DNA of 64,000 nucleotides. Origin: an uncultured SAR86 cluster bacterium (GTDB taxonomy: Bacteria; Pseudomonadota; Gammaproteobacteria; Magnimaribacterales; D2472). The translations under genes were made by a program, and so were the position numbers. Below are positions 1-64,000 of this stretch, one piece after another; position 1 is the first letter of the stretch; each line of letters opens with the position of its first letter. A model generated the notes under the pieces. The model saw nothing but the letters and a program-made list of their open reading frames with translations, searched no databases and was not told where the DNA came from. Location: NCBI GenBank assembly GCA_902593675.1, contig CACJJI010000001.1:1-64000 (forward strand), written 5' to 3'.

Positions 1-2424
1 TTATTTTTAATTATTTTATTATTTCATGTACCAAATATTTTTGGACAAGTGGATTGGACCAGGACCAATTCTTGCGAATATAAAAACTTTAATAATTCTG
101 ATCTTATTGAGCAGTTAATAGTTGGAATGACAGTTGAGGAAAAAGTAGGACAAGTTATTCAGGGAGATTTAGATTTTATTTCACCAGAAGATGTGAAGAA
201 ATTTAAAATTGGCTCTGTTTTAAATGGGGGAAATACTGCACCTAATGGAGATAAATACAGCTCAGTCCAAGATTGGAAAAATTTAAGCAAAGAGTTTTAT
301 GACGCTTCTCCTACTTATAAAGGTATAAAAGTCCCAGTTTTATGGGGTACCGATGCAGTCCATGGGCACAACAATGTTATCGGGGCAACTTTGTTTCCTC
401 ACAACATTGGTCTAGGAGCTTCAGGCAATGTTGATTTAATGAGAAGTATCGGAGAAGCAATTGCCCTCGAGGTTTTATCCACAGGGGTAGCTTGGACATT
501 TGCTCCAACTGTAGCAGTTCCTCAGGATGATCGCTGGGGAAGGACATACGAAGGATTTTCTGAAGATCCTATACTGGTATCAAAACTTGGGAAGGCATTT
601 GTGCTTGGTCTTCAAGGTGAGGGAGAAACTTTGCTTGATGGCAATCATGTGATTGCAACTGCAAAACATTTTATGGGTGATGGCGGGACTTTTGAAGGTG
701 TTGACCAAGGCAATACAAGAATCTCAGAAACAGGCTTAAGAGAGATTCATGGCTACCCTTATTTTGATGCTTTAGATGCATGCGCGCAAACCGTCATGGC
801 AAGTTTTAATTCTTGGAATGGCAAGAAACTTCATGGATACAAAGAATTATTGACTGACATCTTAAAAGTAGACATGCAATTTGATGGTTTTGTTGTGGGC
901 GACTGGAATGGTCATGGTCAAGTTGAGGGTTGTTCAAATGCAAAATGTGCTCAGTCTTTTAATGCTGGCGTGGATATGTTTATGGTTCCTGAAAACTGGA
1001 AAGATCTCTTACGAAATACTATCAAGCAAGTAAAATCAGGAGAAATCTCCGAAGCAAGGCTTGATGAAGCAGTTAGAAAGATTTTAACGGTTAAATCTAG
1101 GTTGGGATTATTCAATGGAAGGATTCCCCATGAATTCAAGGGAAACTATCTTGGTCATCCTGAGCATATAGCTCTGGCGCGTCAGGCTGTCAGAGAGTCA
1201 TTGGTTTTGTTAAAAAATAATGACAAACTTCTTCCATTAAATCCTTCTCAACACATAGGAATCATTGGGGATGCTGCAAACAAGATTTCATCTCAAACAG
1301 GTGGCTGGACAATTACTTGGCAAGGAAGAGAAAATTCAAATGAGGACTTTGTAAATGTTAATTCAATATATCAGGCCCTAGAACAATTTATTATTTCATC
1401 AGGAGGGTCAGTTGAATTCTCTGGTAATGGTAAGTTTTCGAAAACACCAGATGTCGTTATTGGTGTCTTTGGTGAGGAGCCATATGCTGAAATGCTAGGT
1501 GATCTAAAAGATGTTTCATTTACCCCAACTGACCCTAAGTTTTTACCCATACTCGAGTCTGTAAATGCTCAGAGTATTCCAACTGTAAGCATATTTTTAT
1601 CTGGAAGGCCTTTAGTGGTAAATAGGCAGATAAATGCTTCAGATGCATTTATTGCAGCTTGGCTTCCAGGAACAGCTGTTGAGGGCATAGGAGATATAAT
1701 TTTCACTAAAGATAATGAAATTAATTATGACTTTACTGGCAAATTATCTTATTCATGGCCCAAATCCAAAGATCAGGCAGTCCTTAATTTTACTGACAGT
1801 ATATATGATCCCTTATTTCCATTTGGATATGGACTTTCTTACGAATCAGATATTCAGCTTGAAAAAATTCAAACAAACAAAACTTTTTCTAAATTAGAGC
1901 TGGTCAATGTTTTCCTTGGTGCAGCATCAATTCCTGGTAAGGAATTTGTAGTTACTGATTCAGGTCCTGAATTTGTTATGGATGATGATTTCAAAAGCGC
2001 TAATGGCAAAATTAAAATCACTAGATTCGATTATCAAAGACAAGATGATGCTAAAAATATTATTTTTACTGAGAACGAATCCCTGCAAGCTTTTGGTATT
2101 TCAACAGAATCACCAGTTAACCTATCTGGCATGATCTCACCTTTTTATGAAATTATAATGAGGGTTAATACGCTGACAAATCCAGCTTTATATTTTAGCG
2201 TGGGCTGTGGAAATAATTGCAGAGGATCCATTCAATTACCAACCGATTCTATGACAGAGTGGTCAAAAATAAATATTCCTGTTTCATGCCTTGAAAAAGA
2301 TGGTTTGAATAAAAATAAAATTCAAGTCAGAGGTCTATTTTTAAGTGAAAATGGAGTTAACTTCGATCTTAATTCAATTGTTATCAAGGATGGTAAAGCA
2401 ACAGGCAAAGAAGTTAGCTGTTAA
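1..2424 (+). CDS. Exported GH3 beta-glucosidase / exo-glucanase, 5' end cut by window
   Basis: Glycoside hydrolase family 3 enzyme, expected to release glucose from beta-glucans in the periplasm or outside. The frame is open from base 1, and the 16 codons before the first usable start (GTG at 49) encode a hydrophobic stretch ending FGQ, which looks like the end of a signal peptide; the true start is therefore upstream of the window. Counting from the GTG, the GH3 barrel spans about 25-350 with the KHF motif near 205 and the nucleophile Asp285 in a GDW motif. The GH3 C-terminal domain follows (about 385-610), then a C-terminal beta domain of about 170 residues with a CGNNC cysteine pair, an architecture like marine ExoP. 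It converges on the DUF5916 gene with a 6-base gap. Confidence 0.93.
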   Translation, partial: LFLIILLFHVPNIFGQVDWTRTNSCEYKNFNNSDLIEQLIVGMTVEEKVGQVIQGDLDFISPEDVKKFKIGSVLNGGNTAPNGDKYSSVQDWKNLSKEFYDASPTYKGIKVPVLWGTDAVHGHNNVIGATLFPHNIGLGASGNVDLMRSIGEAIALEVLSTGVAWTFAPTVAVPQDDRWGRTYEGFSEDPILVSKLGKAFVLGLQGEGETLLDGNHVIATAKHFMGDGGTFEGVDQGNTRISETGLREIHGYPYFDALDACAQTVMASFNSWNGKKLHGYKELLTDILKVDMQFDGFVVGDWNGHGQVEGCSNAKCAQSFNAGVDMFMVPENWKDLLRNTIKQVKSGEISEARLDEAVRKILTVKSRLGLFNGRIPHEFKGNYLGHPEHIALARQAVRESLVLLKNNDKLLPLNPSQHIGIIGDAANKISSQTGGWTITWQGRENSNEDFVNVNSIYQALEQFIISSGGSVEFSGNGKFSKTPDVVIGVFGEEPYAEMLGDLKDVSFTPTDPKFLPILESVNAQSIPTVSIFLSGRPLVVNRQINASDAFIAAWLPGTAVEGIGDIIFTKDNEINYDFTGKLSYSWPKSKDQAVLNFTDSIYDPLFPFGYGLSYESDIQLEKIQTNKTFSKLELVNVFLGAASIPGKEFVVTDSGPEFVMDDDFKSANGKIKITRFDYQRQDDAKNIIFTENESLQAFGISTESPVNLSGMISPFYEIIMRVNTLTNPALYFSVGCGNNCRGSIQLPTDSMTEWSKINIPVSCLEKDGLNKNKIQVRGLFLSENGVNFDLNSIVIKDGKATGKEVSC

Positions 2425-2430
2425 ATGCTC

Positions 2431-4617
2431 TTATTTATTTGGATTGTAGAAATATTGAAACTTTGCATAAATTTGTGAAGTTTCAAGCCTAAGATTATCG
2501 CTGAAAGGATTTGGTTCTTTATAAAATTGCGTTCCACCTGCATAAAATATTGTGAATGGGTTAGGCTTCCATTGAATAAGAGCCTCTAAAAAGTAATCGT
2601 CACTAAAATCATTTTTTTCAATGATGGTTCTCGTCGATAGGGCGCCATCAATTTGATAATCAATTTCAAATCTATTAATTTCACCTGCATAGAAATTCTC
2701 TCCAGTGACTTTATTTTTTAATTCAGAATATCGATGTCCTAGAGAAATTTTAAAGTTGTCTGAGAATCTAAAGACATTATAGAGATTGTATTCTGTTGAA
2801 TCTCCGATTTGTGGGTTATCAATTCTATAGGCTATAGATTCACCTTTCTCAATCTCAAAACTAGTAAAGAAGCTTTCTGAAGGGTGATATTGACCCCTTA
2901 TTTCAATATCTCTTTGCTGGCCATATTGAATACCATTAAATTTTTCGCTAGGTTTATGTTGCCATTCAATCGTCCCAGTGAAATTAAAATTTGTTTCAAG
3001 ATCAACTTGAAACTCATAAAACTCTAGAACTTTTTCATTTTTTGAGCTTAGTCTATTTCTATTATTTAAGTTAAAGCTTATTCTTCTAATGGTCCCTTGA
3101 GATCTATAAGTCCTTCCGTACCAATAATTACGATATTTATAATCATTTCTGCCTACAAACCCAACATGAGCTCTGTATGTGGGCGATACATCTGAAAATC
3201 TTATACCTGCATTCCTCTCATTAACAGCCCACCTTAAACGAAAATTTTTGGCTGTCCCTGAGAAAGATTCTCCGTCCATGGCATAGGTTCTGCCTGCAAA
3301 AGTATCTTCGGTGTCAATAAAATTAACATTGCCTTCTTGGGTATCGCTCCTTGCATAATTTAAATCTAAAATATAATCATCTAAGAAGTTAATAAGACTA
3401 TCGAATTCAACCACGGAACCAGAGCCGCCAACTTGGTAATCTCTATTTGTTGCAATCAATCCAATGTGTGATTTATTTCCTAAATTTCTTTTAACCCTTC
3501 CTACGGTTACTTTGCTTTTACCAGCATTACCTTTATATGATCTGTATTGCCCGGCTGCCAAGTAGGGTGAATCAGTGTCGGTGGCTTGTAATAAATAAAT
3601 GGTATTTTTTTCACCCTGATTGATGTATTTAATTGCACCCAGAGGATTAGTAATTGATCGGGTATAAACCGTTTGTGTATCGGATTTAAGTAATTCAGAT
3701 CCCTCAAGAAAAAAAGTTCTTTTCTCGGGGTATGACATGGCAAAAGTTTGATTAGCCATGATCATTGGAACATCTGACTCTACCTGAGAGAAATCAGGGT
3801 TGATTGTGTATTCAAGAGATGATGACTTGCTAAGATCGTAAAAGCCGGTTATGCCAATCTCATAATCAGGATTTTGTAATTTAAAATCTTTTACAGGCCT
3901 ATCACCATTTTGATTTAAAAATATATACGGATATAAGTAATTTCTATAGATTTTTTCTGGTGAGCCTAAAAAAATTTCTTCATCTGCCTGACATGCATAA
4001 CAAGTTTCTGCTGGCAGGTTTTTAAACGATCCAAATACAGTTTGTATGCCTGCTTCATATGATTTTCTAATAAATCCCATCTTCCATTTTTGAACTTCTG
4101 TATCTGGTAATTGAAGCTCTGAAAAAGGAATGATTAATTCGGCTGAATAACCATCATCTTGAAAAGCAGTAGCAGATTGAAAAAGAATATCCCAAGAATC
4201 ATCTGGACCAGCGCTGCTGATATGTTTTTCATCTAGTTGAACTCCTAATGCATTAACGCCAACAAGAATGCCGTATCTTCCATCCCTAAATGGGTCAGCC
4301 ATCAAAGCAACATAGTCTTCATTCCAAGTTTGATCTCTATTTTTTAATGTGGCTCTTATTTTGTTCGGATCCCCATATGCTTTGATACCTATATAAAGAT
4401 ATTTTTTATCAAACTTTACATAAGCTTTAGTTTTTAGTTCAGCAGCTGTGTTCCGAGAGGGCATTAATTCATACTCTAAATCAAACTGAGTTGCTTGATG
4501 CCACTCATTTGGTGAGATAACACCATCAAGGGATATACCCTCACTCATTAGATGAAATGAAAAAGTACAGATAAAAATCGTAATTAATTTTTTTAAAAAT
4601 GTAATTTTATGAAACAT
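2431..4617 (-). CDS. Carbohydrate-binding family 9-like / DUF5916 outer-membrane protein
   Basis: 728 residues with a signal peptide (about 1-26). Residues about 28-200 form a CBM9/DOMON-like beta-sandwich beginning SLDGVISPNEW, and the rest alternates polar and aromatic residues like an outer-membrane beta-barrel, as in DUF5916 proteins. A CYAC pair lies near residue 205. DUF5916 proteins are common in marine polysaccharide degraders but their biochemical role is not settled. Its placement tail-to-tail with the GH3 glucosidase fits glycan binding or handling at the cell surface, which is inference. Confidence 0.85.
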   Translation of the reverse strand: MFHKITFLKKLITIFICTFSFHLMSEGISLDGVISPNEWHQATQFDLEYELMPSRNTAAELKTKAYVKFDKKYLYIGIKAYGDPNKIRATLKNRDQTWNEDYVALMADPFRDGRYGILVGVNALGVQLDEKHISSAGPDDSWDILFQSATAFQDDGYSAELIIPFSELQLPDTEVQKWKMGFIRKSYEAGIQTVFGSFKNLPAETCYACQADEEIFLGSPEKIYRNYLYPYIFLNQNGDRPVKDFKLQNPDYEIGITGFYDLSKSSSLEYTINPDFSQVESDVPMIMANQTFAMSYPEKRTFFLEGSELLKSDTQTVYTRSITNPLGAIKYINQGEKNTIYLLQATDTDSPYLAAGQYRSYKGNAGKSKVTVGRVKRNLGNKSHIGLIATNRDYQVGGSGSVVEFDSLINFLDDYILDLNYARSDTQEGNVNFIDTEDTFAGRTYAMDGESFSGTAKNFRLRWAVNERNAGIRFSDVSPTYRAHVGFVGRNDYKYRNYWYGRTYRSQGTIRRISFNLNNRNRLSSKNEKVLEFYEFQVDLETNFNFTGTIEWQHKPSEKFNGIQYGQQRDIEIRGQYHPSESFFTSFEIEKGESIAYRIDNPQIGDSTEYNLYNVFRFSDNFKISLGHRYSELKNKVTGENFYAGEINRFEIDYQIDGALSTRTIIEKNDFSDDYFLEALIQWKPNPFTIFYAGGTQFYKEPNPFSDNLRLETSQIYAKFQYFYNPNK

Positions 4618-4716
4618 ATTTTTTTGAGCGCATATTTTAGTTTAAATAAATGATTTATAGCTAAAAATTTAAAGAATATATTTAGATTTTTTCATGGGAA
4701 ATTGCTCTGATTTCGG

Positions 4717-4722
4717 TATAAT
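4717..4722 (+). promoter_or_regulatory. Candidate -10 box for rpmG, almost at the start codon
   Basis: TATAAT lies 10 bases before the ATG at 4733. A transcript starting at the usual distance would carry only a few bases of leader and no Shine-Dalgarno. No good -35 is seen (ATGGGA at 4694-4699 at 17-bp spacing). Confidence 0.45.
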
Positions 4723-4732
4723 CTGCACCATT

Positions 4733-4936
4733 ATGGCAGATAGCAAAAAAAAACAAACTAAGGTTTATTTAATTCCAGAAAGTGAATCAAGAGATAGTCA
4801 CACTTATCATTACATGGCTGTTAAGACGAAGAAGCTAGTAATTGAAAATCAAAAATTGAGATTAAAAAAATTCAATCCCGCTAAGCAGGTCCATGAATGG
4901 TTTATTGAGGCAAAACTTCCGCCTCACAGCAAATAA
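4733..4936 (+). CDS. rpmG: Divergent 50S ribosomal protein L33
   Basis: 67 residues from the ATG at 4733. An upstream in-frame ATG at 4694 would place the candidate -10 box inside the gene, so I reject it. The second half has the bacterial L33 pattern KLRLKKFNP...EAKL, equivalent to KLELKKFDP...EAKIK of E. coli. The first half keeps the short beta-hairpin but carries a longer charged insert than the usual 55-residue protein. There are no zinc-ribbon cysteines, so it is the zinc-free type. It stands alone rather than after rpmB (L28), so it could be a second copy or the only one. Confidence 0.72.
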   Translation: MADSKKKQTKVYLIPESESRDSHTYHYMAVKTKKLVIENQKLRLKKFNPAKQVHEWFIEAKLPPHSK

Positions 4937-4941
4937 TACCT

Positions 4942-6084
4942 CTACTTTTTTTGCTCTTCGGTTTCATCCCGATGCTTCTTTAAGTATGTCATAAATGGAG
5001 TCCCGCCTGTTCCAGTTATAGTTGAGCCACCTCTACCAAAAGGATTTTTAATTTGAGATTGTTTGTGAATGTAGGTTCCCGCATATTCAAGATGCATGGC
5101 TCTAAATGCCCTTATTTCCTCAAGACAATCATTGTATTTATCTGTAAGTTTTCTTGAGCCTTCTAAAAGTTTTTTTACTTGCGAAGTATTTTCAAGCTCA
5201 GAAATAAAATTTCTATGCTTTGGCGGCATGTAATCCCTCATCTCATTTAAGTAATGACGTAAATGATCCTTTGTGTGTGTGATTTGTAATGCCCCATCCA
5301 AAGATGGAATGATGCTGCTTTGCGCACCTGTTTCTCCTCTAAAAAATTGAGGCTTATTATCAAATTGTCCTTCATATACAAGACCTTTTTTTAGATCTGG
5401 ATTATCTTTTGTACCAAAAATAAAAGGACGCACACGATGGTAATAAATGTAGGGATCACATTTCTCAGGCATTCTTGCAAAAATAGAATTTACTTTTTGC
5501 ATTGATTCGGCTATCTGTTTTAATAATTTTAATATTTCTTTTTCAGATGAATTTTCATCGCATTGAGATATTTTTTTGCAAGCTTCTATAGCTCCTGATG
5601 CTGCATCTTCTATACATACATGAATTGTTACAAACCAATCTTCATCAACTCCGCCTAAAAAGTTATTTATTAAACCAACATTCTCTAGCGATATTTCTTC
5701 ATCTTGATTAATTAAAAACCAATTATCCAAACAGTAACTTGCGTAGCTTAATATCGGGGGTCTGCCTTGGTGTTTGGATACTTCAACCCAGGGTTTTGCA
5801 AGTGCTTCTGGTAGAGTCCCATGAGGTTTTATATCACCCCAGATGTAGGCATGAGCAATAAAACTCAATTGTGACATGGCAAGTTTTAAATCTTGCCCCA
5901 TTTGATTAACCAATAATTGTTTTATAGATAAATCTTTCTTAGAAAGCTTATTAATAGTTTGTTGAACTTTGCCGGTTAATAATAATTTTGGAAGGTTATT
6001 GCAAATCTCTTCTATTCTTGAGCAAGATTCAGATTCAATTGAGAATGATTTAGCCGGTGCTTTTTTTGGTAAAAACCCTTTCAT
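4942..6084 (-). CDS. Indoleamine 2,3-dioxygenase family protein
   Basis: 380 residues, the usual length for bacterial IDO. IDO is a haem enzyme that opens the indole ring of tryptophan to N-formylkynurenine, the first step of kynurenine catabolism or de novo NAD synthesis. The proximal haem histidine is His331 in an FRAMHLEYAGTYI segment, followed by the family GTGGT motif near 357-361 and a basic C-terminal tail. The distal region around residues 75-135 (SFIAHAYIW, SYASYCLDNW) also matches. It lies 56 bases downstream of the CinA-like/nucleotidyltransferase gene on the same strand, probably in one transcript. Trp as substrate is inferred from the family. Confidence 0.9.
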   Translation of the reverse strand: MKGFLPKKAPAKSFSIESESCSRIEEICNNLPKLLLTGKVQQTINKLSKKDLSIKQLLVNQMGQDLKLAMSQLSFIAHAYIWGDIKPHGTLPEALAKPWVEVSKHQGRPPILSYASYCLDNWFLINQDEEISLENVGLINNFLGGVDEDWFVTIHVCIEDAASGAIEACKKISQCDENSSEKEILKLLKQIAESMQKVNSIFARMPEKCDPYIYYHRVRPFIFGTKDNPDLKKGLVYEGQFDNKPQFFRGETGAQSSIIPSLDGALQITHTKDHLRHYLNEMRDYMPPKHRNFISELENTSQVKKLLEGSRKLTDKYNDCLEEIRAFRAMHLEYAGTYIHKQSQIKNPFGRGGSTITGTGGTPFMTYLKKHRDETEEQKK

Positions 6085-6140
6085 AAAACCCCCCAGTTTT
6101 ATATAAGCAGATTGAAAACAGTATACCGATTTTTTAAATT

Positions 6141-7248
6141 TTAGCTTTCTTCTTTTCGAATCAATGTTGAGGAAATATCATCCCTAAAGATTTCCTCACC
6201 AAATCCAGAAAACCGTTTAGCTATATGCTCAGGTATTGAGACAGACTCAAGACTGATAAAGCTATCCCTGATTTTTCGACCAAACACCAAGAAATTAATA
6301 TTATGACTGTTAAATAAATCTAGTTGATTGAGCATGTCTTGACGATTTAGGTAAAATTTCTCATCTAAAATTCTTGTTAATGTATCTGCACCAATAATAA
6401 AAACTGAGTTTGGAAACAGCTCTGCTTTATCAGTAAATTTACCTGCTTTGGTTAATACCCACTCATGCCCATGATTAAATTGATTAAGAGTTTTTTCAAT
6501 TTCATGATACGAAAGGGGTGGTTTGTCTGCATTCTGAATACATATTTCATATGCTAGACCTAGTCCAGTTTTTTTCTCAGCTAATTCACTCATAGACTGA
6601 TGCCCTGAATGAAAGGGATTAAATGATCCAGGAAAAATGAGCTCAGGTATACGGTTTGATGAAGAAACAAAATCAATTTTATTATCAACTAACTTAACCC
6701 AATTTTTTTGGGCTTCAACAGTCTTAATTACAAGTGAAGAGTTTTCACTGATTATTTTACTTTGAACCTCGCATGATTGTGCAATAGCATTGATGATGTG
6801 ATCAGTTACAATTTCCTCTTCTTCTTCTCGGGTTAGCTCACCTTTTATAAATGAGTAAGAAAAGCTAGAGGAGTATTTATAAGTCTGAATAGCAATAAAA
6901 AATTTATGCTCTCCTTTTTTTTGAATAATTGGTAGCTAATGAGGCTGTAACTGCAATACCTAGTAAATTTTTTGGATTTGTATCGGGATCAATTTTTTTA
7001 GCGGCACTATAAGCTTTTGCTGCCATGCTTAAAGTTGTATCTAGACTGCAATAATGATCTGGTTGCTTCAGTAAATAATAATCTAGAGATTCTTTGGCAT
7101 AGGGAACATATGCCTCTAAAACCGATGTACTTGCTCCAGGAACTTTTAAGATTTCGGATATGGCGTTTGTGCCACCCCCACTTGATACCAACACAAATCT
7201 ATATGGGGATGAGTGAACTTTTTTGATAATTTCTAAATACTGAGACAT
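6141..7248 (-). pseudogene. CinA-like domain + NadD-like nucleotidyltransferase fusion, frameshifted at a homopolymer
   Basis: Two adjacent frames read as one protein of about 369 residues. Bases 7248-6907 encode a CinA C-terminal-like domain (VSSGGGTNAISEIL, VPGAS, GIAVTASLAT). After a run of eight A on the coding strand (T run 6915-6922) this frame stops at 6904-6906. The next frame continues the domain without a break (KKGEHKFFIAIQ...) and then shows the cytidylyltransferase signature PGSFNPFHSGH (about 6600-6635, minus strand) and ISSTLIR near the C-terminus. That second frame has no ATG before 6593, which lies after the catalytic motif, so it cannot be an independent gene. A7 instead of A8 restores one frame. 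This domain order is known in plant and fungal cytidylyltransferase-like proteins. It may be a sequencing error, a real mutation or transcript slippage. Confidence 0.7.
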
Positions 7249-7294
7249 TTTAAATTTTCGCTATAAATCTTAATGTTTTTGAGTGCATAATTAA

Positions 7295-9175
7295 ATGAAT
7301 GTGAATATTAGTAAGCAAAATCTAGAAAGGGCATTAGATTCAGCCAGTTTTCCTGTTGTCGCAGCATTATTGGTTCATTTTACAGGAGATATTTCAATAT
7401 TAGATAAATTACCTAGGCCCAATCAAGCTGTGCTAGGAGAAACACAAGGATTCCTATCCAATGAAGATAAGCAAACAATAAAAAAAATAGCCGCCAAAGA
7501 GATATATAAATTTTATTCTAACTTTGGGAACGATGACATCTATGTTCCGTCTAACGAAGAGCTTCACAAAATGATGAATTTCATTGTGGGAGAAACCATT
7601 TCTTCTGATTACATCCCCATGATGTTGAGCGATTTAGACATTTCATCTCATGATTTAAATTCAGGCTTCAAGCCTGCAAACTCGAGTCTAGAGGTATTAA
7701 TTATTGGCGCAGGAATGTCTGGGATCCTTGCTGCAATTAAATTAGCTGAGCGGGGCATTAAGTTTAAAATTTATGAAAAGAACATTGATCTTGGTGGAAC
7801 TTGGTATGAAAACCAATATCCAGGATCTCGAGTTGATATAGCAAACCACTTTTATTCATATTCATTTGAAGAAAACCATCAGTGGTCAGAGCACTTTTCT
7901 CAACAGCCAGAATTACTCGATTATTTTAAAAAATGCTTCCATAAATATGATATTCAAAAAACCACTTACTTTGAAACTCAGGTCACTGATATGAAGTTTG
8001 ATGATTCAACAAAAGCATGGGAAGTGGATTCGATATGTAAGGGTAAATCAAACAAGGAAATGATAAACATTGTGGTTTCTTGTGTTGGCCAGCTCAATCA
8101 ACCAAAAATTCCTGATATTAAAGACTTAGATAAGTTTTCAGGCAATATGTTTCATTCTTCGAAATGGCCTGATTCCGATGTGATTACTAAGAAAAAAGTT
8201 GCTGTTGTTGGAAGTGGTGCGAGTGCTTTTCAGATAGTTCCAAGCATTGCACAATCTTGCGAAGAGCTAACTATTTTTCAGCGATCTCCTCCATGGATGT
8301 TTCCAAACCCAAAATATCATGAACGAGTTGATGAAGAAAAAAAATGGTTGTTAGAAAATTTACCTTTTTATTCTAGATGGTATAGATTTCTGCTTTTTTA
8401 TCCTGGCTCAGATCAACTGCTTGATTCATTGTTTATTGACCCTTCCTGGAAAGCCAACCGGGATTCTATTAATCAACAAAATGATGAAATGAGGGAGCTC
8501 TTTACAGCTGCAATGTTGTCTCAAATTTCTGACAAATCCCTTATTGATAAGGTTATTCCAACTTATCCTCCATTTGGAAAGCGAATGTTGCAAGATAATG
8601 GTGCATGGTTGGAGGCACTTCATCTTCCCAATGTTACTTTGCTCTCAGAGGGGGTCGAGCAGATGAGCGCAAAAGGAATCGTTAGCTCTAAACAGGAGCT
8701 TGAGTTTGACACGGTGATCTTTGCCACAGGCTTTAAAGCACAAGATTTTTTTTATCCTATTAATATTGATGGCGGTTTGGGTAACTTTAGAAGTATTTAC
8801 AAGGATTCGCCGCAATCCTATTTGGGGATTACTTTTTCATCTATGCCAAACTTTTTTGCTATGTATGGACCAGGAACTAATTTAGCTCATGCAGGCAGCA
8901 TCATCTTCAATTCAGAATGTCAAATTAATTATATTTGTTCTGCAATTGAATACATGCTGAACAATGACCATAAAGTTATCAGGGTAAAAGCTAAGGTTGA
9001 AAAGGACTATCAAGATAAATTTGATAGTAGGCATGAGAAGATGGTTTGGCAGGATGAAAGGGTTTCCAGCTGGTATCAGAACTCTAAAGGAAAGGTTGTC
9101 ACCACATCCCCATGGAGATTGGTAGAATATTGGAATTGGACAAATAACTTTAATGCAGATGAATATGACTTTTAA
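7295..9175 (+). CDS. Flavin Baeyer-Villiger monooxygenase (HAPMO-like)
   Basis: 626 residues. FAD- and NADPH-dependent enzyme that inserts oxygen next to a carbonyl. An N-terminal helical extension of about 130 residues precedes the first Rossmann motif (IGAGMSGILA, about 136-145). The Baeyer-Villiger fingerprint FSGNMFHSSKWP is at about 281-292, and a second nucleotide-binding motif VGSGASA follows near 305. Length and N-terminal extension resemble 4-hydroxyacetophenone monooxygenase rather than the shorter cyclohexanone type; the substrate cannot be told. The sulfatase start codons lie inside its last 23 bases, so translation of the two is likely coupled. Confidence 0.9.
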   Translation: MNVNISKQNLERALDSASFPVVAALLVHFTGDISILDKLPRPNQAVLGETQGFLSNEDKQTIKKIAAKEIYKFYSNFGNDDIYVPSNEELHKMMNFIVGETISSDYIPMMLSDLDISSHDLNSGFKPANSSLEVLIIGAGMSGILAAIKLAERGIKFKIYEKNIDLGGTWYENQYPGSRVDIANHFYSYSFEENHQWSEHFSQQPELLDYFKKCFHKYDIQKTTYFETQVTDMKFDDSTKAWEVDSICKGKSNKEMINIVVSCVGQLNQPKIPDIKDLDKFSGNMFHSSKWPDSDVITKKKVAVVGSGASAFQIVPSIAQSCEELTIFQRSPPWMFPNPKYHERVDEEKKWLLENLPFYSRWYRFLLFYPGSDQLLDSLFIDPSWKANRDSINQQNDEMRELFTAAMLSQISDKSLIDKVIPTYPPFGKRMLQDNGAWLEALHLPNVTLLSEGVEQMSAKGIVSSKQELEFDTVIFATGFKAQDFFYPINIDGGLGNFRSIYKDSPQSYLGITFSSMPNFFAMYGPGTNLAHAGSIIFNSECQINYICSAIEYMLNNDHKVIRVKAKVEKDYQDKFDSRHEKMVWQDERVSSWYQNSKGKVVTTSPWRLVEYWNWTNNFNADEYDF

Positions 9176-10787
9176 ATTATTATTTATTGGATTATTAGCT
9201 TTTTGCAACATTGTTAACGCGCAAGAAAAAAGACCGAATGTAATAATATTTTTAGTTGATGACTTGGGCTGGGCTGATATTTCATTAAGAGGTGCCCCCA
9301 TTGATACTCCAGCAATTGATTCTATATTTTCTGAGGGTTTAGCATTAAATAGATTTTATACAACGCCAATATGCAGTCCAACAAGAGCAGCTTTAATGAC
9401 AGGGCGGGATCCATTGAGGCTAGGAATATCATACTCTGTAGTTATGCCTTGGATGAATAACGGTGTTCATCCAGATGAGCATTTTATGCCAGAATCATTC
9501 AAAGCGGCTGGGTATCAAACTGCCATGGTAGGCAAATGGCACCTAGGTCATTCTCAAGAAATATTCCACCCCAATGCTAGAGGTTTTGATAATTTTTATG
9601 GTCACATGCATACAGAAGTAGGATACTTTCCTCCATTTGCAAATCAAGGCGGCATTGATTTTCAGCGAAATGGTGAAACTATTTCAGATGAAGGTTATGA
9701 AACGTTTCTTTTGGCAGATGAAGCCTCTAGATGGATTAAAGCAAGGGACAAAGAGAAACCTTTTTTTCTGTACATGCCATTTATTGCTCCTCATACTCCC
9801 TTAGAAGCTCCAGTGGACCTAGTTCAAAAATATAAAAATTTAGAGGATACTAGGGAGCTTACAAGAAGCGTTGCAATTGATCGCACCAGAACATTGAGTG
9901 GCTTTCTTCCTAGCGCAAGACCTATTTATGCTGCTGTTGTAGACGGATTAGATCAAGCGATAGGTAAAGTTTTGGATACTCTTGCTAGTGAAGGTATTGA
10001 AGAAGAGACAATAATATTATTTAGCAGTGATAATGGTGGGGCTGCATATGCTGGAGGCGGTGCTGATAACTTCCCATTGCGGGGAGGTAAGGGTGATACA
10101 TATGAGGGAGGAATCAGAGTGATAGCTGCTATGAAATGGAAAGGCAAGCTGGAAGCAGGAAAAAACTTTGAATCAATAATGACTGTAATGGATGTTTTTC
10201 CGACTCTTGCAAGTGCTTCAGGAGTCCCTATGTTAAATACAAAAGAAATTTGGGGAAGAGATATGTGGCCAGCTATAAAGGATGGAAAAAAAGTTAAGCT
10301 CGATAAAGAAGTTTATTTTGCCTCTGAGACTCCCAATTACGGTGAATTTCACACAACAGTTTTTAATGATAAGTGGAAACTGGTTCAAGTTATAACCAGC
10401 ACATTATTAGAGATTAACGTAGAAAATAAGTTATTTGATATCAGCGCTGATCCATATGAATATAAAAATCTTGCAGAAGAATATCCAAAATTAGTTGAAA
10501 TAATGGCTAATAAGATCAGAGAGTGGAGAGCGCTTCATCCCATTTCAGGGATAAGAGCTCAATTAGTTCCACCGCCTGGATGGAGGGCTCCAAAGGATTG
10601 GACAAGCTACACTATCCCCATTGAAGATCTCCAAGAAGATGCATCTCTAGGTTTTGGCGCGCATGCTCATCAGGTATTAGATTATTTAATTAAAGACCAT
10701 GGCAGGATTATTTATGATTGCAAGCCAGGAGATTGGGAGCGTGGTAAATGCAAGGCTCCAGAATTATCAAAAACTCATCAACATTAA
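9153..10787 (+). CDS. Exported sulfatase (formylglycine type)
   Basis: Type I sulfatase that hydrolyses sulfate esters, probably of marine polysaccharides, in the periplasm. The cysteine converted to formylglycine is Cys74 in CSPTRAALMTGR (the C-x-P-x-R rule). The N-terminal metal site IFLVDDLGW and the later SSDNGG motif are present. A signal peptide ends near NAQ. Three ATGs (9153, 9159, 9165) all fall inside the end of the BVMO gene and none has a clear Shine-Dalgarno; I give the first. Overall it resembles arylsulfatase B / GalNAc-4-sulfatase-like enzymes. No formylglycine-generating enzyme is in the window. Confidence 0.92.
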   Translation: MQMNMTFKLLFIGLLAFCNIVNAQEKRPNVIIFLVDDLGWADISLRGAPIDTPAIDSIFSEGLALNRFYTTPICSPTRAALMTGRDPLRLGISYSVVMPWMNNGVHPDEHFMPESFKAAGYQTAMVGKWHLGHSQEIFHPNARGFDNFYGHMHTEVGYFPPFANQGGIDFQRNGETISDEGYETFLLADEASRWIKARDKEKPFFLYMPFIAPHTPLEAPVDLVQKYKNLEDTRELTRSVAIDRTRTLSGFLPSARPIYAAVVDGLDQAIGKVLDTLASEGIEEETIILFSSDNGGAAYAGGGADNFPLRGGKGDTYEGGIRVIAAMKWKGKLEAGKNFESIMTVMDVFPTLASASGVPMLNTKEIWGRDMWPAIKDGKKVKLDKEVYFASETPNYGEFHTTVFNDKWKLVQVITSTLLEINVENKLFDISADPYEYKNLAEEYPKLVEIMANKIREWRALHPISGIRAQLVPPPGWRAPKDWTSYTIPIEDLQEDASLGFGAHAHQVLDYLIKDHGRIIYDCKPGDWERGKCKAPELSKTHQH

Positions 10788-11629
10788 TGAAGCTACTTAT
10801 TCTCATTTCTTTCTTTTTTATAAGCTTAAATCTTCTTGCCAGAGAAATACAAGAAACAACTTTTTCATATTGGGATAAGCCAGATTCGCAGATTTACTAT
10901 TCAACACCAGACTCAATAGATGCTAATACAAAAATTATTTTTATCATGCATGGAGCTTCAAGATCCGCTGAGAAATATCTGAATGATTGGCTTCCAGTAG
11001 CTAAAAATAGAAATGTTGTGCTTATAGCACCAGAATTTTCAAAAGAATCCTATCCTGAATATGTATATTTGATGATGGGTACAGAGAGAGGGAAGCTATT
11101 AAAGGATCAATCGCTTTATTTAACAGACTCCCTAGGACTTATGTTTGATTATTTTAAGGCTAAATTAAAACTCTCAACTTCAACTTTTAGGCTTTATGGT
11201 CATTCTGGAGGGTCTCAATTTGTGCATAGATATCTTTTATTAAGTGATGAGTCAAGAATTGAAAAAGCTGCAATGGCAAATGCTGGCTTTTATACCTTTG
11301 CAGATGATCAAACTTCTTATCCCTTTGGTATTAAGAATATGAATGTTTCCAATGAAAGGCTTGAGTGGTTTCTCAGGTTGAAAGGTGGAGTATTTCTAGG
11401 AGATGCTGATAATGATCCTAAACATCATTCCTTGCCCACTATGCGAAAAGCAAAAAAACAGGGCAAACATCGATTTGAAAGAGGAACAAATTTCTTTAAC
11501 GCTTTGATAAAACTTGGGGTAGAAAAGAATCTTCCATTTCGATGGAGATATCAGGTCGTTCCCGGTATTGCTCACGATAACGCTGGCATGAGTCTAGCTG
11601 CATCTGAGTTTTTGTTAGAAGATCTTTAG
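10787..11629 (+). CDS. Exported alpha/beta hydrolase
   Basis: 280 residues from the ATG at 10787, which overlaps the sulfatase stop as TAATG; a longer in-frame start at 10748 would run into the sulfatase and precede the signal peptide MKLLILISFFFISL. The oxyanion region is IFIMHGASRSAEKY and the nucleophile elbow is GHSGGSQF (Ser about 140). A C-terminal histidine occurs in PGIAHDNAGM. It resembles PHB-depolymerase/LpqC-like hydrolases; the ester or peptide substrate is unknown. It converges on the photolyase gene with a 4-base shared end (TTAG). Confidence 0.82.
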   Translation: MKLLILISFFFISLNLLAREIQETTFSYWDKPDSQIYYSTPDSIDANTKIIFIMHGASRSAEKYLNDWLPVAKNRNVVLIAPEFSKESYPEYVYLMMGTERGKLLKDQSLYLTDSLGLMFDYFKAKLKLSTSTFRLYGHSGGSQFVHRYLLLSDESRIEKAAMANAGFYTFADDQTSYPFGIKNMNVSNERLEWFLRLKGGVFLGDADNDPKHHSLPTMRKAKKQGKHRFERGTNFFNALIKLGVEKNLPFRWRYQVVPGIAHDNAGMSLAASEFLLEDL

Positions 11630-13125
11630 GCGGTATTTTTTTCAATAAACTCATCGGCTGCTTTATATATTTTGATTTTTCTATCTTCATTCATCTTATC
11701 AAGTGACCTTAGCATTAATCCTAGCCTAGGATTATTAGCAAAAAAGTCTCTATGTTGTTCTATAAACTTCCAATAGAGACCATCGACTGCATCGCACCAT
11801 GTTCCTTTTTTATAATTTGACATTCTAAGCATGTAACTCGATCCGCAGATGTAAGGTTTTGTAGAGAATATTCCTCCGTCAGCATAAGTTCCCATTCCAT
11901 ATACATTTGGAACCATCACCCAGTCTGCAGAGTCAACATACATTTCCATAAACCATGTATAAATCTCATTCGGCCTAATATTAGATAGATTCATCAAATT
12001 AGAAATGATCATCAGTCTATTAATATGATGAGTGTATCCGGTGCTCACGGACTCTCTAATTGCGTCATCGAGAAGAGGGATCCCGGTATTTCCAGAATAC
12101 CAATTTTCATTTAGGCTATTGTTATGTGACCAAAAATTCATTTCTTTATACTGGGGCATATTCTCCCAATAAACCCCTCTAATAAATTCTCTCCATCCTA
12201 AAATTTGTCTAACAAAACCCTCTAAAGCATTGATTGGAATCTCATCCTCGCCATTATTAAAATGGCTTATAGCATCAACAATGCACTCCATTGGATCCAG
12301 TAAACCAGAATTTATGTATGGAGACAGAAGGGAGTGGAATAAGGTTGGATTTTCTTTATCTATTGCATCCTGAAAGTCCCCAAAGGACTTAAAATAATTT
12401 TTTAAAAAATTATTTAATTGCTTTCTTGCCTCAGAATGGGTTACGGCCCAATTAAAGTTTTCTAAATTTCCAATTGAATTTGGAAAGCAATTTTCTACAT
12501 CAACCATTGTCGATATTGTTAACTCATCTGATTTGAGTTTTTTTCTTGGCTTTGGCAGTTCTACTAATTTTGAGATACTTTTTTGATTTTCTTTATCGAA
12601 GTTCCATTTTCCACCTAGCGGTTTATTGTCCTCCATAAGAAGGCTATATTTTTTTCTCAACCATCGATAATAGTATTCTTGTACAAGAGATTTTTTATCT
12701 TTAGACCATTCAGAAAAACCTTCAACTGAGTCAATAAATTTTGTATCTTGATGAATTTTTAATTCAACATTGTGCTTAGATCCAAAGAACATAAGTTGAG
12801 TTAATATTCCGTGATCGCTGGGCTGAGTCACATGCAGTATTTTAAAATCAATTTTTTTAAGAATTGTTTCTAGTTCATGCATTAGATCTACATCTCTATC
12901 TTTAGTAATTTTTATATGGATAATATTTTCAAAATCTTTTTCTAAAGTTTTTTTCCAATGTCTTAAGGCTGATATCTGCAGGGCAAGTTTATGTTTGTGA
13001 TGTTTAAGTTGATAAAATGTATCACAAGGCTCATACATCAATAATGCATCTGATTTATTGATAGCAGAGAGAACTTTATTATTTGTTGATAATTCATCTG
13101 GAAAAATTAATCCAATTTGTTTCAT
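11626..13125 (-). CDS. Photolyase/cryptochrome of the DPRP / FeS-BCP branch, apparently without the Fe-S site
   Basis: 499 residues, the typical length of bacterial (6-4) photolyase-related proteins (PhrB-type). The N-terminal Rossmann-like DPRP domain covers about 1-200. The FAD-binding helical domain follows, with WREFIRGVYW, the TGYTHHINRLMI helix, and DWVMVPNVYGMGTYADGG. In Fe-S members the segment after SGSxYxxxMS carries a Cys-x2-Cys; here it reads SNYKKGTWCDAVDGLYW with a single cysteine, so the usual four-cysteine cluster cannot form. It overlaps the upstream flavin oxidoreductase gene by ATGA, so the two are co-translated. Confidence 0.88.
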   Translation of the reverse strand: MKQIGLIFPDELSTNNKVLSAINKSDALLMYEPCDTFYQLKHHKHKLALQISALRHWKKTLEKDFENIIHIKITKDRDVDLMHELETILKKIDFKILHVTQPSDHGILTQLMFFGSKHNVELKIHQDTKFIDSVEGFSEWSKDKKSLVQEYYYRWLRKKYSLLMEDNKPLGGKWNFDKENQKSISKLVELPKPRKKLKSDELTISTMVDVENCFPNSIGNLENFNWAVTHSEARKQLNNFLKNYFKSFGDFQDAIDKENPTLFHSLLSPYINSGLLDPMECIVDAISHFNNGEDEIPINALEGFVRQILGWREFIRGVYWENMPQYKEMNFWSHNNSLNENWYSGNTGIPLLDDAIRESVSTGYTHHINRLMIISNLMNLSNIRPNEIYTWFMEMYVDSADWVMVPNVYGMGTYADGGIFSTKPYICGSSYMLRMSNYKKGTWCDAVDGLYWKFIEQHRDFFANNPRLGLMLRSLDKMNEDRKIKIYKAADEFIEKNTA

Positions 13126-14057
13126 GCCCTTATCTCAGTTAAATATTCTGCTAATGCATTTCCAGAAATATATGCTGATTCCACTCGTGGAGAAATATTC
13201 CAATCTCCTATCGCAAATGCATTATTAGAGATAGATATAAATTTATCCTTATGATTAGATCTACTGCAAAGAGCATACTTCCATCTAAAGGTTCCTGCGT
13301 GCACAATTTCGTAATTTCCATGGATTACGTTTCTTAAATTAATATCAGCATTGCTTTGAAGTGACTCATCTAATTGATTTATCATTTGCAAACTAGCTTT
13401 TGGTGTAAATTGCAAAACCCAAGTTTCTTTTTTTTGATCATTATAAAAACGGCTTGACCCAAGGAAGGCAACGTCTTTATTAATATTTTTATATGCATTA
13501 TGTTCGTAAATCGGTGTTCCTTTTAAAGTCATTCCCATCGCAATGCATGGGCTAAATATCGAGTCATGATTGATTTTTGTTTTAAAAATTTTTTGTGCCT
13601 GTGGGAGGGGTAGACTGGAGATTATGATGTCATAGGACTCTTTTTTACCGGAATTAAAACATACTATTTTTTCTTCTTCATTTATTTTTATTGCTTGATG
13701 ACCAAAGTGTATATTCAAAGAGCTTTCATAATCTTTAAGTAAAGTATGCATGCCATTCTTTCCAACAAAATAATTTTTAGTTTCTATGCAAGCATTTGTT
13801 TTAAAGTCTAAAGAAGTTCCAATAAAATTTGTAGCATTATTTTGCTTTAAAAAATTTTGAAAACTGGATGATTGTGCTGTACAGAATTGAGCACCAAAAT
13901 GAAATAACCCCCCAGGCAAAGTCTTAGCGCAAAGTCTCCCGCCAACACCCCGAGACTTTTCATATATATGAACATGAAAGTTATTATTAAGCTTCAGTGC
14001 ACAGGCAATACCGCTCATTCCAGCTCCCAAGATAATAATCTTAGGTTTCTTAATCAT
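13122..14057 (-). CDS. FAD/NAD(P)-dependent oxidoreductase, renalase-like amine oxidase fold
   Basis: 311 residues. The N-terminal dinucleotide-binding motif is ILGAGMSGIACA, followed by YEKSRGVGGRL, the typical FAD contact of renalase-like and amine-oxidase-fold proteins. The C-terminal flavin motif is AIGDWNISPRVESAYISGNALAE. The substrate is unknown. The ATGA overlap with the photolyase suggests a functional link, perhaps reduction of the photolyase flavin, which is inference. It is separated from the upstream amidohydrolase by 2 bases. Confidence 0.82.
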   Translation of the reverse strand: MIKKPKIIILGAGMSGIACALKLNNNFHVHIYEKSRGVGGRLCAKTLPGGLFHFGAQFCTAQSSSFQNFLKQNNATNFIGTSLDFKTNACIETKNYFVGKNGMHTLLKDYESSLNIHFGHQAIKINEEEKIVCFNSGKKESYDIIISSLPLPQAQKIFKTKINHDSIFSPCIAMGMTLKGTPIYEHNAYKNINKDVAFLGSSRFYNDQKKETWVLQFTPKASLQMINQLDESLQSNADINLRNVIHGNYEIVHAGTFRWKYALCSRSNHKDKFISISNNAFAIGDWNISPRVESAYISGNALAEYLTEIRA

Positions 14058-14059
14058 TT

Positions 14060-15337
14060 TTAAGAATTTTGCTTATAGATGACTCCATCCTTCATCACAA
14101 AACTTACATTCTTAACAGTTGATATATCATCAATAGGATTTTCTTGAACAGCGATTATGTCAGCAAGCATCCCAGGCTTTATCTGGCCTAATTTATCTTC
14201 CATTCTTAGGAGTTTAGCTGTTTCGATCGTTGCACTTTTTAAAGCATCTTTATTTGTCATTCCAGCATTTGTCATGAGAATAAATTCTTGCCAATTATCT
14301 CCATGTGCGGAAACACCTGAATCAGTACCGAAAGCTATTTTTACTCCAGCTTTATATGCTGCAGCAAAAGTCGATTGGATTTGAGGGCCAATTTTTTCTG
14401 CTTTAGGTTTAACAAGTGCTGGGAAAAAATTAGGAATCTTAGCTTTTTCAGCTACCCAATCACCAGCCATAATAGTTGGAACATAGTATGTGCCTCTGGC
14501 TTTCATCAACTCCATCACCTCTTGATCCATGTATGTGCCGTGCTCTATTGAATTGATGCCTGCTATAACTGCTCTTTTCATACCTTCTTTTCCATGAGCA
14601 TGAGCTGCAGTCCATAACCCGTAATCATTCGCAGTGCTCACAATAGCAAGCAACTCCGCGTCAGTGAATTGAGGATTTTCTCCCGATTTAGCAACACTTA
14701 AAACACCTCCAGTAGCAGTAATTTTTATGCCATCTGTTCCATCTTTGTATCTTTGCCTTACCGCTTTTATGGCTTCTGCTGGACTATCAATAACTCCTTC
14801 TTCAGGGGTGGGGGGTGCATAGTTGTCTTTTGGCATTCCGTTGGTTGGGTCACCATGTCCACCAGTTGTAGCTATTGTTTTTCCTGATGTAAATATTCGT
14901 GGACCTATTGCCAAACCTTGCTTGATTGCTTCTCTTAGTGAGATGGTCTCCATGCCTCCATCACCAAGGTTTCTAACCGATGTAAATCCAGCCATCAATG
15001 TTTTTGATGCAGCATTAGCAGCAAATAGTGCTCTATATTCAGGTTCAATTTTTGACTCTCTTTCTGCTTTTGGAACATATTCTTGAGCTAGATGAACATG
15101 CATGTCCATAAATCCCGGTAAAACATATGATTGTTTTAAATTAATAATTTCATCGTCTTTTTTTGGAATTGCATAACCCTTTGTAACCTCTGATATTTTA
15201 TTGCCTTTAATTCTAATGGTTACAGCTTTGCTGATCTCTCCGTTATTTGTATCTATCAAGTTGCCAACATGCAAAAGAATATCTGCAAAAATAATACCCG
15301 GAAGTAAAAGAGCTAGGAATAAAGAAATTTTTTTCAT
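14060..15337 (-). CDS. Exported amidohydrolase (Xaa-Pro dipeptidase / imidazolonepropionase-like)
   Basis: 425 residues with a signal peptide (about 1-18). Metal-dependent amidohydrolase fold: the first metal motif is GFMDMHVHLAQE, the likely carboxylated lysine is in GIKITATGG, further metal histidines are in TAAHAHG and SIEHGTYMD, and the catalytic aspartate is in FGTDSGV. Members of this subgroup hydrolyse N-acyl amino acids or Xaa-Pro/Xaa-Arg dipeptides, so peptide scavenging is plausible but unproven. It leads a run of three closely spaced genes on this strand. Confidence 0.88.
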   Translation of the reverse strand: MKKISLFLALLLPGIIFADILLHVGNLIDTNNGEISKAVTIRIKGNKISEVTKGYAIPKKDDEIINLKQSYVLPGFMDMHVHLAQEYVPKAERESKIEPEYRALFAANAASKTLMAGFTSVRNLGDGGMETISLREAIKQGLAIGPRIFTSGKTIATTGGHGDPTNGMPKDNYAPPTPEEGVIDSPAEAIKAVRQRYKDGTDGIKITATGGVLSVAKSGENPQFTDAELLAIVSTANDYGLWTAAHAHGKEGMKRAVIAGINSIEHGTYMDQEVMELMKARGTYYVPTIMAGDWVAEKAKIPNFFPALVKPKAEKIGPQIQSTFAAAYKAGVKIAFGTDSGVSAHGDNWQEFILMTNAGMTNKDALKSATIETAKLLRMEDKLGQIKPGMLADIIAVQENPIDDISTVKNVSFVMKDGVIYKQNS

Positions 15338-15383
15338 AATTTGATTTCTATACGTTTGTCAATATTTAACAATACTATCTTTA

Positions 15384-16367
15384 TCAATGGATGTTAATTA
15401 TTTTTGAATTAAGCTTTCGACCACTTTTATTATGAATTGACAAAGTAATTTTATTTTTACTAGGTTCAATATTTAGAACTCCATAATTTTTTTCTCGATA
15501 TGTGTTACCAACCAGCAATGGATCAGTTTCGTTGCTTCTAGATGCTGATCTATTAAGAGATGAAGCTGTAATTTCAACAAAATCTTGATTTTGATAAATG
15601 CCTGATTTATGTCTGTCACCGGTGACGGCAATAATTGTTTTATCTTTTGCACCAATAGCCATCAAGTTAAGTAATTTTTTTCGCTCTTGAGGAAAATTAT
15701 CCCATTTTTCATAGGGGTGATTGGTTGCTAAAATTTGAATAGAGGAGAGTATGACAATAATGTCTGCACTTGAATTGAAGATTGAAGATTTAAGCCAAGC
15801 CCATTGATCTTGCCCAAGAATAGTTGCTGAAGAATCATTATTTGGTTGATAGGTATTATTTTTGCTCTTTAGTTTAGATCTGAAGTACCTAGTATCTAAA
15901 CCAATTATATCAACTTCGATTCCCTCAATTTTTTTAGTTTGTTTAAAATAAATGCCATCTCTTTTTCTTCTGGGATCTGAGTTATGAATTTTCCAAAAAT
16001 CAAGAAACATTTTTTCAGATTCTTTTTTTAAAGGGTAATCTCCACCCCCGTCATTTATACCAAAATCATGATCATCCCATATTGCTAATATATCTTTGTC
16101 ATCCATTAGCCATCTTGGCAGCCGATCTTTTTGAGTTTGATATGCTTTTTTCATCTTTGATAGCTTGCCACTTGGAATATCTCCATAAACGTTATCTCCA
16201 AGAAATATAAAACCATCTACATTCTCTTTTTCAATGGCAGACCAAATACTTTGTTCACGATCTTGATCTAGGCAAGAGCCAAGTCCGTATTTATATGCGT
16301 ACACTTTTTCTGGAGTTATAGATAAGAGACATAAGGAGATGAATGGTATGCATATATAGCTTTTCAT
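15384..16367 (-). CDS. Exported PhoD-like metallophosphoesterase
   Basis: 327 residues with an N-terminal hydrophobic signal. The PhoD-type metal motifs are visible in order: GSCLDQD, FLGDNVYGD, WDDHDFGIND and TGDRH. The family comprises periplasmic calcium/iron phosphodiesterases and alkaline phosphatases used to obtain phosphate from organic esters. It is shorter than Bacillus PhoD and resembles the compact marine forms. No Pho box is obvious in the 39-base gap to the divergent lipoprotein gene. Confidence 0.85.
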   Translation of the reverse strand: MKSYICIPFISLCLLSITPEKVYAYKYGLGSCLDQDREQSIWSAIEKENVDGFIFLGDNVYGDIPSGKLSKMKKAYQTQKDRLPRWLMDDKDILAIWDDHDFGINDGGGDYPLKKESEKMFLDFWKIHNSDPRRKRDGIYFKQTKKIEGIEVDIIGLDTRYFRSKLKSKNNTYQPNNDSSATILGQDQWAWLKSSIFNSSADIIVILSSIQILATNHPYEKWDNFPQERKKLLNLMAIGAKDKTIIAVTGDRHKSGIYQNQDFVEITASSLNRSASRSNETDPLLVGNTYREKNYGVLNIEPSKNKITLSIHNKSGRKLNSKIINIH

Positions 16368-16406
16368 AATATTATTATCTCATTAATTTAATTTTTTAGA
16401 TCTAAA

Positions 16407-17144
16407 TTGAAACCCTTTATTAAAGTAATTGTCGTTATTCTTCTTGTGGGTTGCGAGGGAGACTCTAAAAACTCAAATATAGCATTAAGTAATTTTATTA
16501 AACCTGAATATTCATTCAAAGAATCATTATTTAATTGCAAGATGGCTGCAGATAAAACCCTAAATTCTGTTGAAAGGTTCATACCAAAATTTGTTGATAG
16601 CTTTTCAAAAATGGAGGGTGGAGATGCCGAGGAATTATATTTTTTATTCCCTGTCACTGAGGATAATGTAGAAACACAATTTTTTGACCTGTTATTAAAA
16701 TATAATGAAGTTACTGATTTAGATAGATTTTTACTTACCCTCACATCTCTAAGTTTTGATGATATTGCGACTTGCGATAATTCAAAAATCGCAAAGAATT
16801 CTTTTAGGCTTACAAAAAAAGTTTTTAATAATTTTCCTGTGATTTCAGAGGTACTAGATTGTGAATATAAGGATGAATTCAGTTACGCAACAATGAAACT
16901 GGTTATTGAGCAGTTTATCGATGCATTAGTTAAAAATAATTCACCCTTAGAGATAGTTTATTCTGAAGAAGAAGGATCTAATATCCATTTTCAATGGACG
17001 AATATATTTTCATCTCTTGAATCTAGGAAAGATTTTGTTGAATCTTGGCAAGCTTTAGAGATCAGCAAGGAGATTCAAGAACTTTTACTTGAACAATCCA
17101 CTTGTCAGTCATCTAAAACTTTTCGTCAATATAAGGTTTTGTAA
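16407..17144 (+). CDS. Predicted lipoprotein of unknown function
   Basis: 245 residues starting at TTG (16407). The N-terminus is a lipoprotein signal with the lipobox LLVGC, so the mature protein should begin at Cys16. The rest is an acidic, largely helical domain without transmembrane segments and with four further cysteines (KMAADK region, ATCDN, LDCEY, QSTCQ). I do not recognise a family. It is divergent from the PhoD gene, and its stop is next to that of the DUF6356 gene. A 118-residue frame on the opposite strand is a shadow. Confidence 0.6.
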   Translation: MKPFIKVIVVILLVGCEGDSKNSNIALSNFIKPEYSFKESLFNCKMAADKTLNSVERFIPKFVDSFSKMEGGDAEELYFLFPVTEDNVETQFFDLLLKYNEVTDLDRFLLTLTSLSFDDIATCDNSKIAKNSFRLTKKVFNNFPVISEVLDCEYKDEFSYATMKLVIEQFIDALVKNNSPLEIVYSEEEGSNIHFQWTNIFSSLESRKDFVESWQALEISKEIQELLLEQSTCQSSKTFRQYKVL

Positions 17145-17145
17145 T

Positions 17146-17340
17146 TTAAAAGCGCGATATTTCATCAGCAATTTTTTTAATCCCATTGCTGACGGTCTTT
17201 ACAAAAGTAAAAGGAAAAAGGCCGTGAATGATTCCTATAATTCCAAGTGCAATAAGAACAATTGATACTTTGATAACTCTTAAACCATGAGAAAGATAGC
17301 TGACGTTAGTTTTTTTTAGATGAGAGAAATCAAATAACAT
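17146..17340 (-). CDS. DUF6356-like small membrane protein
   Basis: 64 residues. The pattern HLKKTNVSYLSHG, a central hydrophobic helix (about 25-45), GIIHGLFPFTFVKTVSNGIKKI and a short tail fits the DUF6356 family of small proteobacterial membrane proteins (typical pattern HP-x-SV-x-E-x-Y-x-EH ... HA-x-x-P-x-LF-x-x-T-x-S). Function is unknown. It converges on the lipoprotein gene with 1 base between the stops. Confidence 0.65.
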   Translation of the reverse strand: MLFDFSHLKKTNVSYLSHGLRVIKVSIVLIALGIIGIIHGLFPFTFVKTVSNGIKKIADEISRF

Positions 17341-17447
17341 GGTTAATCTTAAACTAATTCAATAAAAATGTTCATGAAAATCTAAAAGAGCATTTAATTC
17401 CCTTAAGATTAGTATAAAGATGGTGTAATATACGGTTTCTTCATGAA

Positions 17448-17522
17448 GCGGCATTAGTATAATGGCTAGTATATCTGCCTTCCAAGCAGATGGTCCGAGT
17501 TCGAATCTCGGATGCCGCACCA
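17448..17522 (+). tRNA. tRNA-Gly(UCC), CCA encoded
   Basis: 75 nt cloverleaf. The acceptor stem GCGGCAT pairs with ATGCCGC, followed by discriminator A and encoded CCA. The anticodon arm is TCTGC-CTTCCAA-GCAGA with anticodon TCC, and the T arm is TCCGAG-TTCGAAT-CTCGGA. It decodes GGA/GGG glycine codons. Confidence 0.97.
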
Positions 17523-17596
17523 TTCAGCCATTTTTAACACATTAAAATTTTTATATTTTATTAATTTGAGACAATTGGCAATGTTAAAATCTTATT

Positions 17597-18037
17597 ATGG
17601 AAATCAAGTCTTTAACCACGCCAATAGGAAAATTTAATGCATGTTATATAAATTCTATGTTGGCACGATTGGTTTATATAAACAAACAACACTCATCTTA
17701 TCCTCCCGACATTATTCTTCAGAAGATAATTGATAAATTTTTTGCCAACGGCAAGTTAAATAAATTACCTAAATATTACATAGAGGGAACACCATTTCAG
17801 TTGAGTGTGTGGAAAGCATTAATAAAAATACCAAAAGGTCATACAGAATCATATTCATCATTGGCATCTAAGATTGGTATACCAGGAGCTGCAAGAGCAG
17901 TTGGTACAGCTTGTAAACTAAATCCCATACCCCTTCTTATTCCATGTCACAGAGTTATTAAGCAAGACGGATCGATTGGAGAATTTGCGCTTGGAAAAGC
18001 TAACAAAGAATATCTTTTAGCAATGGAGTCAAAATGA
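17597..18037 (+). CDS. ogt: Methylated-DNA-protein-cysteine methyltransferase
   Basis: 146 residues. Suicidal repair protein that transfers a methyl group from O6-methylguanine to its own cysteine. The active site is PCHRV with Cys117, the HTH recognition region is SYSSLASKIGIPGAARAVGTA (about 86-106), and an N-terminal ribonuclease-like domain precedes it. The short length fits Ogt rather than Ada. A TAAAAT box ends at 17590, only 6 bases before the ATG, so the mRNA may be leaderless. The stop overlaps the bolA start (ATGA). Confidence 0.93.
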   Translation: MEIKSLTTPIGKFNACYINSMLARLVYINKQHSSYPPDIILQKIIDKFFANGKLNKLPKYYIEGTPFQLSVWKALIKIPKGHTESYSSLASKIGIPGAARAVGTACKLNPIPLLIPCHRVIKQDGSIGEFALGKANKEYLLAMESK

Positions 18038-18333
18038 GCTCTTATGACAGCATCATTGACAGTCTCAATGATCAATTAGTTGTTGAGAAAATGTATCTTG
18101 AGAATGAGAGCTCAATGCATAATGTACCTGCAAACTCTGAAACTCATTTTAAACTAGTAATCGTATCAGACAATTTTATTGAAATGACTAAGGTCAAAAG
18201 ACATCAACTTATATATCAAATTTTAGTTGAGACCATGAAGAAAATTCACGCATTATCTATCCAAGCCTTTACTATTGAAGAATATAATAATAATCCAGTT
18301 ATACTTTCATCACCCGAGTGTTCTAAAAAATAA
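18034..18333 (+). CDS. bolA: BolA family protein
   Basis: 99 residues. BolA proteins work with monothiol glutaredoxins in iron-sulfur trafficking and affect cell shape and stress responses. The class II KH-like fold signature is seen in ETHFKLVIVSDNFIEMTKVKRHQLIYQIL. The loop histidine used for cluster binding corresponds to the H in ETHF, and the later conserved motif is IHALSIQAFT. The start overlaps ogt by four bases. Confidence 0.9.
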   Translation: MSSYDSIIDSLNDQLVVEKMYLENESSMHNVPANSETHFKLVIVSDNFIEMTKVKRHQLIYQILVETMKKIHALSIQAFTIEEYNNNPVILSSPECSKK

Positions 18334-18341
18334 TTGTATCC

Positions 18342-20801
18342 ATGCATCAACTTTTTCAATTAATTCTAAAAAAACCAGTTCTTGTAATGGCTTTTATAGT
18401 TGCTGTTTTTCTTTCAGCAAGTATTGGTCTAAAGAATTTTAAACTTGATTCCTCCTCTGATGCATTAGTGATAGAAGGGGATGAAGCATTTAAAGTTTAT
18501 AGAGAGACTGGTGAAATATTTGGCAATTCTGATTTTTTAATTATTACCTTTACTCCAAATTTTGATTTGTTTTCACCCCAATCTTTAGCAACAATTAAAA
18601 CTCTAGACATTCAATTGGAAAAATTGCCAGGCGTTCAATCTGTTCTGACAATCCTCGATGCCCCAATATTTTTTCAACCAAAAGTTCCTCTCGATGATTT
18701 AATGGATAATCTTAAAACTCTTGAAACTGAAGATATTGATTTTGCTGCTGCGAAAGAAGAAATCATAAATAATCCAGTCTACTCAGAGCTTATTATTAGC
18801 CCATCGGGAGACACAACAGCAATGCAGGTAACTCTTGAGGAGAATCCTCTATATAGAAAATTGATTAATAAGAGGTATGAATTGCTTGGTTTAGAAAATC
18901 TTTCTTTAATTCAAAAAAATGAGCTTAATAATATTAACAAACAAATCTCACAATTAAATGATGATGAGGCAAAACAACGAGCGCATTTGATAGCTCAAAT
19001 CAGACTTCTCCTTAAGCAACAGAGCAATGAAGGAACTTTATTTTTAGGCGGCGCATCAATGATTGCTACTGATATGATGAGTTTTATTAAATCAGATTTA
19101 TTGATATTTGGCATTGGCGTTGCCATAGTTTTTTGTTTAATGCTTTATCTGTTTTTTCAAAATATTTGGTTTGTTCTTCTGCCATTGGGCAATGCTTTTA
19201 TTACAACAGCTTTTACAGCCAGTGTTCTTGGATTAATGGATTGGAAAATAAGCGTTATTTCTTCTAATTTTATAGCTCTTTTACTTATTTTAACTATTTC
19301 ATTAACTGTGCATGTTTTAGTTAGATTTACCGAAGTTTCTCGTCATTCTAAATCGGTTAATGACGCTATTTATATAAGCTTAAATCAGATGGTTAGACCT
19401 TGTCTATTCGCTGCATTAACTACCGCCATAGCTTTTCTTTCATTAATAATGGGAGATATTAAGCCTGTTATAGAATTTGGGAAGATGATGTCAGTAGGAA
19501 TGATTTTTGCATTTATTTTTACTTTTACCTTTTTACCAAGTGCAATGAAGTTAACAATTAAATCTCCTAGCACCCATTCAATAGAGTTCATCAATAAAAT
19601 ACCTTCGAGGTTAGCATTAATAGCCTTAAAGCAGGGAAAACAGATTGCTATTTTTTTTCTTTTTTTGGCAATCTCTTTGATTTATGGGATTTCAAAACTT
19701 GAAGTTGAGAACAGATTTATAGATTATTTTTCTCCTGAAACGGAGATATATCAGGGAATGTTATTGCTTGATGAGGAATTAGGAGGAACTGCAACATTAG
19801 ACATCTTGATTGATCAGCCATCTGATGAAATATTTGATGAGTTAGATTTTGATGGCGATGACTTATTTGAAGATGACTTATTTTTTGACGATTCAAGCGA
19901 GGCATCTGGCTACTGGTGGAACGCAACATCCCTAGCTAAGCTTGAAGAGATTCATGACTATTTAGATGAGATTCCAGAAATGGGAAAAGTTTTAAGTGTA
20001 GCGAGCGGAATAAAATTAGCTAGAATGATTAATGATGATAATGATTTAAATGATTTAGAGTTAGCATTGCTTCGTTCTGTCTTGCCTGAGGATATTAAAG
20101 AAACTTTGCTTTATTCATATATTAATCAAGATGATTCAACAGTAAGGATCTCTGCAAGAGTCCTTGAATCTGCTCAAACATTAAATAGAAAAGAATTACT
20201 TGAAAAAATTAACTTTGATCTAGTCAATAAATTTGATTTAGATGAAGAGCAATTTCAAGTAACAGGTTTAGCTGTTTTGTATAACAATATGCTTCAATCA
20301 TTATTTTCATCACAAATTAAATCTCTTGGTTTGGTTTTTGCTGTTATCGGGTTGATGATCTTGCTGCTGTTCAGATCAGTAAAAATTACTTTAATTGCAT
20401 TAGCACCAAATTTAATAACTGCAGGTTCTGTTTTGGGTTTGTTGGGTGTGTTAAGCATTCCCCTAGATATTATGACAATTACCGTTGCTGCTATTAGCGT
20501 TGGAATGGCTGTAGATAACACTATCCATTATCTTTATAGATATAAAACAGAGGTTAAAAATAAAGATCTTACCAATGATCAAAGAATCTTAAACTCTCAT
20601 GATTCAGTGGGCAGAGCGGTTTTTTATACAGCAACAACAATAGCTGCAGGGTTTTCTATCTTTGCTCTCTCAAGTTTTACACCCACAGTCTTATTTGGGT
20701 TGTTTACAGCCTTTGCACTTATGATTTCTTTTTTTGCATCTTTAACTTTGTTACCATTTCTTTTAAATCTCTTTAATGCTTTTTCAAGTCAGGAGTCATA
20801 G
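18342..20801 (+). CDS. RND-superfamily MMPL-type exporter
   Basis: 819 residues in two homologous halves. Each has one transmembrane segment, a large periplasmic loop and a block of five more (about 10-30 and 245-395; about 430-450 and 655-815), giving 12 in all. The family exports lipids, hopanoids or hydrophobic compounds. Proton-relay-type residues appear in helix 10 (VGMAVDNTIHYLYRY). The second periplasmic loop contains a strongly acidic stretch (about residues 489-520) unusual for the family. It sits between bolA and a CoA-transferase/racemase gene with no gap to the latter, so a lipid or acyl substrate is conceivable. Confidence 0.87.
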   Translation: MHQLFQLILKKPVLVMAFIVAVFLSASIGLKNFKLDSSSDALVIEGDEAFKVYRETGEIFGNSDFLIITFTPNFDLFSPQSLATIKTLDIQLEKLPGVQSVLTILDAPIFFQPKVPLDDLMDNLKTLETEDIDFAAAKEEIINNPVYSELIISPSGDTTAMQVTLEENPLYRKLINKRYELLGLENLSLIQKNELNNINKQISQLNDDEAKQRAHLIAQIRLLLKQQSNEGTLFLGGASMIATDMMSFIKSDLLIFGIGVAIVFCLMLYLFFQNIWFVLLPLGNAFITTAFTASVLGLMDWKISVISSNFIALLLILTISLTVHVLVRFTEVSRHSKSVNDAIYISLNQMVRPCLFAALTTAIAFLSLIMGDIKPVIEFGKMMSVGMIFAFIFTFTFLPSAMKLTIKSPSTHSIEFINKIPSRLALIALKQGKQIAIFFLFLAISLIYGISKLEVENRFIDYFSPETEIYQGMLLLDEELGGTATLDILIDQPSDEIFDELDFDGDDLFEDDLFFDDSSEASGYWWNATSLAKLEEIHDYLDEIPEMGKVLSVASGIKLARMINDDNDLNDLELALLRSVLPEDIKETLLYSYINQDDSTVRISARVLESAQTLNRKELLEKINFDLVNKFDLDEEQFQVTGLAVLYNNMLQSLFSSQIKSLGLVFAVIGLMILLLFRSVKITLIALAPNLITAGSVLGLLGVLSIPLDIMTITVAAISVGMAVDNTIHYLYRYKTEVKNKDLTNDQRILNSHDSVGRAVFYTATTIAAGFSIFALSSFTPTVLFGLFTAFALMISFFASLTLLPFLLNLFNAFSSQES

Positions 20802-21908
20802 ATGGCGGGACCTTTAAGTGGGATAAAACTTTTAGAATTTGCTGGAATTGGTCCTGGACCATTTTGCGGAATGATCTTGGCTGATTTAGGGGCTGAAATT
20901 ATAAGAATAGATAGATCTTCTCAACATGGTCGTGGAAACACGATAGATTTTCAACATAGATCTAAATTATCACTTTCTGCAGATTTGAAAAATCCACAAA
21001 CTATTAATGAAATTAAAAAGCTTCTTAAAAACGTTGATGGATTAATTGAAGGGTTTAGACCTGGTGTAATGGAGCGTTTGGGACTAGGTCCTGATGAATG
21101 CTTAAAGATTCATCCAAATTTAGTTTATGGCAGGATGACTGGATGGGGACAAGATGGACCGTTAGCTAAAACCGCTGGCCATGACATAAATTACATTGCA
21201 TTAACTGGTGCACTTGAAGCAATGGGAAGAAAGGGTCAAACGCCTCCACCTCCATTAAACCTTGTGGGGGATTTTGGTGGCGGCGGCATGTTTCTTGCTC
21301 TTGGAATTGTTTCTGCATTACTAAATATCAAACAAGGTGGAAAAGGCCAGGTTGTTGATTCTGCAATGGTTGATGGGGCCTCTGTTCTTATGTCAATGTT
21401 TTATGCTTTTAAAGCCTCTGGTTTTTGGATAGAGGAGAGGGAGTCCAATCTGTTAGATGGAGCTGCACATTTTTATGATACTTATGAATGTGCTGATCAA
21501 AAGTTTCTTGCGGTTGGCTCAATAGAACCTCAATTCTATTCAGTGCTATTAGATAAATTAGAAATCTCAGACATCAAATTTCAAGATCAGCATAATAAAA
21601 AATTGTGGCCAGAACTAAAATCTATTATTAGAAAAAAAATAAAAGAAAAGACTCGTGACGAATGGGCAGATATTTTTGATGGCTCTGATGCATGCGTTGC
21701 CCCAGTTTTAAGTTTATCTGAGGCTCCAGAGCATCATCATATGAAAGCAAGGAATTCATTTGTTGAAGTTGATGGAGTTATACAGCCTGCGCCCGCACCA
21801 AGGTTTTCTGATACAGCCCCTAGTATTAAGCATTCCTCGGTTAAAGCAGGAGAAAACAATGATGAGATCTGTGCTAAGTTTGATTTAGATAGATCTTGTT
21901 TTAGCTAA
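20802..21908 (+). CDS. CaiB/BaiF family, alpha-methylacyl-CoA racemase-like
   Basis: 368 residues. The enzyme should epimerise 2-methylacyl-CoA thioesters (branched-chain or sterol side-chain oxidation) or transfer CoA. The catalytic pair of bacterial Amacr/MCR is conserved: His127 in GHDINYI and Asp157 in GDFGGGGM, matching His126/Asp156 of the mycobacterial enzyme. This favours racemase over CoA transferase. It starts immediately after the RND stop and overlaps the convergent tatD end by 8 bases. Confidence 0.9.
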   Translation: MAGPLSGIKLLEFAGIGPGPFCGMILADLGAEIIRIDRSSQHGRGNTIDFQHRSKLSLSADLKNPQTINEIKKLLKNVDGLIEGFRPGVMERLGLGPDECLKIHPNLVYGRMTGWGQDGPLAKTAGHDINYIALTGALEAMGRKGQTPPPPLNLVGDFGGGGMFLALGIVSALLNIKQGGKGQVVDSAMVDGASVLMSMFYAFKASGFWIEERESNLLDGAAHFYDTYECADQKFLAVGSIEPQFYSVLLDKLEISDIKFQDQHNKKLWPELKSIIRKKIKEKTRDEWADIFDGSDACVAPVLSLSEAPEHHHMKARNSFVEVDGVIQPAPAPRFSDTAPSIKHSSVKAGENNDEICAKFDLDRSCFS

Positions 21909-22686
21909 AGAAATTAATCGCATTATTGCTTGTTGCTAATTTAAGTTCTTCCAATTCATAACCTGTAAGCTCGCATATTTCATTTGCTATATGGGGCAAA
22001 TATTTTGGTTCATTGATGTTTTTTTTAGGCTTTTTTAGTAAGTTTTTTGGAATTAGGTAGGGAGAGTCAGTCTCTATCATCATTTTTTTAAGAGGGATAT
22101 TTTTAATCGACTGACGCAAATCAATATTTCTTTTTGCATCACAGATCCATCCTGTAAGTCCAATGTATGCTCCTAGGTCGAGGTATTCATCTAATTCTTT
22201 TTGAGTTCCAGTAAAGCAGTGAACTACAAATTTTGGAAAGTTCTTTCTGTTCTCTCTTATGATGCGTATAAAATCCTTATGTGCGTCTCTTTGATGAAGG
22301 TAGAGAGGGAGATTGAGTTCTTTTGCAATTTCAATGTGCATTCTAAAAGATTCTTTCTGAATATCAGGTGGAGAAATATTTCTAAAGTAGTCTAATCCAG
22401 TCTCGCCAATGGCATGAGGAGTAATTGATTGAAGTTGACTTAGTAGTTGGTCGTAATTAATTTCAACTGTTTCTGTTGCATGATGAGGGTGAATGCCTGC
22501 AGATATGAAGAATTTATTCGGAGCATTATTTTGAATTTGCTTTATAGGATCAAGGTCAGTCAAACTTGCACAAAGCAATACAAACTTTTCCACGCCCGCA
22601 AGCTCTGCATCATTTATTACTTCCTCTAAGTTATGCTTAAAAGACTCATGAGTAAAATTACAAGCAATGTCTATAAATCCAGCCAT
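21901..22686 (-). CDS. tatD: TatD family metal-dependent DNase
   Basis: 261 residues, the usual size. TIM-barrel hydrolase with metal ligands in GIHPHHA, the Glu in GETGLDYF, His in LHQRDAH and VHCFTG, and Asp in ETDSPYL. It begins DIACNFTHESF, like E. coli TatD rather than YcfH. Family members are 3'-5' exonucleases on DNA/RNA. Monocistronic here, convergent with the racemase gene and divergent from the thioesterase gene with 45 bases between. Confidence 0.9.
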   Translation of the reverse strand: MAGFIDIACNFTHESFKHNLEEVINDAELAGVEKFVLLCASLTDLDPIKQIQNNAPNKFFISAGIHPHHATETVEINYDQLLSQLQSITPHAIGETGLDYFRNISPPDIQKESFRMHIEIAKELNLPLYLHQRDAHKDFIRIIRENRKNFPKFVVHCFTGTQKELDEYLDLGAYIGLTGWICDAKRNIDLRQSIKNIPLKKMMIETDSPYLIPKNLLKKPKKNINEPKYLPHIANEICELTGYELEELKLATSNNAINFFS

Positions 22687-22731
22687 TTTTCATTTCTATC
22701 TATTACAATGATGATGTAATTATCTATCAAT

Positions 22732-23574
22732 ATGAACCAATTTGAACAATTTCAAGCAGCTTTAGATCTAACGAAAGTTTCAGATACCGTTTTTTCTTTC
22801 ACGCCTGATTCAAGATATTTTGTTGGCAATACTCCTCATGGAGGATATCTCTTAGCGCTAATGAACAAAGCGATGGCGCAAGTGCTCCCTCATCCAAGTG
22901 CAATTAATTCAAATGTATATTATCTAGATAGAACTGAACCAGAGCCTGCTGAGTTGCATGTTGAAGTATTCAGAACCTCAAGAGGATCATCAATGGGTCA
23001 GGTTAAATTAATTCAGAATAAAAAAATAACATGTTTGTATTCCTCTTTATGTTCTGATTTTCAATACATGAAAGGCCATTCTGGGCTTGAAACCCCATTG
23101 CCGGAAATCATTCATTCTGTAAAACAAAGTGATTTTAAAGTAATGAACTATGATAGTTTTAAATCAGGATCAACTCCATCATTCATTCAGCAATTAAATA
23201 TGTCAGTTCATCCAGATCATGCATGGTGGGATAGAGAAATTTCCACTGAAGCCGCCCAAGCTCGATGTTCTGCATACTTAGAATTAGAAGGAGGAGTCGC
23301 TGATACGTCAGTTCTTTCCTATCTAGCAGACATTTTGCCGCCTGTTGTTCAAAATAAATATGGCCCTTTAGGATGGATTCCTACACTTGCACTTACTTGT
23401 AACATTCGGCAACTTCCTCAAACAAACCTATTATTCATTGACGGTCTTGCAAAAGACATAAGCAATGGGTATTTTGAGCAAGATTGCTACATATGGGATA
23501 TGAACGGAAACTTAGTTGCCACTAGCAGGCAGCTCGCAAAAATCTTAAAATCAGAAGAAAAAATTTCTTCATAA
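22732..23574 (+). CDS. Acyl-CoA thioesterase (TesB-like double hotdog)
   Basis: 280 residues. The N-terminal hotdog carries TPHGGYLLALMNKAM (about 35-50), and the second half repeats the fold (YLELEGGVADTSVLSYLADILPP). The FEG...HR-like pattern of TesB/4HBT_3 thioesterases is recognisable. It should hydrolyse acyl-CoA; chain length is unknown. It is first in a tightly spaced seven-gene run to queF, with 18 bases to the next start and a Shine-Dalgarno-like AAAGGAAA before that gene. Confidence 0.8.
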   Translation: MNQFEQFQAALDLTKVSDTVFSFTPDSRYFVGNTPHGGYLLALMNKAMAQVLPHPSAINSNVYYLDRTEPEPAELHVEVFRTSRGSSMGQVKLIQNKKITCLYSSLCSDFQYMKGHSGLETPLPEIIHSVKQSDFKVMNYDSFKSGSTPSFIQQLNMSVHPDHAWWDREISTEAAQARCSAYLELEGGVADTSVLSYLADILPPVVQNKYGPLGWIPTLALTCNIRQLPQTNLLFIDGLAKDISNGYFEQDCYIWDMNGNLVATSRQLAKILKSEEKISS

Positions 23575-23592
23575 TCAAAAAAAGGAAACCAA

Positions 23593-24441
23593 ATGAAATT
23601 TACTGGTACTAAAAATTATGTGTCAACTGAAGATCTCAGTATGGCTGTTAACGCAACTATAGCATTAGAAAGACCTCTAATTATCAAAGGAGAGCCAGGA
23701 ACTGGTAAGACATTGTTGGCTATTGAAGTGGCTGAATCACTTGGAATGGAATTAATTGAATGGCATGTAAAATCCACCACAAAAGCATCGCAAGGACTTT
23801 ATGAGTATGATGCAGTTACTAGACTCAGGGATTCTCAATTAGGAGATGAGAGGGTCAAGGATATTAAAAATTACATCAAAAAAGGAAAGTTGTGGGAAGC
23901 TTTTGAGTCAGATAAGCAAGTAGTTCTGCTTATTGATGAGATAGATAAGGCAGACATTGAATTTCCAAACGACTTATTGCAAGAACTCGATCGTATGGAA
24001 TTTTACTGCTATGAAACTGGAGAGACAATCAAAGCAAAAAAAAGACCATTAATCATCATCACTTCTAACAATGAAAAAGAGCTTCCAGATGCTTTTTTAA
24101 GACGATGTTTTTTTCATTATATTCAATTCCCAGATCGTCCAACCATGGAAGGTATTGTTAAAGTTCATTACCCTAAAATAAAGAAGGCGCTAGTTAAAGA
24201 TGCTTTAGATCTATTTTTTGATGTCAGGAAAATTCCTGGATTGAAGAAAAAACCTTCAACCTCTGAATTAATTGATTGGTTGAAATTGCTTATGTCAGAC
24301 GAACTCCCAGATGAAATCTTAAAAAATGCTGATACATCAAAAGCAATTCCACCACTTTACGGCGCGCTTCTAAAAAACGAACAAGATGTGCAGCTTCTTG
24401 AAAGACTCGCATTCATGTCAAGGAGAGAGCAAGCAAAATAA
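23593..24441 (+). CDS. MoxR-type AAA+ ATPase
   Basis: 282 residues. Walker A GEPGTGKT (33-40), Walker B VVLLIDEIDKAD (110-121), sensor 1 ITSNNEKELPDAF with the arginine-finger region LRRCFFHY. MoxR ATPases pair with VWA-domain proteins to insert metals or remodel target complexes. The next gene, with no intergenic base, is such a VWA/CoxE-like partner. The client may be one of the neighbouring proteins or elsewhere. Confidence 0.93.
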   Translation: MKFTGTKNYVSTEDLSMAVNATIALERPLIIKGEPGTGKTLLAIEVAESLGMELIEWHVKSTTKASQGLYEYDAVTRLRDSQLGDERVKDIKNYIKKGKLWEAFESDKQVVLLIDEIDKADIEFPNDLLQELDRMEFYCYETGETIKAKKRPLIIITSNNEKELPDAFLRRCFFHYIQFPDRPTMEGIVKVHYPKIKKALVKDALDLFFDVRKIPGLKKKPSTSELIDWLKLLMSDELPDEILKNADTSKAIPPLYGALLKNEQDVQLLERLAFMSRREQAK

Positions 24442-25617
24442 ATGTTAATTAATCTTTTTCATACAGTTCGATCAGCGGGAGTTCCTTGTACCTTAAGAGA
24501 ATTACTTGATTTATTAGGCGCGCTTGAAAAAAACCTTGCATTTGCTGATATGGAGGATTTTTACTTCCTCTCAAGAACAATTCTTGTAAAAGATGAAAAA
24601 AATTACGATAAGTTTGATAGAGCCTTTCAAATTTATTTTAAAGGCATCGAAACCTTAGAGGATATTTTTGAAGCGCTCATTCCAGAGGACTGGTTGCGAA
24701 AAGCATTCGAAAAAGAATTAGACCCTGAAGAGTTAAAAAAAATTCAGTCCCTTGGCGGCTTAGAAAAGCTGCTTGAAGAATTTAAAAAAAGACTTGAGGA
24801 GCAAAAAGAAAGACATGAGGGTGGAAACAAGTGGATTGGTACTAATGGCACTTCACCCTTTGGGAATAATGGAAACAACCCTGAAGGAGTGAGAGTTGGT
24901 GGAGAGGGTGGAAATAAAAAGGCTGTAAAGGTTTGGGAGCAAAGGCAATTTCAAAATCTAGATGATTCTGTTGAGATAGGAACTAGAAATATTAAAGTTG
25001 CTTTAAGGAGATTAAGAAAGTTTGCACGCCAAAGCACAGATTATGAGTTGGACATGGATGGAACTATTAAATCTACTGCTAGAAACGCAGGAATTTTAGA
25101 TATTAATATGATTCCTGAGAGAACAAACCACGTTAAGGTTTTAATCTTTTTTGATGTTGGGGGTTCAATGGACCCATATATTAAACTGTGCGAAGAGCTC
25201 TTTTCGGCCCTTAAAACAGAATTTAAACATTTAAAATATTTCTACTTTCATAATTGTGTTTATGAGTCTGTGTGGGAAGACAATAGAAGAAGAACCCAAG
25301 AAAGATTTTTAGTGCAAGATATCATTAATAAATACAGTGCCGATTATAAAGTTATTTTTGTAGGTGATGCCACCATGGCTCCATATGAAATTACTAATGC
25401 TGGAGGAAGTATTGAGCACTGGAATGAAGAGCCTGGAGGCGCAACCATTAGACGTCTTTGTGATCATTTTGATAGGGTGGCTTGGTTAAATCCTGTACCT
25501 GATGATCACTGGGACTATACCTCTTCATTATGTATTATTAGAGAACTGGTGGATAACAGAATGTTTCCATTAACTTTAAAAGGTTTAGAGGAGGGGATGT
25601 CAGAATTATCAAAATGA
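24442..25617 (+). CDS. CoxE-like VWA domain protein
   Basis: 391 residues. N-terminal helical part, a charged linker (about 95-130), a Gly/Asn-rich stretch (about 127-158) and a C-terminal von Willebrand A domain. The MIDAS motif is D238-x-G240-x-S242 in FFDVGGSMDPY, with the second aspartate in VGDATMAPYE. It partners the MoxR ATPase encoded directly upstream. Its stop overlaps the permease start (ATGA), so the three are probably co-translated. Confidence 0.9.
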   Translation: MLINLFHTVRSAGVPCTLRELLDLLGALEKNLAFADMEDFYFLSRTILVKDEKNYDKFDRAFQIYFKGIETLEDIFEALIPEDWLRKAFEKELDPEELKKIQSLGGLEKLLEEFKKRLEEQKERHEGGNKWIGTNGTSPFGNNGNNPEGVRVGGEGGNKKAVKVWEQRQFQNLDDSVEIGTRNIKVALRRLRKFARQSTDYELDMDGTIKSTARNAGILDINMIPERTNHVKVLIFFDVGGSMDPYIKLCEELFSALKTEFKHLKYFYFHNCVYESVWEDNRRRTQERFLVQDIINKYSADYKVIFVGDATMAPYEITNAGGSIEHWNEEPGGATIRRLCDHFDRVAWLNPVPDDHWDYTSSLCIIRELVDNRMFPLTLKGLEEGMSELSK

Positions 25618-26999
25618 ATACAATTAGTGCTTCACAAAACAGCGGAATTAAATGGGGCCCATTTACTCTAAGAATCCCATTTATTCATATTAAATTTAGA
25701 GCTCCTGAATTTCTTCAAGGTCTTGTAATTTCTGGTGCTACCGCTTTTGCAGCTGCTCCATTAGCCATGAAACTAGGCTTAACTTTTGAGGAGGCTGTAG
25801 CTTTAAGTATGGTTGCAGGAACTTTTATTTCAGCTGGCCCTATAATTTTTGGAGAGCCCATGGCACCTGGTTGGGTTACTCCAGCTGTTCCTATTGTTAT
25901 GGGTGCTTTAGCTGCTGCTGGTTATTATGGAGTTCCTACTGAAGGTTCAGATATTTGTGTTGATGGCGTATGTAGATATAACCCAGAGGCCTTTCAGTTT
26001 ATGGCAGCAATGTGTTTTGAATTTACTGCTTTAATTTTAATTCTTGGATTAACGGGTTGGGGTAAATTATTGGTTGAAAGAATACCCAATGGATTAAAAG
26101 CTGGAATTATTCTAGGGGCAGCCTTAGCTGCATTTTATCAAGTATTTTTTGAAGATTTTGATGCCTATCTTATGCAACCTGTTTCTATGACAGTAGCAAT
26201 TGTTCTATGCGTTATAACTACTTTTTCTAATCCATTTAAAAGAATTGCTGCAAAGAATAAATTTTTTGAAGTTATTGGTTCGCTGGGATTATTGCCAGGA
26301 TTTCTGGTTGCTGGTTTAGTAGCTTTCTTTTTAGGTGAGTTAACCTTTAATATTGAGTGGGGTTTCAAAATACCAGCAATTATAAGCTTGATTGAGAAAA
26401 CCTCTCCACTTTATATTGGGTTACCTTCATTAGAGATGTACATCGATGCATTACCGCTTGTGATAATTGGTTACATGCTTCTTTTTGGGGATTTGGTTAC
26501 CGCAACAGAGGTTCTTAAAGATGCACAAAAGCATAGAGATGATGAGAAGCTACCCATTGATCTTAATCGCTCACATCTTTCAGTTGGGATAAGAAATTTA
26601 TTGGCTTCATTGGTAAATCCTTTTTTTCCAACACAAGGAGCTTTATGGACAGGCGTTCATGTTGTTGTAGCTGAGCAATGGAAGAAGGGGCATAAACAGA
26701 TGCCTTCAATTTTTGATGGAATTGGTTCTTATTATTTAATGGGTATTCCATTTTTGTACTTTACTCTGCCCTTCGTTACCCTCATGCAGCCATTAATGGT
26801 AATGGCTTTAACCCTCACATTAATCTTAACTGGTTTTGCATGCGCTTATGTTGCCATGGCAATTCCAAAAAAGAATTCTGAAATGGCAACAGCTCTTCTC
26901 ATAGCATTCTTCATAACTTTTTATAGTGCCTGGGTGGGTCTTCTTATAGGTTTATTGTTAGCAGTTTTTGTTGATGGGTTTGAAGAAGAGGTTGCATGA
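25614..26999 (+). CDS. Polytopic membrane permease, NCS2/SulP-like appearance
   Basis: 461 residues with about 11-12 hydrophobic segments. An N-terminal amphipathic region precedes alternating Gly/Ala/Pro-rich helices (GEPMAPGWVTPAVPIVMGA, PNGLKAGIILGAALAAFY). The repeated short half-helices and the later NPFFPTQGALWTG segment resemble uracil/xanthine or sulfate permease folds, but I cannot name the substrate or family with confidence. A small loop has a cysteine pair (DICVDGVC). It overlaps both neighbours by four bases, linking it to the MoxR/VWA pair and the ABC exporter. Confidence 0.65.
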   Translation: MNTISASQNSGIKWGPFTLRIPFIHIKFRAPEFLQGLVISGATAFAAAPLAMKLGLTFEEAVALSMVAGTFISAGPIIFGEPMAPGWVTPAVPIVMGALAAAGYYGVPTEGSDICVDGVCRYNPEAFQFMAAMCFEFTALILILGLTGWGKLLVERIPNGLKAGIILGAALAAFYQVFFEDFDAYLMQPVSMTVAIVLCVITTFSNPFKRIAAKNKFFEVIGSLGLLPGFLVAGLVAFFLGELTFNIEWGFKIPAIISLIEKTSPLYIGLPSLEMYIDALPLVIIGYMLLFGDLVTATEVLKDAQKHRDDEKLPIDLNRSHLSVGIRNLLASLVNPFFPTQGALWTGVHVVVAEQWKKGHKQMPSIFDGIGSYYLMGIPFLYFTLPFVTLMQPLMVMALTLTLILTGFACAYVAMAIPKKNSEMATALLIAFFITFYSAWVGLLIGLLLAVFVDGFEEEVA

Positions 27000-27913
27000 A
27001 TCAATTTGCTCTTGAGATCACTGATCTCAAAAAAACATATGATTCTGATGTAGTTGCCTTAAAAGGGATTAATCTATCAGTAAAAGAAGGAGATTTCTTT
27101 GCATTGCTTGGACCAAATGGAGCTGGCAAATCATCAACAATAGGGATCATTGCTTCATTGGTTACTAAGACGGCTGGTAAAGTAAAAATCTTTGGAATTG
27201 ATACAGATGAAAATTTTCCTGAAGCAAAGCGTTTGCTGGGAGTGGTTTCACAAGAAATAAACTTTAATAATTTTGAGAAAGTTATTGATATTGTCACAAC
27301 TCAAGCAGGCTTTTATGGTATTTCACTTAAAGATTCTATGCTGAAGACTGAGACAACTCTTAAACGTCTTGGTCTCTGGGAAAAGCGCAACGAACAGGCT
27401 CGGACATTATCTGGTGGATTTAAAAGACGACTAATGATAGCAAAGGCCTTAATTCATGAACCAAAACTCCTAATACTCGATGAGCCCACCGCAGGAGTTG
27501 ATATAGAGCTCAGACGAGAGATGTGGGAGTTTTTAAAAGAGATTAATGCTAAAGGTACTACCATCATTTTAACGACTCACTATCTAGAAGAAGCTGAGCA
27601 ATTATGTAAAAACATAGCCATTATCGATTATGGAGAGTTGGTTGAAAATACTTCAATGAAAGATCTTTTGAGTCGGCTAGATGTTCAAGGATTTGTTTTA
27701 GACATAGATAAGATACTCGACCAACCGCCTTCTATTCCTAAATTTCCCATCACCCTTGAAGATTCTTCAACTTTAAACGTATCAATAAAAAAAGATCAAT
27801 CAATTAATCATCTTTTTGAGCAATTATCCGCTCTTGATATAAATGTCCTATCTATGAGAAATAAATCAAATAGATTGGAAGAGATGTTTATCGAAATGGT
27901 TAATAAAAGTTAA
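26996..27913 (+). CDS. ABC-2 exporter ATP-binding protein (YadG-like)
   Basis: 305 residues. Walker A GPNGAGKS (39-46), signature LSGGFKRR, Walker B LLILDEPTAGVD, switch histidine in TTHYLEEAE. A C-terminal extension of about 75 residues follows, as in YadG/CcmA-type subunits of small-molecule exporters. The permease partner is the next gene, 2 bases downstream. The substrate is not predictable. Confidence 0.92.
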   Translation: MNQFALEITDLKKTYDSDVVALKGINLSVKEGDFFALLGPNGAGKSSTIGIIASLVTKTAGKVKIFGIDTDENFPEAKRLLGVVSQEINFNNFEKVIDIVTTQAGFYGISLKDSMLKTETTLKRLGLWEKRNEQARTLSGGFKRRLMIAKALIHEPKLLILDEPTAGVDIELRREMWEFLKEINAKGTTIILTTHYLEEAEQLCKNIAIIDYGELVENTSMKDLLSRLDVQGFVLDIDKILDQPPSIPKFPITLEDSSTLNVSIKKDQSINHLFEQLSALDINVLSMRNKSNRLEEMFIEMVNKS

Positions 27914-27915
27914 TT

Positions 27916-28695
27916 ATGAAAAGAGGAAATGAAATTTTAGTTTCTTTAATTACTCTTATTAGAAAAGAGATTAAGCGGTATCTAAGAATTTGGGTGCAAA
28001 CATTGGTTCCGCCTGCAGTAACTATGTCCTTGTATTTTGTAATTTTTGGATCCTTGATTGGCCCAAGAATTGGGACCATGGATGGCCTTGATTACATTCA
28101 GTTTATGATACCTGGTCTAATTATGATGTCCGTAATCACAAACTCATACGCAAACGTTGTTTCTTCCTTTTATTCTGTAAAATTTCAAAAATCAATAGAA
28201 GAATTGCTTGTATCTCCAATGCCAAATTGGGCGATATTGGTTGGCTTTGTTATGGGTGGAGTATCTCGCGGCGTGCTAATTGGCTGTATAGTTTTTTGTG
28301 TCAGTCTTTTCTTTTATCCATCATTTACAATCGTCAATCCCTTGTTAACAATTTCAGTTCTATTTTTAACGGCTATATTGTTTTCACTAATGGGTTTTAT
28401 CAATGCTATTTTTGCAGATAGTTTTGATGATATTTCTATTATTCCTACTTTTGTTCTTACACCTTTAATTTATTTGGGCGGCGTCTTCTATTCAATCAAT
28501 ATACTTCCTGATATCTGGAGAAATATTTCCATGGGCAACCCAATGCTTTACGTTGTCAATACTTTTAGGGAAGGGATGCTAGGAGTGAGTGATGTATCTA
28601 TTCCATTTGCATTAGGAATGATTATTTTTTTTATAATTATATTAACTTCAGCATGTTTACTTCTTCTTCATAGAGGAGTTGGAACTCGTCAGTGA
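27916..28695 (+). CDS. ABC-2 exporter permease (YadH-like)
   Basis: 259 residues with six hydrophobic segments typical of ABC-2 permeases (first near 27-50, last near 228-252) and the family pattern YIQFMIPGLIMMSVITNSYANV...SFYSVKFQKSIEELLVSP. It forms the membrane channel with the ATPase encoded just upstream. Its stop overlaps the queF GTG start. Confidence 0.91.
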   Translation: MKRGNEILVSLITLIRKEIKRYLRIWVQTLVPPAVTMSLYFVIFGSLIGPRIGTMDGLDYIQFMIPGLIMMSVITNSYANVVSSFYSVKFQKSIEELLVSPMPNWAILVGFVMGGVSRGVLIGCIVFCVSLFFYPSFTIVNPLLTISVLFLTAILFSLMGFINAIFADSFDDISIIPTFVLTPLIYLGGVFYSINILPDIWRNISMGNPMLYVVNTFREGMLGVSDVSIPFALGMIIFFIIILTSACLLLLHRGVGTRQ

Positions 28696-29423
28696 AGGTT
28701 AAATATTTAGGGCGGCAATCCAATCCAAAGCTTGATTCTTATTCTGCAGATTTTTTGGATGCAATTCCTCGAAATAATCAGCACTTAGATTGTTTTTTTG
28801 GATTGGATTATTGGAATGCTTATGAATTTTCTTATTTAAATTCTAAGAATCATCCAGTGATTGAGGCTATAGAAATTAAAATCTCAATGCATTCAATTTT
28901 AACGGTTGAATCTAAGTCTTTGAAGCTCTATTTAGGCTCTTTTTATAATAAAAAATTTAAAGATCCTTCAAGGGCATATAAACTGGTTGAAAATGATTTA
29001 AGCAAACTGTTAAATTCAAATGTATCTGTTAAAAAATTAAACAGATTTAATAATGCTCCTAGCTCAAGTCTTATTTCAAGATTTAAAAAAAAGATTCCCA
29101 GAAATAAGATTGTTTGCTTTGAGGGCTTTAGATCAATCTGTCCTGTGACCTCTCAACCTGATTGGGGTAATATTTATATTCATTCAACATCACATCTCTT
29201 GGATTCAAAAAAATTAATTAAATTTTTGAAATCATACAGAAATAAAGGTGATTTCCATGAAGCTTGTATTGAGTCCATTTTTATAACTTTGGTGAAAGAT
29301 TTTGCGGTTGATAATTTGACTGTTTATGGAAAATTTTTAAGACGAGGAGGCATCGATATCAATCCTATACGATCAACCTCAAAAAAATTAATATTTAAAA
29401 ATTTCAGAGATTTTAGTCAATAA
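28692..29423 (+). CDS. queF: NADPH-dependent preQ0 reductase QueF (long type II form)
   Basis: 243 residues from a GTG start that overlaps the permease stop (GTGA). QueF reduces 7-cyano-7-deazaguanine to preQ1 in queuosine tRNA modification. The catalytic cysteine is Cys150 in RSICPVTSQPDWG with Asp157 as general acid; the substrate and NADPH motif ESKSLKLYLGSF is at 73-84, and RRGGIDINP is near the C-terminus. Two T-fold halves mark the type II enzyme of proteobacteria. It is shorter at the N-terminus than the E. coli protein (282). It overlaps the tesA end by 11 bases. Confidence 0.93.
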   Translation: MKVKYLGRQSNPKLDSYSADFLDAIPRNNQHLDCFFGLDYWNAYEFSYLNSKNHPVIEAIEIKISMHSILTVESKSLKLYLGSFYNKKFKDPSRAYKLVENDLSKLLNSNVSVKKLNRFNNAPSSSLISRFKKKIPRNKIVCFEGFRSICPVTSQPDWGNIYIHSTSHLLDSKKLIKFLKSYRNKGDFHEACIESIFITLVKDFAVDNLTVYGKFLRRGGIDINPIRSTSKKLIFKNFRDFSQ

Positions 29424-30087
29424 TGCTCTCATCTAATAGACTCAATATCTTGCTCCTTACTTCTTCTTCTATTCTTAAATGTCCACTGGCATTTGGATGA
29501 ATCCCATCTGCTTGCATTAAATTTAATGCGACCATTTCTTTTATTGAGCCTTCTATAAGGGTTAAATCATATGCATCTGCTAATTCAATGTACATGTTCT
29601 TAAACATGCTGGTATATTGTTCACCATAATTAGGGGGAAGCTCAACTCCAACAAGAGCAACATTAGCCCCATTTTGCAAAGACATTCTAATCATTTCATC
29701 TAGATTTTTTTGAATTATTTTTTTAATAGACATACCTCTTAAACCATCATTCCCGCCTAGTTCTAAAATTACTAAATTTGGCTTATGTTCTCTTAATAAT
29801 TTTGGAAGTCTGAATAGTCCACCAGAGGTTGTATCGCCACTAATACCCGCATTAATAATTTTGATGTTAATATTCACCGCGTTTAAATTTTTCTCAAGAA
29901 CAGAGGGCCAAGATTCCTCTATTTTAACTCCATATCCAGCGCTCAAACTGTCACCCAAAACAACAGCTATATGTTCTTTATCTTTGAATTGATTTGATGA
30001 ATTTACTGGTAAAGTAAGTGACAGTAGAATACCTGAAAACAATGCTAAGGAAATTTTGAAAAATTTAATTTTAGAAGTTAAGAACAT
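29413..30087 (-). CDS. tesA: Periplasmic GDSL esterase / thioesterase I / lysophospholipase
   Basis: 224 residues from the ATG at 30087, which gives a clean signal peptide (KFFKISLALFSGILLSLTLP). The frame stays open up to 30240, but that extension runs antisense inside the ABC ATPase gene. SGNH blocks: GDSLSAGYG (nucleophile Ser), GISGDTTSGG, LELGGNDGLRG, and the Asp/His pair in DGIHPNASGH. E. coli TesA is the close model and is likewise divergent from ybbA-ybbP. The 5' end overlaps that of the divergent ABC gene by about 32 bases. Confidence 0.91.
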   Translation of the reverse strand: MFLTSKIKFFKISLALFSGILLSLTLPVNSSNQFKDKEHIAVVLGDSLSAGYGVKIEESWPSVLEKNLNAVNINIKIINAGISGDTTSGGLFRLPKLLREHKPNLVILELGGNDGLRGMSIKKIIQKNLDEMIRMSLQNGANVALVGVELPPNYGEQYTSMFKNMYIELADAYDLTLIEGSIKEMVALNLMQADGIHPNASGHLRIEEEVRSKILSLLDESIID

Positions 30088-30724
30088 CACAAAAGAAGTT
30101 AACAGCCCTGAGGGCCCTTTGACAATAGTAAAAGATATAAATTTAACTGTTGAACGTGGTAAGCCTATATCATTGGTTGGACCATCTGGATCTGGAAAAA
30201 CCACACTTTTAGCTATTATGGCAGGGCTTGATTTACCCACTTTTGGAACTGTAAATTTGCTGGGGTCAGAAATTACATCTCTTGACGAAGATAAGAGGGC
30301 GCAAATCAGAGGTCAGGATGTTGGTTTTGTTTTTCAATCATTTCATTTGATGCCAAGATTAACCGCTCTTGATAATGTGATGTTACCGCTTGAAATTTCA
30401 GGAGATCCCTATTCAATGGATAAAGCTCAAGAGGCACTTAAGAAAGTTGGATTATCTAAAAGAGCAAAGCATTTTGCTACTCAACTTAGTGGTGGTGAAA
30501 AGCAACGCGTTGCTATTGCAAGATCTATTGTGAATAAGCCAAAAATTTTATTTGCTGATGAGCCAACCGGAAACTTAGATAAAAAGAGTTCAGACTCAAT
30601 TAGCGACCTTTTATTTTCACTAAATGAAATAATTCAAACAACTTTAGTTTTAGTAACTCATGATTTATTTTTAGCAGAAAAATGCAAGGAAGTTTATGAG
30701 CTCTCTGAAGGGCAGATATTATGA
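30056..30724 (+). CDS. ybbA: ABC transporter ATP-binding protein (YbbA/LolD-like)
   Basis: 222 residues from TTG at 30056; AAGGA lies 5 bases upstream and no ATG exists before the conserved N-terminus, which supports this start. Walker A GPSGSGKT (42-49), signature LSGGEKQRVAIARS, Walker B LFADEPTGNLD, and the MacB/LolD-subfamily end LVLVTHDLFLAEKC. It pairs with the FtsX-like permease downstream (ATGA overlap). The tesA-ybbA-ybbP order is conserved in Gammaproteobacteria; the transported substrate is not established. Confidence 0.92.
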   Translation: MKNLILEVKNITKEVNSPEGPLTIVKDINLTVERGKPISLVGPSGSGKTTLLAIMAGLDLPTFGTVNLLGSEITSLDEDKRAQIRGQDVGFVFQSFHLMPRLTALDNVMLPLEISGDPYSMDKAQEALKKVGLSKRAKHFATQLSGGEKQRVAIARSIVNKPKILFADEPTGNLDKKSSDSISDLLFSLNEIIQTTLVLVTHDLFLAEKCKEVYELSEGQIL

Positions 30725-33186
30725 GAAGAGGTCTGATATATGGCTTAAAGAAATTTTGGTCAGAGGTTTTTAGTGGCGATTTACTTATACTATTTTGTTC
30801 CATTGTCTTAGCCGTTACTTCCATATCAAGTGTTGGATTTTTAGGCGACAGACTTAAATCTTCTATGCTAATGCAAGCCTCGAGCATGTTAGGTGCAGAT
30901 CTAGTATTGCGATCAACCTCTGAAATAGATTCAGAATTTTTAAGCAAAGCTGAAACGAATAATCTCAATTGGGCTGAAACAACTACTTTTTTGAGCATGG
31001 TAATAACCGCAGATGACAATCTTCTAACGTCCGTTAAGGCAGTCACAGATTCATATCCATTAAGGGGGGAATTAAAGATTGTTAATTTTAACGGGATTCA
31101 AATTGAGCACTCAGGCTCTCCGCCATCGGGCAAGATCTGGATAGAGAAAAAAATTTCAGAATCTTTAGGATTAAATCGATCAGACACACTTTCTATTGGT
31201 AATAAAAATTTTATTGTTGACGGCATCATTGAAGATTATCCGGATAGAAACTCTAGCTTTGTTGGTTTTTATCCAATTGCAATTGCAAACATTGTTGATG
31301 TCGAGGAGATGGGCGTCATTCAAACTGGTAGCAGGGTTGTATACAGGAAACTTTTTTCAGGTACCCAGGATAACTTAAATCGTTTTGAAGATTCCCTTGA
31401 AGCAATACCAGCTAACATTAGACTGCAAAAAGCAATTGAAGCGGGTGACAATCTTGGAGAAGATATCGCTAATTCAACAACTTTCTTCAATTTAGCTAGT
31501 TTGTTCACCATAATTATTTCTGTAATTGCGGCCATGATGGCAGTTAGAAGGTACGCAAACAGAAATCTTCTTCATACATCTTTGATGAAAGTTTTTGGTG
31601 CCTCTAAATCATTTATTTTAGGGCATCAAATAATGCAGCTTACATTAATGATAGTTAGCGCCTCAATATTTGGATTGATTTTGGGCTATGCATTACAGCA
31701 TCTTTTGCTATCTACGTTACAGGGAATAATTAATGTTAATTTGCCGCCTCCCACATTTAGACCAGTCATTATTGGTTTTATTACAGCTGTTTTTGTAGTA
31801 TTTGCAACAGCTGCGCCCTATATCAAAATTCTTAGTGAAACTGAGCCAATCAGGATTCTAAGAAATGATTTCGTTATCAAGCTATCAAGCAATTTTATAA
31901 TTTATTTAGTTGCTTTTTTTACAATGTTCGGATTTCTAGGAGTCTTGTTTCAAGACATTAAATTAATTTTATACATAGTCATGACATTAATCTGCGTAAC
32001 TTCTGCCTTGTATCTGATTGGAAAATTATTGATTTATGTTCTTTCCTTAATAAAATTTTCTAATGGCACAGGTTGGAAGCTCGGTCTCAAGAATATAGTT
32101 CAGCGAGGCAATGATAGTATTTTGCAGGTTATTATTTTTGGTCTTTCATTATTGTTTCTTGTTGTCCTCGCAGAAACTAGAACTGATTTGGTAGATTCCT
32201 GGACTGATACATTAGATGAAGAAACACCTAATTATTTTTTATTTAACATTCAGGAATATAACTTAAAGGCTATTTCAGATTATTTAGAAGATGAAGCAAA
32301 TATTAGTCCAGACTTTACGCCCTTAATTCGAGGAAGGCTTTTATCTGCAAGACGGCCTGGATCTGAAGGTGTAAATTTTGACAATCTAATGGAAAGAGAG
32401 GCCAATTTAACTTGGCAGTATGATATACCGCAAAGTAATACCTTAGCAGATGGTCAATGGTGGGCTAATGCTGATGAAGTTGCAGAAGTTTCAGTAGATA
32501 GAGAAATTGCAGTGTCAATGAATCTTGAAATTGGTGATGAGCTTAATTTTTCAGCTGGCGGCAAAACATTTAGCGCATCTGTATCAAGTTTCCGGGAGAT
32601 TGAATGGCAAAGTTTTTCACCAAATTTCTTTTTTATCCTTTCTCCAGCTGCAGGCAGAGATCTACCAAATTCATACATTACAAGCATTAAGGTAGAAGAT
32701 TCTGAGAAGCTAATGAATAAATTTATAACCCGTTTTCCCACTATTAGCGCAGTTAACTTAGAAGCAATTATAGATCAAGCAAAAAGCTCAATCTCAAGCG
32801 CTTCTTTAGCGGTGCAATATATTTTTTTATTAACATTAATTGCAGGAATTTTAGCTTTGATTGCTTCTATTTATTCAAACAGAGATCAGCGAACCAAAGA
32901 GACCGCGATTATGCATGCAATTGGCGCCAGTAGGGCGATGATTTTTAAATCCGCTTCATCAGAGTTCTTTATTTTGGGTATGTTATCTGCAATCACTGCA
33001 ATTATCTTTTCTACAGTGTTGTCATCTGTAATTTTCTATCAATTTTTTGATCTTATTTATTCACCAAATTTGATAATTCTTGGATTAAGTTTTTTACTTG
33101 CTATTGGTTTTATATTTATTGCAGGTGTTATTTCTATAAGAAAAAGTATTTATGCTTCACCTATGATCACCTTGAGAGATTCTTAG
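30721..33186 (+). CDS. ybbP: FtsX-like ABC permease (YbbP-like)
   Basis: 821 residues. An N-terminal transmembrane helix (about 22-40) is followed by a periplasmic MacB-like domain, a block of FtsX-type helices (about 250-370), a middle membrane pair (about 385-445), a second periplasmic domain, and a C-terminal FtsX block (about 690-815). E. coli YbbP (about 800 residues) has the same plan. It is the membrane partner of the ATPase encoded immediately upstream. Start chosen from the 4-base overlap. Confidence 0.9.
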   Translation: MRRGLIYGLKKFWSEVFSGDLLILFCSIVLAVTSISSVGFLGDRLKSSMLMQASSMLGADLVLRSTSEIDSEFLSKAETNNLNWAETTTFLSMVITADDNLLTSVKAVTDSYPLRGELKIVNFNGIQIEHSGSPPSGKIWIEKKISESLGLNRSDTLSIGNKNFIVDGIIEDYPDRNSSFVGFYPIAIANIVDVEEMGVIQTGSRVVYRKLFSGTQDNLNRFEDSLEAIPANIRLQKAIEAGDNLGEDIANSTTFFNLASLFTIIISVIAAMMAVRRYANRNLLHTSLMKVFGASKSFILGHQIMQLTLMIVSASIFGLILGYALQHLLLSTLQGIINVNLPPPTFRPVIIGFITAVFVVFATAAPYIKILSETEPIRILRNDFVIKLSSNFIIYLVAFFTMFGFLGVLFQDIKLILYIVMTLICVTSALYLIGKLLIYVLSLIKFSNGTGWKLGLKNIVQRGNDSILQVIIFGLSLLFLVVLAETRTDLVDSWTDTLDEETPNYFLFNIQEYNLKAISDYLEDEANISPDFTPLIRGRLLSARRPGSEGVNFDNLMEREANLTWQYDIPQSNTLADGQWWANADEVAEVSVDREIAVSMNLEIGDELNFSAGGKTFSASVSSFREIEWQSFSPNFFFILSPAAGRDLPNSYITSIKVEDSEKLMNKFITRFPTISAVNLEAIIDQAKSSISSASLAVQYIFLLTLIAGILALIASIYSNRDQRTKETAIMHAIGASRAMIFKSASSEFFILGMLSAITAIIFSTVLSSVIFYQFFDLIYSPNLIILGLSFLLAIGFIFIAGVISIRKSIYASPMITLRDS

Positions 33187-33220
33187 GATTAGTTCATGTA
33201 AAATTGCTTTAGCATAATTC

Positions 33221-33310
33221 GGAGAGATGGCAGAGTGGTCGATTGCGCTACCTTGGAAAGGTAGTAACTGGGCAACTGGTTCCGGGGTTCGAATCCCCGT
33301 CTCTCCGCCA
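33221..33310 (+). tRNA. tRNA-Ser(GGA), CCA encoded
   Basis: 90 nt class II tRNA. The acceptor stem GGAGAGA pairs with TCTCTCC, with discriminator G and encoded CCA. The anticodon arm is CTACC-TTGGAAA-GGTAG with anticodon GGA; a long variable arm follows, and the T arm is CGGGG-TTCGAAT-CCCCG. It decodes UCC/UCU. Confidence 0.97.
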
Positions 33311-33399
33311 ACCTCAAAACCCATCATCTGCAATAAACTTATTCCCATTTATTAATTTTTGTAATGTACAATTTTATTTAGCAAAGCTACCATATAGAT

Positions 33400-33696
33400 A
33401 TGAATGAATTTTACAGAAATATTTCCGATGCCCTAATCATGCTTGATGGGCTTGAGAAGGATTTAAATATTAGACACTTTACACCCAACGAATTAAAGGT
33501 TTTCTATACCATTGTTACTCAAAGTGCTTTTAATCAAGCGGGATCTAATATTTCAGAAATTGTTGATCACTCAGGAATGTCGCGATCTACTGTGTATAAA
33601 ACCCTAAAAAAATTATCTAATGAGGGAATTATCAATTTAAATCAGTCCGAAGAAGATGGCAGAGAATCTCTAGTCACTCTGGTTGACAATAGCTAA
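33400..33696 (+). CDS. MarR-like winged-helix regulator
   Basis: 98 residues. The segment from about 25 to 85 is a MarR/TrmB-type winged helix, with a recognition helix in SEIVDHSGMSRSTVYKTLKKLSNEGI and a short wing with EEDGRES. The protein is small, so it probably dimerises through the N-terminal helix. Ligand and targets are unknown. The membrane protein gene begins 8 bases after its stop, so they may be co-transcribed. Confidence 0.75.
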   Translation: MNEFYRNISDALIMLDGLEKDLNIRHFTPNELKVFYTIVTQSAFNQAGSNISEIVDHSGMSRSTVYKTLKKLSNEGIINLNQSEEDGRESLVTLVDNS

Positions 33697-33704
33697 AAAC
33701 TCTA

Positions 33705-34274
33705 TTGAAAAACTTTATTGTAGTTTCGATTACCAGCTTTGTGTTTTCTTCAGTTTTGTGGATCATATGGCATTTTTTAGATACCCATGTTTTATTTATT
33801 GCTGGTGATGGGGGATTTTTTTACTTGCCACATGCTGCAAGAGTTTTGTGCGTAGTATATTTTGGTTATAAAGCTATACCAGGGTTATATTTTGCTGAGC
33901 TTTTTGGCCCATATATTATCGATCCCGGTTTTTATAGTTTTCCTATATATATGACTAGTCTTATTAGTGTTTTGGCGGTACCTTTAACTTTGTCGATGTT
34001 GAACTCACTTGGTCTGACTTTAGGCCATACTATTTCTAGCCCACTAAATAGAAGAAACTACAAACATATTTTTTTAATTACTTTTATATCTGCCGGTTTT
34101 AACTCATTGCTAGTTAATTTATATCTTAGTAGGAATAATTTAAGTTTTTCAAATGCCATTACAGATATAGAGCAAGTATTTAGATTTTTTATTGGTGATA
34201 TTGTTGGAACAGTTTCAGTCTTTTTATTTTTGACCCTATTATTGAAACCAATTTTAAGACAAGCAAAAAATTAA
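33705..34274 (+). CDS. MASE1-like integral membrane protein
   Basis: 189 residues from TTG (33705), with about five to six transmembrane helices. LPHAARVLCVVYFGYKAIPGLYFAELFG and FFIGDIVGTVSVFLFLTLLL resemble the two signature regions of MASE1 sensor domains (WPPAG...G and GD-x-x-G). No output domain follows, so it would be a stand-alone MASE1-like module. It may be regulated by or linked to the MarR-like gene just upstream. It converges on the DUF885 gene with a shared TTAA stop. Confidence 0.55.
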   Translation: MKNFIVVSITSFVFSSVLWIIWHFLDTHVLFIAGDGGFFYLPHAARVLCVVYFGYKAIPGLYFAELFGPYIIDPGFYSFPIYMTSLISVLAVPLTLSMLNSLGLTLGHTISSPLNRRNYKHIFLITFISAGFNSLLVNLYLSRNNLSFSNAITDIEQVFRFFIGDIVGTVSVFLFLTLLLKPILRQAKN

Positions 34275-36088
34275 TAACTCATAATCCACTCATCAATAAT
34301 ATCTTCAAGAATAAACAAAGGAACTATTCCTTGATCTAGGACAATAGTGTGGAATTTTCTAATATCAAATTTCTCTCCAAGAGCTTCTTTTGCTTTTTCT
34401 CTTAACTCTAGAATCTTAAGCATACCCATTTTGTAGCTAGTTGCTTGACCAGGCCAAACAATATATCTCTCAATTTCAACCCTAACTTCTGTATCTGACA
34501 TGCCAGTAGTTCTTTTCATATAATCCATGGCTTCTTCTCTAGTCCATTTTTTATAATGCAGACCTGTATCTACAACCAATCGATTGGCTCTAAACATTTC
34601 ACTTTGCAACACTCCTAATTCATCATATAGATTTTTGGTCATCCCAACTTCTACAGCTAATTGCTCAGAGTACAAAGCCCAACCCTCTGTAAATGCAGAG
34701 GTTCTATATCCCATCTTTCTATAGAGTGTTAAATCTTCATTTTCTTGATTTAAAGCAATTTGAAAATGATGACCTGGAACGGCTTCATGAAATGTGAGAG
34801 TTCTCATGCCAAAAGTTGGCGTCTGTTTAATGTCATATAAATTTGCATAAAAAACGCCTGGGCGTGAACCGTCTAAGCTTGGAGCTTGATAATAGCCCCC
34901 AGCAGCAGTTTTTTCTGAATATTCTGGAACAGCTCTCACCTCTACAGGACTTACTGGAAATCTTTCAAAATAGGGTCTAACATCTTCTTCTGCTTCTTTT
35001 ACCATTTGATTGTAATCAGCAATAACAATCTGTTTTCGATCCGGGGTATCGGCATAAAGAAAATCTGGGTTCTCGTTTAACTCATTCATCATCTCGCCCA
35101 CTGGCTTGTTGACTTCATATCCTAATAAAATAAAGATTTCTTTCATACGGTCTCCAATCCTTGCAACCTCTGAAAGGCCAATTTGATGAATTTCTTCAGC
35201 CGTATAGTCCGTCGTAGTATAAGATCTTAGACGAGATGCATAAAAAGCATCGCCGTTTGGTAAAGACCAAACGCCATGATGCTTGTTTGCTTGATCGTAG
35301 TTGTTCTCCATGTATTGGAGGATTGATTGATAGCCTGGTTTTACATCGGATTGAATAACAAGGCTCAACTCGCTAAATAAAGCTTCTTTTTTCTCAGTTG
35401 ATATATCTAACTTATTAACTTTTCTTATAAATACCTGCATCAATGGATTGTTATCATCTGTGTATGCAATTAATTCTTTTAACTGTCTTATTACATGATC
35501 AAAAACAAATTTAGGCGCATAAATTCCTAATTTTTTCTGTTCTTCTAACCAAACCAAATCTGAGTTCATTGAGTCATCAAACAATCTAACTCTTTTAATG
35601 TAATCTGTAGCTTCTCTATAATTTCGGATAGGATGAGTATCTGTCATAAATTCAACAATATTTAGGTGATTACCGCTAATTTGATTGAATGGATAAGAAT
35701 GGAATCTAAAGTTTTCAAATCTATTAATGCTATTTTCAGTATCAAAAATAGCTATTTTTTGTGTAACTTTTTGTACATCCGTTAAGCCATCTGTGTTGTA
35801 TTTTTTCAAGACCTTAAGGTGCTCTAGAGTGTCCTGATAATCCTGTTCACCATCCTCCAAGTTGTCAATGGTCAACTGCTGATTGTGTTTAAGAATTGCA
35901 TTAAATGGATCAAAAATACCTATGTATGTCATAAATTCAGGTGAGTCCAAAAGGCTTAAAGTTAGCTCTTTAGCAAGATAATGATCAATCGAATAGGGCT
36001 TCATTAAAAATAAATTTGCTAAATATAGAGATGCAACAGCTAAGCCACTGAGAGCAAAATAGCCAACATACTTAAATAATTTTTTCAT
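34271..36088 (-). CDS. DUF885 family protein, predicted zinc metallopeptidase
   Basis: 605 residues from ATG 36088, which has AAGGAA upstream and starts a membrane/signal segment (KYVGYFALSGLAVASL); the frame extends to 36139 but without a better start. The HExxxGHH-like metal motif is FHEAVPGHHFQ with a downstream Glu in FTEGWALYSEQLA, the pattern of DUF885 proteins, which are related to gluzincin peptidases. YANLYDIKQTPTFGMRTL precedes the motif as usual. Probably a periplasmic or membrane-anchored peptidase. Substrate unknown. Confidence 0.87.
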   Translation of the reverse strand: MKKLFKYVGYFALSGLAVASLYLANLFLMKPYSIDHYLAKELTLSLLDSPEFMTYIGIFDPFNAILKHNQQLTIDNLEDGEQDYQDTLEHLKVLKKYNTDGLTDVQKVTQKIAIFDTENSINRFENFRFHSYPFNQISGNHLNIVEFMTDTHPIRNYREATDYIKRVRLFDDSMNSDLVWLEEQKKLGIYAPKFVFDHVIRQLKELIAYTDDNNPLMQVFIRKVNKLDISTEKKEALFSELSLVIQSDVKPGYQSILQYMENNYDQANKHHGVWSLPNGDAFYASRLRSYTTTDYTAEEIHQIGLSEVARIGDRMKEIFILLGYEVNKPVGEMMNELNENPDFLYADTPDRKQIVIADYNQMVKEAEEDVRPYFERFPVSPVEVRAVPEYSEKTAAGGYYQAPSLDGSRPGVFYANLYDIKQTPTFGMRTLTFHEAVPGHHFQIALNQENEDLTLYRKMGYRTSAFTEGWALYSEQLAVEVGMTKNLYDELGVLQSEMFRANRLVVDTGLHYKKWTREEAMDYMKRTTGMSDTEVRVEIERYIVWPGQATSYKMGMLKILELREKAKEALGEKFDIRKFHTIVLDQGIVPLFILEDIIDEWIMSY

Positions 36089-36145
36089 AATATTCCTTTG
36101 CCTGATGTAATATATTGATTTTAACATTCTACTCACCATTTAGTC

Positions 36146-36559
36146 ATGAAGAATCCATTTCACTTAGCTATACCTATCAATGATTTAGCTAAAGCAGCTG
36201 ATTTTTATGAAAACACCCTTGGGTGTCAGAGAGGCAGAGCAGGTGATTCTTGGATTGATTTTAACTTATTCGGCCATCAATTAGTTTGTCACTTTGTTAA
36301 AAAAGCTCATGCAGAAAACACTAATCCTGTTGATGGGGATGATGTTCCAATACCACATTTTGGAGTTATTTTAAGTTTCGATCAATTTGATATTCTTACC
36401 GAGCAATTAAAAAATAAAAAACAATCTTTTATTATTGAACCTAAAGTTCGTTTCTCAGGTCAACCAGGAGAACAGCGCACAATGTTTCTCAAAGATCCCA
36501 GTGGGAACGCGCTTGAATTTAAAGCCTTTAAAAACTTAGATAATCTTTTTGCCACCTAA
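36146..36559 (+). CDS. VOC superfamily (glyoxalase-like) protein
   Basis: 137 residues. Two beta-alpha-beta-beta-beta modules: FHLAIPINDLAKAADFYENTLGC at the start and FLKDPSGNALEFKAF at the end, where His and Glu metal ligands normally lie. The family covers dioxygenases, glyoxalases and resistance proteins; the reaction cannot be assigned. The 3' end overlaps the convergent SnoaL-like gene by 24 bases. Confidence 0.85.
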   Translation: MKNPFHLAIPINDLAKAADFYENTLGCQRGRAGDSWIDFNLFGHQLVCHFVKKAHAENTNPVDGDDVPIPHFGVILSFDQFDILTEQLKNKKQSFIIEPKVRFSGQPGEQRTMFLKDPSGNALEFKAFKNLDNLFAT

Positions 36560-37048
36560 GCTTCTAGAAATTCTTGGGTTGGAGCATTGGCCTGAAGATA
36601 ATGATCTATACATACTGCTTATTTTTTTAAAGACTGTTTCTTTAATAAGCCAATTATTATTCTCATCACGAACATATAAGTCTTCGTAGGTGCCAGTAAT
36701 ATAAAGATTAATATTTTTTAGAGTATCAATTAAATTATAGGATAATGACCAAAATCCCGATGCCTCGTTACTTGATAATAATTTAATAATTTCATTTTTA
36801 CCTGCATGCTGTTCAAGCAAATGATCATGACATGAATTAAGTTCATATTTTTTTACCATGGCTTTAGCTGAATAGAAGATACCAAAATCTTCAAAATTAA
36901 TGTATACATCATCCATACAAAAACAACTCAGAATATCAGCGGGTTTCTTTAAATCGCAAGCATTCCAATATTTAAATTTTAAATTTTTAATATTGCTAAC
37001 TGCATGAATTGATTCAACTCTTTCGTTGATATCCTGATTATTTCTCAT
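36536..37048 (-). CDS. SnoaL/NTF2-like fold protein
   Basis: 170 residues. IKNLKFKYWNACDLKKPADILSCF is the typical start of a SnoaL_4-type fold, and YEDLYVRDENNNWLIKETVF is its typical last strands. Such proteins are ring hydroxylases, isomerases or binding proteins; no catalytic residue can be assigned. It is divergent from the LexA-box gene with the operator 69-88 bases upstream of its start, so SOS control of both is possible. Confidence 0.75.
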   Translation of the reverse strand: MRNNQDINERVESIHAVSNIKNLKFKYWNACDLKKPADILSCFCMDDVYINFEDFGIFYSAKAMVKKYELNSCHDHLLEQHAGKNEIIKLLSSNEASGFWSLSYNLIDTLKNINLYITGTYEDLYVRDENNNWLIKETVFKKISSMYRSLSSGQCSNPRISRSLGGKKII

Positions 37049-37088
37049 AAGTAACTATTTTGGTTGATAAATCGTTTGCAGCCAATAG

Positions 37089-37117
37089 TTGACTTAGTTT
37101 TAATAATGTTATTAAAT
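37089..37117 (+). promoter_or_regulatory. Sigma-70 promoter of the LexA-box gene
   Basis: TTGACT at 37089-37094 and TTAAAT at 37112-37117 are separated by exactly 17 bases. The predicted transcription start (about 37124) falls within the LexA box, so bound repressor would block it. Confidence 0.7.
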
Positions 37118-37136
37118 ACTGTATATATATACAGTA
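37117..37136. promoter_or_regulatory. Perfect LexA (SOS) box
   Basis: A 20-bp perfect palindrome TACTGTATATATATACAGTA, identical to the E. coli LexA consensus (CTGT-N8-ACAG core at 37119-37134 with the AT-alternating centre). It lies just downstream of the -10 box of the promoter and 11 bases before the ATG at 37148. Confidence 0.88.
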
Positions 37137-37147
37137 AAAATAATATT

Positions 37148-37381
37148 ATGAATAATTTAATACATTTAAACCCTTTAGATCCGATCTTTAATGAGTATGA
37201 GGCTTTTGTAGATAAAAGTGCAGGCTTAAAGACTATTGCATTCAAATACTTCGGTGCAGATATACAAAAAGCCATTGAATATTTAGATATTAGTAGCATC
37301 CAAGAGCCAAAAGACAGTGAACCCATTGATCTTAGTTTGGTTAATAACAAAGAATATTATCAACCTGAATTATTGCATTAA
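37148..37381 (+). CDS. Orphan small protein under a LexA box
   Basis: 77 residues from ATG 37148. A longer frame opens at 37064, but that would start upstream of the promoter and run through the operator, so I prefer 37148. No strong Shine-Dalgarno is visible. The product is acidic with an aromatic-rich C-terminus (EYYQPELL), has no cysteine or transmembrane segment, and I recognise no family; it does not look like SulA, DinI or ImuA. Its position makes it a probable SOS-induced protein, for example a division inhibitor or modulator, which is inference. Confidence 0.6.
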   Translation: MNNLIHLNPLDPIFNEYEAFVDKSAGLKTIAFKYFGADIQKAIEYLDISSIQEPKDSEPIDLSLVNNKEYYQPELLH

Positions 37382-37409
37382 AACAGTATCTTTTACTTGA
37401 AAACAGTAT
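37382..37409 (+). repeat. Direct repeat of AAACAGTAT, 20-base period
   Basis: AAACAGTAT occurs at 37381-37389 and 37401-37409, two helical turns apart, between the SOS gene stop and the promoter of the structured RNA. Each copy contains the LexA half-site ACAGTA or close to it. It may be a tandem operator. Confidence 0.4.
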
Positions 37410-37430
37410 TTAATTTAAAGAATTTCTCTA

Positions 37431-37436
37431 TATAAT
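37431..37436 (+). promoter_or_regulatory. -10 box of the structured RNA / leader
   Basis: TATAAT within CTATATAATTT. At 17-bp spacing the -35 would be ATTTAA (37408-37413), which is weak and adjacent to the second ACAGTAT repeat. A transcript would begin near 37443. Confidence 0.5.
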
Positions 37437-37442
37437 TTAAAT

Positions 37443-37643
37443 AGATGTCGCATGTTCAAATTACTAAGGGGATTTGTGTATGCTTGTTTTAATACCCTTG
37501 CGCAGGAGGTGATCTTATTAGTATTTATATTAAATTAGAAAACGGAGGGTTCGCCTTTTGACAAGAGGTGAATTACCGAATTCGCCTATCAGACTCATCT
37601 GACTCTGATAGTTTGAAGCCTCCTTTGGGAGGCTTCTTTTTTT
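37443..37643 (+). ncRNA. Candidate structured RNA or attenuator leader of about 200 nt, class unknown
   Basis: This 345-base gap without a long ORF holds a promoter, several hairpins and a strong terminator. Hairpins: AAGGGGATT/AATACCCTT (37466-37499); TTCGCCT (37550-37556) with AGGTGAA (37566-37572), in competition with AGGTGAATT-ACCG-AATTCGCCT (37566-37587); TATCAGA/TCTGATA (37587-37610); then the terminator. Three GGAGG/GGGGA motifs are exposed between stems. A short reading frame at 37480-37512 would encode MLVLIPLRRR, preceded by AAGGGG and ending in AGGAGGTGA, which is complementary to the 16S 3' end. It could be a free sRNA (CsrA-sponge-like GGA motifs) or an attenuator for the EamA gene. 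It does not match 6S, tmRNA, SRP RNA, RNase P RNA or the common riboswitches I can recall. Confidence 0.55.
37615..37643 (+). terminator. Rho-independent terminator
   Basis: Nine-bp perfect stem GAAGCCTCC/GGAGGCTTC (37615-37623 and 37628-37636) with loop TTTG, followed by seven T. It is the strongest intrinsic terminator in the window and lies 84 bases before the EamA start. Confidence 0.93.
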
Positions 37644-37726
37644 AAGATAATTTATATCTAAATTATCAACCCAAAGCTTTTTTATTAGTTTAAAATTCAT
37701 CAATTTTTATAAGACTTATATATTTC

Positions 37727-38590
37727 GTGGAATCTAAAGACTGGTTTTTGCTAACTACGCTTGCTGCCATTTGGGGCAGTGCTTTTATGTTCATTAAAAT
37801 TTCAGCTGTAGATTTTGGGCCAATTTTATTGGTGACCTTAAGACTATTGATTGCTGGTTTAGTGTTTATGCCTTTGTTATTAAGAAAAAAATATAGACCC
37901 TTATTTAAATCTCATTTACCAGGAATCATTATTATTGCAATTTTTAGCAATGCATTGCCTTTTACATTATTTGCATTTGCTTCACTAGGTGCAACATCAA
38001 ATATGCTCGGGATTCTAAATGGTACCACTGCTTTTCTGACAACTCTTATTGCTTATTTTTGGCTAAATGAATCAATTTCCTCAAAACAGATTATTGGTCT
38101 ATGTCTAGGTTTTTTAGGCGTTATTATCCTAGTAAACCCGGCAAATGGATCCAGTACTGTTATTGCAAGTATGTGCGCATTGCTTGGTTCTCTTTGCTAT
38201 GCTTTTAATGGTAATTATCTTGAAAAATTTCATTCAAATTCAAATAAAAAAGTTTTAATAGGTTGGTCCATGCTTTTTGGTGGTCTATTTATGACACCTT
38301 TTGCGTTTTTTAATTTACCCGATGCAATTCCAAATCTAAATTCATTTTTAGCATTACTGTGGCTTGCTGTTGTTTCAACTGGAATAGGGTACCTTGGTTA
38401 CATAAGATTGATAAATAGAATAGGTGCTGTTAAAACTTCGACTTTAACTTATTTACTCCCAGTTTTTAGTATTATCTGGGGCGCAATTTTTCTTCAAGAA
38501 AAGATAACGTTAATCATTTTGGGCGGTTTTCTTTTTGTTATGATGGGAATGTACTTTGCCAATACAACCAAAGTAAAAATTAAAAACTAA
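37727..38590 (+). CDS. EamA-type (DMT superfamily) transporter
   Basis: 287 residues from GTG (37727). Ten hydrophobic helices in two EamA repeats; the first begins AAIWGSAFMFIKI and the second STVIASMCALLGSLCYAFNG, and the C-terminal repeat ends SIIWGAIFLQEKITLIILGGFLFVMMG. The family exports amino acids and metabolites. It lies 84 bases downstream of a terminator and structured RNA, which may control it. It is followed after 1 base by the rhodanese gene. Confidence 0.9.
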   Translation: MESKDWFLLTTLAAIWGSAFMFIKISAVDFGPILLVTLRLLIAGLVFMPLLLRKKYRPLFKSHLPGIIIIAIFSNALPFTLFAFASLGATSNMLGILNGTTAFLTTLIAYFWLNESISSKQIIGLCLGFLGVIILVNPANGSSTVIASMCALLGSLCYAFNGNYLEKFHSNSNKKVLIGWSMLFGGLFMTPFAFFNLPDAIPNLNSFLALLWLAVVSTGIGYLGYIRLINRIGAVKTSTLTYLLPVFSIIWGAIFLQEKITLIILGGFLFVMMGMYFANTTKVKIKN

Positions 38591-38591
38591 G

Positions 38592-38951
38592 ATGACATAC
38601 ACAGAAGAATTATTAGTAAAAGCGGATGAGGTAATTCCCAGGGTAGCATTTGATGATTTTAATAATGATTCAAATGCAAAAGTCATGATAGATGTTCGAC
38701 AGCATGATGAGTTAATGGCATCTGGAACAGTAGAGGGATCAATTCATATTCCTAAAGGCGTTATAGAATTTAGATTAAACAACAATGACGAGATTTCATT
38801 TGATACCTCAATCTATGTTTTTTGTGCTGTTGGGGTAAGATCGGCTATAGCAGGATATAATTTAAAAAAAGTAGGTTATAAAAAAGTTTTTAACTTGGTT
38901 GGATTTCAAGATATCCTAGATCAAGGTGCTGAAAAGCAATCAATAATTTAA
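38592..38951 (+). CDS. Rhodanese-like sulfurtransferase
   Basis: 119 residues, a single rhodanese domain. VMIDVRQHDEL is the conserved start, and the active-site loop is CAVGVRS with Cys78. It would carry a persulfide for sulfur transfer; the partner is unknown. It lies directly after the EamA gene and probably shares its transcript. Confidence 0.9.
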   Translation: MTYTEELLVKADEVIPRVAFDDFNNDSNAKVMIDVRQHDELMASGTVEGSIHIPKGVIEFRLNNNDEISFDTSIYVFCAVGVRSAIAGYNLKKVGYKKVFNLVGFQDILDQGAEKQSII

Positions 38952-38966
38952 TAACGGAGAATAAAT

Positions 38967-39368
38967 ATGTTTACTCACATTATGGTTGGAGCAAATGACA
39001 TTGAGGCATCAAAAACTTTTTATGATGCAGTGCTAGGAACGCTTGGATGCAAGCCTGGAATTCTATCAATCAATCCGACTGATCAAAAAAGATATATTTA
39101 TATTCATGAGAAGAATATGTTTATTATTTCTGAGCCAATAAATGGCGAACCTGCTTCTGTAGGCAATGGAAGTACTATTGGTTTTTCAGTGCCTGATGTT
39201 GAAACGGGTAACGCTTGGCATCAAGCAGGTCTTGATAATGGTGGAGAGTCATGTGAAGGTCCTCCAGGAATAAGAGATGTGAAGAAGTTAATGGGTACAG
39301 ACATGTATTTAGCATATTTGAGGGATCCTTCAGGTAATAAAATTTGTGCTTTAAAAAGAATGGGATAA
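38967..39368 (+). CDS. VOC superfamily glyoxalase/bleomycin-resistance-like protein
   Basis: 133 residues with ACGGAG 7 bases before the ATG. FTHIMVGANDIEASKTFYDAVLG carries the first metal histidine, and YLAYLRDPSGNKICALKR is the last module. It looks like the small VOC proteins annotated as dioxygenase-like; the reaction is unknown. It is the third gene after eamA and rhodanese, and converges on ggt with a 4-base gap. Confidence 0.87.
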   Translation: MFTHIMVGANDIEASKTFYDAVLGTLGCKPGILSINPTDQKRYIYIHEKNMFIISEPINGEPASVGNGSTIGFSVPDVETGNAWHQAGLDNGGESCEGPPGIRDVKKLMGTDMYLAYLRDPSGNKICALKRMG

Positions 39369-39372
39369 ATTA

Positions 39373-41055
39373 CTAGTAGCCTGCAGCTTGCCCATCTTTT
39401 CTGGTTTCTGAGGCTCCATAGTAAACACCATCCTTGAGCATAATTGCTTGGTAGCCACCAAAGATACCTTTTTCATATTTTATGGTATGACCTTTCTTTG
39501 TTAATTGCTTTTCAATTTTTTTTCCAAAGCCACTTTCAATGCTCAATGAACCTCCATCTGTCATCACCTCATCGGTTGGCTGCGAAGATCCGCTATGGAC
39601 TATTCTTGGAGCGTCACCAGCTTCCTGAAGATTTAAACCGAAATCGATCATATTAATAATAATCTGAGCATGTGCTTGAGGCTGAGTTGCTCCGCCCATC
39701 ACCCCAAAACTCATAAATGGCTTCCCATCCTTGGTCACAAATGCTGGAATGATTGTGTGGAAGGGTCTTTTGCCTCCTTCAAGAGCATTTCTATGATTTT
39801 TATCTAAGCTAAATAGCTCTCCTCGATCTTGAAGCATGAAGCCTAAGCCAGGAGGCATCATTCCAGAGCCCATACCACGATAATTGCTTTGAATTAAAGA
39901 GATCATGTTTCCGTATTGATCTGCAGCAGTTAGATAGATGGTATCTCCAGACTCTAAAACCCCTGGCTGATCTATTTTGGCTGCTTTAGAAAGATTAATA
40001 AGTTTTGCTCTATCTTTAGCATAGCTTTTAGAAATTAATTCCTGAACCGGAATTTTTGAAAAATCAGGATCTGCGTAATATTTTGCTCGATCTGCAAAGG
40101 CTAATTTTTTGGCTTCAGTAAACAAATGGATGTATTCAGCACTAAAAAGTCCCATTTTTTTAATGTTGTAGTTTTCTAAAATATTCAAAATTTGCAAAGC
40201 CGCAATGCCTTGACCATTTGGAGGAAGCTCCCAAACATCATAGCCTCTATAATTAGATGACACTGGAGGTGTCCATTCTGAATGAAAGGAAGAGAGATCT
40301 TCATATGAAAGGAAGCCCCCTTGAGATTGAATGAAGTCTGCCATGGTTGTTGCAACATGACCTTCATAAAAACCAGCTCTGCCTTGATCTGCTATTATTC
40401 TTAAAGTTTTTGCTAGTTGCGGATTCTTAAAAATTTCTCCCTTTGCAGGCATTTTTCCATTTTTAAGCCACACATCTCTAAAATTTGGGTAGTTCTCAAA
40501 GCGTTTTTTTGATCTATCTAGATAATATGCAATAGTTTCAGTTACAGGAAAGCCATTTTCAGCATATTCAATCGTGGGTTCAAACAGGGATTGAAAATCC
40601 ATTTTCCCAAATTTTTCGTGCAACTTAACCCAACCATCTACTGCGCCAGGCACAGTGACTGGAAGAGGGCCATAAGATGGAATTTTATTAAGTCCATTCT
40701 TAACAAAGTAATCAATTGAAATATTTTTAGGTGCTGGCCCGCTTGCATTTAAACCATGTAGTTTTTTTTCATTAGCATCCCAAACGATTGCAAACAAATC
40801 ACCACCTATGCCATTGCCGGTAGGTTCCATAAGTCCTAAAGCAATATTGGCAGCAATCGCTGCATCTATGGCCGTACCACCTTGTTTGAGAATATCTAAG
40901 CCTATTTGAGTGGCAAGAGGATGGCTCGTTGCCACCATGCCATTTTGACCAATAACCTCAGATCTACTAGCAAATTTCTCGCCTGTAATTCGATCGTATC
41001 CATAACCAGAGTTAGACATTATTAATAACAGTATAAAGCTAAGTATTCTTATCAT
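39373..41055 (-). CDS. ggt: Gamma-glutamyltransferase
   Basis: 560 residues from ATG 41055, chosen because the upstream ATG at 41073 lies inside tRNA-Arg. A signal peptide (MIRILSFILLLIMSNSGYG) sends it to the periplasm. The precursor is cleaved before a catalytic threonine in ESGDTIYLTAADQYGN (Thr372 in this numbering); SNYRGMGSGMMPPGLGFMLQDRG and GVMGGATQPQAHAQ are other conserved blocks. It hydrolyses or transfers the gamma-glutamyl group of glutathione and related peptides. It starts 12 bases after the tRNA 3' end on the same strand. Confidence 0.92.
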   Translation of the reverse strand: MIRILSFILLLIMSNSGYGYDRITGEKFASRSEVIGQNGMVATSHPLATQIGLDILKQGGTAIDAAIAANIALGLMEPTGNGIGGDLFAIVWDANEKKLHGLNASGPAPKNISIDYFVKNGLNKIPSYGPLPVTVPGAVDGWVKLHEKFGKMDFQSLFEPTIEYAENGFPVTETIAYYLDRSKKRFENYPNFRDVWLKNGKMPAKGEIFKNPQLAKTLRIIADQGRAGFYEGHVATTMADFIQSQGGFLSYEDLSSFHSEWTPPVSSNYRGYDVWELPPNGQGIAALQILNILENYNIKKMGLFSAEYIHLFTEAKKLAFADRAKYYADPDFSKIPVQELISKSYAKDRAKLINLSKAAKIDQPGVLESGDTIYLTAADQYGNMISLIQSNYRGMGSGMMPPGLGFMLQDRGELFSLDKNHRNALEGGKRPFHTIIPAFVTKDGKPFMSFGVMGGATQPQAHAQIIINMIDFGLNLQEAGDAPRIVHSGSSQPTDEVMTDGGSLSIESGFGKKIEKQLTKKGHTIKYEKGIFGGYQAIMLKDGVYYGASETRKDGQAAGY

Positions 41056-41067
41056 AATATTTTTCTC

Positions 41068-41144
41068 TGGCACGCCCGGAGAGATTCGAACTCCCGACCC
41101 CTTGGTTCGAAGCCAAGTACTCTATCCAGCTGAGCTACGGGCGC
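41068..41144 (-). tRNA. tRNA-Arg(UCG), CCA encoded
   Basis: 77 nt on the minus strand. The acceptor stem GCGCCCG pairs with CGGGCGT (terminal G-T), followed by encoded CCA. The anticodon arm is CTTGG-CTTCGAA-CCAAG with anticodon TCG; T arm GGGAG-TTCGAAT-CTCTCC. It lies directly upstream of ggt. Confidence 0.95.
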
Positions 41145-41293
41145 ATTTATATCAAGATTATAATTGAATTTTTTTAAACATTTTCTTTCATTGCATAATA
41201 CTTTGATTAAGCATTTCTAATAGTTTGATTAGACTTGAACAATTAACACAAGCTAAACATAATAGACTTCATAGATCCAATTAGGAAAACATA

Positions 41294-43297
41294 ATGTATA
41301 AAAATTTCTTTCTCCTATTCATCTTCGCGCTACTCTATGGCTGTTCTAAGCCAGCAGAAGAGGTTGAATCTGATAGTTTTTTAAATATAGCAGGAGCTAG
41401 AATTGGGCTGGCTAGCCAACAACCCATAGATTGGGACTCTCAAGCCATAGACCCCTATATGAATATTGATCCTAAGCATAGCTCAACTAGGATTCCTTTG
41501 TTTGGTGATCTACATGTGCATACTACTTATTCATTTGATGCATACATTTTTGGAACCTTGGCAACACCTGATGATGCATACGAATTTGCTAAGGGTAAGT
41601 CTATTAAACATCCTGCTGGTTTTGATGTTAGTTTAGATAGGCCTTTAGATTTTTATGGTGTTACAGATCATGGAACTTTTTTAGGGCAAGTTGCCGAGGC
41701 AGCAACGCCAGGAACGCCTTATTATGATGCCCCATCAAGCGAGCAAGTTAATGACATTAACAGCCCAGAAAATTTAAATATTTCTACCATTCCAAGAAGA
41801 ACTCAGGCGTTTGGAGGTTTTTTAGCTAATACAGTTGCTGCTTTTAGAGATAGAAAGCTAGATATTAGATACGCAGATAGCGTCAGTCGAAGAGCATGGA
41901 CTGATACAGTTGCTGCTGCACAAAGGCACAATGACCCTGGTAATTTCACAACTTTCATTGGTTACGAATACACAGCTTCAACAGCAGACATGGGTAACCT
42001 TCATAGAAACGTAGTTTTTAAGGGAAATGGCAATCGCATCCCATCAGTCCCCTACAGCAGAGCTAATTCAAATGATCCTGAAGGATTATGGCAATGGATG
42101 GATAGATTAAGAGAGGATGGAATAGAGAGTTTAGCTATTCCGCATAATTCCAATGGTTCAGATGGCTTTATGTTTGCATTAAAAGACTCATTTGGTAATC
42201 CATTAACGAAAGAATATGCTGAACTGCGCATGAGAAATGAACCTATAGTTGAGATCACTCAAGTTAAAGGTACTTCAGACACACATCCAGTTCTTTCTAC
42301 CAATGATGAATGGGCAGATTTTGAAATCATGCCATACAAAGTTGCTACTCAAAGTTTTTCAGAGCCGAAGGGGAGTTATGTTCGAGATGCTTTGCTTGAA
42401 GGTATTAAGATGGAGCAGGCAAAAGGTTTTAACCCATATAAATTTGGGTTAATTGGTTCTAGTGATACCCATACTGCTGCCTCTTCGCAGGAGGAGGATA
42501 ATTTCTTTTCTAAAATAGGTTTGCTTGATTCTAGTGCTGCCCTGCGAGGATCCATTCCAGTGACTGACCCAGTTATGCTTGCCTCAGATCAGTCTTTTGA
42601 AGAAGTGGATGGTAATAAATACATGAATTCATCAGCTATTACTTGGGGTGCGGCCGGTCTTGCTGGGGTATGGGCTGAGTCAAATACTAGGGATAGCATT
42701 TATGATGCTTTTCGACGTAAAGAATCCTTTGCCACCTCTGGACCTAGAATGACGATAAGATTTTTTGCTGGTTATGATATAGATACAAGTAAAATTAATG
42801 ATAATGATTTGATTGAATACCTCTATACAAATGCTGAGACCATGGGGGCAGATCTAGATGGCATTGCGCAACAAACGCCTAGTTTCTTTGTCTGGGCTGT
42901 AAGGGATGCTTACACGGCACCTTTGCAGAGAGTTCAAATTATTAAAGGATATGTAGATAATAATGGTGATCCACAAGAACAGGTGTTTGATGTCGCATGT
43001 TCTGATGGCGGAGTGCCTGATCCAGATACCTACCGATGTCCAGATAATAATGCCAAGGTTGATATTTCTAATTGTGCATTTTCTGAAGATGTTGGAGCAG
43101 CTGAACTAAAAACATTTTGGAGTGATCCAACCTTCAAAGTTGAGCAAAGAGCTTTTTATTATGTAAGAGCACTGGAAAACCCCACTTGCAGATGGAGCAC
43201 TTGGGATGCGGTTAGAAACAATGTTGAACCAAGATCTGACATGCCTAAAACAATTCAAGAGCGTGTTTGGTCATCACCTATTCACTATATCCCCTAA
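41294..43297 (+). CDS. DUF3604 lipoprotein, PHP-like metal hydrolase fold
   Basis: 667 residues with a lipoprotein signal ending LLYGC. The N-terminal part has PHP-type metal motifs: GDLHVHTTYSFDAY, GVTDHGTF, and later GLIGSSDTHTAA. These place it in DUF3604, a family widespread in marine bacteria and of unknown function; phosphoesterase-like chemistry is inferred from the fold. The C-terminal region has paired cysteines (VACSDGG, YRCPD, SNCAF, PTCRW). It is followed after 12 bases by the metallo-beta-lactamase-fold gene. Confidence 0.88.
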   Translation: MYKNFFLLFIFALLYGCSKPAEEVESDSFLNIAGARIGLASQQPIDWDSQAIDPYMNIDPKHSSTRIPLFGDLHVHTTYSFDAYIFGTLATPDDAYEFAKGKSIKHPAGFDVSLDRPLDFYGVTDHGTFLGQVAEAATPGTPYYDAPSSEQVNDINSPENLNISTIPRRTQAFGGFLANTVAAFRDRKLDIRYADSVSRRAWTDTVAAAQRHNDPGNFTTFIGYEYTASTADMGNLHRNVVFKGNGNRIPSVPYSRANSNDPEGLWQWMDRLREDGIESLAIPHNSNGSDGFMFALKDSFGNPLTKEYAELRMRNEPIVEITQVKGTSDTHPVLSTNDEWADFEIMPYKVATQSFSEPKGSYVRDALLEGIKMEQAKGFNPYKFGLIGSSDTHTAASSQEEDNFFSKIGLLDSSAALRGSIPVTDPVMLASDQSFEEVDGNKYMNSSAITWGAAGLAGVWAESNTRDSIYDAFRRKESFATSGPRMTIRFFAGYDIDTSKINDNDLIEYLYTNAETMGADLDGIAQQTPSFFVWAVRDAYTAPLQRVQIIKGYVDNNGDPQEQVFDVACSDGGVPDPDTYRCPDNNAKVDISNCAFSEDVGAAELKTFWSDPTFKVEQRAFYYVRALENPTCRWSTWDAVRNNVEPRSDMPKTIQERVWSSPIHYIP

Positions 43298-43309
43298 GAT
43301 CTAGAATAT

Positions 43310-44305
43310 ATGAAACATTTTTTGGCGTTAATCGTTATTGCTTATTTTTGTTCAGGCCTTGCTTATGCGCAAACCTATACAAATACCAATGATCAACAAA
43401 ATGGTAAGACTTTTGGACAATTGATGACCTGGGTACTTGATGGTGAAAAAGGTCCCAAAAGGGTAGCTATTGAAACTTCAAATGAATGGCAGTCGTTATC
43501 GACCGATCAAACCAACTATGCCATTTGGATAGGCCATGCAACTTATTTAATTAATAATGGTGACATTAACATTCTGACTGATCCTATTTTTTCTAAGCGA
43601 GCATCACCCTTTGGTTTTGCTGGGCCTAAGAGAATGATTCCGCCAGTGATGACTCTGAATGATTTACCTAGAATAGATGTCGTTGTTGTGAGTCATAATC
43701 ACTATGATCATTTCGATATTTGGTCTTTAAAAAAACTATACAAGCTTAATCCTGAAACTGTTTTCTTGGTGCCTATCGGAGATGGTAAAAGGCTAACCCG
43801 ATCCGGTATCAAAAATGTGTATGAGATGAAGTGGTGGGATATATTTAGTCATAGCGATACTTCATTTCACTTTACACCCGTTCAGCATTGGTCAAAGCGA
43901 GGTCTTTTCGATCGGAATAAGAGTCTTTGGGGTGGTTGGTTCATAAAAACAGAAGCCCTAGCATTATATCATGCCGGCGACACAGGATATTCAAGTGATT
44001 TCAAGACAACTTATCAGCGCTTAGGAGCTCCAGATTATTCATTCATCCCTATAGGGGCTTATGATCCACGTTGGTTTATGAAAGATTCACATGTAAATCC
44101 AGAGGAAGCAGTCCAAATTGCTTTGGATCTAAAGACTTCCCAGTCTTTTGGGATGCATTGGGGGACTTTTACACTCACTGATGAGCCTGTATTAGAACCT
44201 CCTAACAGATTAGAACAAGAACTCAAAAAATTGAATCTAAAATCAGATTTTTTTAGATCACCGAAGCCCGGAGAGATTCTTCAATTAACTAGAGAGCCTT
44301 TATAA
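43310..44305 (+). CDS. Exported metallo-beta-lactamase-fold hydrolase (UlaG / NAPE-PLD-like)
   Basis: 331 residues with a signal peptide ending AYAQ. The zinc motif is H129-N-H131-Y-D133-H134, preceded by WIGHATYLI and NILTDPIFSKRASP; further ligands are in YHAGDTGYS and FGMHWGTF. The order and the RASPFGFAGPKR region resemble N-acylphosphatidylethanolamine phospholipase D and UlaG-like lactonases. A lipid substrate is possible given the export, but this is inference. Confidence 0.88.
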   Translation: MKHFLALIVIAYFCSGLAYAQTYTNTNDQQNGKTFGQLMTWVLDGEKGPKRVAIETSNEWQSLSTDQTNYAIWIGHATYLINNGDINILTDPIFSKRASPFGFAGPKRMIPPVMTLNDLPRIDVVVVSHNHYDHFDIWSLKKLYKLNPETVFLVPIGDGKRLTRSGIKNVYEMKWWDIFSHSDTSFHFTPVQHWSKRGLFDRNKSLWGGWFIKTEALALYHAGDTGYSSDFKTTYQRLGAPDYSFIPIGAYDPRWFMKDSHVNPEEAVQIALDLKTSQSFGMHWGTFTLTDEPVLEPPNRLEQELKKLNLKSDFFRSPKPGEILQLTREPL

Positions 44306-44312
44306 TTACTTT

Positions 44313-44681
44313 ATGGATCAATTAAATGTTTTTGGTGAGCCGTTACCAATCTGTTGTGAAGACCCTATGACAGGGTTCACACGCTCAGGTTCATGTGAAA
44401 CCATGGATCAAGATCATGGCATCCATACGGTATGTGCTCATATGACTGACGAGTTTCTTGCCTTTTCTAAAGCTCAAGGCAATGACCTATCAACTCCTAT
44501 GCCTGAGTATGGTTTCCCTGGTTTAAAGGAGGGAGATGATTGGTGTTTGTGTGCACCTAGATGGGTAGAGGCATATGAGGCTAATTGTGCTCCTAAAATA
44601 TATTTAACTAAGACTCACGAAAAAACATTAGAGCTTGTCCCTTTGAAAATTCTTAGAGAATATGCTTTGGATATTAATTAG
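44313..44681 (+). CDS. DUF2237 family protein
   Basis: 122 residues matching DUF2237 closely: DPMTGFTRSGSCET, HTVCAHMTDEFLAFSKAQGNDLSTP, EYGFPGLKEGDDWCLCAPRW and the ending LELVPLKILREYAL. Conserved cysteines (about 14, 29, 42, 75, 77) suggest metal or redox chemistry, but function is unknown. It is 7 bases after the hydrolase gene, so probably the last gene of that operon. Confidence 0.9.
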   Translation: MDQLNVFGEPLPICCEDPMTGFTRSGSCETMDQDHGIHTVCAHMTDEFLAFSKAQGNDLSTPMPEYGFPGLKEGDDWCLCAPRWVEAYEANCAPKIYLTKTHEKTLELVPLKILREYALDIN

Positions 44682-44687
44682 CTGCTA

Positions 44688-44716
44688 TTGCATCGTTTTT
44701 ATATTCAATCTATAAT
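44688..44716 (+). promoter_or_regulatory. Promoter of the DNA methyltransferase gene
   Basis: TTGCAT at 44688-44693 and TATAAT at 44711-44716 with 17-base spacing. The ATG at 44726 is only 9 bases after the -10, so the transcript should be leaderless or nearly so. Confidence 0.7.
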
Positions 44717-44725
44717 CAATACTCC

Positions 44726-45931
44726 ATGCCAAGAAAAAAGAAACCAAGTGTTGTCGGCCTATTTTCAGGTTGCGGGGGCTTAGATTTAGGCTTCAAGCAA
44801 GCTGGTTTTGATATTTTGTGGGCAAATGATTTTGATAAAGATAGTGTTACCACATACAAAGATAATATTGGTGATCATATAGTTTTAGGTGACATCACAA
44901 AAATACCTAGCAAGGAAATTCCCTCAAACTTTGATGTATTACTTGGCGGTTTTCCATGCCAGGGATTCTCTGTGGCTAATACCAAAAGAAGCATGAAGGA
45001 CGAGCGAAATTTTCTTTATCTTGAGATGTTAAGAATTATTAAAGATAAAAAACCAAAGTTCTTTGTTGCAGAAAATGTAAAAGGCATTTTATCAATAGAA
45101 AAGGGCGCAGTGATTGAGATGATAGTCAATGATTTTAAAAAAATTGGATATAAAGTTGATTACAGACTTCTTACTGCAAGTGACTATGGAGTCCCACAAC
45201 ACAGGCAAAGAGTCTTTATTATTGGCAATAGAATTGGCAAAGAAAACCCATATCCCAAAATCACCCATGGTTTAAAAAATGACTTATTTAACCCTAAGCT
45301 CCAGCCCTTTGTGACAACGAAAGAGGTAATTGGTCACCTTGCAAATGTAAGAACCAGAGATAAGCCATTTAGACATAAAAATGTAACCATTCATAATCAT
45401 ACGGCCAGGATGAATGTTAGTGATAAATTTTGGGGTAGAAAGCATGAAGTTAATCAATTTGATATTTGTGATTATTTAAAAAAATGGCGAGAGGGCAGTG
45501 GCTGGTCAACAAAAAAAATTGATGATCATTTTGGCTATGCTCATACAGCGGGTCACTGGTTTAGAAAAGATAATAATTCTGGTTCTATTCCCAATCCTGA
45601 CGATTGGCGAGGCCTTAAAAAGCTTTTAAAATTTGATGACAAGTACGATAAACAAGTCACAGAACTAGAAGAAAAAACCATCGTTTTTGAACAATCTCTG
45701 AGAATTAGCAACTGGGAAGAGCCAAGCGATACCATTACTGCAACCGGTCCAGAAATTCATCCTAATAAAAAAAGAAGGTTAAGCGTAAGAGAGTGCGCAA
45801 TCTTACAAACTTTTCCAGATGATTTTGTCTTTCATGGAGCCATCGGCAGCATGTATAAGCAAATAGGAAATGCTGTTGCTGTAGATCTTGCATATGAAAT
45901 AGCAAAACTTATTAAAAAAAATTTAAATTAA
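44726..45931 (+). CDS. C5 cytosine DNA methyltransferase of a probable type II R-M system
   Basis: 401 residues. Motif I LFSGCGGLDLGF, motif IV GGFPCQGFS with catalytic Cys78, motif VI FVAENVKG, motif VIII QHRQRVFIIG, motif X GNAVAVDLAYEIAKLI. The target recognition domain between motifs VIII and IX (about 175-330) is where specificity lies; I cannot read the site from it. It converges on a 355-residue unknown gene with a 4-base TTAA overlap, the expected place for a cognate restriction enzyme. Confidence 0.95.
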   Translation: MPRKKKPSVVGLFSGCGGLDLGFKQAGFDILWANDFDKDSVTTYKDNIGDHIVLGDITKIPSKEIPSNFDVLLGGFPCQGFSVANTKRSMKDERNFLYLEMLRIIKDKKPKFFVAENVKGILSIEKGAVIEMIVNDFKKIGYKVDYRLLTASDYGVPQHRQRVFIIGNRIGKENPYPKITHGLKNDLFNPKLQPFVTTKEVIGHLANVRTRDKPFRHKNVTIHNHTARMNVSDKFWGRKHEVNQFDICDYLKKWREGSGWSTKKIDDHFGYAHTAGHWFRKDNNSGSIPNPDDWRGLKKLLKFDDKYDKQVTELEEKTIVFEQSLRISNWEEPSDTITATGPEIHPNKKRRLSVRECAILQTFPDDFVFHGAIGSMYKQIGNAVAVDLAYEIAKLIKKNLN

Positions 45932-46995
45932 ATTGACCATTCTAAATGGCCTTTCCACTCCTCTTCTTCAGAATCAAATCTATCAGTTAAATCACTAAAA
46001 CTGGCACGGAGTGTGTGGCCACTTATCAGGCTTTTGAAAACAACTTCTTTATTTTTACTACCAATCTGTACAGGAAGCCAAGCGTTTCCATCGCTATTAT
46101 CAATAAAACCCCATCTTGAAAAAACATTTATTGAATCAATATTCTCTGGAAATATAAATCCAGTTTTTTGAACTTCTTTTTTAAATTTGTTAAATGATTT
46201 GAATTCGCTTTTAGCAAAATTTTTTATCTTTTTTTCTTTCATTTTATTAAGCGACGTAATTACTGAGTTGCTACTCGGGAAGCATATATCCTTGTCATGA
46301 AGATGATACCTATTCATATTGTCAGCATTATCTTTCTTATAATTATAATTTTTGCAGTTTATAATAAGATCCTTTCCAAATAATGATGATAGATGCCCAT
46401 TCGGTAAAACAGTTAGATGCATGTTAGATGATTTATTATCTCTAAAAATTTGAAAACAGTTACCATCGTCGGTGTACTTCAAAGATAAGAAATATGTTAA
46501 AAGTGGTTTGTTTCCTTCCTCCACTGGCAGAGAGCATTTCACATCACATCCTGCATAAAATTCTGATTTACCAGGAAATTTATTTTTAAAGCTTGATTGA
46601 TTTTTTTCAAACTGCAATTGATTCCAATCTGTTCGATTTCCTTTAGAATCTATTGTTTTTGAATCTAAGTTTATTATTGCTTCATTTGTTTGAAATGCAA
46701 TATCAGCTGATACTGGTGAGGGGTATATATCAATCATCTCTAAGTATTCTTGAGATGAATAAATATGTTTTCTGATTAATCTTTCCAAACCAACATCAAT
46801 AATATTTTTCTTATCATATAAATCTTTAATTCTTCTATAGTTCTGAGGAGCACTTAAATAATTCTCTATTTTAAGTAAGTCACATCTGAATTCATCATTT
46901 GTAAATAAATCATAAAATAACTGAAAATATTTTTTTTCTAAATCTAAAATATCTTCCTGAGTAGATGTTAGATCAGCATATTGATTTTGCTTCAT
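45928..46995 (-). CDS. Probable restriction endonuclease partner of the methyltransferase, family not recognised
   Basis: 355 residues. The call rests mainly on position, tail-to-tail with the C5 methyltransferase. A possible PD-(D/E)xK-type core is ADIAFQTNEAIINLDSKTID (about 100-120), where the second aspartate and the lysine would be the D-x-K pair. The protein is rich in Asn, Lys and Phe, has no signal peptide or transmembrane helix, and matches no restriction enzyme family I can name. It could also be an unrelated accessory protein. Confidence 0.5.
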   Translation of the reverse strand: MKQNQYADLTSTQEDILDLEKKYFQLFYDLFTNDEFRCDLLKIENYLSAPQNYRRIKDLYDKKNIIDVGLERLIRKHIYSSQEYLEMIDIYPSPVSADIAFQTNEAIINLDSKTIDSKGNRTDWNQLQFEKNQSSFKNKFPGKSEFYAGCDVKCSLPVEEGNKPLLTYFLSLKYTDDGNCFQIFRDNKSSNMHLTVLPNGHLSSLFGKDLIINCKNYNYKKDNADNMNRYHLHDKDICFPSSNSVITSLNKMKEKKIKNFAKSEFKSFNKFKKEVQKTGFIFPENIDSINVFSRWGFIDNSDGNAWLPVQIGSKNKEVVFKSLISGHTLRASFSDLTDRFDSEEEEWKGHLEWSI

Positions 46996-47062
46996 GTTTT
47001 AAGATTAACTTAATTTTGTATTTATTTCCTGAATAAATTATTTTTTTAAAACACAATCATCT

Positions 47063-47326
47063 TTAATGTAGGCTTGAATTTTTCCTTTCTTGCATCAGTT
47101 TTAAGATACCTAAGACTTTTTCTACTGCCATAAATATCTCCTCACTTGATACTTCGTTATACTGCTTATATTCAGGCAGTGATAAGGTTACTAGAAGCTT
47201 TGAGATAGGCATGATACTGGTCTGTTTACCATCGTAAAATTCATGTAGCCTTTGACAGATTAGGCTTAAGCCATCAATTAAAGCTTCTTTTGCTTCAGGG
47301 GTTTCATATTTTTTATTATTATCCAT
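47063..47326 (-). CDS. Small hypothetical protein upstream of the endonuclease gene
   Basis: 87 residues, mostly helical (GLSLICQRLHEFYDGK, SEEIFMAVEKVLGILKLMQ) with a charged N-terminus. It does not show the HTH_3 pattern of R-M controller proteins. It lies 67 bases upstream of the probable endonuclease gene on the same strand, so it might belong to the same unit. Confidence 0.5.
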   Translation of the reverse strand: MDNNKKYETPEAKEALIDGLSLICQRLHEFYDGKQTSIMPISKLLVTLSLPEYKQYNEVSSEEIFMAVEKVLGILKLMQERKNSSLH

Positions 47327-47510
47327 AATGTTTTCCGATTAAATTTTGCATAAAGCAAAATGAGTTAAAAATTTTTTTTATTAATCGGTCATGGATATTT
47401 GAGTTATGCCTTTACCACTTACCAGGGCAGTGTCAGGTTGCAGAGATGCCAACTCAGATCGACTTAATGTTAACATCAATCAATATAATAAATATATAGA
47501 AATTGCATAA
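47327..47510. other. Intergenic region with a possible 34-residue ORF
   Basis: This divergent spacer contains an open frame at 47406-47510 (MPLPLTRAV..., 34 codons) that ends exactly one base before the ATG of the 96-residue gene (TAA-ATG). No good Shine-Dalgarno precedes it (GGAT is 12 bases away), so I do not call it a gene. Otherwise only AT-rich promoter-like sequence is seen. Confidence 0.3.
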
Positions 47511-47801
47511 ATGAATGGTTTATTAAGTAATAATTTTTCTACTTCAGTGCCTTTGGTGTCTGTTGTATCTTCGATACTGCATATGATTTATGGAAATATA
47601 GGCCTGTATATTCTTTCTGTGGCTTGTTTGCTGATGCCAGCAGTTATTTTCTTATGTATTGCTATATATCTCTTCTTTCAATTTGAAAGAACTCCAACCA
47701 TTGAAGTTGAGTTAGATACTTTGCAATTAGGCCTTATTCAGCTAGCAACTATTTTGGTGGCAATTAGCAGCCTAATTTTAATTTTTAGTAATCCAGGTTA
47801 A
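47511..47801 (+). CDS. Small membrane protein preceding the nuclease-helicase
   Basis: 96 residues with two strong transmembrane helices (about 32-57 and 72-92) separated by a short acidic loop (ERTPTIEVELD). No family recognised. Its stop overlaps the ATG of the nuclease-helicase gene as TAATG, so the two are translationally coupled, which suggests a functional link such as membrane attachment. This is inference. Confidence 0.6.
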   Translation: MNGLLSNNFSTSVPLVSVVSSILHMIYGNIGLYILSVACLLMPAVIFLCIAIYLFFQFERTPTIEVELDTLQLGLIQLATILVAISSLILIFSNPG

Positions 47802-50800
47802 TGACACCTAAGCTTTATTCCCCAACAGAATTAATGAGCTATTTCATTAGCCCATTTGAGGTGCTAATGAAGAAAGCCCTTAAAGAAAATAAAAATCTAA
47901 AGATTAAACAAGATTTAGATGACCCCTTGTTAAAACTTATTGCCGAAAAGGGCATAGACCATGAAATTAAGTTATTGAAGAAGCTGAAAACTAAATATGA
48001 CAATACCGTTACGATAAAAAATGACAAGCCAGAAATCATGATTGCTGCGACTGTTTCTGCAATGAAATCTGGTGCTGATCTGATCTACCAAGCAGCACTT
48101 TCAAATGATCAATTTTTTGGTAAACCAGATTTCTTAATTAAAATTGATGGCAGCTCAAAATTTGGAGATTATCAATATAAAGTCTTAGATGCAAAGTTAG
48201 CAAAGCATTTAAAGCCTGAGTATATTATTCAGCTATGTTGTTATTCGGAATTGCTTGAACACACCCAAGGCAATATTTTTGAAGTTGCTCAAATCTATCT
48301 GGGTAATGACTCTTATGAAGATATTAAGATTAATGATTTCTATGTTTTTTATCAAAAAATTAAAGATGAATTTATTAAGGATATGCAGTCGGTTGCTTCT
48401 GCGCCTCCGTCACCGGATCATTTTACTCAATGGGGTGCATTTTCTGAATATGCAGAATCTTATTTCCAAGAACATGATCACCTCATTCAGCTTCCAGATA
48501 TCAGGCAATCTCAAATTAAGAAATTACATCAGGCAAAAATCATGACCATTAATAACTTGTTTGATACTTCGATTGACCGGGTTTCTGGAATGGATCATCA
48601 CGTCTTTAAAAGACTCAAAAACCAAGCTGAGATGCATGTGAAAACTTTAAGTGCAGGCTCAATTCAATATAAAGTTTTAGATGATTGTGAAAAAGGATTA
48701 GGCCTTTATTCACTTCCACCCAAATCATCGCTTGATATTTATTTTGATATAGAAAGCAATCCATTCCACAAGGATATGCCTCTTCATTATTTGTGGGGAG
48801 CTGCTTATGAGGGTGCTGAAAAAGACTTTAAAGCTTGGTGGGCTCACTCTGATGAAGAGATGAAAATAGTTTTTGAAGATTTTATAGACTGGGTGTATCA
48901 AAAAAGACAAACCGATCCAAGCATGCATGTTTATCATTATGGTCAGTTTGAAATTACTGCCATTAGAACCCTCATGGGTCTCTTTGGCACTAGAGAACTT
49001 GAGGTTGATTTTTTATTAAGAAATAATGTTTTCGTTGATCTATTAAGAGTGGTTAAACAATCACTGTGTATAGGTGCTGCAGGTTATGGACTAAAAAAAA
49101 TTGAGCCTTTGTATATGCCTGAAAGAAAAGAAGAGCTTGCCAGTGGTGGTGATTCGATTGTTGTTTATGAGGCGTGGGCAGCAAGTCCTGGTAAAACTGC
49201 AACCCATGAAGACAGTGCATTACTAAAAGAAATTTGGGAATACAATCGAGTTGATTGTATTTCATTGATCGATTTAGTTGATTGGTTAAGAGATATCCAA
49301 GGGTCTACTTCGCATGAATTCATTGGTATGCCTGAGACTGAACGAGCTGAGGAGGTGACCTCTTTTCAAGAAGAGATTATGAATATTCAAGCAAATCAGG
49401 CTTTGATTGATGCAAAACCACATTTAAAAATGCTGACCAATCTGTGTTTGTTTCATAAACGCGAAGCTAAACCAGTATGGTGGAGATTGTTTGATCGATT
49501 AGAAAAAACAGATGCTGATCTAGTTGATGATCTAGACTGCTTAGGTGAACTTATTGCTACGGGCAATACAGAAAAAATTGCACGATCAACAGGTTTTGAA
49601 TATTCATTTGATGCTGCCCAGGAATCTAAAGTTAACAAAGGTGATAAAGGTTTAAAAGCAAAACAGAATATTGATCTTAATATATCTATTCATGATATAG
49701 ATCCTGATGAGGGCCTCATCATCCTAAAATCAACAGCAAAAGAGTTACCATCTATTTTGAGCTTAATACCTTGCTCAGTTATTCCGCCAAAGCCTATTTC
49801 TCTAAGAATAGAGGAAATTATGAATGCATATTTGAAGGATGGTGAATTAAAGACTTGCGTTGAGCATTTCCTTCTAAGGCAAAGACCATCATTCAAAAAT
49901 GAATACGGAGATGACATATCTCAATGGAAAGATTCCACTCTTGAATCATTAATTCTTGCTGTGAGCGAATTGAATGAGAGTTATTTTTGTATTCAGGGCC
50001 CGCCTGGAACAGGGAAGACCTATTCAGGCGCAAGAGTTATCAATGCATTAGTAAATCAAGGTAAGAGAATTGGGGTTGCCTCAAATAGCCACAAAGCAAT
50101 AAATAACATGCTTGAGGCTGTCATTGAGAATATGAATGAAGAGAATATCAATGAGTTGGTTTGTAAAGTCCACAATATCAGTGAAGATCCTTTATACGAC
50201 AATGAAAGAATCATTTTAAAAAAGAGGCCTGATGAAGTGCCAATTGATGATGTAGCAGTTACCGGGGGAACAGCATGGACATTTTCCAATGATCATTTCA
50301 AAGATCAGTTGGATTATTTATTTATTGAAGAGGCTGGACAAGTATCTTTAGCAAACATGATGGGGATGAGTGCATCTTGTAAGAATATAGTTTTAATTGG
50401 CGATCAAATGCAATTAGCCAATCCTAGCCAAGGCATTCATCCTGAGCTTTCGGGTGATTCTTGTTTAGAGTATTTATTGCAAGATTTACCAACGATACCA
50501 ATTGATAAGGGAGTTCTTTTGCCTGATAGCTACAGAATGCATTCGCATATATGTAATTTTGTTTCTAGTCGCATTTATGAGAATAGAATTACTGCTATTG
50601 AATCAAATGATAAAAGAATTATTAAGCATGCAAGTAATTCCAGTATCAAAAAGGGCTTTGGCATTGAATACGTTCCTATCGAGCACTCTGGAAATGAGCA
50701 AGCTAGCATCGAAGAAGTTTTCAAAATTAAAGAGATCACTAAATTTTTACTTCAATCCACAAAAATCAATAGAGATGGTCAAGAAAACGAGGTTACCAAA

Positions 50801-51136
50801 GAGGATATTTTAATTGTCACTCCATACAATCATCAGGTACGTTTGCTTTCAGACAACTTAGGTTCAACTTTTAATATTGGAACAGTTGATAAATTCCAGG
50901 GGAGAGAAGCTCCAATTGTGATTATTTCCATGGCCTCAAGCAATGCCATGGCTTCACCCCGGGGCTTAAGTTTTTTATTTGATCCCAATAGATTGAATGT
51001 AGCAATTTCTAGAGCCCAAAGCCTTGCAATACTTGTTGCCTCAACGGAACTTGAGACTCCGATTGCATGCAATTTAAAAGATATGAAACTATCAAATTTA
51101 TACCTAGATTTAATTGATTATGCTATATCTGAATAA
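47801..51136 (+). CDS. TM0106-type RecB-like nuclease fused to a superfamily 1 helicase
   Basis: 1111 residues. N-terminal Cas4/RecB-like nuclease (about 1-200; YSPTELMSYFISPFE, GKPDFLIK, VLDAKLAK as the D...DxK core, QLCCYSELLE). An RNase H-like exonuclease domain follows (IYFDIESNPF, about 305-315; DRVDC-like EYNRVDCISLIDL near 485-497). A C-terminal UvrD/Upf1-like helicase has Walker A GPPGTGKT, Walker B LFIEEAG, GDQMQLANP, and motifs V-VI DKFQGREAPI and LNVAISRAQS. The architecture is that of TM0106 family proteins, whose role is not firmly known; related proteins sit in defence and repair contexts. The gene is coupled to a small membrane protein. Confidence 0.88.
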   Translation: MTPKLYSPTELMSYFISPFEVLMKKALKENKNLKIKQDLDDPLLKLIAEKGIDHEIKLLKKLKTKYDNTVTIKNDKPEIMIAATVSAMKSGADLIYQAALSNDQFFGKPDFLIKIDGSSKFGDYQYKVLDAKLAKHLKPEYIIQLCCYSELLEHTQGNIFEVAQIYLGNDSYEDIKINDFYVFYQKIKDEFIKDMQSVASAPPSPDHFTQWGAFSEYAESYFQEHDHLIQLPDIRQSQIKKLHQAKIMTINNLFDTSIDRVSGMDHHVFKRLKNQAEMHVKTLSAGSIQYKVLDDCEKGLGLYSLPPKSSLDIYFDIESNPFHKDMPLHYLWGAAYEGAEKDFKAWWAHSDEEMKIVFEDFIDWVYQKRQTDPSMHVYHYGQFEITAIRTLMGLFGTRELEVDFLLRNNVFVDLLRVVKQSLCIGAAGYGLKKIEPLYMPERKEELASGGDSIVVYEAWAASPGKTATHEDSALLKEIWEYNRVDCISLIDLVDWLRDIQGSTSHEFIGMPETERAEEVTSFQEEIMNIQANQALIDAKPHLKMLTNLCLFHKREAKPVWWRLFDRLEKTDADLVDDLDCLGELIATGNTEKIARSTGFEYSFDAAQESKVNKGDKGLKAKQNIDLNISIHDIDPDEGLIILKSTAKELPSILSLIPCSVIPPKPISLRIEEIMNAYLKDGELKTCVEHFLLRQRPSFKNEYGDDISQWKDSTLESLILAVSELNESYFCIQGPPGTGKTYSGARVINALVNQGKRIGVASNSHKAINNMLEAVIENMNEENINELVCKVHNISEDPLYDNERIILKKRPDEVPIDDVAVTGGTAWTFSNDHFKDQLDYLFIEEAGQVSLANMMGMSASCKNIVLIGDQMQLANPSQGIHPELSGDSCLEYLLQDLPTIPIDKGVLLPDSYRMHSHICNFVSSRIYENRITAIESNDKRIIKHASNSSIKKGFGIEYVPIEHSGNEQASIEEVFKIKEITKFLLQSTKINRDGQENEVTKEDILIVTPYNHQVRLLSDNLGSTFNIGTVDKFQGREAPIVIISMASSNAMASPRGLSFLFDPNRLNVAISRAQSLAILVASTELETPIACNLKDMKLSNLYLDLIDYAISE

Positions 51137-51143
51137 CCAACTA

Positions 51144-51185
51144 ATATTTTGGTAACGATCAAACTATCGATACGTTACAAAATAT
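51144..51185. promoter_or_regulatory. Long imperfect inverted repeat upstream of the sigma factor gene
   Basis: ATATTTTGGTAACG (51144-51157) pairs with CGTTACAAAATAT (51173-51185) with one bulged base; the inner part also contains CGAT/ATCG. There is no T tail, so it looks more like an operator or a transcript-stabilising hairpin than a terminator. Confidence 0.45.
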
Positions 51186-51198
51186 ATAAAGTTTTTTT

Positions 51199-51226
51199 GC
51201 AACTAGCCTCTTCCATTACAGTCAAA
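51199..51226 (+). promoter_or_regulatory. ECF-type promoter of the sigma/anti-sigma operon
   Basis: GCAACT (51199-51204), 16-base spacer, GTCAAA (51221-51226). This fits the sigma-E-like pattern GGAACT-N16-GTCnnA and would give a leader of about 20 bases before the ATG at 51252. It suggests autoregulation. Confidence 0.5.
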
Positions 51227-51251
51227 GAATTAGGTAGTATTAATTAAAGAC

Positions 51252-51812
51252 ATGGAAGCAACTAATTCACTCAATATATTCACGCCAACACAGACTCGTG
51301 TTGCTGAAGTTGCAACTCCACCCAAACTTAATCCACCATCACTCAAAGAAGCATTACACATTGTTAGCCCTAAGCTTCTGCCTTTTGCTTTAAGTCTCAG
51401 TGGCAACTTGGCTGATGCTGAAGATTTATGTCAGGCAACCATACTCAAACTTATTGAGAACAAAGATAAATTCTTATCGGCTGAATATCCCCTCGCCTAT
51501 GCAAAGACAATTTTACGCAATGGCTTTATCGATAAATGCAGAAAAGATTCTAAAGTTGATTCCTTTGATGAGTTAAATCTTGAACCATTCATTGATGAGA
51601 ACAAACTCAAATCCTACGAACATCAAGAGCTGATGAATTGCCTCAAGCAACAACATGAGACCGATAGAACCATTTTGGCAATGAAAGGTGCAGGTCATGA
51701 TTACGATATGATTCAAAAGTTCATCGGTAACATTTCTAAAGGCAACCTAAGAACCAAAGCTAAAAGAGCCAGAGCCTTATTAGCAGATTGTTTGGGGAGG
51801 AAGCAGAAATGA
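51252..51812 (+). CDS. ECF-type RNA polymerase sigma factor
   Basis: 186 residues. Region 2 is at about 45-105 (FALSLSGNLADAEDLCQATILKLIENK, then YAKTILRNGFIDKCRK, the core-binding and -10 recognition segments). Region 4 is at about 125-180 with an HTH ending SKGNLRTKAKRARALLADCL. An unusual 30-residue N-terminal extension precedes region 2. The stop overlaps the start of the next gene (ATGA), which encodes a membrane protein of anti-sigma type. An ECF-like promoter lies just upstream. Confidence 0.85.
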   Translation: MEATNSLNIFTPTQTRVAEVATPPKLNPPSLKEALHIVSPKLLPFALSLSGNLADAEDLCQATILKLIENKDKFLSAEYPLAYAKTILRNGFIDKCRKDSKVDSFDELNLEPFIDENKLKSYEHQELMNCLKQQHETDRTILAMKGAGHDYDMIQKFIGNISKGNLRTKAKRARALLADCLGRKQK

Positions 51813-52426
51813 ATCAACGCCTCAAACTTCAATTAGCAGGATACGTCGATGATGGCATGGACTACTCCAACTCTGCTGAAGTCAGAAGCATTGTGGATGC
51901 ATCGGATGTAGCTAGAGAGTTCTATGAAAGATTGCTCTTTGCCAATAAACGTCTTGAGGGTTTCTTTCAATCCAAAGAGATGCACAAAACCAACAAGAAG
52001 CTGCACAAGTTTATTGATGACACCCTAGAGCCTAAAGATACTTTCTGGACTCGTTGGGTTCCTGCATCAGGCTTGATGATGGCAGCTGTTGCCATGCTCA
52101 TTACCTTCGGTCCATTTATGACTCCAATGACTGAAGCACCTGCCATGTCTAACATTCAAGTGAATATCCCTGCTTCTATTCCACAGCCACAAACCATTAA
52201 GAGCTATGAAGTAAACACTGTCTGGTCACTGGCTTCATCCATGACTGATGAAATGGATGCAACAGTTCATCAAGTAATGTATGGAATTTTTCTTTCAAAC
52301 TCACTTGCATTTAATAATGGAGACTTATCCTCTATAAGAGCTGATAGAGATCTGATTAAACCTGATAAGGCAATTGTTCAAATGATTGATCCATTATTAG
52401 CAAAGCAAGTTATCCAAAAATTATAA
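51809..52426 (+). CDS. Predicted anti-sigma factor, single-pass membrane protein
   Basis: 205 residues from the ATG at 51809 overlapping the sigma gene stop; the frame opens earlier at 51788 but inside the sigma gene. The N-terminal cytoplasmic part (LAGYVDDGMDYSNSAEVRSIV...) resembles anti-sigma domains; one transmembrane helix lies near 85-105 (ASGLMMAAVAMLITFGPF), and the C-terminal part would be periplasmic. No zinc-binding ZAS motif (H-x3-C-x2-C) is seen, so it is a non-ZAS type if the role is right. The call rests largely on gene order. Confidence 0.68.
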   Translation: MNQRLKLQLAGYVDDGMDYSNSAEVRSIVDASDVAREFYERLLFANKRLEGFFQSKEMHKTNKKLHKFIDDTLEPKDTFWTRWVPASGLMMAAVAMLITFGPFMTPMTEAPAMSNIQVNIPASIPQPQTIKSYEVNTVWSLASSMTDEMDATVHQVMYGIFLSNSLAFNNGDLSSIRADRDLIKPDKAIVQMIDPLLAKQVIQKL

Positions 52427-52472
52427 AATTCAAAGTATTTAAATTTTCTTAAAAAAGATTTATTGTTATTCC

Positions 52473-53669
52473 ATGTGGTTTAGAAAAAAAGATTTTAAAA
52501 ATGCTGGAAAGAAATGGACCAAGGATCAAGAGCAAATTTTACTTGATGGCTTAGCAAAAAATACATCATATAAAGCCCTAAGCAAGATACTTGATAGATC
52601 ACCAAGTTCCATCATGATTAAATATGATGCAATTAATAAAAAAAGGAAGTCTGGTAGTTGGGCGCCTGCTGAAACGTTGCAACTCATTGACATGTGGAAT
52701 GATAATGTTTCATACGAAATAATTGGTCAGAAACTAAATAGAAAACAAAATTCGATATCTGGACGCTTAATACATCTTCAAACTAACAGGCAAGGCAAGA
52801 GCCTGTTAACTGAGGATGGCAAGATTGATAGAGATGCTTTTATTGAAAAAAATAAAGATTTAATTGAAGGAAATGTACCGCAATACAGACTCGCTCCTGG
52901 AACCGATGATGAAATTATCAAAATGGCATTAAAGGGTTATGAGCTTGAGCATATATCTGAAATACTTGAACTCAATTTGAATTGTATTCAAGAGATTCTT
53001 GATGAAGAGGGTATTTGGGATGAGTATGATAAATTGATGTTGAAAAAAGCAGAGAAACGTTACTTTAATGCACCAAAATTAGGAAATGAAAGAGATCATA
53101 TTGATGAACTAATTAAAACAAGAGAAGAAGAACAAAAAAAAGAAATAAAATACATTTCTCGCCTTATTGAATACCCAGAGGGATCTAACATTGAGTTCAA
53201 ACAAACCTTTAGTCGATGCATTCACAAGAAAGACCATGACATTAGATTAGTGCATTCTGTTCTTAAAAATGTTTGCGCCTTTTTAAATACTAGAGGTGGA
53301 GATTTAGTAATTGGTGTTAACGATAAAACTAGAGAGATAGTTGGTATTGATTTTGATTTTTACAAAACTGATGAGGAATATATTAGAAAAGTCTCTACAG
53401 GTATTTCTAATGCATTTAAGATCCAGATACAGCATTTAGTCACTACAAAAATTGTTACAGTTGATGATAAAAAAGTTTGCTGGATTAATGTTCTCTCTGG
53501 TGATGAGCCTGCTTTTTTGATTTATAAAGATTGGAATACTTCCCAAAATTTATCTCCTTCTAATGAAATTTATTATGAGAGACAAAGCGATGAAGCAATG
53601 CCCCTTCATATTTCTGATGCGATGAAATCAATCAATAGGAATTGGCCAAACTTCTTTATCAAAGACTAA
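52473..53669 (+). CDS. SANT/Myb-like + AlbA/Schlafen-like DNA-binding protein
   Basis: 398 residues. Two SANT/Myb-like repeats at the N-terminus (KKWTKDQEQILLDGL..., GSWAPAETLQLIDMW...), each a Trp-containing helical unit spaced about 50 residues apart. A further HTH-like part follows (about 140-190), then a charged coiled linker (IDELIKTREEEQKKE). The C-terminal half is an AlbA_2/Schlafen-type domain starting EYPEGSNIEFKQTF with AFLNTRGGDLVIGVND. Schlafen-like proteins include RNases and defence proteins; here no AAA motor follows. The function is unknown. Confidence 0.7.
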   Translation: MWFRKKDFKNAGKKWTKDQEQILLDGLAKNTSYKALSKILDRSPSSIMIKYDAINKKRKSGSWAPAETLQLIDMWNDNVSYEIIGQKLNRKQNSISGRLIHLQTNRQGKSLLTEDGKIDRDAFIEKNKDLIEGNVPQYRLAPGTDDEIIKMALKGYELEHISEILELNLNCIQEILDEEGIWDEYDKLMLKKAEKRYFNAPKLGNERDHIDELIKTREEEQKKEIKYISRLIEYPEGSNIEFKQTFSRCIHKKDHDIRLVHSVLKNVCAFLNTRGGDLVIGVNDKTREIVGIDFDFYKTDEEYIRKVSTGISNAFKIQIQHLVTTKIVTVDDKKVCWINVLSGDEPAFLIYKDWNTSQNLSPSNEIYYERQSDEAMPLHISDAMKSINRNWPNFFIKD

Positions 53670-53675
53670 TTTTTT

Positions 53676-53703
53676 GTAACAAACCTCCACTTCCTCCGTT
53701 TAA
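53676..53703 (+). promoter_or_regulatory. Possible ECF-dependent promoter similar to that of the sigma gene
   Basis: GTAACA (53676-53681), 16 bases, GTTTAA (53698-53703). Aligned without gaps over 29 bases with the sigma-gene promoter, 17 positions agree, including G-AAC and ACCTC-like spacer bases and GT--AAG. The ATG of the following gene is at 53743 with AAGGAGGG before it. Confidence 0.35.
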
Positions 53704-53742
53704 GTATTAAGACCACTTAATAACTATCCTAAGGAGGGATTA

Positions 53743-54429
53743 ATGATTGAGATACTCGCAGCATCAATAATAGGACTACTTGCTTTAACGACCTTTATGT
53801 TTGTTAGGAAGCTTAGAAAACCAAAACCAGTGGATGAAATTAAACTCCAGAAAATCCATGTCATGCGTTTGGGACCCTTTTCTGGGCAAAGCAATTCGTT
53901 TAAAGGTAAGTCGGTTGTATTTATGATGCTGTTGAGTACCTTGTCCTATGCTGAGGTCAACATCATAACCCTTGATAATTTTTGGATTGATGATGTAAGT
54001 GAGAATGAACTGTCTGTAGCAAAAAAAGCAGAAGATATAAACAATGGCACTCAATTGGGCTTTCACATTGAAAGACCTCACTGTATACCCAACTATCCGT
54101 ATTTAATGACAGAAGTACCAGAAGCAATGAATCAAGGAGCCATTGTCTATGCCAAGATGGTCGTCGATAAAAAGAAACCCAAGAAAGCTAAACTCAATCT
54201 TGAGTTTGTGGTGGATTCTCCAAAGGGAGAAAGAATTGGTTGGTTTGCGCTCAAAGACTTCCCATCTTTTTTTAGTGCTTCAATAGTTGATGTGAAGTTT
54301 CAACCTACCGCTGGGATAAAGAATCAAACTTATGTTTTAGAAGGACTTAAAGATTCTACCTATCAAGCTCAACAAATCTGTAATTCTGGTCATATGCTAA
54401 GAGCAGCAAATAAGCAGGTAAAGATTTAA
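53743..54429 (+). CDS. Membrane/exported protein of unknown function with internal second signal-like segment
   Basis: 228 residues, strong Shine-Dalgarno AAGGAGGG. An N-terminal transmembrane helix (about 2-20) is followed by basic RKLRKPKP, then a second hydrophobic segment (about 59-71) ending LSYAE that looks like a Sec cleavage site, then a soluble domain with two cysteines (PHCIP, QICNSG). An internal Met43 (MRLGPFSG) could start a separate secreted form. No family recognised. Confidence 0.6.
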   Translation: MIEILAASIIGLLALTTFMFVRKLRKPKPVDEIKLQKIHVMRLGPFSGQSNSFKGKSVVFMMLLSTLSYAEVNIITLDNFWIDDVSENELSVAKKAEDINNGTQLGFHIERPHCIPNYPYLMTEVPEAMNQGAIVYAKMVVDKKKPKKAKLNLEFVVDSPKGERIGWFALKDFPSFFSASIVDVKFQPTAGIKNQTYVLEGLKDSTYQAQQICNSGHMLRAANKQVKI

Positions 54430-54431
54430 TC

Positions 54432-54611
54432 TTAATCGTACCCAACTTCATCAGCACATTTATCAAAGTCATCCCAGTCTGTTTTTTCCATGCATTCATG
54501 CATAGCATTAAATTTCTGTTCACGCATATTGTCGTAGCCCACTAAATACCAATAAGCTCCGCCAACTACTCCAAAGACTACCAATGTGAGGAGGATGTTT
54601 TTCAGTTGCAT
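54432..54611 (-). CDS. 59-residue single-pass membrane microprotein
   Basis: ATG 54611 to TAA 54432. N-terminal helix KNILLTLVVFGVVGGAYWYLV, then a short acidic cysteine-containing tail (HECMEKTDWDDFDKCADE). It overlaps the upstream microprotein gene by 10 bases in another frame. Both start with a KNIL-hydrophobic pattern and end in a Trp/Cys-containing acidic tail, so they look like a diverged tandem pair. Function unknown. Confidence 0.55.
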   Translation of the reverse strand: MQLKNILLTLVVFGVVGGAYWYLVGYDNMREQKFNAMHECMEKTDWDDFDKCADEVGYD

Positions 54612-54775
54612 GTTTCTCGAATAGTTTTCATTAAAGGCTCATCAATAGAACCGTCATCTTTTGTCATAAATTCTTTACACCAATCCTCTAATTCATTATC
54701 TGGTTCATATACCAAAAAATACATAAAAGAGAAAACTGCTGCTAATCCCACAACAATTATTAGAATGTTTTTCAT
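54602..54775 (-). CDS. 57-residue single-pass membrane microprotein
   Basis: ATG 54775 to TGA 54602. N-terminal helix MKNILIIVVGLAAVFSFMYFLV, then an acidic tail with DWCKEF and a final ETCN. Two cysteines occur in the tail as in the following microprotein. The two genes fill most of the 414-base stretch between the 228- and 334-residue genes. Function unknown. Confidence 0.55.
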   Translation of the reverse strand: MKNILIIVVGLAAVFSFMYFLVYEPDNELEDWCKEFMTKDDGSIDEPLMKTIRETCN

Positions 54776-54821
54776 TTACCAATATTAAACTGTTTTTTTG
54801 TATTTTAGGGGTTTAAATTAA

Positions 54822-54841
54822 TACTGTATGTATATATACTA
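54822..54841. promoter_or_regulatory. Degenerate LexA-like sequence between divergent genes
   Basis: TACTGTATGTATATATACTA has the left LexA half (CTGT) and AT-alternating centre but ATAC instead of ACAG on the right. It sits just before the TTG start at 54844 and 47 bases from the divergent microprotein start. Weak candidate for SOS or other control. Confidence 0.25.
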
Positions 54842-54843
54842 TT

Positions 54844-55848
54844 TTGCTGACCGAGAGAAATATATTGTTTACAGAACCGCCGACAAACCTTAATAATTAC
54901 CTAGTTTCCAACGCTTACTTAGAATACTCAGCATTCCTTTTATCCGATATTGAGTACTTTCTACTCTATACAGATATTCCAACTAAAGCCTCAAAATTTT
55001 CTCAAGTAGAAAAGAGATTTCAAGATATTCAAAAGTTAATCCTAACAAGCAGAAATCATTATCTCTCTAGCAATACTGCTTTTCATAAACCTTTTAAATT
55101 ACATTTTGATTACCTCAATTGGTTTTATAACGTCACTCTTAAAGAGTTTAATGAAACTCTCAAGAGTTCAGATGAATCAGGTATTTTTGATAAAGAAACC
55201 TTAGATGAAATTGAAACTGCATGTAGATTTTTTGATGCATTGCAGGCTTATCTGCCCATAAACCATAATGATTTTTTTCTTTATGAATCAAACAAGCTTT
55301 CTTCTAAAGCTTTTACAGATTGCTTCATAGCTGGCGAAACTATTCTTTCAGGCAATACTAAACTTAGCATGGAGCTCACTGAATCAGCATTGGATATGCT
55401 GGAACGGGCCTATCAATCGGTTGATGAAGAATCATACAGACGCCAAGAATACGATGCATTAACCATCTCATTGAACCCCAATCGCCAAGCATATCTTTCT
55501 TTTCAACATTATCAGGACTTGCATAAAATCTATATCGCTAGCTGCTATCAAGAGAATGTCTTATTAAAACAATTGTTTTATGTTTCTTCGCTCGATTTGG
55601 ATGAGTCCACTTCAAATGAGACTCTTGATAATATAGGTGAGACAATAGAATTGATTTGCGAAAAAATCCCTGATTTTGCAGCCACACGCAATGAATCAGC
55701 TCTTTTGATGCTTCGTTCTAACTTAATAACTGCCGGTCAAGAGATTGATGATTTAGAGATGCTGTTTCCGCCAAAAGAATTTTCCAGCATTCTGAAATCG
55801 AATTCATACAATTATCTAAATAACCTCCCTGTAAAGGTTACTCATTGA
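54844..55848 (+). CDS. Hypothetical helical protein, 334 residues
   Basis: Starts at TTG (54844) without a clear Shine-Dalgarno; another TTG lies 7 codons later. The protein is soluble, acidic and mostly helical, with many aromatic residues (YLEYSAFLLSDIEYFLLYTD, HFDYLNWFYNVTLKEF) and an ALDMLERAYQS-like repeat-type helix. No family recognised. Its stop overlaps the ATG of the OGFr-domain gene (TGATG), suggesting the two products act together. Confidence 0.6.
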   Translation: MLTERNILFTEPPTNLNNYLVSNAYLEYSAFLLSDIEYFLLYTDIPTKASKFSQVEKRFQDIQKLILTSRNHYLSSNTAFHKPFKLHFDYLNWFYNVTLKEFNETLKSSDESGIFDKETLDEIETACRFFDALQAYLPINHNDFFLYESNKLSSKAFTDCFIAGETILSGNTKLSMELTESALDMLERAYQSVDEESYRRQEYDALTISLNPNRQAYLSFQHYQDLHKIYIASCYQENVLLKQLFYVSSLDLDESTSNETLDNIGETIELICEKIPDFAATRNESALLMLRSNLITAGQEIDDLEMLFPPKEFSSILKSNSYNYLNNLPVKVTH

Positions 55849-56321
55849 TGGATATCTATAAGTTTTTAAAAGGCTTAGAGCCAGATGATAAAGGGAGATT
55901 TATTCATCAAATTTGGAATTTCTCAGATATTGAAATTGAGCGTACTCATGATTTTATTCAAAGGCTATTTCCATTAAACGAACCGAGTGCTCTGAGCCTC
56001 AATAAATTTTATATTAAAGATCCTGCATTAATTGAGCGCATAAGAATTGATCCAACAATTGCAAAAAATTTAATAGCCTCCAAGAATTTTTTTCTTGGTT
56101 TTCTGTCGCGCAATGATCAATGGCAGCATCATCATAATCATAATCAATTACGTATCACCAGAATTATTAAGTCGCTTATACTTCTTGTCTCGCGCGATGA
56201 AGCAGAATCCTTTTTTCAGGATGTTATCTCTTTGATTCATTCAAATGCATCGATATCAACAACAGCATATGAGCACTGGAACCATGCTCTAGGCGAAAAG
56301 TCAGTATCTCAGGTGAGCTAA
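55848..56321 (+). CDS. OGFr (opioid growth factor receptor)-like domain protein
   Basis: 157 residues from ATG 55848; a TTG one codon earlier is also in frame. The segment IWNFSDIEIERTHDFIQRLFPLNEPSALS (about 20-50) is the characteristic OGFr N-terminal signature (x-HDFIQWLFPL-x-EPS). Such stand-alone OGFr domains occur in bacteria with unknown function. A histidine cluster (WQHHHNHN) lies near 95. Co-translated with the upstream 334-residue protein. Confidence 0.75.
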   Translation: MDIYKFLKGLEPDDKGRFIHQIWNFSDIEIERTHDFIQRLFPLNEPSALSLNKFYIKDPALIERIRIDPTIAKNLIASKNFFLGFLSRNDQWQHHHNHNQLRITRIIKSLILLVSRDEAESFFQDVISLIHSNASISTTAYEHWNHALGEKSVSQVS

Positions 56322-56406
56322 CCTTTAATTTTCCTAAAAAAACCTTATATAAATAAGTGTAGCTATAGAAATAATTTCCTTATTTCATTCCCCCTACATG
56401 CATTCA

Positions 56407-56428
56407 TTACACCTAATTCTGGGTGTAA
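56407..56428. promoter_or_regulatory. Inverted repeat before the 100-residue gene
   Basis: TTACACC (56407-56413) and GGTGTAA (56422-56428) with an 8-base loop, ending 16 bases before the chosen ATG. It could be an operator or a hairpin that masks initiation. Confidence 0.35.
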
Positions 56429-56444
56429 ATTTATGGAGAAAAAT

Positions 56445-56747
56445 ATGCAAGTATTTAATTGCGAATATGAACTTCCTCAAGGAAAAATTAAACACAATGT
56501 TCACGTTGATTGGGATGATAAAGGTAACCTGCATTTTACCGAGCATGATCTTGGAGATGGTGTAAAAGAGTTTTGGGGGGTTGATGAGTATGAATACTTC
56601 ATGATGATTCATCAAAAACATGTCGCTAAGTTTATTCTTTGCTGCTTCTGGAAAGGCTTTACCTTTGAGGAAAGGTTCACAGTTGCTGACTTAAGAAAGC
56701 TGTGTGATGAATACGAAATTGAATACTCAACTGATAACTGGATGTAA
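56445..56747 (+). CDS. Small hypothetical protein
   Basis: 100 residues from ATG 56445, which has GGAG 6 bases upstream; an in-frame ATG at 56433 would give 104. It begins with beta-type sequence (MQVFNCEYELPQGKIKHNVHVDWDDKGNLHFTEHD) and ends with an acidic helical part. Cysteines in NCEY, ILCCFW and LCDEY. No family recognised. The next gene starts 5 bases after its stop. Confidence 0.55.
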   Translation: MQVFNCEYELPQGKIKHNVHVDWDDKGNLHFTEHDLGDGVKEFWGVDEYEYFMMIHQKHVAKFILCCFWKGFTFEERFTVADLRKLCDEYEIEYSTDNWM

Positions 56748-56752
56748 ATTCA

Positions 56753-56998
56753 ATGTCTAATAGTAATATTCAAAAAAAATGTCTGCATAGACAGATTATG
56801 GTTGATATTAATCAAGAGGCTCCTCCTGAGTTTATATGTAGAGATTGCTGGGCAATAGTTGACTTAAAAGGGCCGCAAGATGGCCATTATGATGAAGATT
56901 ATTTTGAATTTCTAATTAAAGAAGATGATGGTTCCTTTACAGCTTTTCATAGAACCTGCAGAGAGCAGGCTGAGATATCGAAGAAAAAATTAAACTAA
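56753..56998 (+). CDS. Small cysteine-containing hypothetical protein
   Basis: 81 residues with KKCLHRQ, then ICRDCW (a C-x2-C) and TCREQAE, giving four cysteines plus histidines that could bind one zinc ion. No family recognised. Probably co-transcribed with the gene 5 bases upstream. Confidence 0.5.
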   Translation: MSNSNIQKKCLHRQIMVDINQEAPPEFICRDCWAIVDLKGPQDGHYDEDYFEFLIKEDDGSFTAFHRTCREQAEISKKKLN

Positions 56999-57053
56999 TA
57001 AAAATCTTATAATTTGTAATGCTATTATTTACTTTTTAATAAAGGAGTTTTAA

Positions 57054-57536
57054 ATGAAAAAATTATCAATTTTAATGTGTTTATTTTTTGTAGTATCGAT
57101 CCAGGCAGATAATCATACTAAAGCAGAAAAAGAAGTTGCTGTTGCATTTAATAAATACTTTGATGCAAGAGTTAACCAGGATTGGGATGTTGTTGCTGCG
57201 ATGGAAAGCGCAGAAGGAACATACAATACAAATTCTGATGGGAGCTTTCACAAAGCATTAGCCAAAACAACAGCAGCTCAATGGAAAGCTAGTGGACAAG
57301 CAGGTGTTTTAAATACCTACTACCCAGAATTCTCTGAGCTAGCGGACGGTGTCGTTTATGTGAGATTTTATTATGAAGGTATTGCTATGAATGGCTCTCA
57401 AGCAAGTGACTATAGAACAAGAGTTACGCAGAACTGGATCAAAGAAAATGGTAAATGGGTTGTCAAAACTCAACATTATTCACCAGCACAATTTGGTGGA
57501 GTGCATATAACGGTAGCTTCAGATTTTGAGGACTAA
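57054..57536 (+). CDS. Exported SnoaL/DUF4440-like protein
   Basis: 160 residues with a signal peptide (MKKLSILMCLFFVVSIQA-D) and a good Shine-Dalgarno (AAAGGAG). The mature part is an NTF2/SnoaL-like fold: VAVAFNKYFDARVNQDWDVVAAMES at the start and TQNWIKENGKWVVKTQHYSP at the end. Likely periplasmic; ligand or reaction unknown. It ends next to the convergent hydroxylase gene (no gap). Confidence 0.8.
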   Translation: MKKLSILMCLFFVVSIQADNHTKAEKEVAVAFNKYFDARVNQDWDVVAAMESAEGTYNTNSDGSFHKALAKTTAAQWKASGQAGVLNTYYPEFSELADGVVYVRFYYEGIAMNGSQASDYRTRVTQNWIKENGKWVVKTQHYSPAQFGGVHITVASDFED

Positions 57537-58766
57537 TTAGGATGATTTGGCCTCAGGCATTGCTTGAGGCCTATTTATCCAAGGTAGCGCAATTATATTT
57601 ACGATTGAATAAATCATTAAGCTCATTGATACAGCAGTAATACTCATTTCTAAGTAAGCATAAATACTAAGAGCTAAGGAAATAATTAGCCGCGTTATCT
57701 CTGCAGCAAAACCCTCTTTGCCATCCAACCAAAGGGAAGTGCAATACATGGTGAATGCCATCATGCTGACAGTAACCCAAAGCTGTCCATAATTTAATTT
57801 ACCGCTTTCCAACAATAACAACCCTACTAGACTCAAGATGGAAAACTGAAAGAATGCATAGATCTTAATCTTAGTTGGAACTTCAGGATTATATTTTTTA
57901 AATGTTACGCTATTAAACTCATCTTTGTCTGCTGGGATAGATAATGTACTGGGCTGCCAACCTGTTTTTGCAAAGGGCACAAAGAATTTTTCTTTCCAGC
58001 TTTGTGCATACCAAATATCTTTGAGCATTTTTACGTAGATGTGAAGATTCGCCCATATAGGATTAAAAGTATTAATACTGCCTCTGATGCCATAGATAGG
58101 AGCTTCATGATCTTCTTCCTCTTTATAGGTACCAAACATTCGGTCCCAGATAATAAAGACTCCTCCATAGTTTTTATCAATGTAATTTTCATTTTGTGCA
58201 TGATGCACTCTATGATTGGATGCTGTAACAAAGAATTTCTCATACCAGCCAAGCTTGGGAATATGTTCACTGTGCACCCAGAATTGATAAATGAGATTAA
58301 TTGAAGCAACGCTGACAAATACATAAGAGGGCACACCAATTAAAAACACAGGGATAAAAAATACCCAAGTTACAAAGGCACCCGTTCCAGTTTGCCTTAA
58401 GGCAGTACTCAGGTTGTAATCTTCACTTTGATGGTGAGCAACATGAGATGCCCAAAATAATTGTCTTTCATGGCTCATTCGATGAAACCAGTAATAAAAG
58501 AAATCATAAACAATAAAGGCAAATATCCACACTAAGGGTGAACTTGCATCCATTCGCCATAGGTCGTTATGCGTTTCGATAAAATAAAAGATGTACCCAC
58601 CAAAACTAATAATAATTAGTTTATTTGCAGATCGTAGTGAACCCATAAATAGGCTGCTAATAGCATCATTTAGTCGATAGGTATTATTTTTTTTAATAAT
58701 ACCGTAAGCAAGTTCAATCAAGATAGCGAGTAAAAAGAATGGAACTGCATAAGGTACGTAATCCAT
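57537..58766 (-). CDS. Sterol desaturase / fatty acid hydroxylase family membrane protein
   Basis: 409 residues. Several transmembrane helices and the di-iron histidine boxes of the family: WFHRMSHERQLFWASHVAHHQS (HRxxH and HxxHH, about 93-114) and SNHRVHHAQN (about 184-193). The C-terminal 130 residues add further hydrophobic helices, longer than the minimal enzyme and like alkylglycerol-monooxygenase-type members. It should hydroxylate or cleave a lipid. Near a P450 and a thioesterase, suggesting lipid or sterol metabolism, which is inference. Confidence 0.9.
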   Translation of the reverse strand: MDYVPYAVPFFLLAILIELAYGIIKKNNTYRLNDAISSLFMGSLRSANKLIIISFGGYIFYFIETHNDLWRMDASSPLVWIFAFIVYDFFYYWFHRMSHERQLFWASHVAHHQSEDYNLSTALRQTGTGAFVTWVFFIPVFLIGVPSYVFVSVASINLIYQFWVHSEHIPKLGWYEKFFVTASNHRVHHAQNENYIDKNYGGVFIIWDRMFGTYKEEEDHEAPIYGIRGSINTFNPIWANLHIYVKMLKDIWYAQSWKEKFFVPFAKTGWQPSTLSIPADKDEFNSVTFKKYNPEVPTKIKIYAFFQFSILSLVGLLLLESGKLNYGQLWVTVSMMAFTMYCTSLWLDGKEGFAAEITRLIISLALSIYAYLEMSITAVSMSLMIYSIVNIIALPWINRPQAMPEAKSS

Positions 58767-58804
58767 TACTAAATTATAGAACTAGGTTGATTAAAAGTAA
58801 TCTC

Positions 58805-59239
58805 TTAAGTCTTAGGGTGATTTTTGTGCATAGCTGTAAATCTAGAGAATGCTACACGTTTACCGTTATCGTTGGTAATATCAATATTCCATACTGAAGT
58901 TGATCCACCTATGTGCACTGGAGTAGCTTTGGCATAAACATAGCCATCGGTTGGAGAAGAAATGTGATTCGCATTAATCTCAATGCCAACAGGGTATTTT
59001 TTGGTGTTATCCATTGATAGTGCTGCAGCCATGCTGCCAATACTTTCAGCTAGCACACAGGAGGCTCCTCCATGAAGAATTCCATATGGTTGTTTGGTTT
59101 TTTCAATCACCGGCATTCTTCCAATAATAAAATCATCGCCAATTTCTACAACTTCGATACCAAGATGTTTATCCATATTAATAGATGAATCTTTGAAATC
59201 ATCAATTGAAAGAGGTTGGAACCAGATTGATTTAGACAT
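58805..59239 (-). CDS. PaaI/MenI-like hotdog thioesterase
   Basis: 144 residues. The hotdog signature is YGILHGGASCVLAESIGSMAA (about 52-72), with the Gln/Asp/Glu-region equivalent at the ES of AES. The ending SVWNIDITNDNGKRVAFSRFTAM is typical of YdiI/EntH/PaaI thioesterases. It hydrolyses aryl- or acyl-CoA. It follows the P450 gene by 20 bases on the same strand. Confidence 0.9.
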   Translation of the reverse strand: MSKSIWFQPLSIDDFKDSSINMDKHLGIEVVEIGDDFIIGRMPVIEKTKQPYGILHGGASCVLAESIGSMAAALSMDNTKKYPVGIEINANHISSPTDGYVYAKATPVHIGGSTSVWNIDITNDNGKRVAFSRFTAMHKNHPKT

Positions 59240-59259
59240 ATGGATATTTTAAATAGTAA

Positions 59260-60615
59260 TTAAAATTTCACTGGCATTTCTTGAATTGCATGCACAAAGT
59301 TATTCGGTGCAACTTTCCAATTTCCACTCATATGAATGTTTGGAAAACGGGTCAGAATTTGTTTGTAAGATTCTTCTAGTTGCATCAAAGCAACAGGTTT
59401 ACCAATACAGGTATGCCTACCAATACCAAATGCTAAATGTTTCTCAGCGTTTGCTCTTTCAATGTCAAATTGATCGGGGTTAGGAAAAATTTCTGGATCT
59501 CTGTTTGCAGCTCCATACCACATAACAATTTTTTCACCAGGGCCCATGAGCTGACCCCCAACCTCTGTTTCACAAGTTGTAGTTCTGCGCATGTGCATGA
59601 CTGGAGAAATCATTCGAATGCATTCTTGCAGAAAATTAGGCATGAGATCTGGATTGTCTATGAGTTTTTGCTTTTGATCAGGATTTTCAGTGAGGAGTTT
59701 AATAGCGCCACTAAGGGTATTTCGAGTTGTATCATTGCCAGCAAAAATGATTAGCAACCAAGAACCATCTAAAAACTCAGGACTTAATTGATGACCTTCT
59801 AATTCTGCATTGGCAATTGCAGAAAGCAAATCATCGGCAGGATCTTTTCTTTTAGCGTTCAATATATCTCGGCCATATTCAAACATTTCATCTACCATGG
59901 CATTAAACATATCTATCATTTCAGTGTTTACTGGCTCATTTGATTGCTCAGCATCAAATTCTTTTTTAAGCTGTTCAACTTGAATGTATTGAGCGAGTTC
60001 AAGAAATTCCATCCAAGTGATTAATTTTTGTCTGTCGGCTTCAGGTATTCCAAGGATTTCAGATAAGGTAAAGATTGGTAGCTGCTGTGAAAAAGCAGTT
60101 ACAAAATTACAGTCTTCGTTGGTGTTAATACCATCCAGCAATTCTGTTACTTTGGCCTTTACTTTAACTCTTAAATTAGAAACGTAATCGGGTTTAAAGA
60201 AGGGCATATGTTCACGTCTTAGATTAATATGCATATCTCCATCAAGATTTAGCATGTGATCAACCGCAGATCGCCACAGCTTAGGATGTCTTCTTTCTTC
60301 GCTGCCTAGAGTAATCATGGTGCCAGTGCCTGCTTGAGATGAGAATATCTTGGGGTTAGATGAAACCTTTAAAATATCTTCGTGACGAGTTAGAGACCAA
60401 AAACCAGGCTCTGGATCATTTAAAAAAGGTGGATGCAAGAAAACTGGTGCCTCTTCACGCATTTTTTTAAAGTGATCAAAGGGCTGCCCTTGTGTAAAAA
60501 CATCTAAATCAGTGAAATTAACATTTGAATGAAACTCATGAATAGGTGGGTGAGCATTTGAATTAAATGTTTTATTAGCAATTGATTTGCTGATTGATAT
60601 AGGCTCACTCATCAA
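59260..60615 (-). CDS. Cytochrome P450
   Basis: 451 residues, soluble bacterial type with no membrane anchor. The I-helix motif is FAGNDTTRN, the heme-binding loop is FGIGRHTCIGKPV with ligand Cys403, and the ExxR-equivalent is in LQECIRMISPVMHMRRT. GEKIVMWYGAANRDPEIFPNPDQFDIER is the usual pre-heme region. It resembles CYP families acting on terpenes, sterols or fatty acids; the substrate is unknown. Its start overlaps the M16 protease stop (TGATG), so they are co-translated. Confidence 0.95.
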   Translation of the reverse strand: MMSEPISISKSIANKTFNSNAHPPIHEFHSNVNFTDLDVFTQGQPFDHFKKMREEAPVFLHPPFLNDPEPGFWSLTRHEDILKVSSNPKIFSSQAGTGTMITLGSEERRHPKLWRSAVDHMLNLDGDMHINLRREHMPFFKPDYVSNLRVKVKAKVTELLDGINTNEDCNFVTAFSQQLPIFTLSEILGIPEADRQKLITWMEFLELAQYIQVEQLKKEFDAEQSNEPVNTEMIDMFNAMVDEMFEYGRDILNAKRKDPADDLLSAIANAELEGHQLSPEFLDGSWLLIIFAGNDTTRNTLSGAIKLLTENPDQKQKLIDNPDLMPNFLQECIRMISPVMHMRRTTTCETEVGGQLMGPGEKIVMWYGAANRDPEIFPNPDQFDIERANAEKHLAFGIGRHTCIGKPVALMQLEESYKQILTRFPNIHMSGNWKVAPNNFVHAIQEMPVKF

Positions 60616-63332
60616 TCTAACACCTCAACAGGACCAAGATTCAGCTTTCTAATTGGTTCTTCAATTTTACTGAGGTCACCAACTATTAACCACGTCCATT
60701 GATCCGGCTTAATGTACTTTTGTGCCATTTCATGAACATCCTTAAGTGACGGCTCATCTAATAATTTAGGTAATTGATTTAGGTAATCTAGATCTCTGTT
60801 ATAGGTAACAATATCCGATACTCCGCCTTTAAGGGCACCAAGGGTTTCAAATTGACCAGGCAGCCTCAATGTTTTCGATGCTTTACCTTTAGCCAGCTCA
60901 TCTGCCGTGGTTGGTGATGTGCTTAAATAGGCAGCATATTCATTAACTATTTCTGTAATAGATTCAGAGGTTTTATCAGTTTGTACAGGCGCTGTTACCA
61001 GCATAGCTCTCTGTCCTTTAGCATCTGATAACCGAGTTCTAACACCATATGACCAGCTTTTATCTTCTCGAAGATTCATATTGAGTCTGGCAGTGAAACT
61101 CCCACCAATTGCATAATTCATATAGCTAATTTTGATTTCTTCATCAGTTGCTGAAGGGGGCAACAATTGACCAGCAACAATATAGGATTGTTGAGCATTG
61201 GGTTTATCAATCAAGTAAACTCTTCTGGTATCAGGCAGGGCTACTTTGTTAAGCTCCTTTAAATTTGAATTAGTGTTACCAGACCAATTTCCAAATTTAT
61301 CCTCGAGAATTTCAACCAATTCATCCAATTGAATATCTCCAGCTACAGCAAAAGTAAGATTAGTTGGATTGATAGCTCTGCTATGAACAGCGATGACATT
61401 ATCACGAGTAATGTCAGAGATAGTTTCTGATATACCGCTTCCAGTTAACGGTTTTCCGTATGGATGATTTTCTCCGTATAGCAATTTACCAATGTTTCTG
61501 TATGCAATTGCCGCAGGCCTATTTTCTTCTTGAATAATAGATGCAAGAGTTTGTTTTTTAATTCTATCAATTTCTTTTTGAGGAAAAGTAGGGTAAATCA
61601 ATGCTTCTTTAGCTAAGTCTAAAGTTTCTGATAGATTCGCTTTTAGCGAAGAAACGGTTGCGTATGAAGTGTCAAGACCAGAACCAAACCCTAAGTTAGA
61701 CCCAAGAGAATCCAGAACTTCATCAAATTCTAGTGAGGTATATTTTTTAGTGCCTTCATTCAGCATATCCATCATAAAGTTTGTATACCCTAGTTCATCA
61801 TTATTTTCCTGTGCATAACCAAAATTGAATTGAAAGTTGAGCTCAACCAATGGAACACCAGTTCGTTGTGCTAATACAACTTTTGCGCCATTGGATAAAG
61901 TGGCTGTTTGGAGGTTAGGAAACTCAAAAGAAACTTTTTCTGTTGGGTAAGGCACACCTGTCGATCTATCTATACCGGCATCATTAACGCCAAGTTTCTC
62001 ATTTGGTAAAATAGTAAGAACATATGGCGTATCATCAATCCATTTAGCAAATGTTACTTTCATTTTTGCTGGGGTTACTTCATCTAGGTATTTGGCGTTT
62101 TCTTTGTAGCAGCCAGGATTACCTGTGTAGGTCTGACAAGTAGCAAGCAAATCAGACTTACCACCAAAACCCCCAATGCGTTGAATGCCTCTAATAAATC
62201 CGGCCAAGGCCTTTGTTTTTTCTGCTTTAAGTAATTTTGCGTTGGGGCCTCGCTTAATAAATGAGCTCATAACCTCATCCATTGCGTTTTCTACATCCGT
62301 AGGATCTTCTCCAGCAACAACATCCACAATTAGAAAAAACATTCCTGCAATTTCTCTATCATAATAAAATGCTGATACATCTGTTGCAATTTGCTTGTCA
62401 TAAACTAATTCTTTGTAGAGAGGAGAATTTTTTCCCCCAACGAGAACACTGGATGCAAGATCAAAATGTGCAGCAGCTTCAGTGTCTCGAGGTGGCACAT
62501 TCCAGGTTTTGTAAATCCTTGCTTGAGGAACATTATCAAACATAACATCGCGTTTTTCTTCGCTTCTTTTAGCAATCCATATATCAGGCTTAACAAGGGG
62601 AGGTCCCGCAGGGATATCTCCAAAAAATTTATTTACTTTCTCTTTAGCTGTCTCTAGGTCAATGTCCCCAGCTAATGCTAAAACTGCATTATTGGGGCCA
62701 TAATAAGTTTTAAACCATTCTTGAACATCTTCAAGTGAAGCAGCGTCTAAGTCTTCCATAGAACCAATGACAGACCATGAGTAGGGATGCCCCTCGGGAA
62801 AAGCAGATTCAGAAATTCTTGAAAATGCTTTACCGTATGGTTGATTTTCTCCTTGGCGTTTTTCATTCTGCACAACGCCTCTTTGTTCGTCTAATTTTTC
62901 TTGATCAACAACGCCCAACAAATGACCCATACGATCAGACTCCATCCACAAGGCTAAATCTAGAGCATTGGTTGGCACATTTTGAAAGTAATTCGTTCTA
63001 TCAGAATTAGTCGTGCCATTTTGATCTGTGGAGCCAATTTTTTCAAAAGGTTCAAAATATTCGCTATTATAATTTTCAGTTCCATTGAACATTAAATGCT
63101 CAAATAAATGAGCAAAACCAGTTTTTCCAACTTTTTCATTTTTTGATCCCACGTGGTACCAAACATTCACTGCAACCATAGGAACTTTCTTGTCCTCATG
63201 CACTACAACAGTTAGCCCATTATCCAGTTTGAATGACTCATATTTAATCTCAGGAAGATCTTCCAATAAAGAAGCTTGTATCGAAAGAATAAATATAAAA
63301 TTAAGTGTTAAAGCATTAAAAAATGTTTTCAT
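60612..63332 (-). CDS. M16 family zinc metalloprotease (two-domain, exported)
   Basis: 906 residues from ATG 63332, which starts the signal peptide (MKTFFNALTLNFIFILSIQA); the frame opens five codons earlier. The inverted zinc motif HxxEH is in FAHLFEHLMF with the third ligand Glu in DEQRGVVQNEKRQ. A second inactive-type M16 domain occupies the C-terminal half (TLSNGAKVVLAQRTGVPLVELNF, NFMMDMLNEGT). Likely a periplasmic oligopeptidase/pitrilysin-like enzyme that degrades small peptides. Confidence 0.92.
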   Translation of the reverse strand: MKTFFNALTLNFIFILSIQASLLEDLPEIKYESFKLDNGLTVVVHEDKKVPMVAVNVWYHVGSKNEKVGKTGFAHLFEHLMFNGTENYNSEYFEPFEKIGSTDQNGTTNSDRTNYFQNVPTNALDLALWMESDRMGHLLGVVDQEKLDEQRGVVQNEKRQGENQPYGKAFSRISESAFPEGHPYSWSVIGSMEDLDAASLEDVQEWFKTYYGPNNAVLALAGDIDLETAKEKVNKFFGDIPAGPPLVKPDIWIAKRSEEKRDVMFDNVPQARIYKTWNVPPRDTEAAAHFDLASSVLVGGKNSPLYKELVYDKQIATDVSAFYYDREIAGMFFLIVDVVAGEDPTDVENAMDEVMSSFIKRGPNAKLLKAEKTKALAGFIRGIQRIGGFGGKSDLLATCQTYTGNPGCYKENAKYLDEVTPAKMKVTFAKWIDDTPYVLTILPNEKLGVNDAGIDRSTGVPYPTEKVSFEFPNLQTATLSNGAKVVLAQRTGVPLVELNFQFNFGYAQENNDELGYTNFMMDMLNEGTKKYTSLEFDEVLDSLGSNLGFGSGLDTSYATVSSLKANLSETLDLAKEALIYPTFPQKEIDRIKKQTLASIIQEENRPAAIAYRNIGKLLYGENHPYGKPLTGSGISETISDITRDNVIAVHSRAINPTNLTFAVAGDIQLDELVEILEDKFGNWSGNTNSNLKELNKVALPDTRRVYLIDKPNAQQSYIVAGQLLPPSATDEEIKISYMNYAIGGSFTARLNMNLREDKSWSYGVRTRLSDAKGQRAMLVTAPVQTDKTSESITEIVNEYAAYLSTSPTTADELAKGKASKTLRLPGQFETLGALKGGVSDIVTYNRDLDYLNQLPKLLDEPSLKDVHEMAQKYIKPDQWTWLIVGDLSKIEEPIRKLNLGPVEVLD

Positions 63333-63397
63333 TGATCTTGTACCCATTGAATTGAAAATATATTTTATACTTTAGTTATCTGAATATACATATGACC

Positions 63398-64000
63398 ATG
63401 AAAATTAATAAAACTCATTCTTTGATGTTATTTCTGGGAATCTCAATACTTTTAACTAGTTGCTCAGATTCTTTAAGTGATACAACAGATGGCAGATTAA
63501 GATATTGGATTTCAACCCTCTCTTCAGATAAGTTTGAGGGAAGGGCGCCTGGGACTGAAGGCGGCCAATTAACTAAAAACTTTATTTCTAAAACGTTTCA
63601 AGATTTGAATCTAGATCCTGTGAATGGTAGTTATTTTTTAGATGTACCCACCTCAGAAATTACTTTAAAAGATTCTTCCTATTTAACCTTGTCATTCAGA
63701 GGCAATGATCGAAAAATGATCACAGGTGACGAGGTAGTTTTTTGGACAAAGCAGGCAAGAGAATACAGAAAAATTAGAGACAGTGAAGTTGTATTTGTTG
63801 GCTATGGAATTGTTGCTCCTGAATACAATTGGAATGATTATGAAGGCATTGATGTCAAAGGTAAAACTGTAGTCATTTTGGTTAATGACCCAGGCTTTGC
63901 TACAGGAAAACTCAGGCTTTTTAATGGTAGATCAATGACTTATTATGGAAGATGGACCTATAAATTTGAGGAAGCTGCACGTCAGGGTGCTGCAGCTGCA
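63398..64000 (+). CDS. M28 family peptidase lipoprotein, 3' end cut by window
   Basis: 201 codons to the window edge, still open. A start six bases earlier (63392) is equally possible. Lipoprotein signal with lipobox LLTSC. The mature start (LRYWISTLSSDKFEGRAPGTEGGQLTKNFI) is the usual beginning of secreted M28 aminopeptidases, and the PA domain follows (VGYGIVAPEYNWNDYEGIDVKGKTVVILVNDPGF). The metal-binding peptidase domain lies beyond the window. Divergent from the M16 protease, so both may be exported peptide-degrading enzymes. Confidence 0.88.
   Translation, partial: MKINKTHSLMLFLGISILLTSCSDSLSDTTDGRLRYWISTLSSDKFEGRAPGTEGGQLTKNFISKTFQDLNLDPVNGSYFLDVPTSEITLKDSSYLTLSFRGNDRKMITGDEVVFWTKQAREYRKIRDSEVVFVGYGIVAPEYNWNDYEGIDVKGKTVVILVNDPGFATGKLRLFNGRSMTYYGRWTYKFEEAARQGAAAA

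Follow-up and report, generated by a model that had tools for sequence, protein, structure and literature searches.

SulA, SidA and other SOS division inhibitors are small LexA-controlled products. In SAR86, an abundant lineage of the sunlit surface ocean, I describe a small gene behind a perfect LexA box whose 77-residue product differs from these inhibitors in having neither a match to PF03846 nor a hydrophobic segment, and in ending with a motif of the replication type instead. The reading I favour, at a probability of roughly 0.6, is that of a LexA-repressed, damage-inducible small SAR86 protein that would bind the beta sliding clamp (DnaN). SocB, from the type VI toxin-antitoxin system SocAB of Caulobacter crescentus, is reported to bind DnaN by a clamp-binding motif, to block replication elongation and to accumulate with DNA damage (PMC9690074, PMC5812544, PMC7566177). 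As a clamp ligand that stops elongation, SocB offers a precedent for the SAR86 proposal, the two being compared by description and not by sequence. However, SocB is a toxin that is degraded by ClpXP with SocA, whereas the SAR86 gene is controlled by a perfect LexA box; no antitoxin-like gene was found among the five window neighbours scanned. RipA of Streptococcus pneumoniae is a toxin aimed at the sliding clamp as well, the target proposed for the SAR86 protein, but, again compared by description, it is half of a toxin-antitoxin pair from a species described as having no SOS response (PMC12795458).

Among the established clamp ligands, Hda, UmuC and Pol IV are described with short motifs of the same kind as the SAR86 tail; the QLELPF of some SAR86 members is close to the QLSLPL of Hda, and Pol II and Pol IV carry their motif at the C-terminus, as the SAR86 protein does (PMC11139829). 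In contrast to Hda, UmuC and Pol IV, the SAR86 protein has no polymerase or AAA+ domain but stands alone with its 77 amino acids, and most of its members deviate from the strict motif. A search of the literature on LexA and SOS in SAR86, on SOS-induced small proteins and on clamp motifs found no such family in titles and the starts of abstracts, much of the subscription literature lying outside its scope.

The window, that is the whole analysed stretch of 64,000 nucleotides (contig CACJJI010000001.1, positions 1 to 64,000, forward strand), belongs to a SAR86 genome of 1.5 Mb in 20 contigs. The features of the locus are listed in Table 1.

Table 1. Coordinates of the operator, promoter and gene within the window
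Feature	Positions	Strand	Basis
LexA operator (SOS box), perfect 20-bp palindrome TACTGTATATATATACAGTA	37117..37136	.	0 mismatches
-35-like hexamer TTGACT	37089..37094	+	sequence; TTGAC at the same place in the genus
-10-like hexamer TTAAAT, shares the first operator base	37112..37117	+	sequence
Gene of the 77-aa SOS-controlled protein, stop codon included	37148..37381	+	median dN/dS 0.10; 71 family genomes
Residues 1-47, conserved three-helix core	37148..37288	+	AlphaFold2; dN/dS 0.058
Residues 48-71, variable low-confidence linker	37289..37360	+	dN/dS 0.32 (residues 48-70); pLDDT
Residues 72-77, QPELLH, C-terminal sliding-clamp-type motif	37361..37378	+	relaxed motif in 69/70 members

An earlier note on this DNA had described a perfect LexA-consensus box on a TTGACT-N17-TTAAAT promoter, a small acidic product that it did not recognise, and a divergent SnoaL-like gene facing the box, and all of this stands. 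In 100 dinucleotide shuffles of the window, no site came within 3 mismatches of the consensus, and the spacer between the two hexamers is indeed 17 bp. The product has a pI of 4.5, with 13 acidic (D+E) against 6 basic (K+R) residues, and a Pfam search, PF03846 included, gave no match up to an E-value of 1. The divergent gene (36536-37048, minus strand) matches PF13577 with an E-value of 2.9e-11. The 77-aa frame runs from an ATG at 37148 to a TAA at 37379-37381, and an alternative reading of 105 aa from a TTG exists in the same frame. As the stop-to-stop frame in several relatives is only 78-85 aa long for a match of 75-77 aa, the shared protein starts at about the ATG.

The genome contains five sites within 3 mismatches of the LexA consensus, compared with none for a control pattern read backwards. 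Four of them have both the CTG and the CAG half, and these precede the 77-aa gene, umuDC (one mismatch, L059; UmuD by PF00717, UmuC by PF00817), lexA (two mismatches, L060; recognised by the LexA profile) and recA (two mismatches, L061; recognised by reading its translation). The earlier note had proposed to locate the boxes of the genome's own lexA and recA, which are thus in place, and the box nearest to the consensus among the four is that of the 77-aa gene. LexA itself was found in 50 of the 60 genomes searched, the window's own included. The fifth site (TACTGTATGTATATATACTA, 54822-54841, 3 mismatches) was rejected as the operator of an SOS gene, only its left half being intact; it directly precedes a 334-aa open reading frame without a Pfam family. 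With 2 mismatches allowed, a looser box pattern does not rise above noise, finding 5 real sites where the backwards controls find 4 and 3; it adds one site, C4:104866. I read the SOS regulon of this genome as consisting, by its boxes, of essentially four transcription units, one of them new, in an assembly that is 81% complete and may thus miss further boxed genes. Elsewhere in the same family (f1), the genome G112 of genus g5 has five LexA boxes and two UmuC-type polymerase matches about 5 kb apart (C1, 707235-712406).

A LexA box with 0 to 2 mismatches precedes the gene in all 71 f1 genomes that carry it, as the earlier note would have it for related genomes. The boxes at the 70 readable loci comprise 8 perfect ones, 58 with one mismatch and 4 with two, and the frameshifted copy in G161 has a box with one mismatch. 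The distance from box to start is 2-14 bp at 69 loci and 31 bp at one, where the choice of start is uncertain; these distances are short partly by construction, as the script was set to pick the nearest start codon following the box. Each of the 19 loci from the window's genus, the window's own among them, has a TTGAC 28 bp ahead of the box; at 13 loci from other genera the TTGAC directly adjoins it (27 of the 70 loci were left unclassified, and some of the 11 other genus-like calls are rough). The promoter layout differs between genera and the box stays, so the operator was retained as the surrounding promoter shifted. I also counted boxes in 35 f1 genomes (34 at least 85% complete, plus the window's own at 81%). 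The gene is present in 29 of these, which have three to five boxes each (24 with four, 3 with five, 2 with three), and the six genomes without it (G095, G028, G123, G132, G137, G147) have 2 or 3; in some of the six, assembly gaps could account for the missing gene. Judged from these patterns, I take it as nearly certain that the 77-aa gene is under SOS control.

Of 60 genomes searched by BLAST with the 77-aa protein, 27 gave a match, counting the window's own, and a profile search (E <= 0.001) matched 74 of the 203 genomes of the order: 71 from f1, again including the window's own and spanning nine genera, and 3 weak ones from f4. Two of the f1 copies are exceptional, that of G097 being truncated and without the C-terminal motif, and that of G161 frameshifted. 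In other genera, identity to the window protein is as low as about 29-46%, and the profile had no match in f2 or f3. Outside SAR86, 3 of 369 genomes of the class gave matches with E-values of 0.003-0.007, which I rejected as chance, with no CTGT-N8-ACAG nearby; phage records held no relative (tblastn, E 0.1), and none of 51 pattern matches in IMG/VR was confirmed as one. The family thus appears, by these searches, to be confined to SAR86, nothing convincing having turned up elsewhere.

The conservation of the open reading frame, which the earlier note had made a test of its claim, takes the form of strong purifying selection. Among 16 of the 19 members of the window's genus, those of exactly 77 aa (the others have 75, 76 or 78), the median pairwise dN/dS (Nei-Gojobori) is 0.10 for the whole protein, 0.058 for residues 1-47 and 0.32 for residues 48-70, all of them rough ratios since silent sites are near saturation (usable dS in 84, 76 and 81 of 120 pairs, respectively). 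Residues 69-77 show no nonsynonymous difference at all at a mean pS of 0.75 (56 usable pairs), and most of the genus keeps E-Y-Y at the end of the linker. The tail does vary across the whole genus, as the 78-aa member in G013 ends in QPELSF rather than QPELLH. The family alignments comprised 24 of the 27 loci (A1; one identical and two near-identical rows omitted), 55 sequences (A2; duplicates, near-duplicates, X-containing sequences and the G097, G161 and G193 copies omitted) and 20 sequences (A3).

The gene-by-gene reading covered 19 located boxes, those of f2 and f4 among them. Five of the six f4 genomes with located boxes have forms of 49-56 aa in which the box overlaps the start codon, and only one of these five short forms (L106, L109, L116, L118, L160) has a clamp-type tail, QKDLF. 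Given that they are mostly tail-less, the f4 sequences say that the core must have a role of its own without the tail. In f2 (L101, L111, L114, L115), the LexA box overlaps the start of a different protein of 62 aa, present in 4 of the 5 f2 genomes with located boxes and having, by eye, a hydrophobic C-terminal segment; no Pfam family reaches the cut-off with its L101 copy. This is possibly an SOS membrane micro-protein.

For the window protein, AlphaFold2 (55-row alignment) predicts helices at residues 12-19, 23-34 and 39-46, with block means of pLDDT of 89-93 over residues 11-40 and of 52 and 62 for residues 51-70. The same three helices are predicted for a diverged member (20-row alignment), the confidence of both models being moderate (mean pLDDT 74.8 for the window protein and 75.6 for the diverged one). 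The sensitive profile search that the earlier note had called for found no known family: the best E-value among the Pfam, NCBIfam and PHROG profiles was 0.0053, and any one family was matched by at most 4 of 24 members. A sequence search of the PDB gave a best E-value of 1.2, and all Foldseek hits against the PDB and a viral library had meaningless E-values above 0.9. Kinship to a known family or fold is rejected on these values.

The pattern Q-x-x-[L/F/M]-(x)-[F/L/I/M/V] occurs within the last 14 residues of 69 of the 70 readable f1 members, the exception being the truncated copy in G097, and in 3.4% of shuffled proteins; the 69 carriers are kin, and do not represent 69 independent events. 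Its forms are QPELL (18 members), QLEFSF (15), QPELI, QMEFSF and QLELL (5 each), QLAMF and QLEFTF (4 each), QLELF (3), QPELF, QLELPF, QLEFAF and QLEFRF (2 each), and QPELSF and QLEFLF (1 each). That the motif persists behind a linker of changing length, and across genera with so low an identity to the window protein (about 29-46%), speaks for a function. The published clamp-binding motif is Q-phi-x-[L/M]-[F/L] or Q-phi-x-[L/M]-x-[F/L], with a tolerant position 2; phage display selected LQLELDF as a clamp binder, and Phe, apparently at position 4, is reported to bind more weakly (PMC11139829). A general form is given as QxxLF (PMC12309361). By the strict motif, 14 of the 70 members conform and 50 depart from it at a single position (by a Pro at position 2, like the window's QPELL, or by a Phe at position 4), while 5, those with QPELI, do so at two.

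The UmuC proteins of the order provide a comparison with a known clamp ligand. In all 31 inspected (the window's own genome and 30 loci, out of 73 genomes with a UmuC match), Q-x-[D/S]-[L/F]-F stands at one fixed place. The forms in f1 are QKSLF (in the window's genome), QYSLF and QHSLF, those in f3 are QLDLF, QLDFF and QYDFF, and those in f2 are QGDLF, QADFF and QSDFF. Position 2 may thus be K, Y, H, G, A, S or L, and some proteins of f2 and f3 have a Phe at position 4, so that a loose position 2 and a Phe at position 4 both occur in the order's known clamp ligand. All 31 UmuC proteins lack a Pro at position 2, and the 9 from f1 also lack a Phe at position 4. As umuDC is present in genomes without the 77-aa gene, too, the two are not obligate partners. 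Taking tail and UmuC together, the 77-aa protein is probably a clamp ligand.

The co-regulation of the gene with umuDC and recA could also fit an adaptor or modulator of SOS proteins in the manner of DinI or UmuD: the three-helix core would bind RecA, UmuD or UmuC, and the tail would recruit it to the clamp, so as to tune translesion synthesis or terminate the response. DinI, too, is small and acidic, and the UmuC of the same genome has a clamp-type motif of its own. However, neither the sequence nor the fold resembles any solved protein, the gene is present in one genome without a detected UmuC (G154), and f2 and f3 have UmuC yet no match to the family. I consider this explanation unlikely.

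The deviation of 55 of the 69 motifs from the strict form could also mean that the tail is a degron or the ligand of another pocket, for instance a C-terminal peptide like that of SSB or a protease tag, and it would suit such a role that many members end in an aromatic or aliphatic residue and that LLH ends most proteins of the window's genus. Nevertheless, 69 of 70 members share the Gln and the clamp-like spacing, whether as a pentapeptide or as a hexapeptide, and residues that follow the motif in some of them (QPELFSENRCS, QLELPFN) indicate that a free C-terminus directly behind it is not needed. An acidic tip like that of SSB is absent by eye, and this explanation of the tail seems improbable to me.

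The earlier note suggested a damaging product such as a division inhibitor, which, like SulA, YneA or SidA, would block septation until repair, with the tail serving turnover or septum binding. Such inhibitors are a classic class of SOS products, the slot is empty in SAR86, where SulA was matched in 0 of 76 genomes, and the boxed 62-aa protein of f2 looks more like that class. The 77-aa protein does not: it has no hydrophobic segment by eye and no match to any Pfam family, and its best-kept part, the tail, resembles a clamp motif and is not known to match an FtsZ-binding or membrane motif. Kinship to SulA is rejected (PF03846 unmatched here and in the 76 genomes, with a positive E. coli control). 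The clamp-type tail points to replication rather than division, and this part of the note found no support; I give a division inhibitor a smaller chance still than another role for the tail.

That the box serves the divergent SnoaL-like gene, with the 77-aa frame incidental, can practically be dismissed: the box does lie between both genes, but no SnoaL gene was detected within <=1.5 kb each way at 13 of the 27 loci with both box and frame, so the reading was rejected on synteny, and the median dN/dS of the frame argues against it as well. With an EamA transporter gene kept downstream at 26 of the 27 loci, the operator can be assigned to the 77-aa gene. The SOS control that the earlier note proposed for this orphan extends to loci where the SnoaL gene is undetected.

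Between the 77-aa gene and the EamA gene lies a strongly conserved, structured non-coding element (core 37445-37573, plus strand), which with a TATAAT and a terminator spans about 37431-37645 and was detected at 26 of 27 f1 loci. In L020 and L021, where the element and the 77-aa gene are set apart by other sequence, it remains beside EamA. For 28 distinct sequences, RNAalifold gave -27.4; 30 column shuffles, a weak control that also breaks the sequence order, averaged -0.3 (sd 0.9, lowest -4.2). Many of the pairs are invariant, and covariation is found mainly in the 3' hairpins. The RNA alignment A4 comprised 22 of 29 extracted elements; L022 had none. No Rfam family reached its gathering score, the best below it being Phe_leader (30.8 bits against 55), and 6S RNA was rejected, as it lies elsewhere in the genome. 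A model of the element matched, under strict filters, 2 of 369 genomes of the class, both SAR86 of f1. It is a candidate for a new small RNA or a leader of EamA.

Returning to the clamp ligand, the proposed course of events is the following. LexA on the operator that covers the promoter would keep the gene off, until activation of RecA and self-cleavage of LexA release it. The product, predicted to be a small three-helix domain with a flexible linker and a C-terminal clamp-type motif, would insert this motif into the hydrophobic pocket of DnaN, to which Pol III and UmuC bind as well. At SOS levels it could compete for or share the clamp, resulting in slower replication and/or easier exchange to UmuC; alternatively, it could anchor at the fork some partner bound by its three-helix domain. 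An effect as a replication brake or in polymerase exchange is my tentative preference, at somewhat less than even odds, and a role as an adaptor for another partner is the more doubtful of the two.

A more speculative possibility, which I would not yet bet on, is that SAR86 has a dedicated damage checkpoint, in which a brake that occupies the clamp makes Pol III pause and passes the clamp on to UmuC. It would take the place of SulA in E. coli, stopping replication instead of division, and the sister families f2 and f4 would fill the same slot with other small proteins. If true, a stand-alone, SOS-induced clamp ligand would constitute a minimal replication checkpoint, with an interaction between peptide and clamp that is directly testable.
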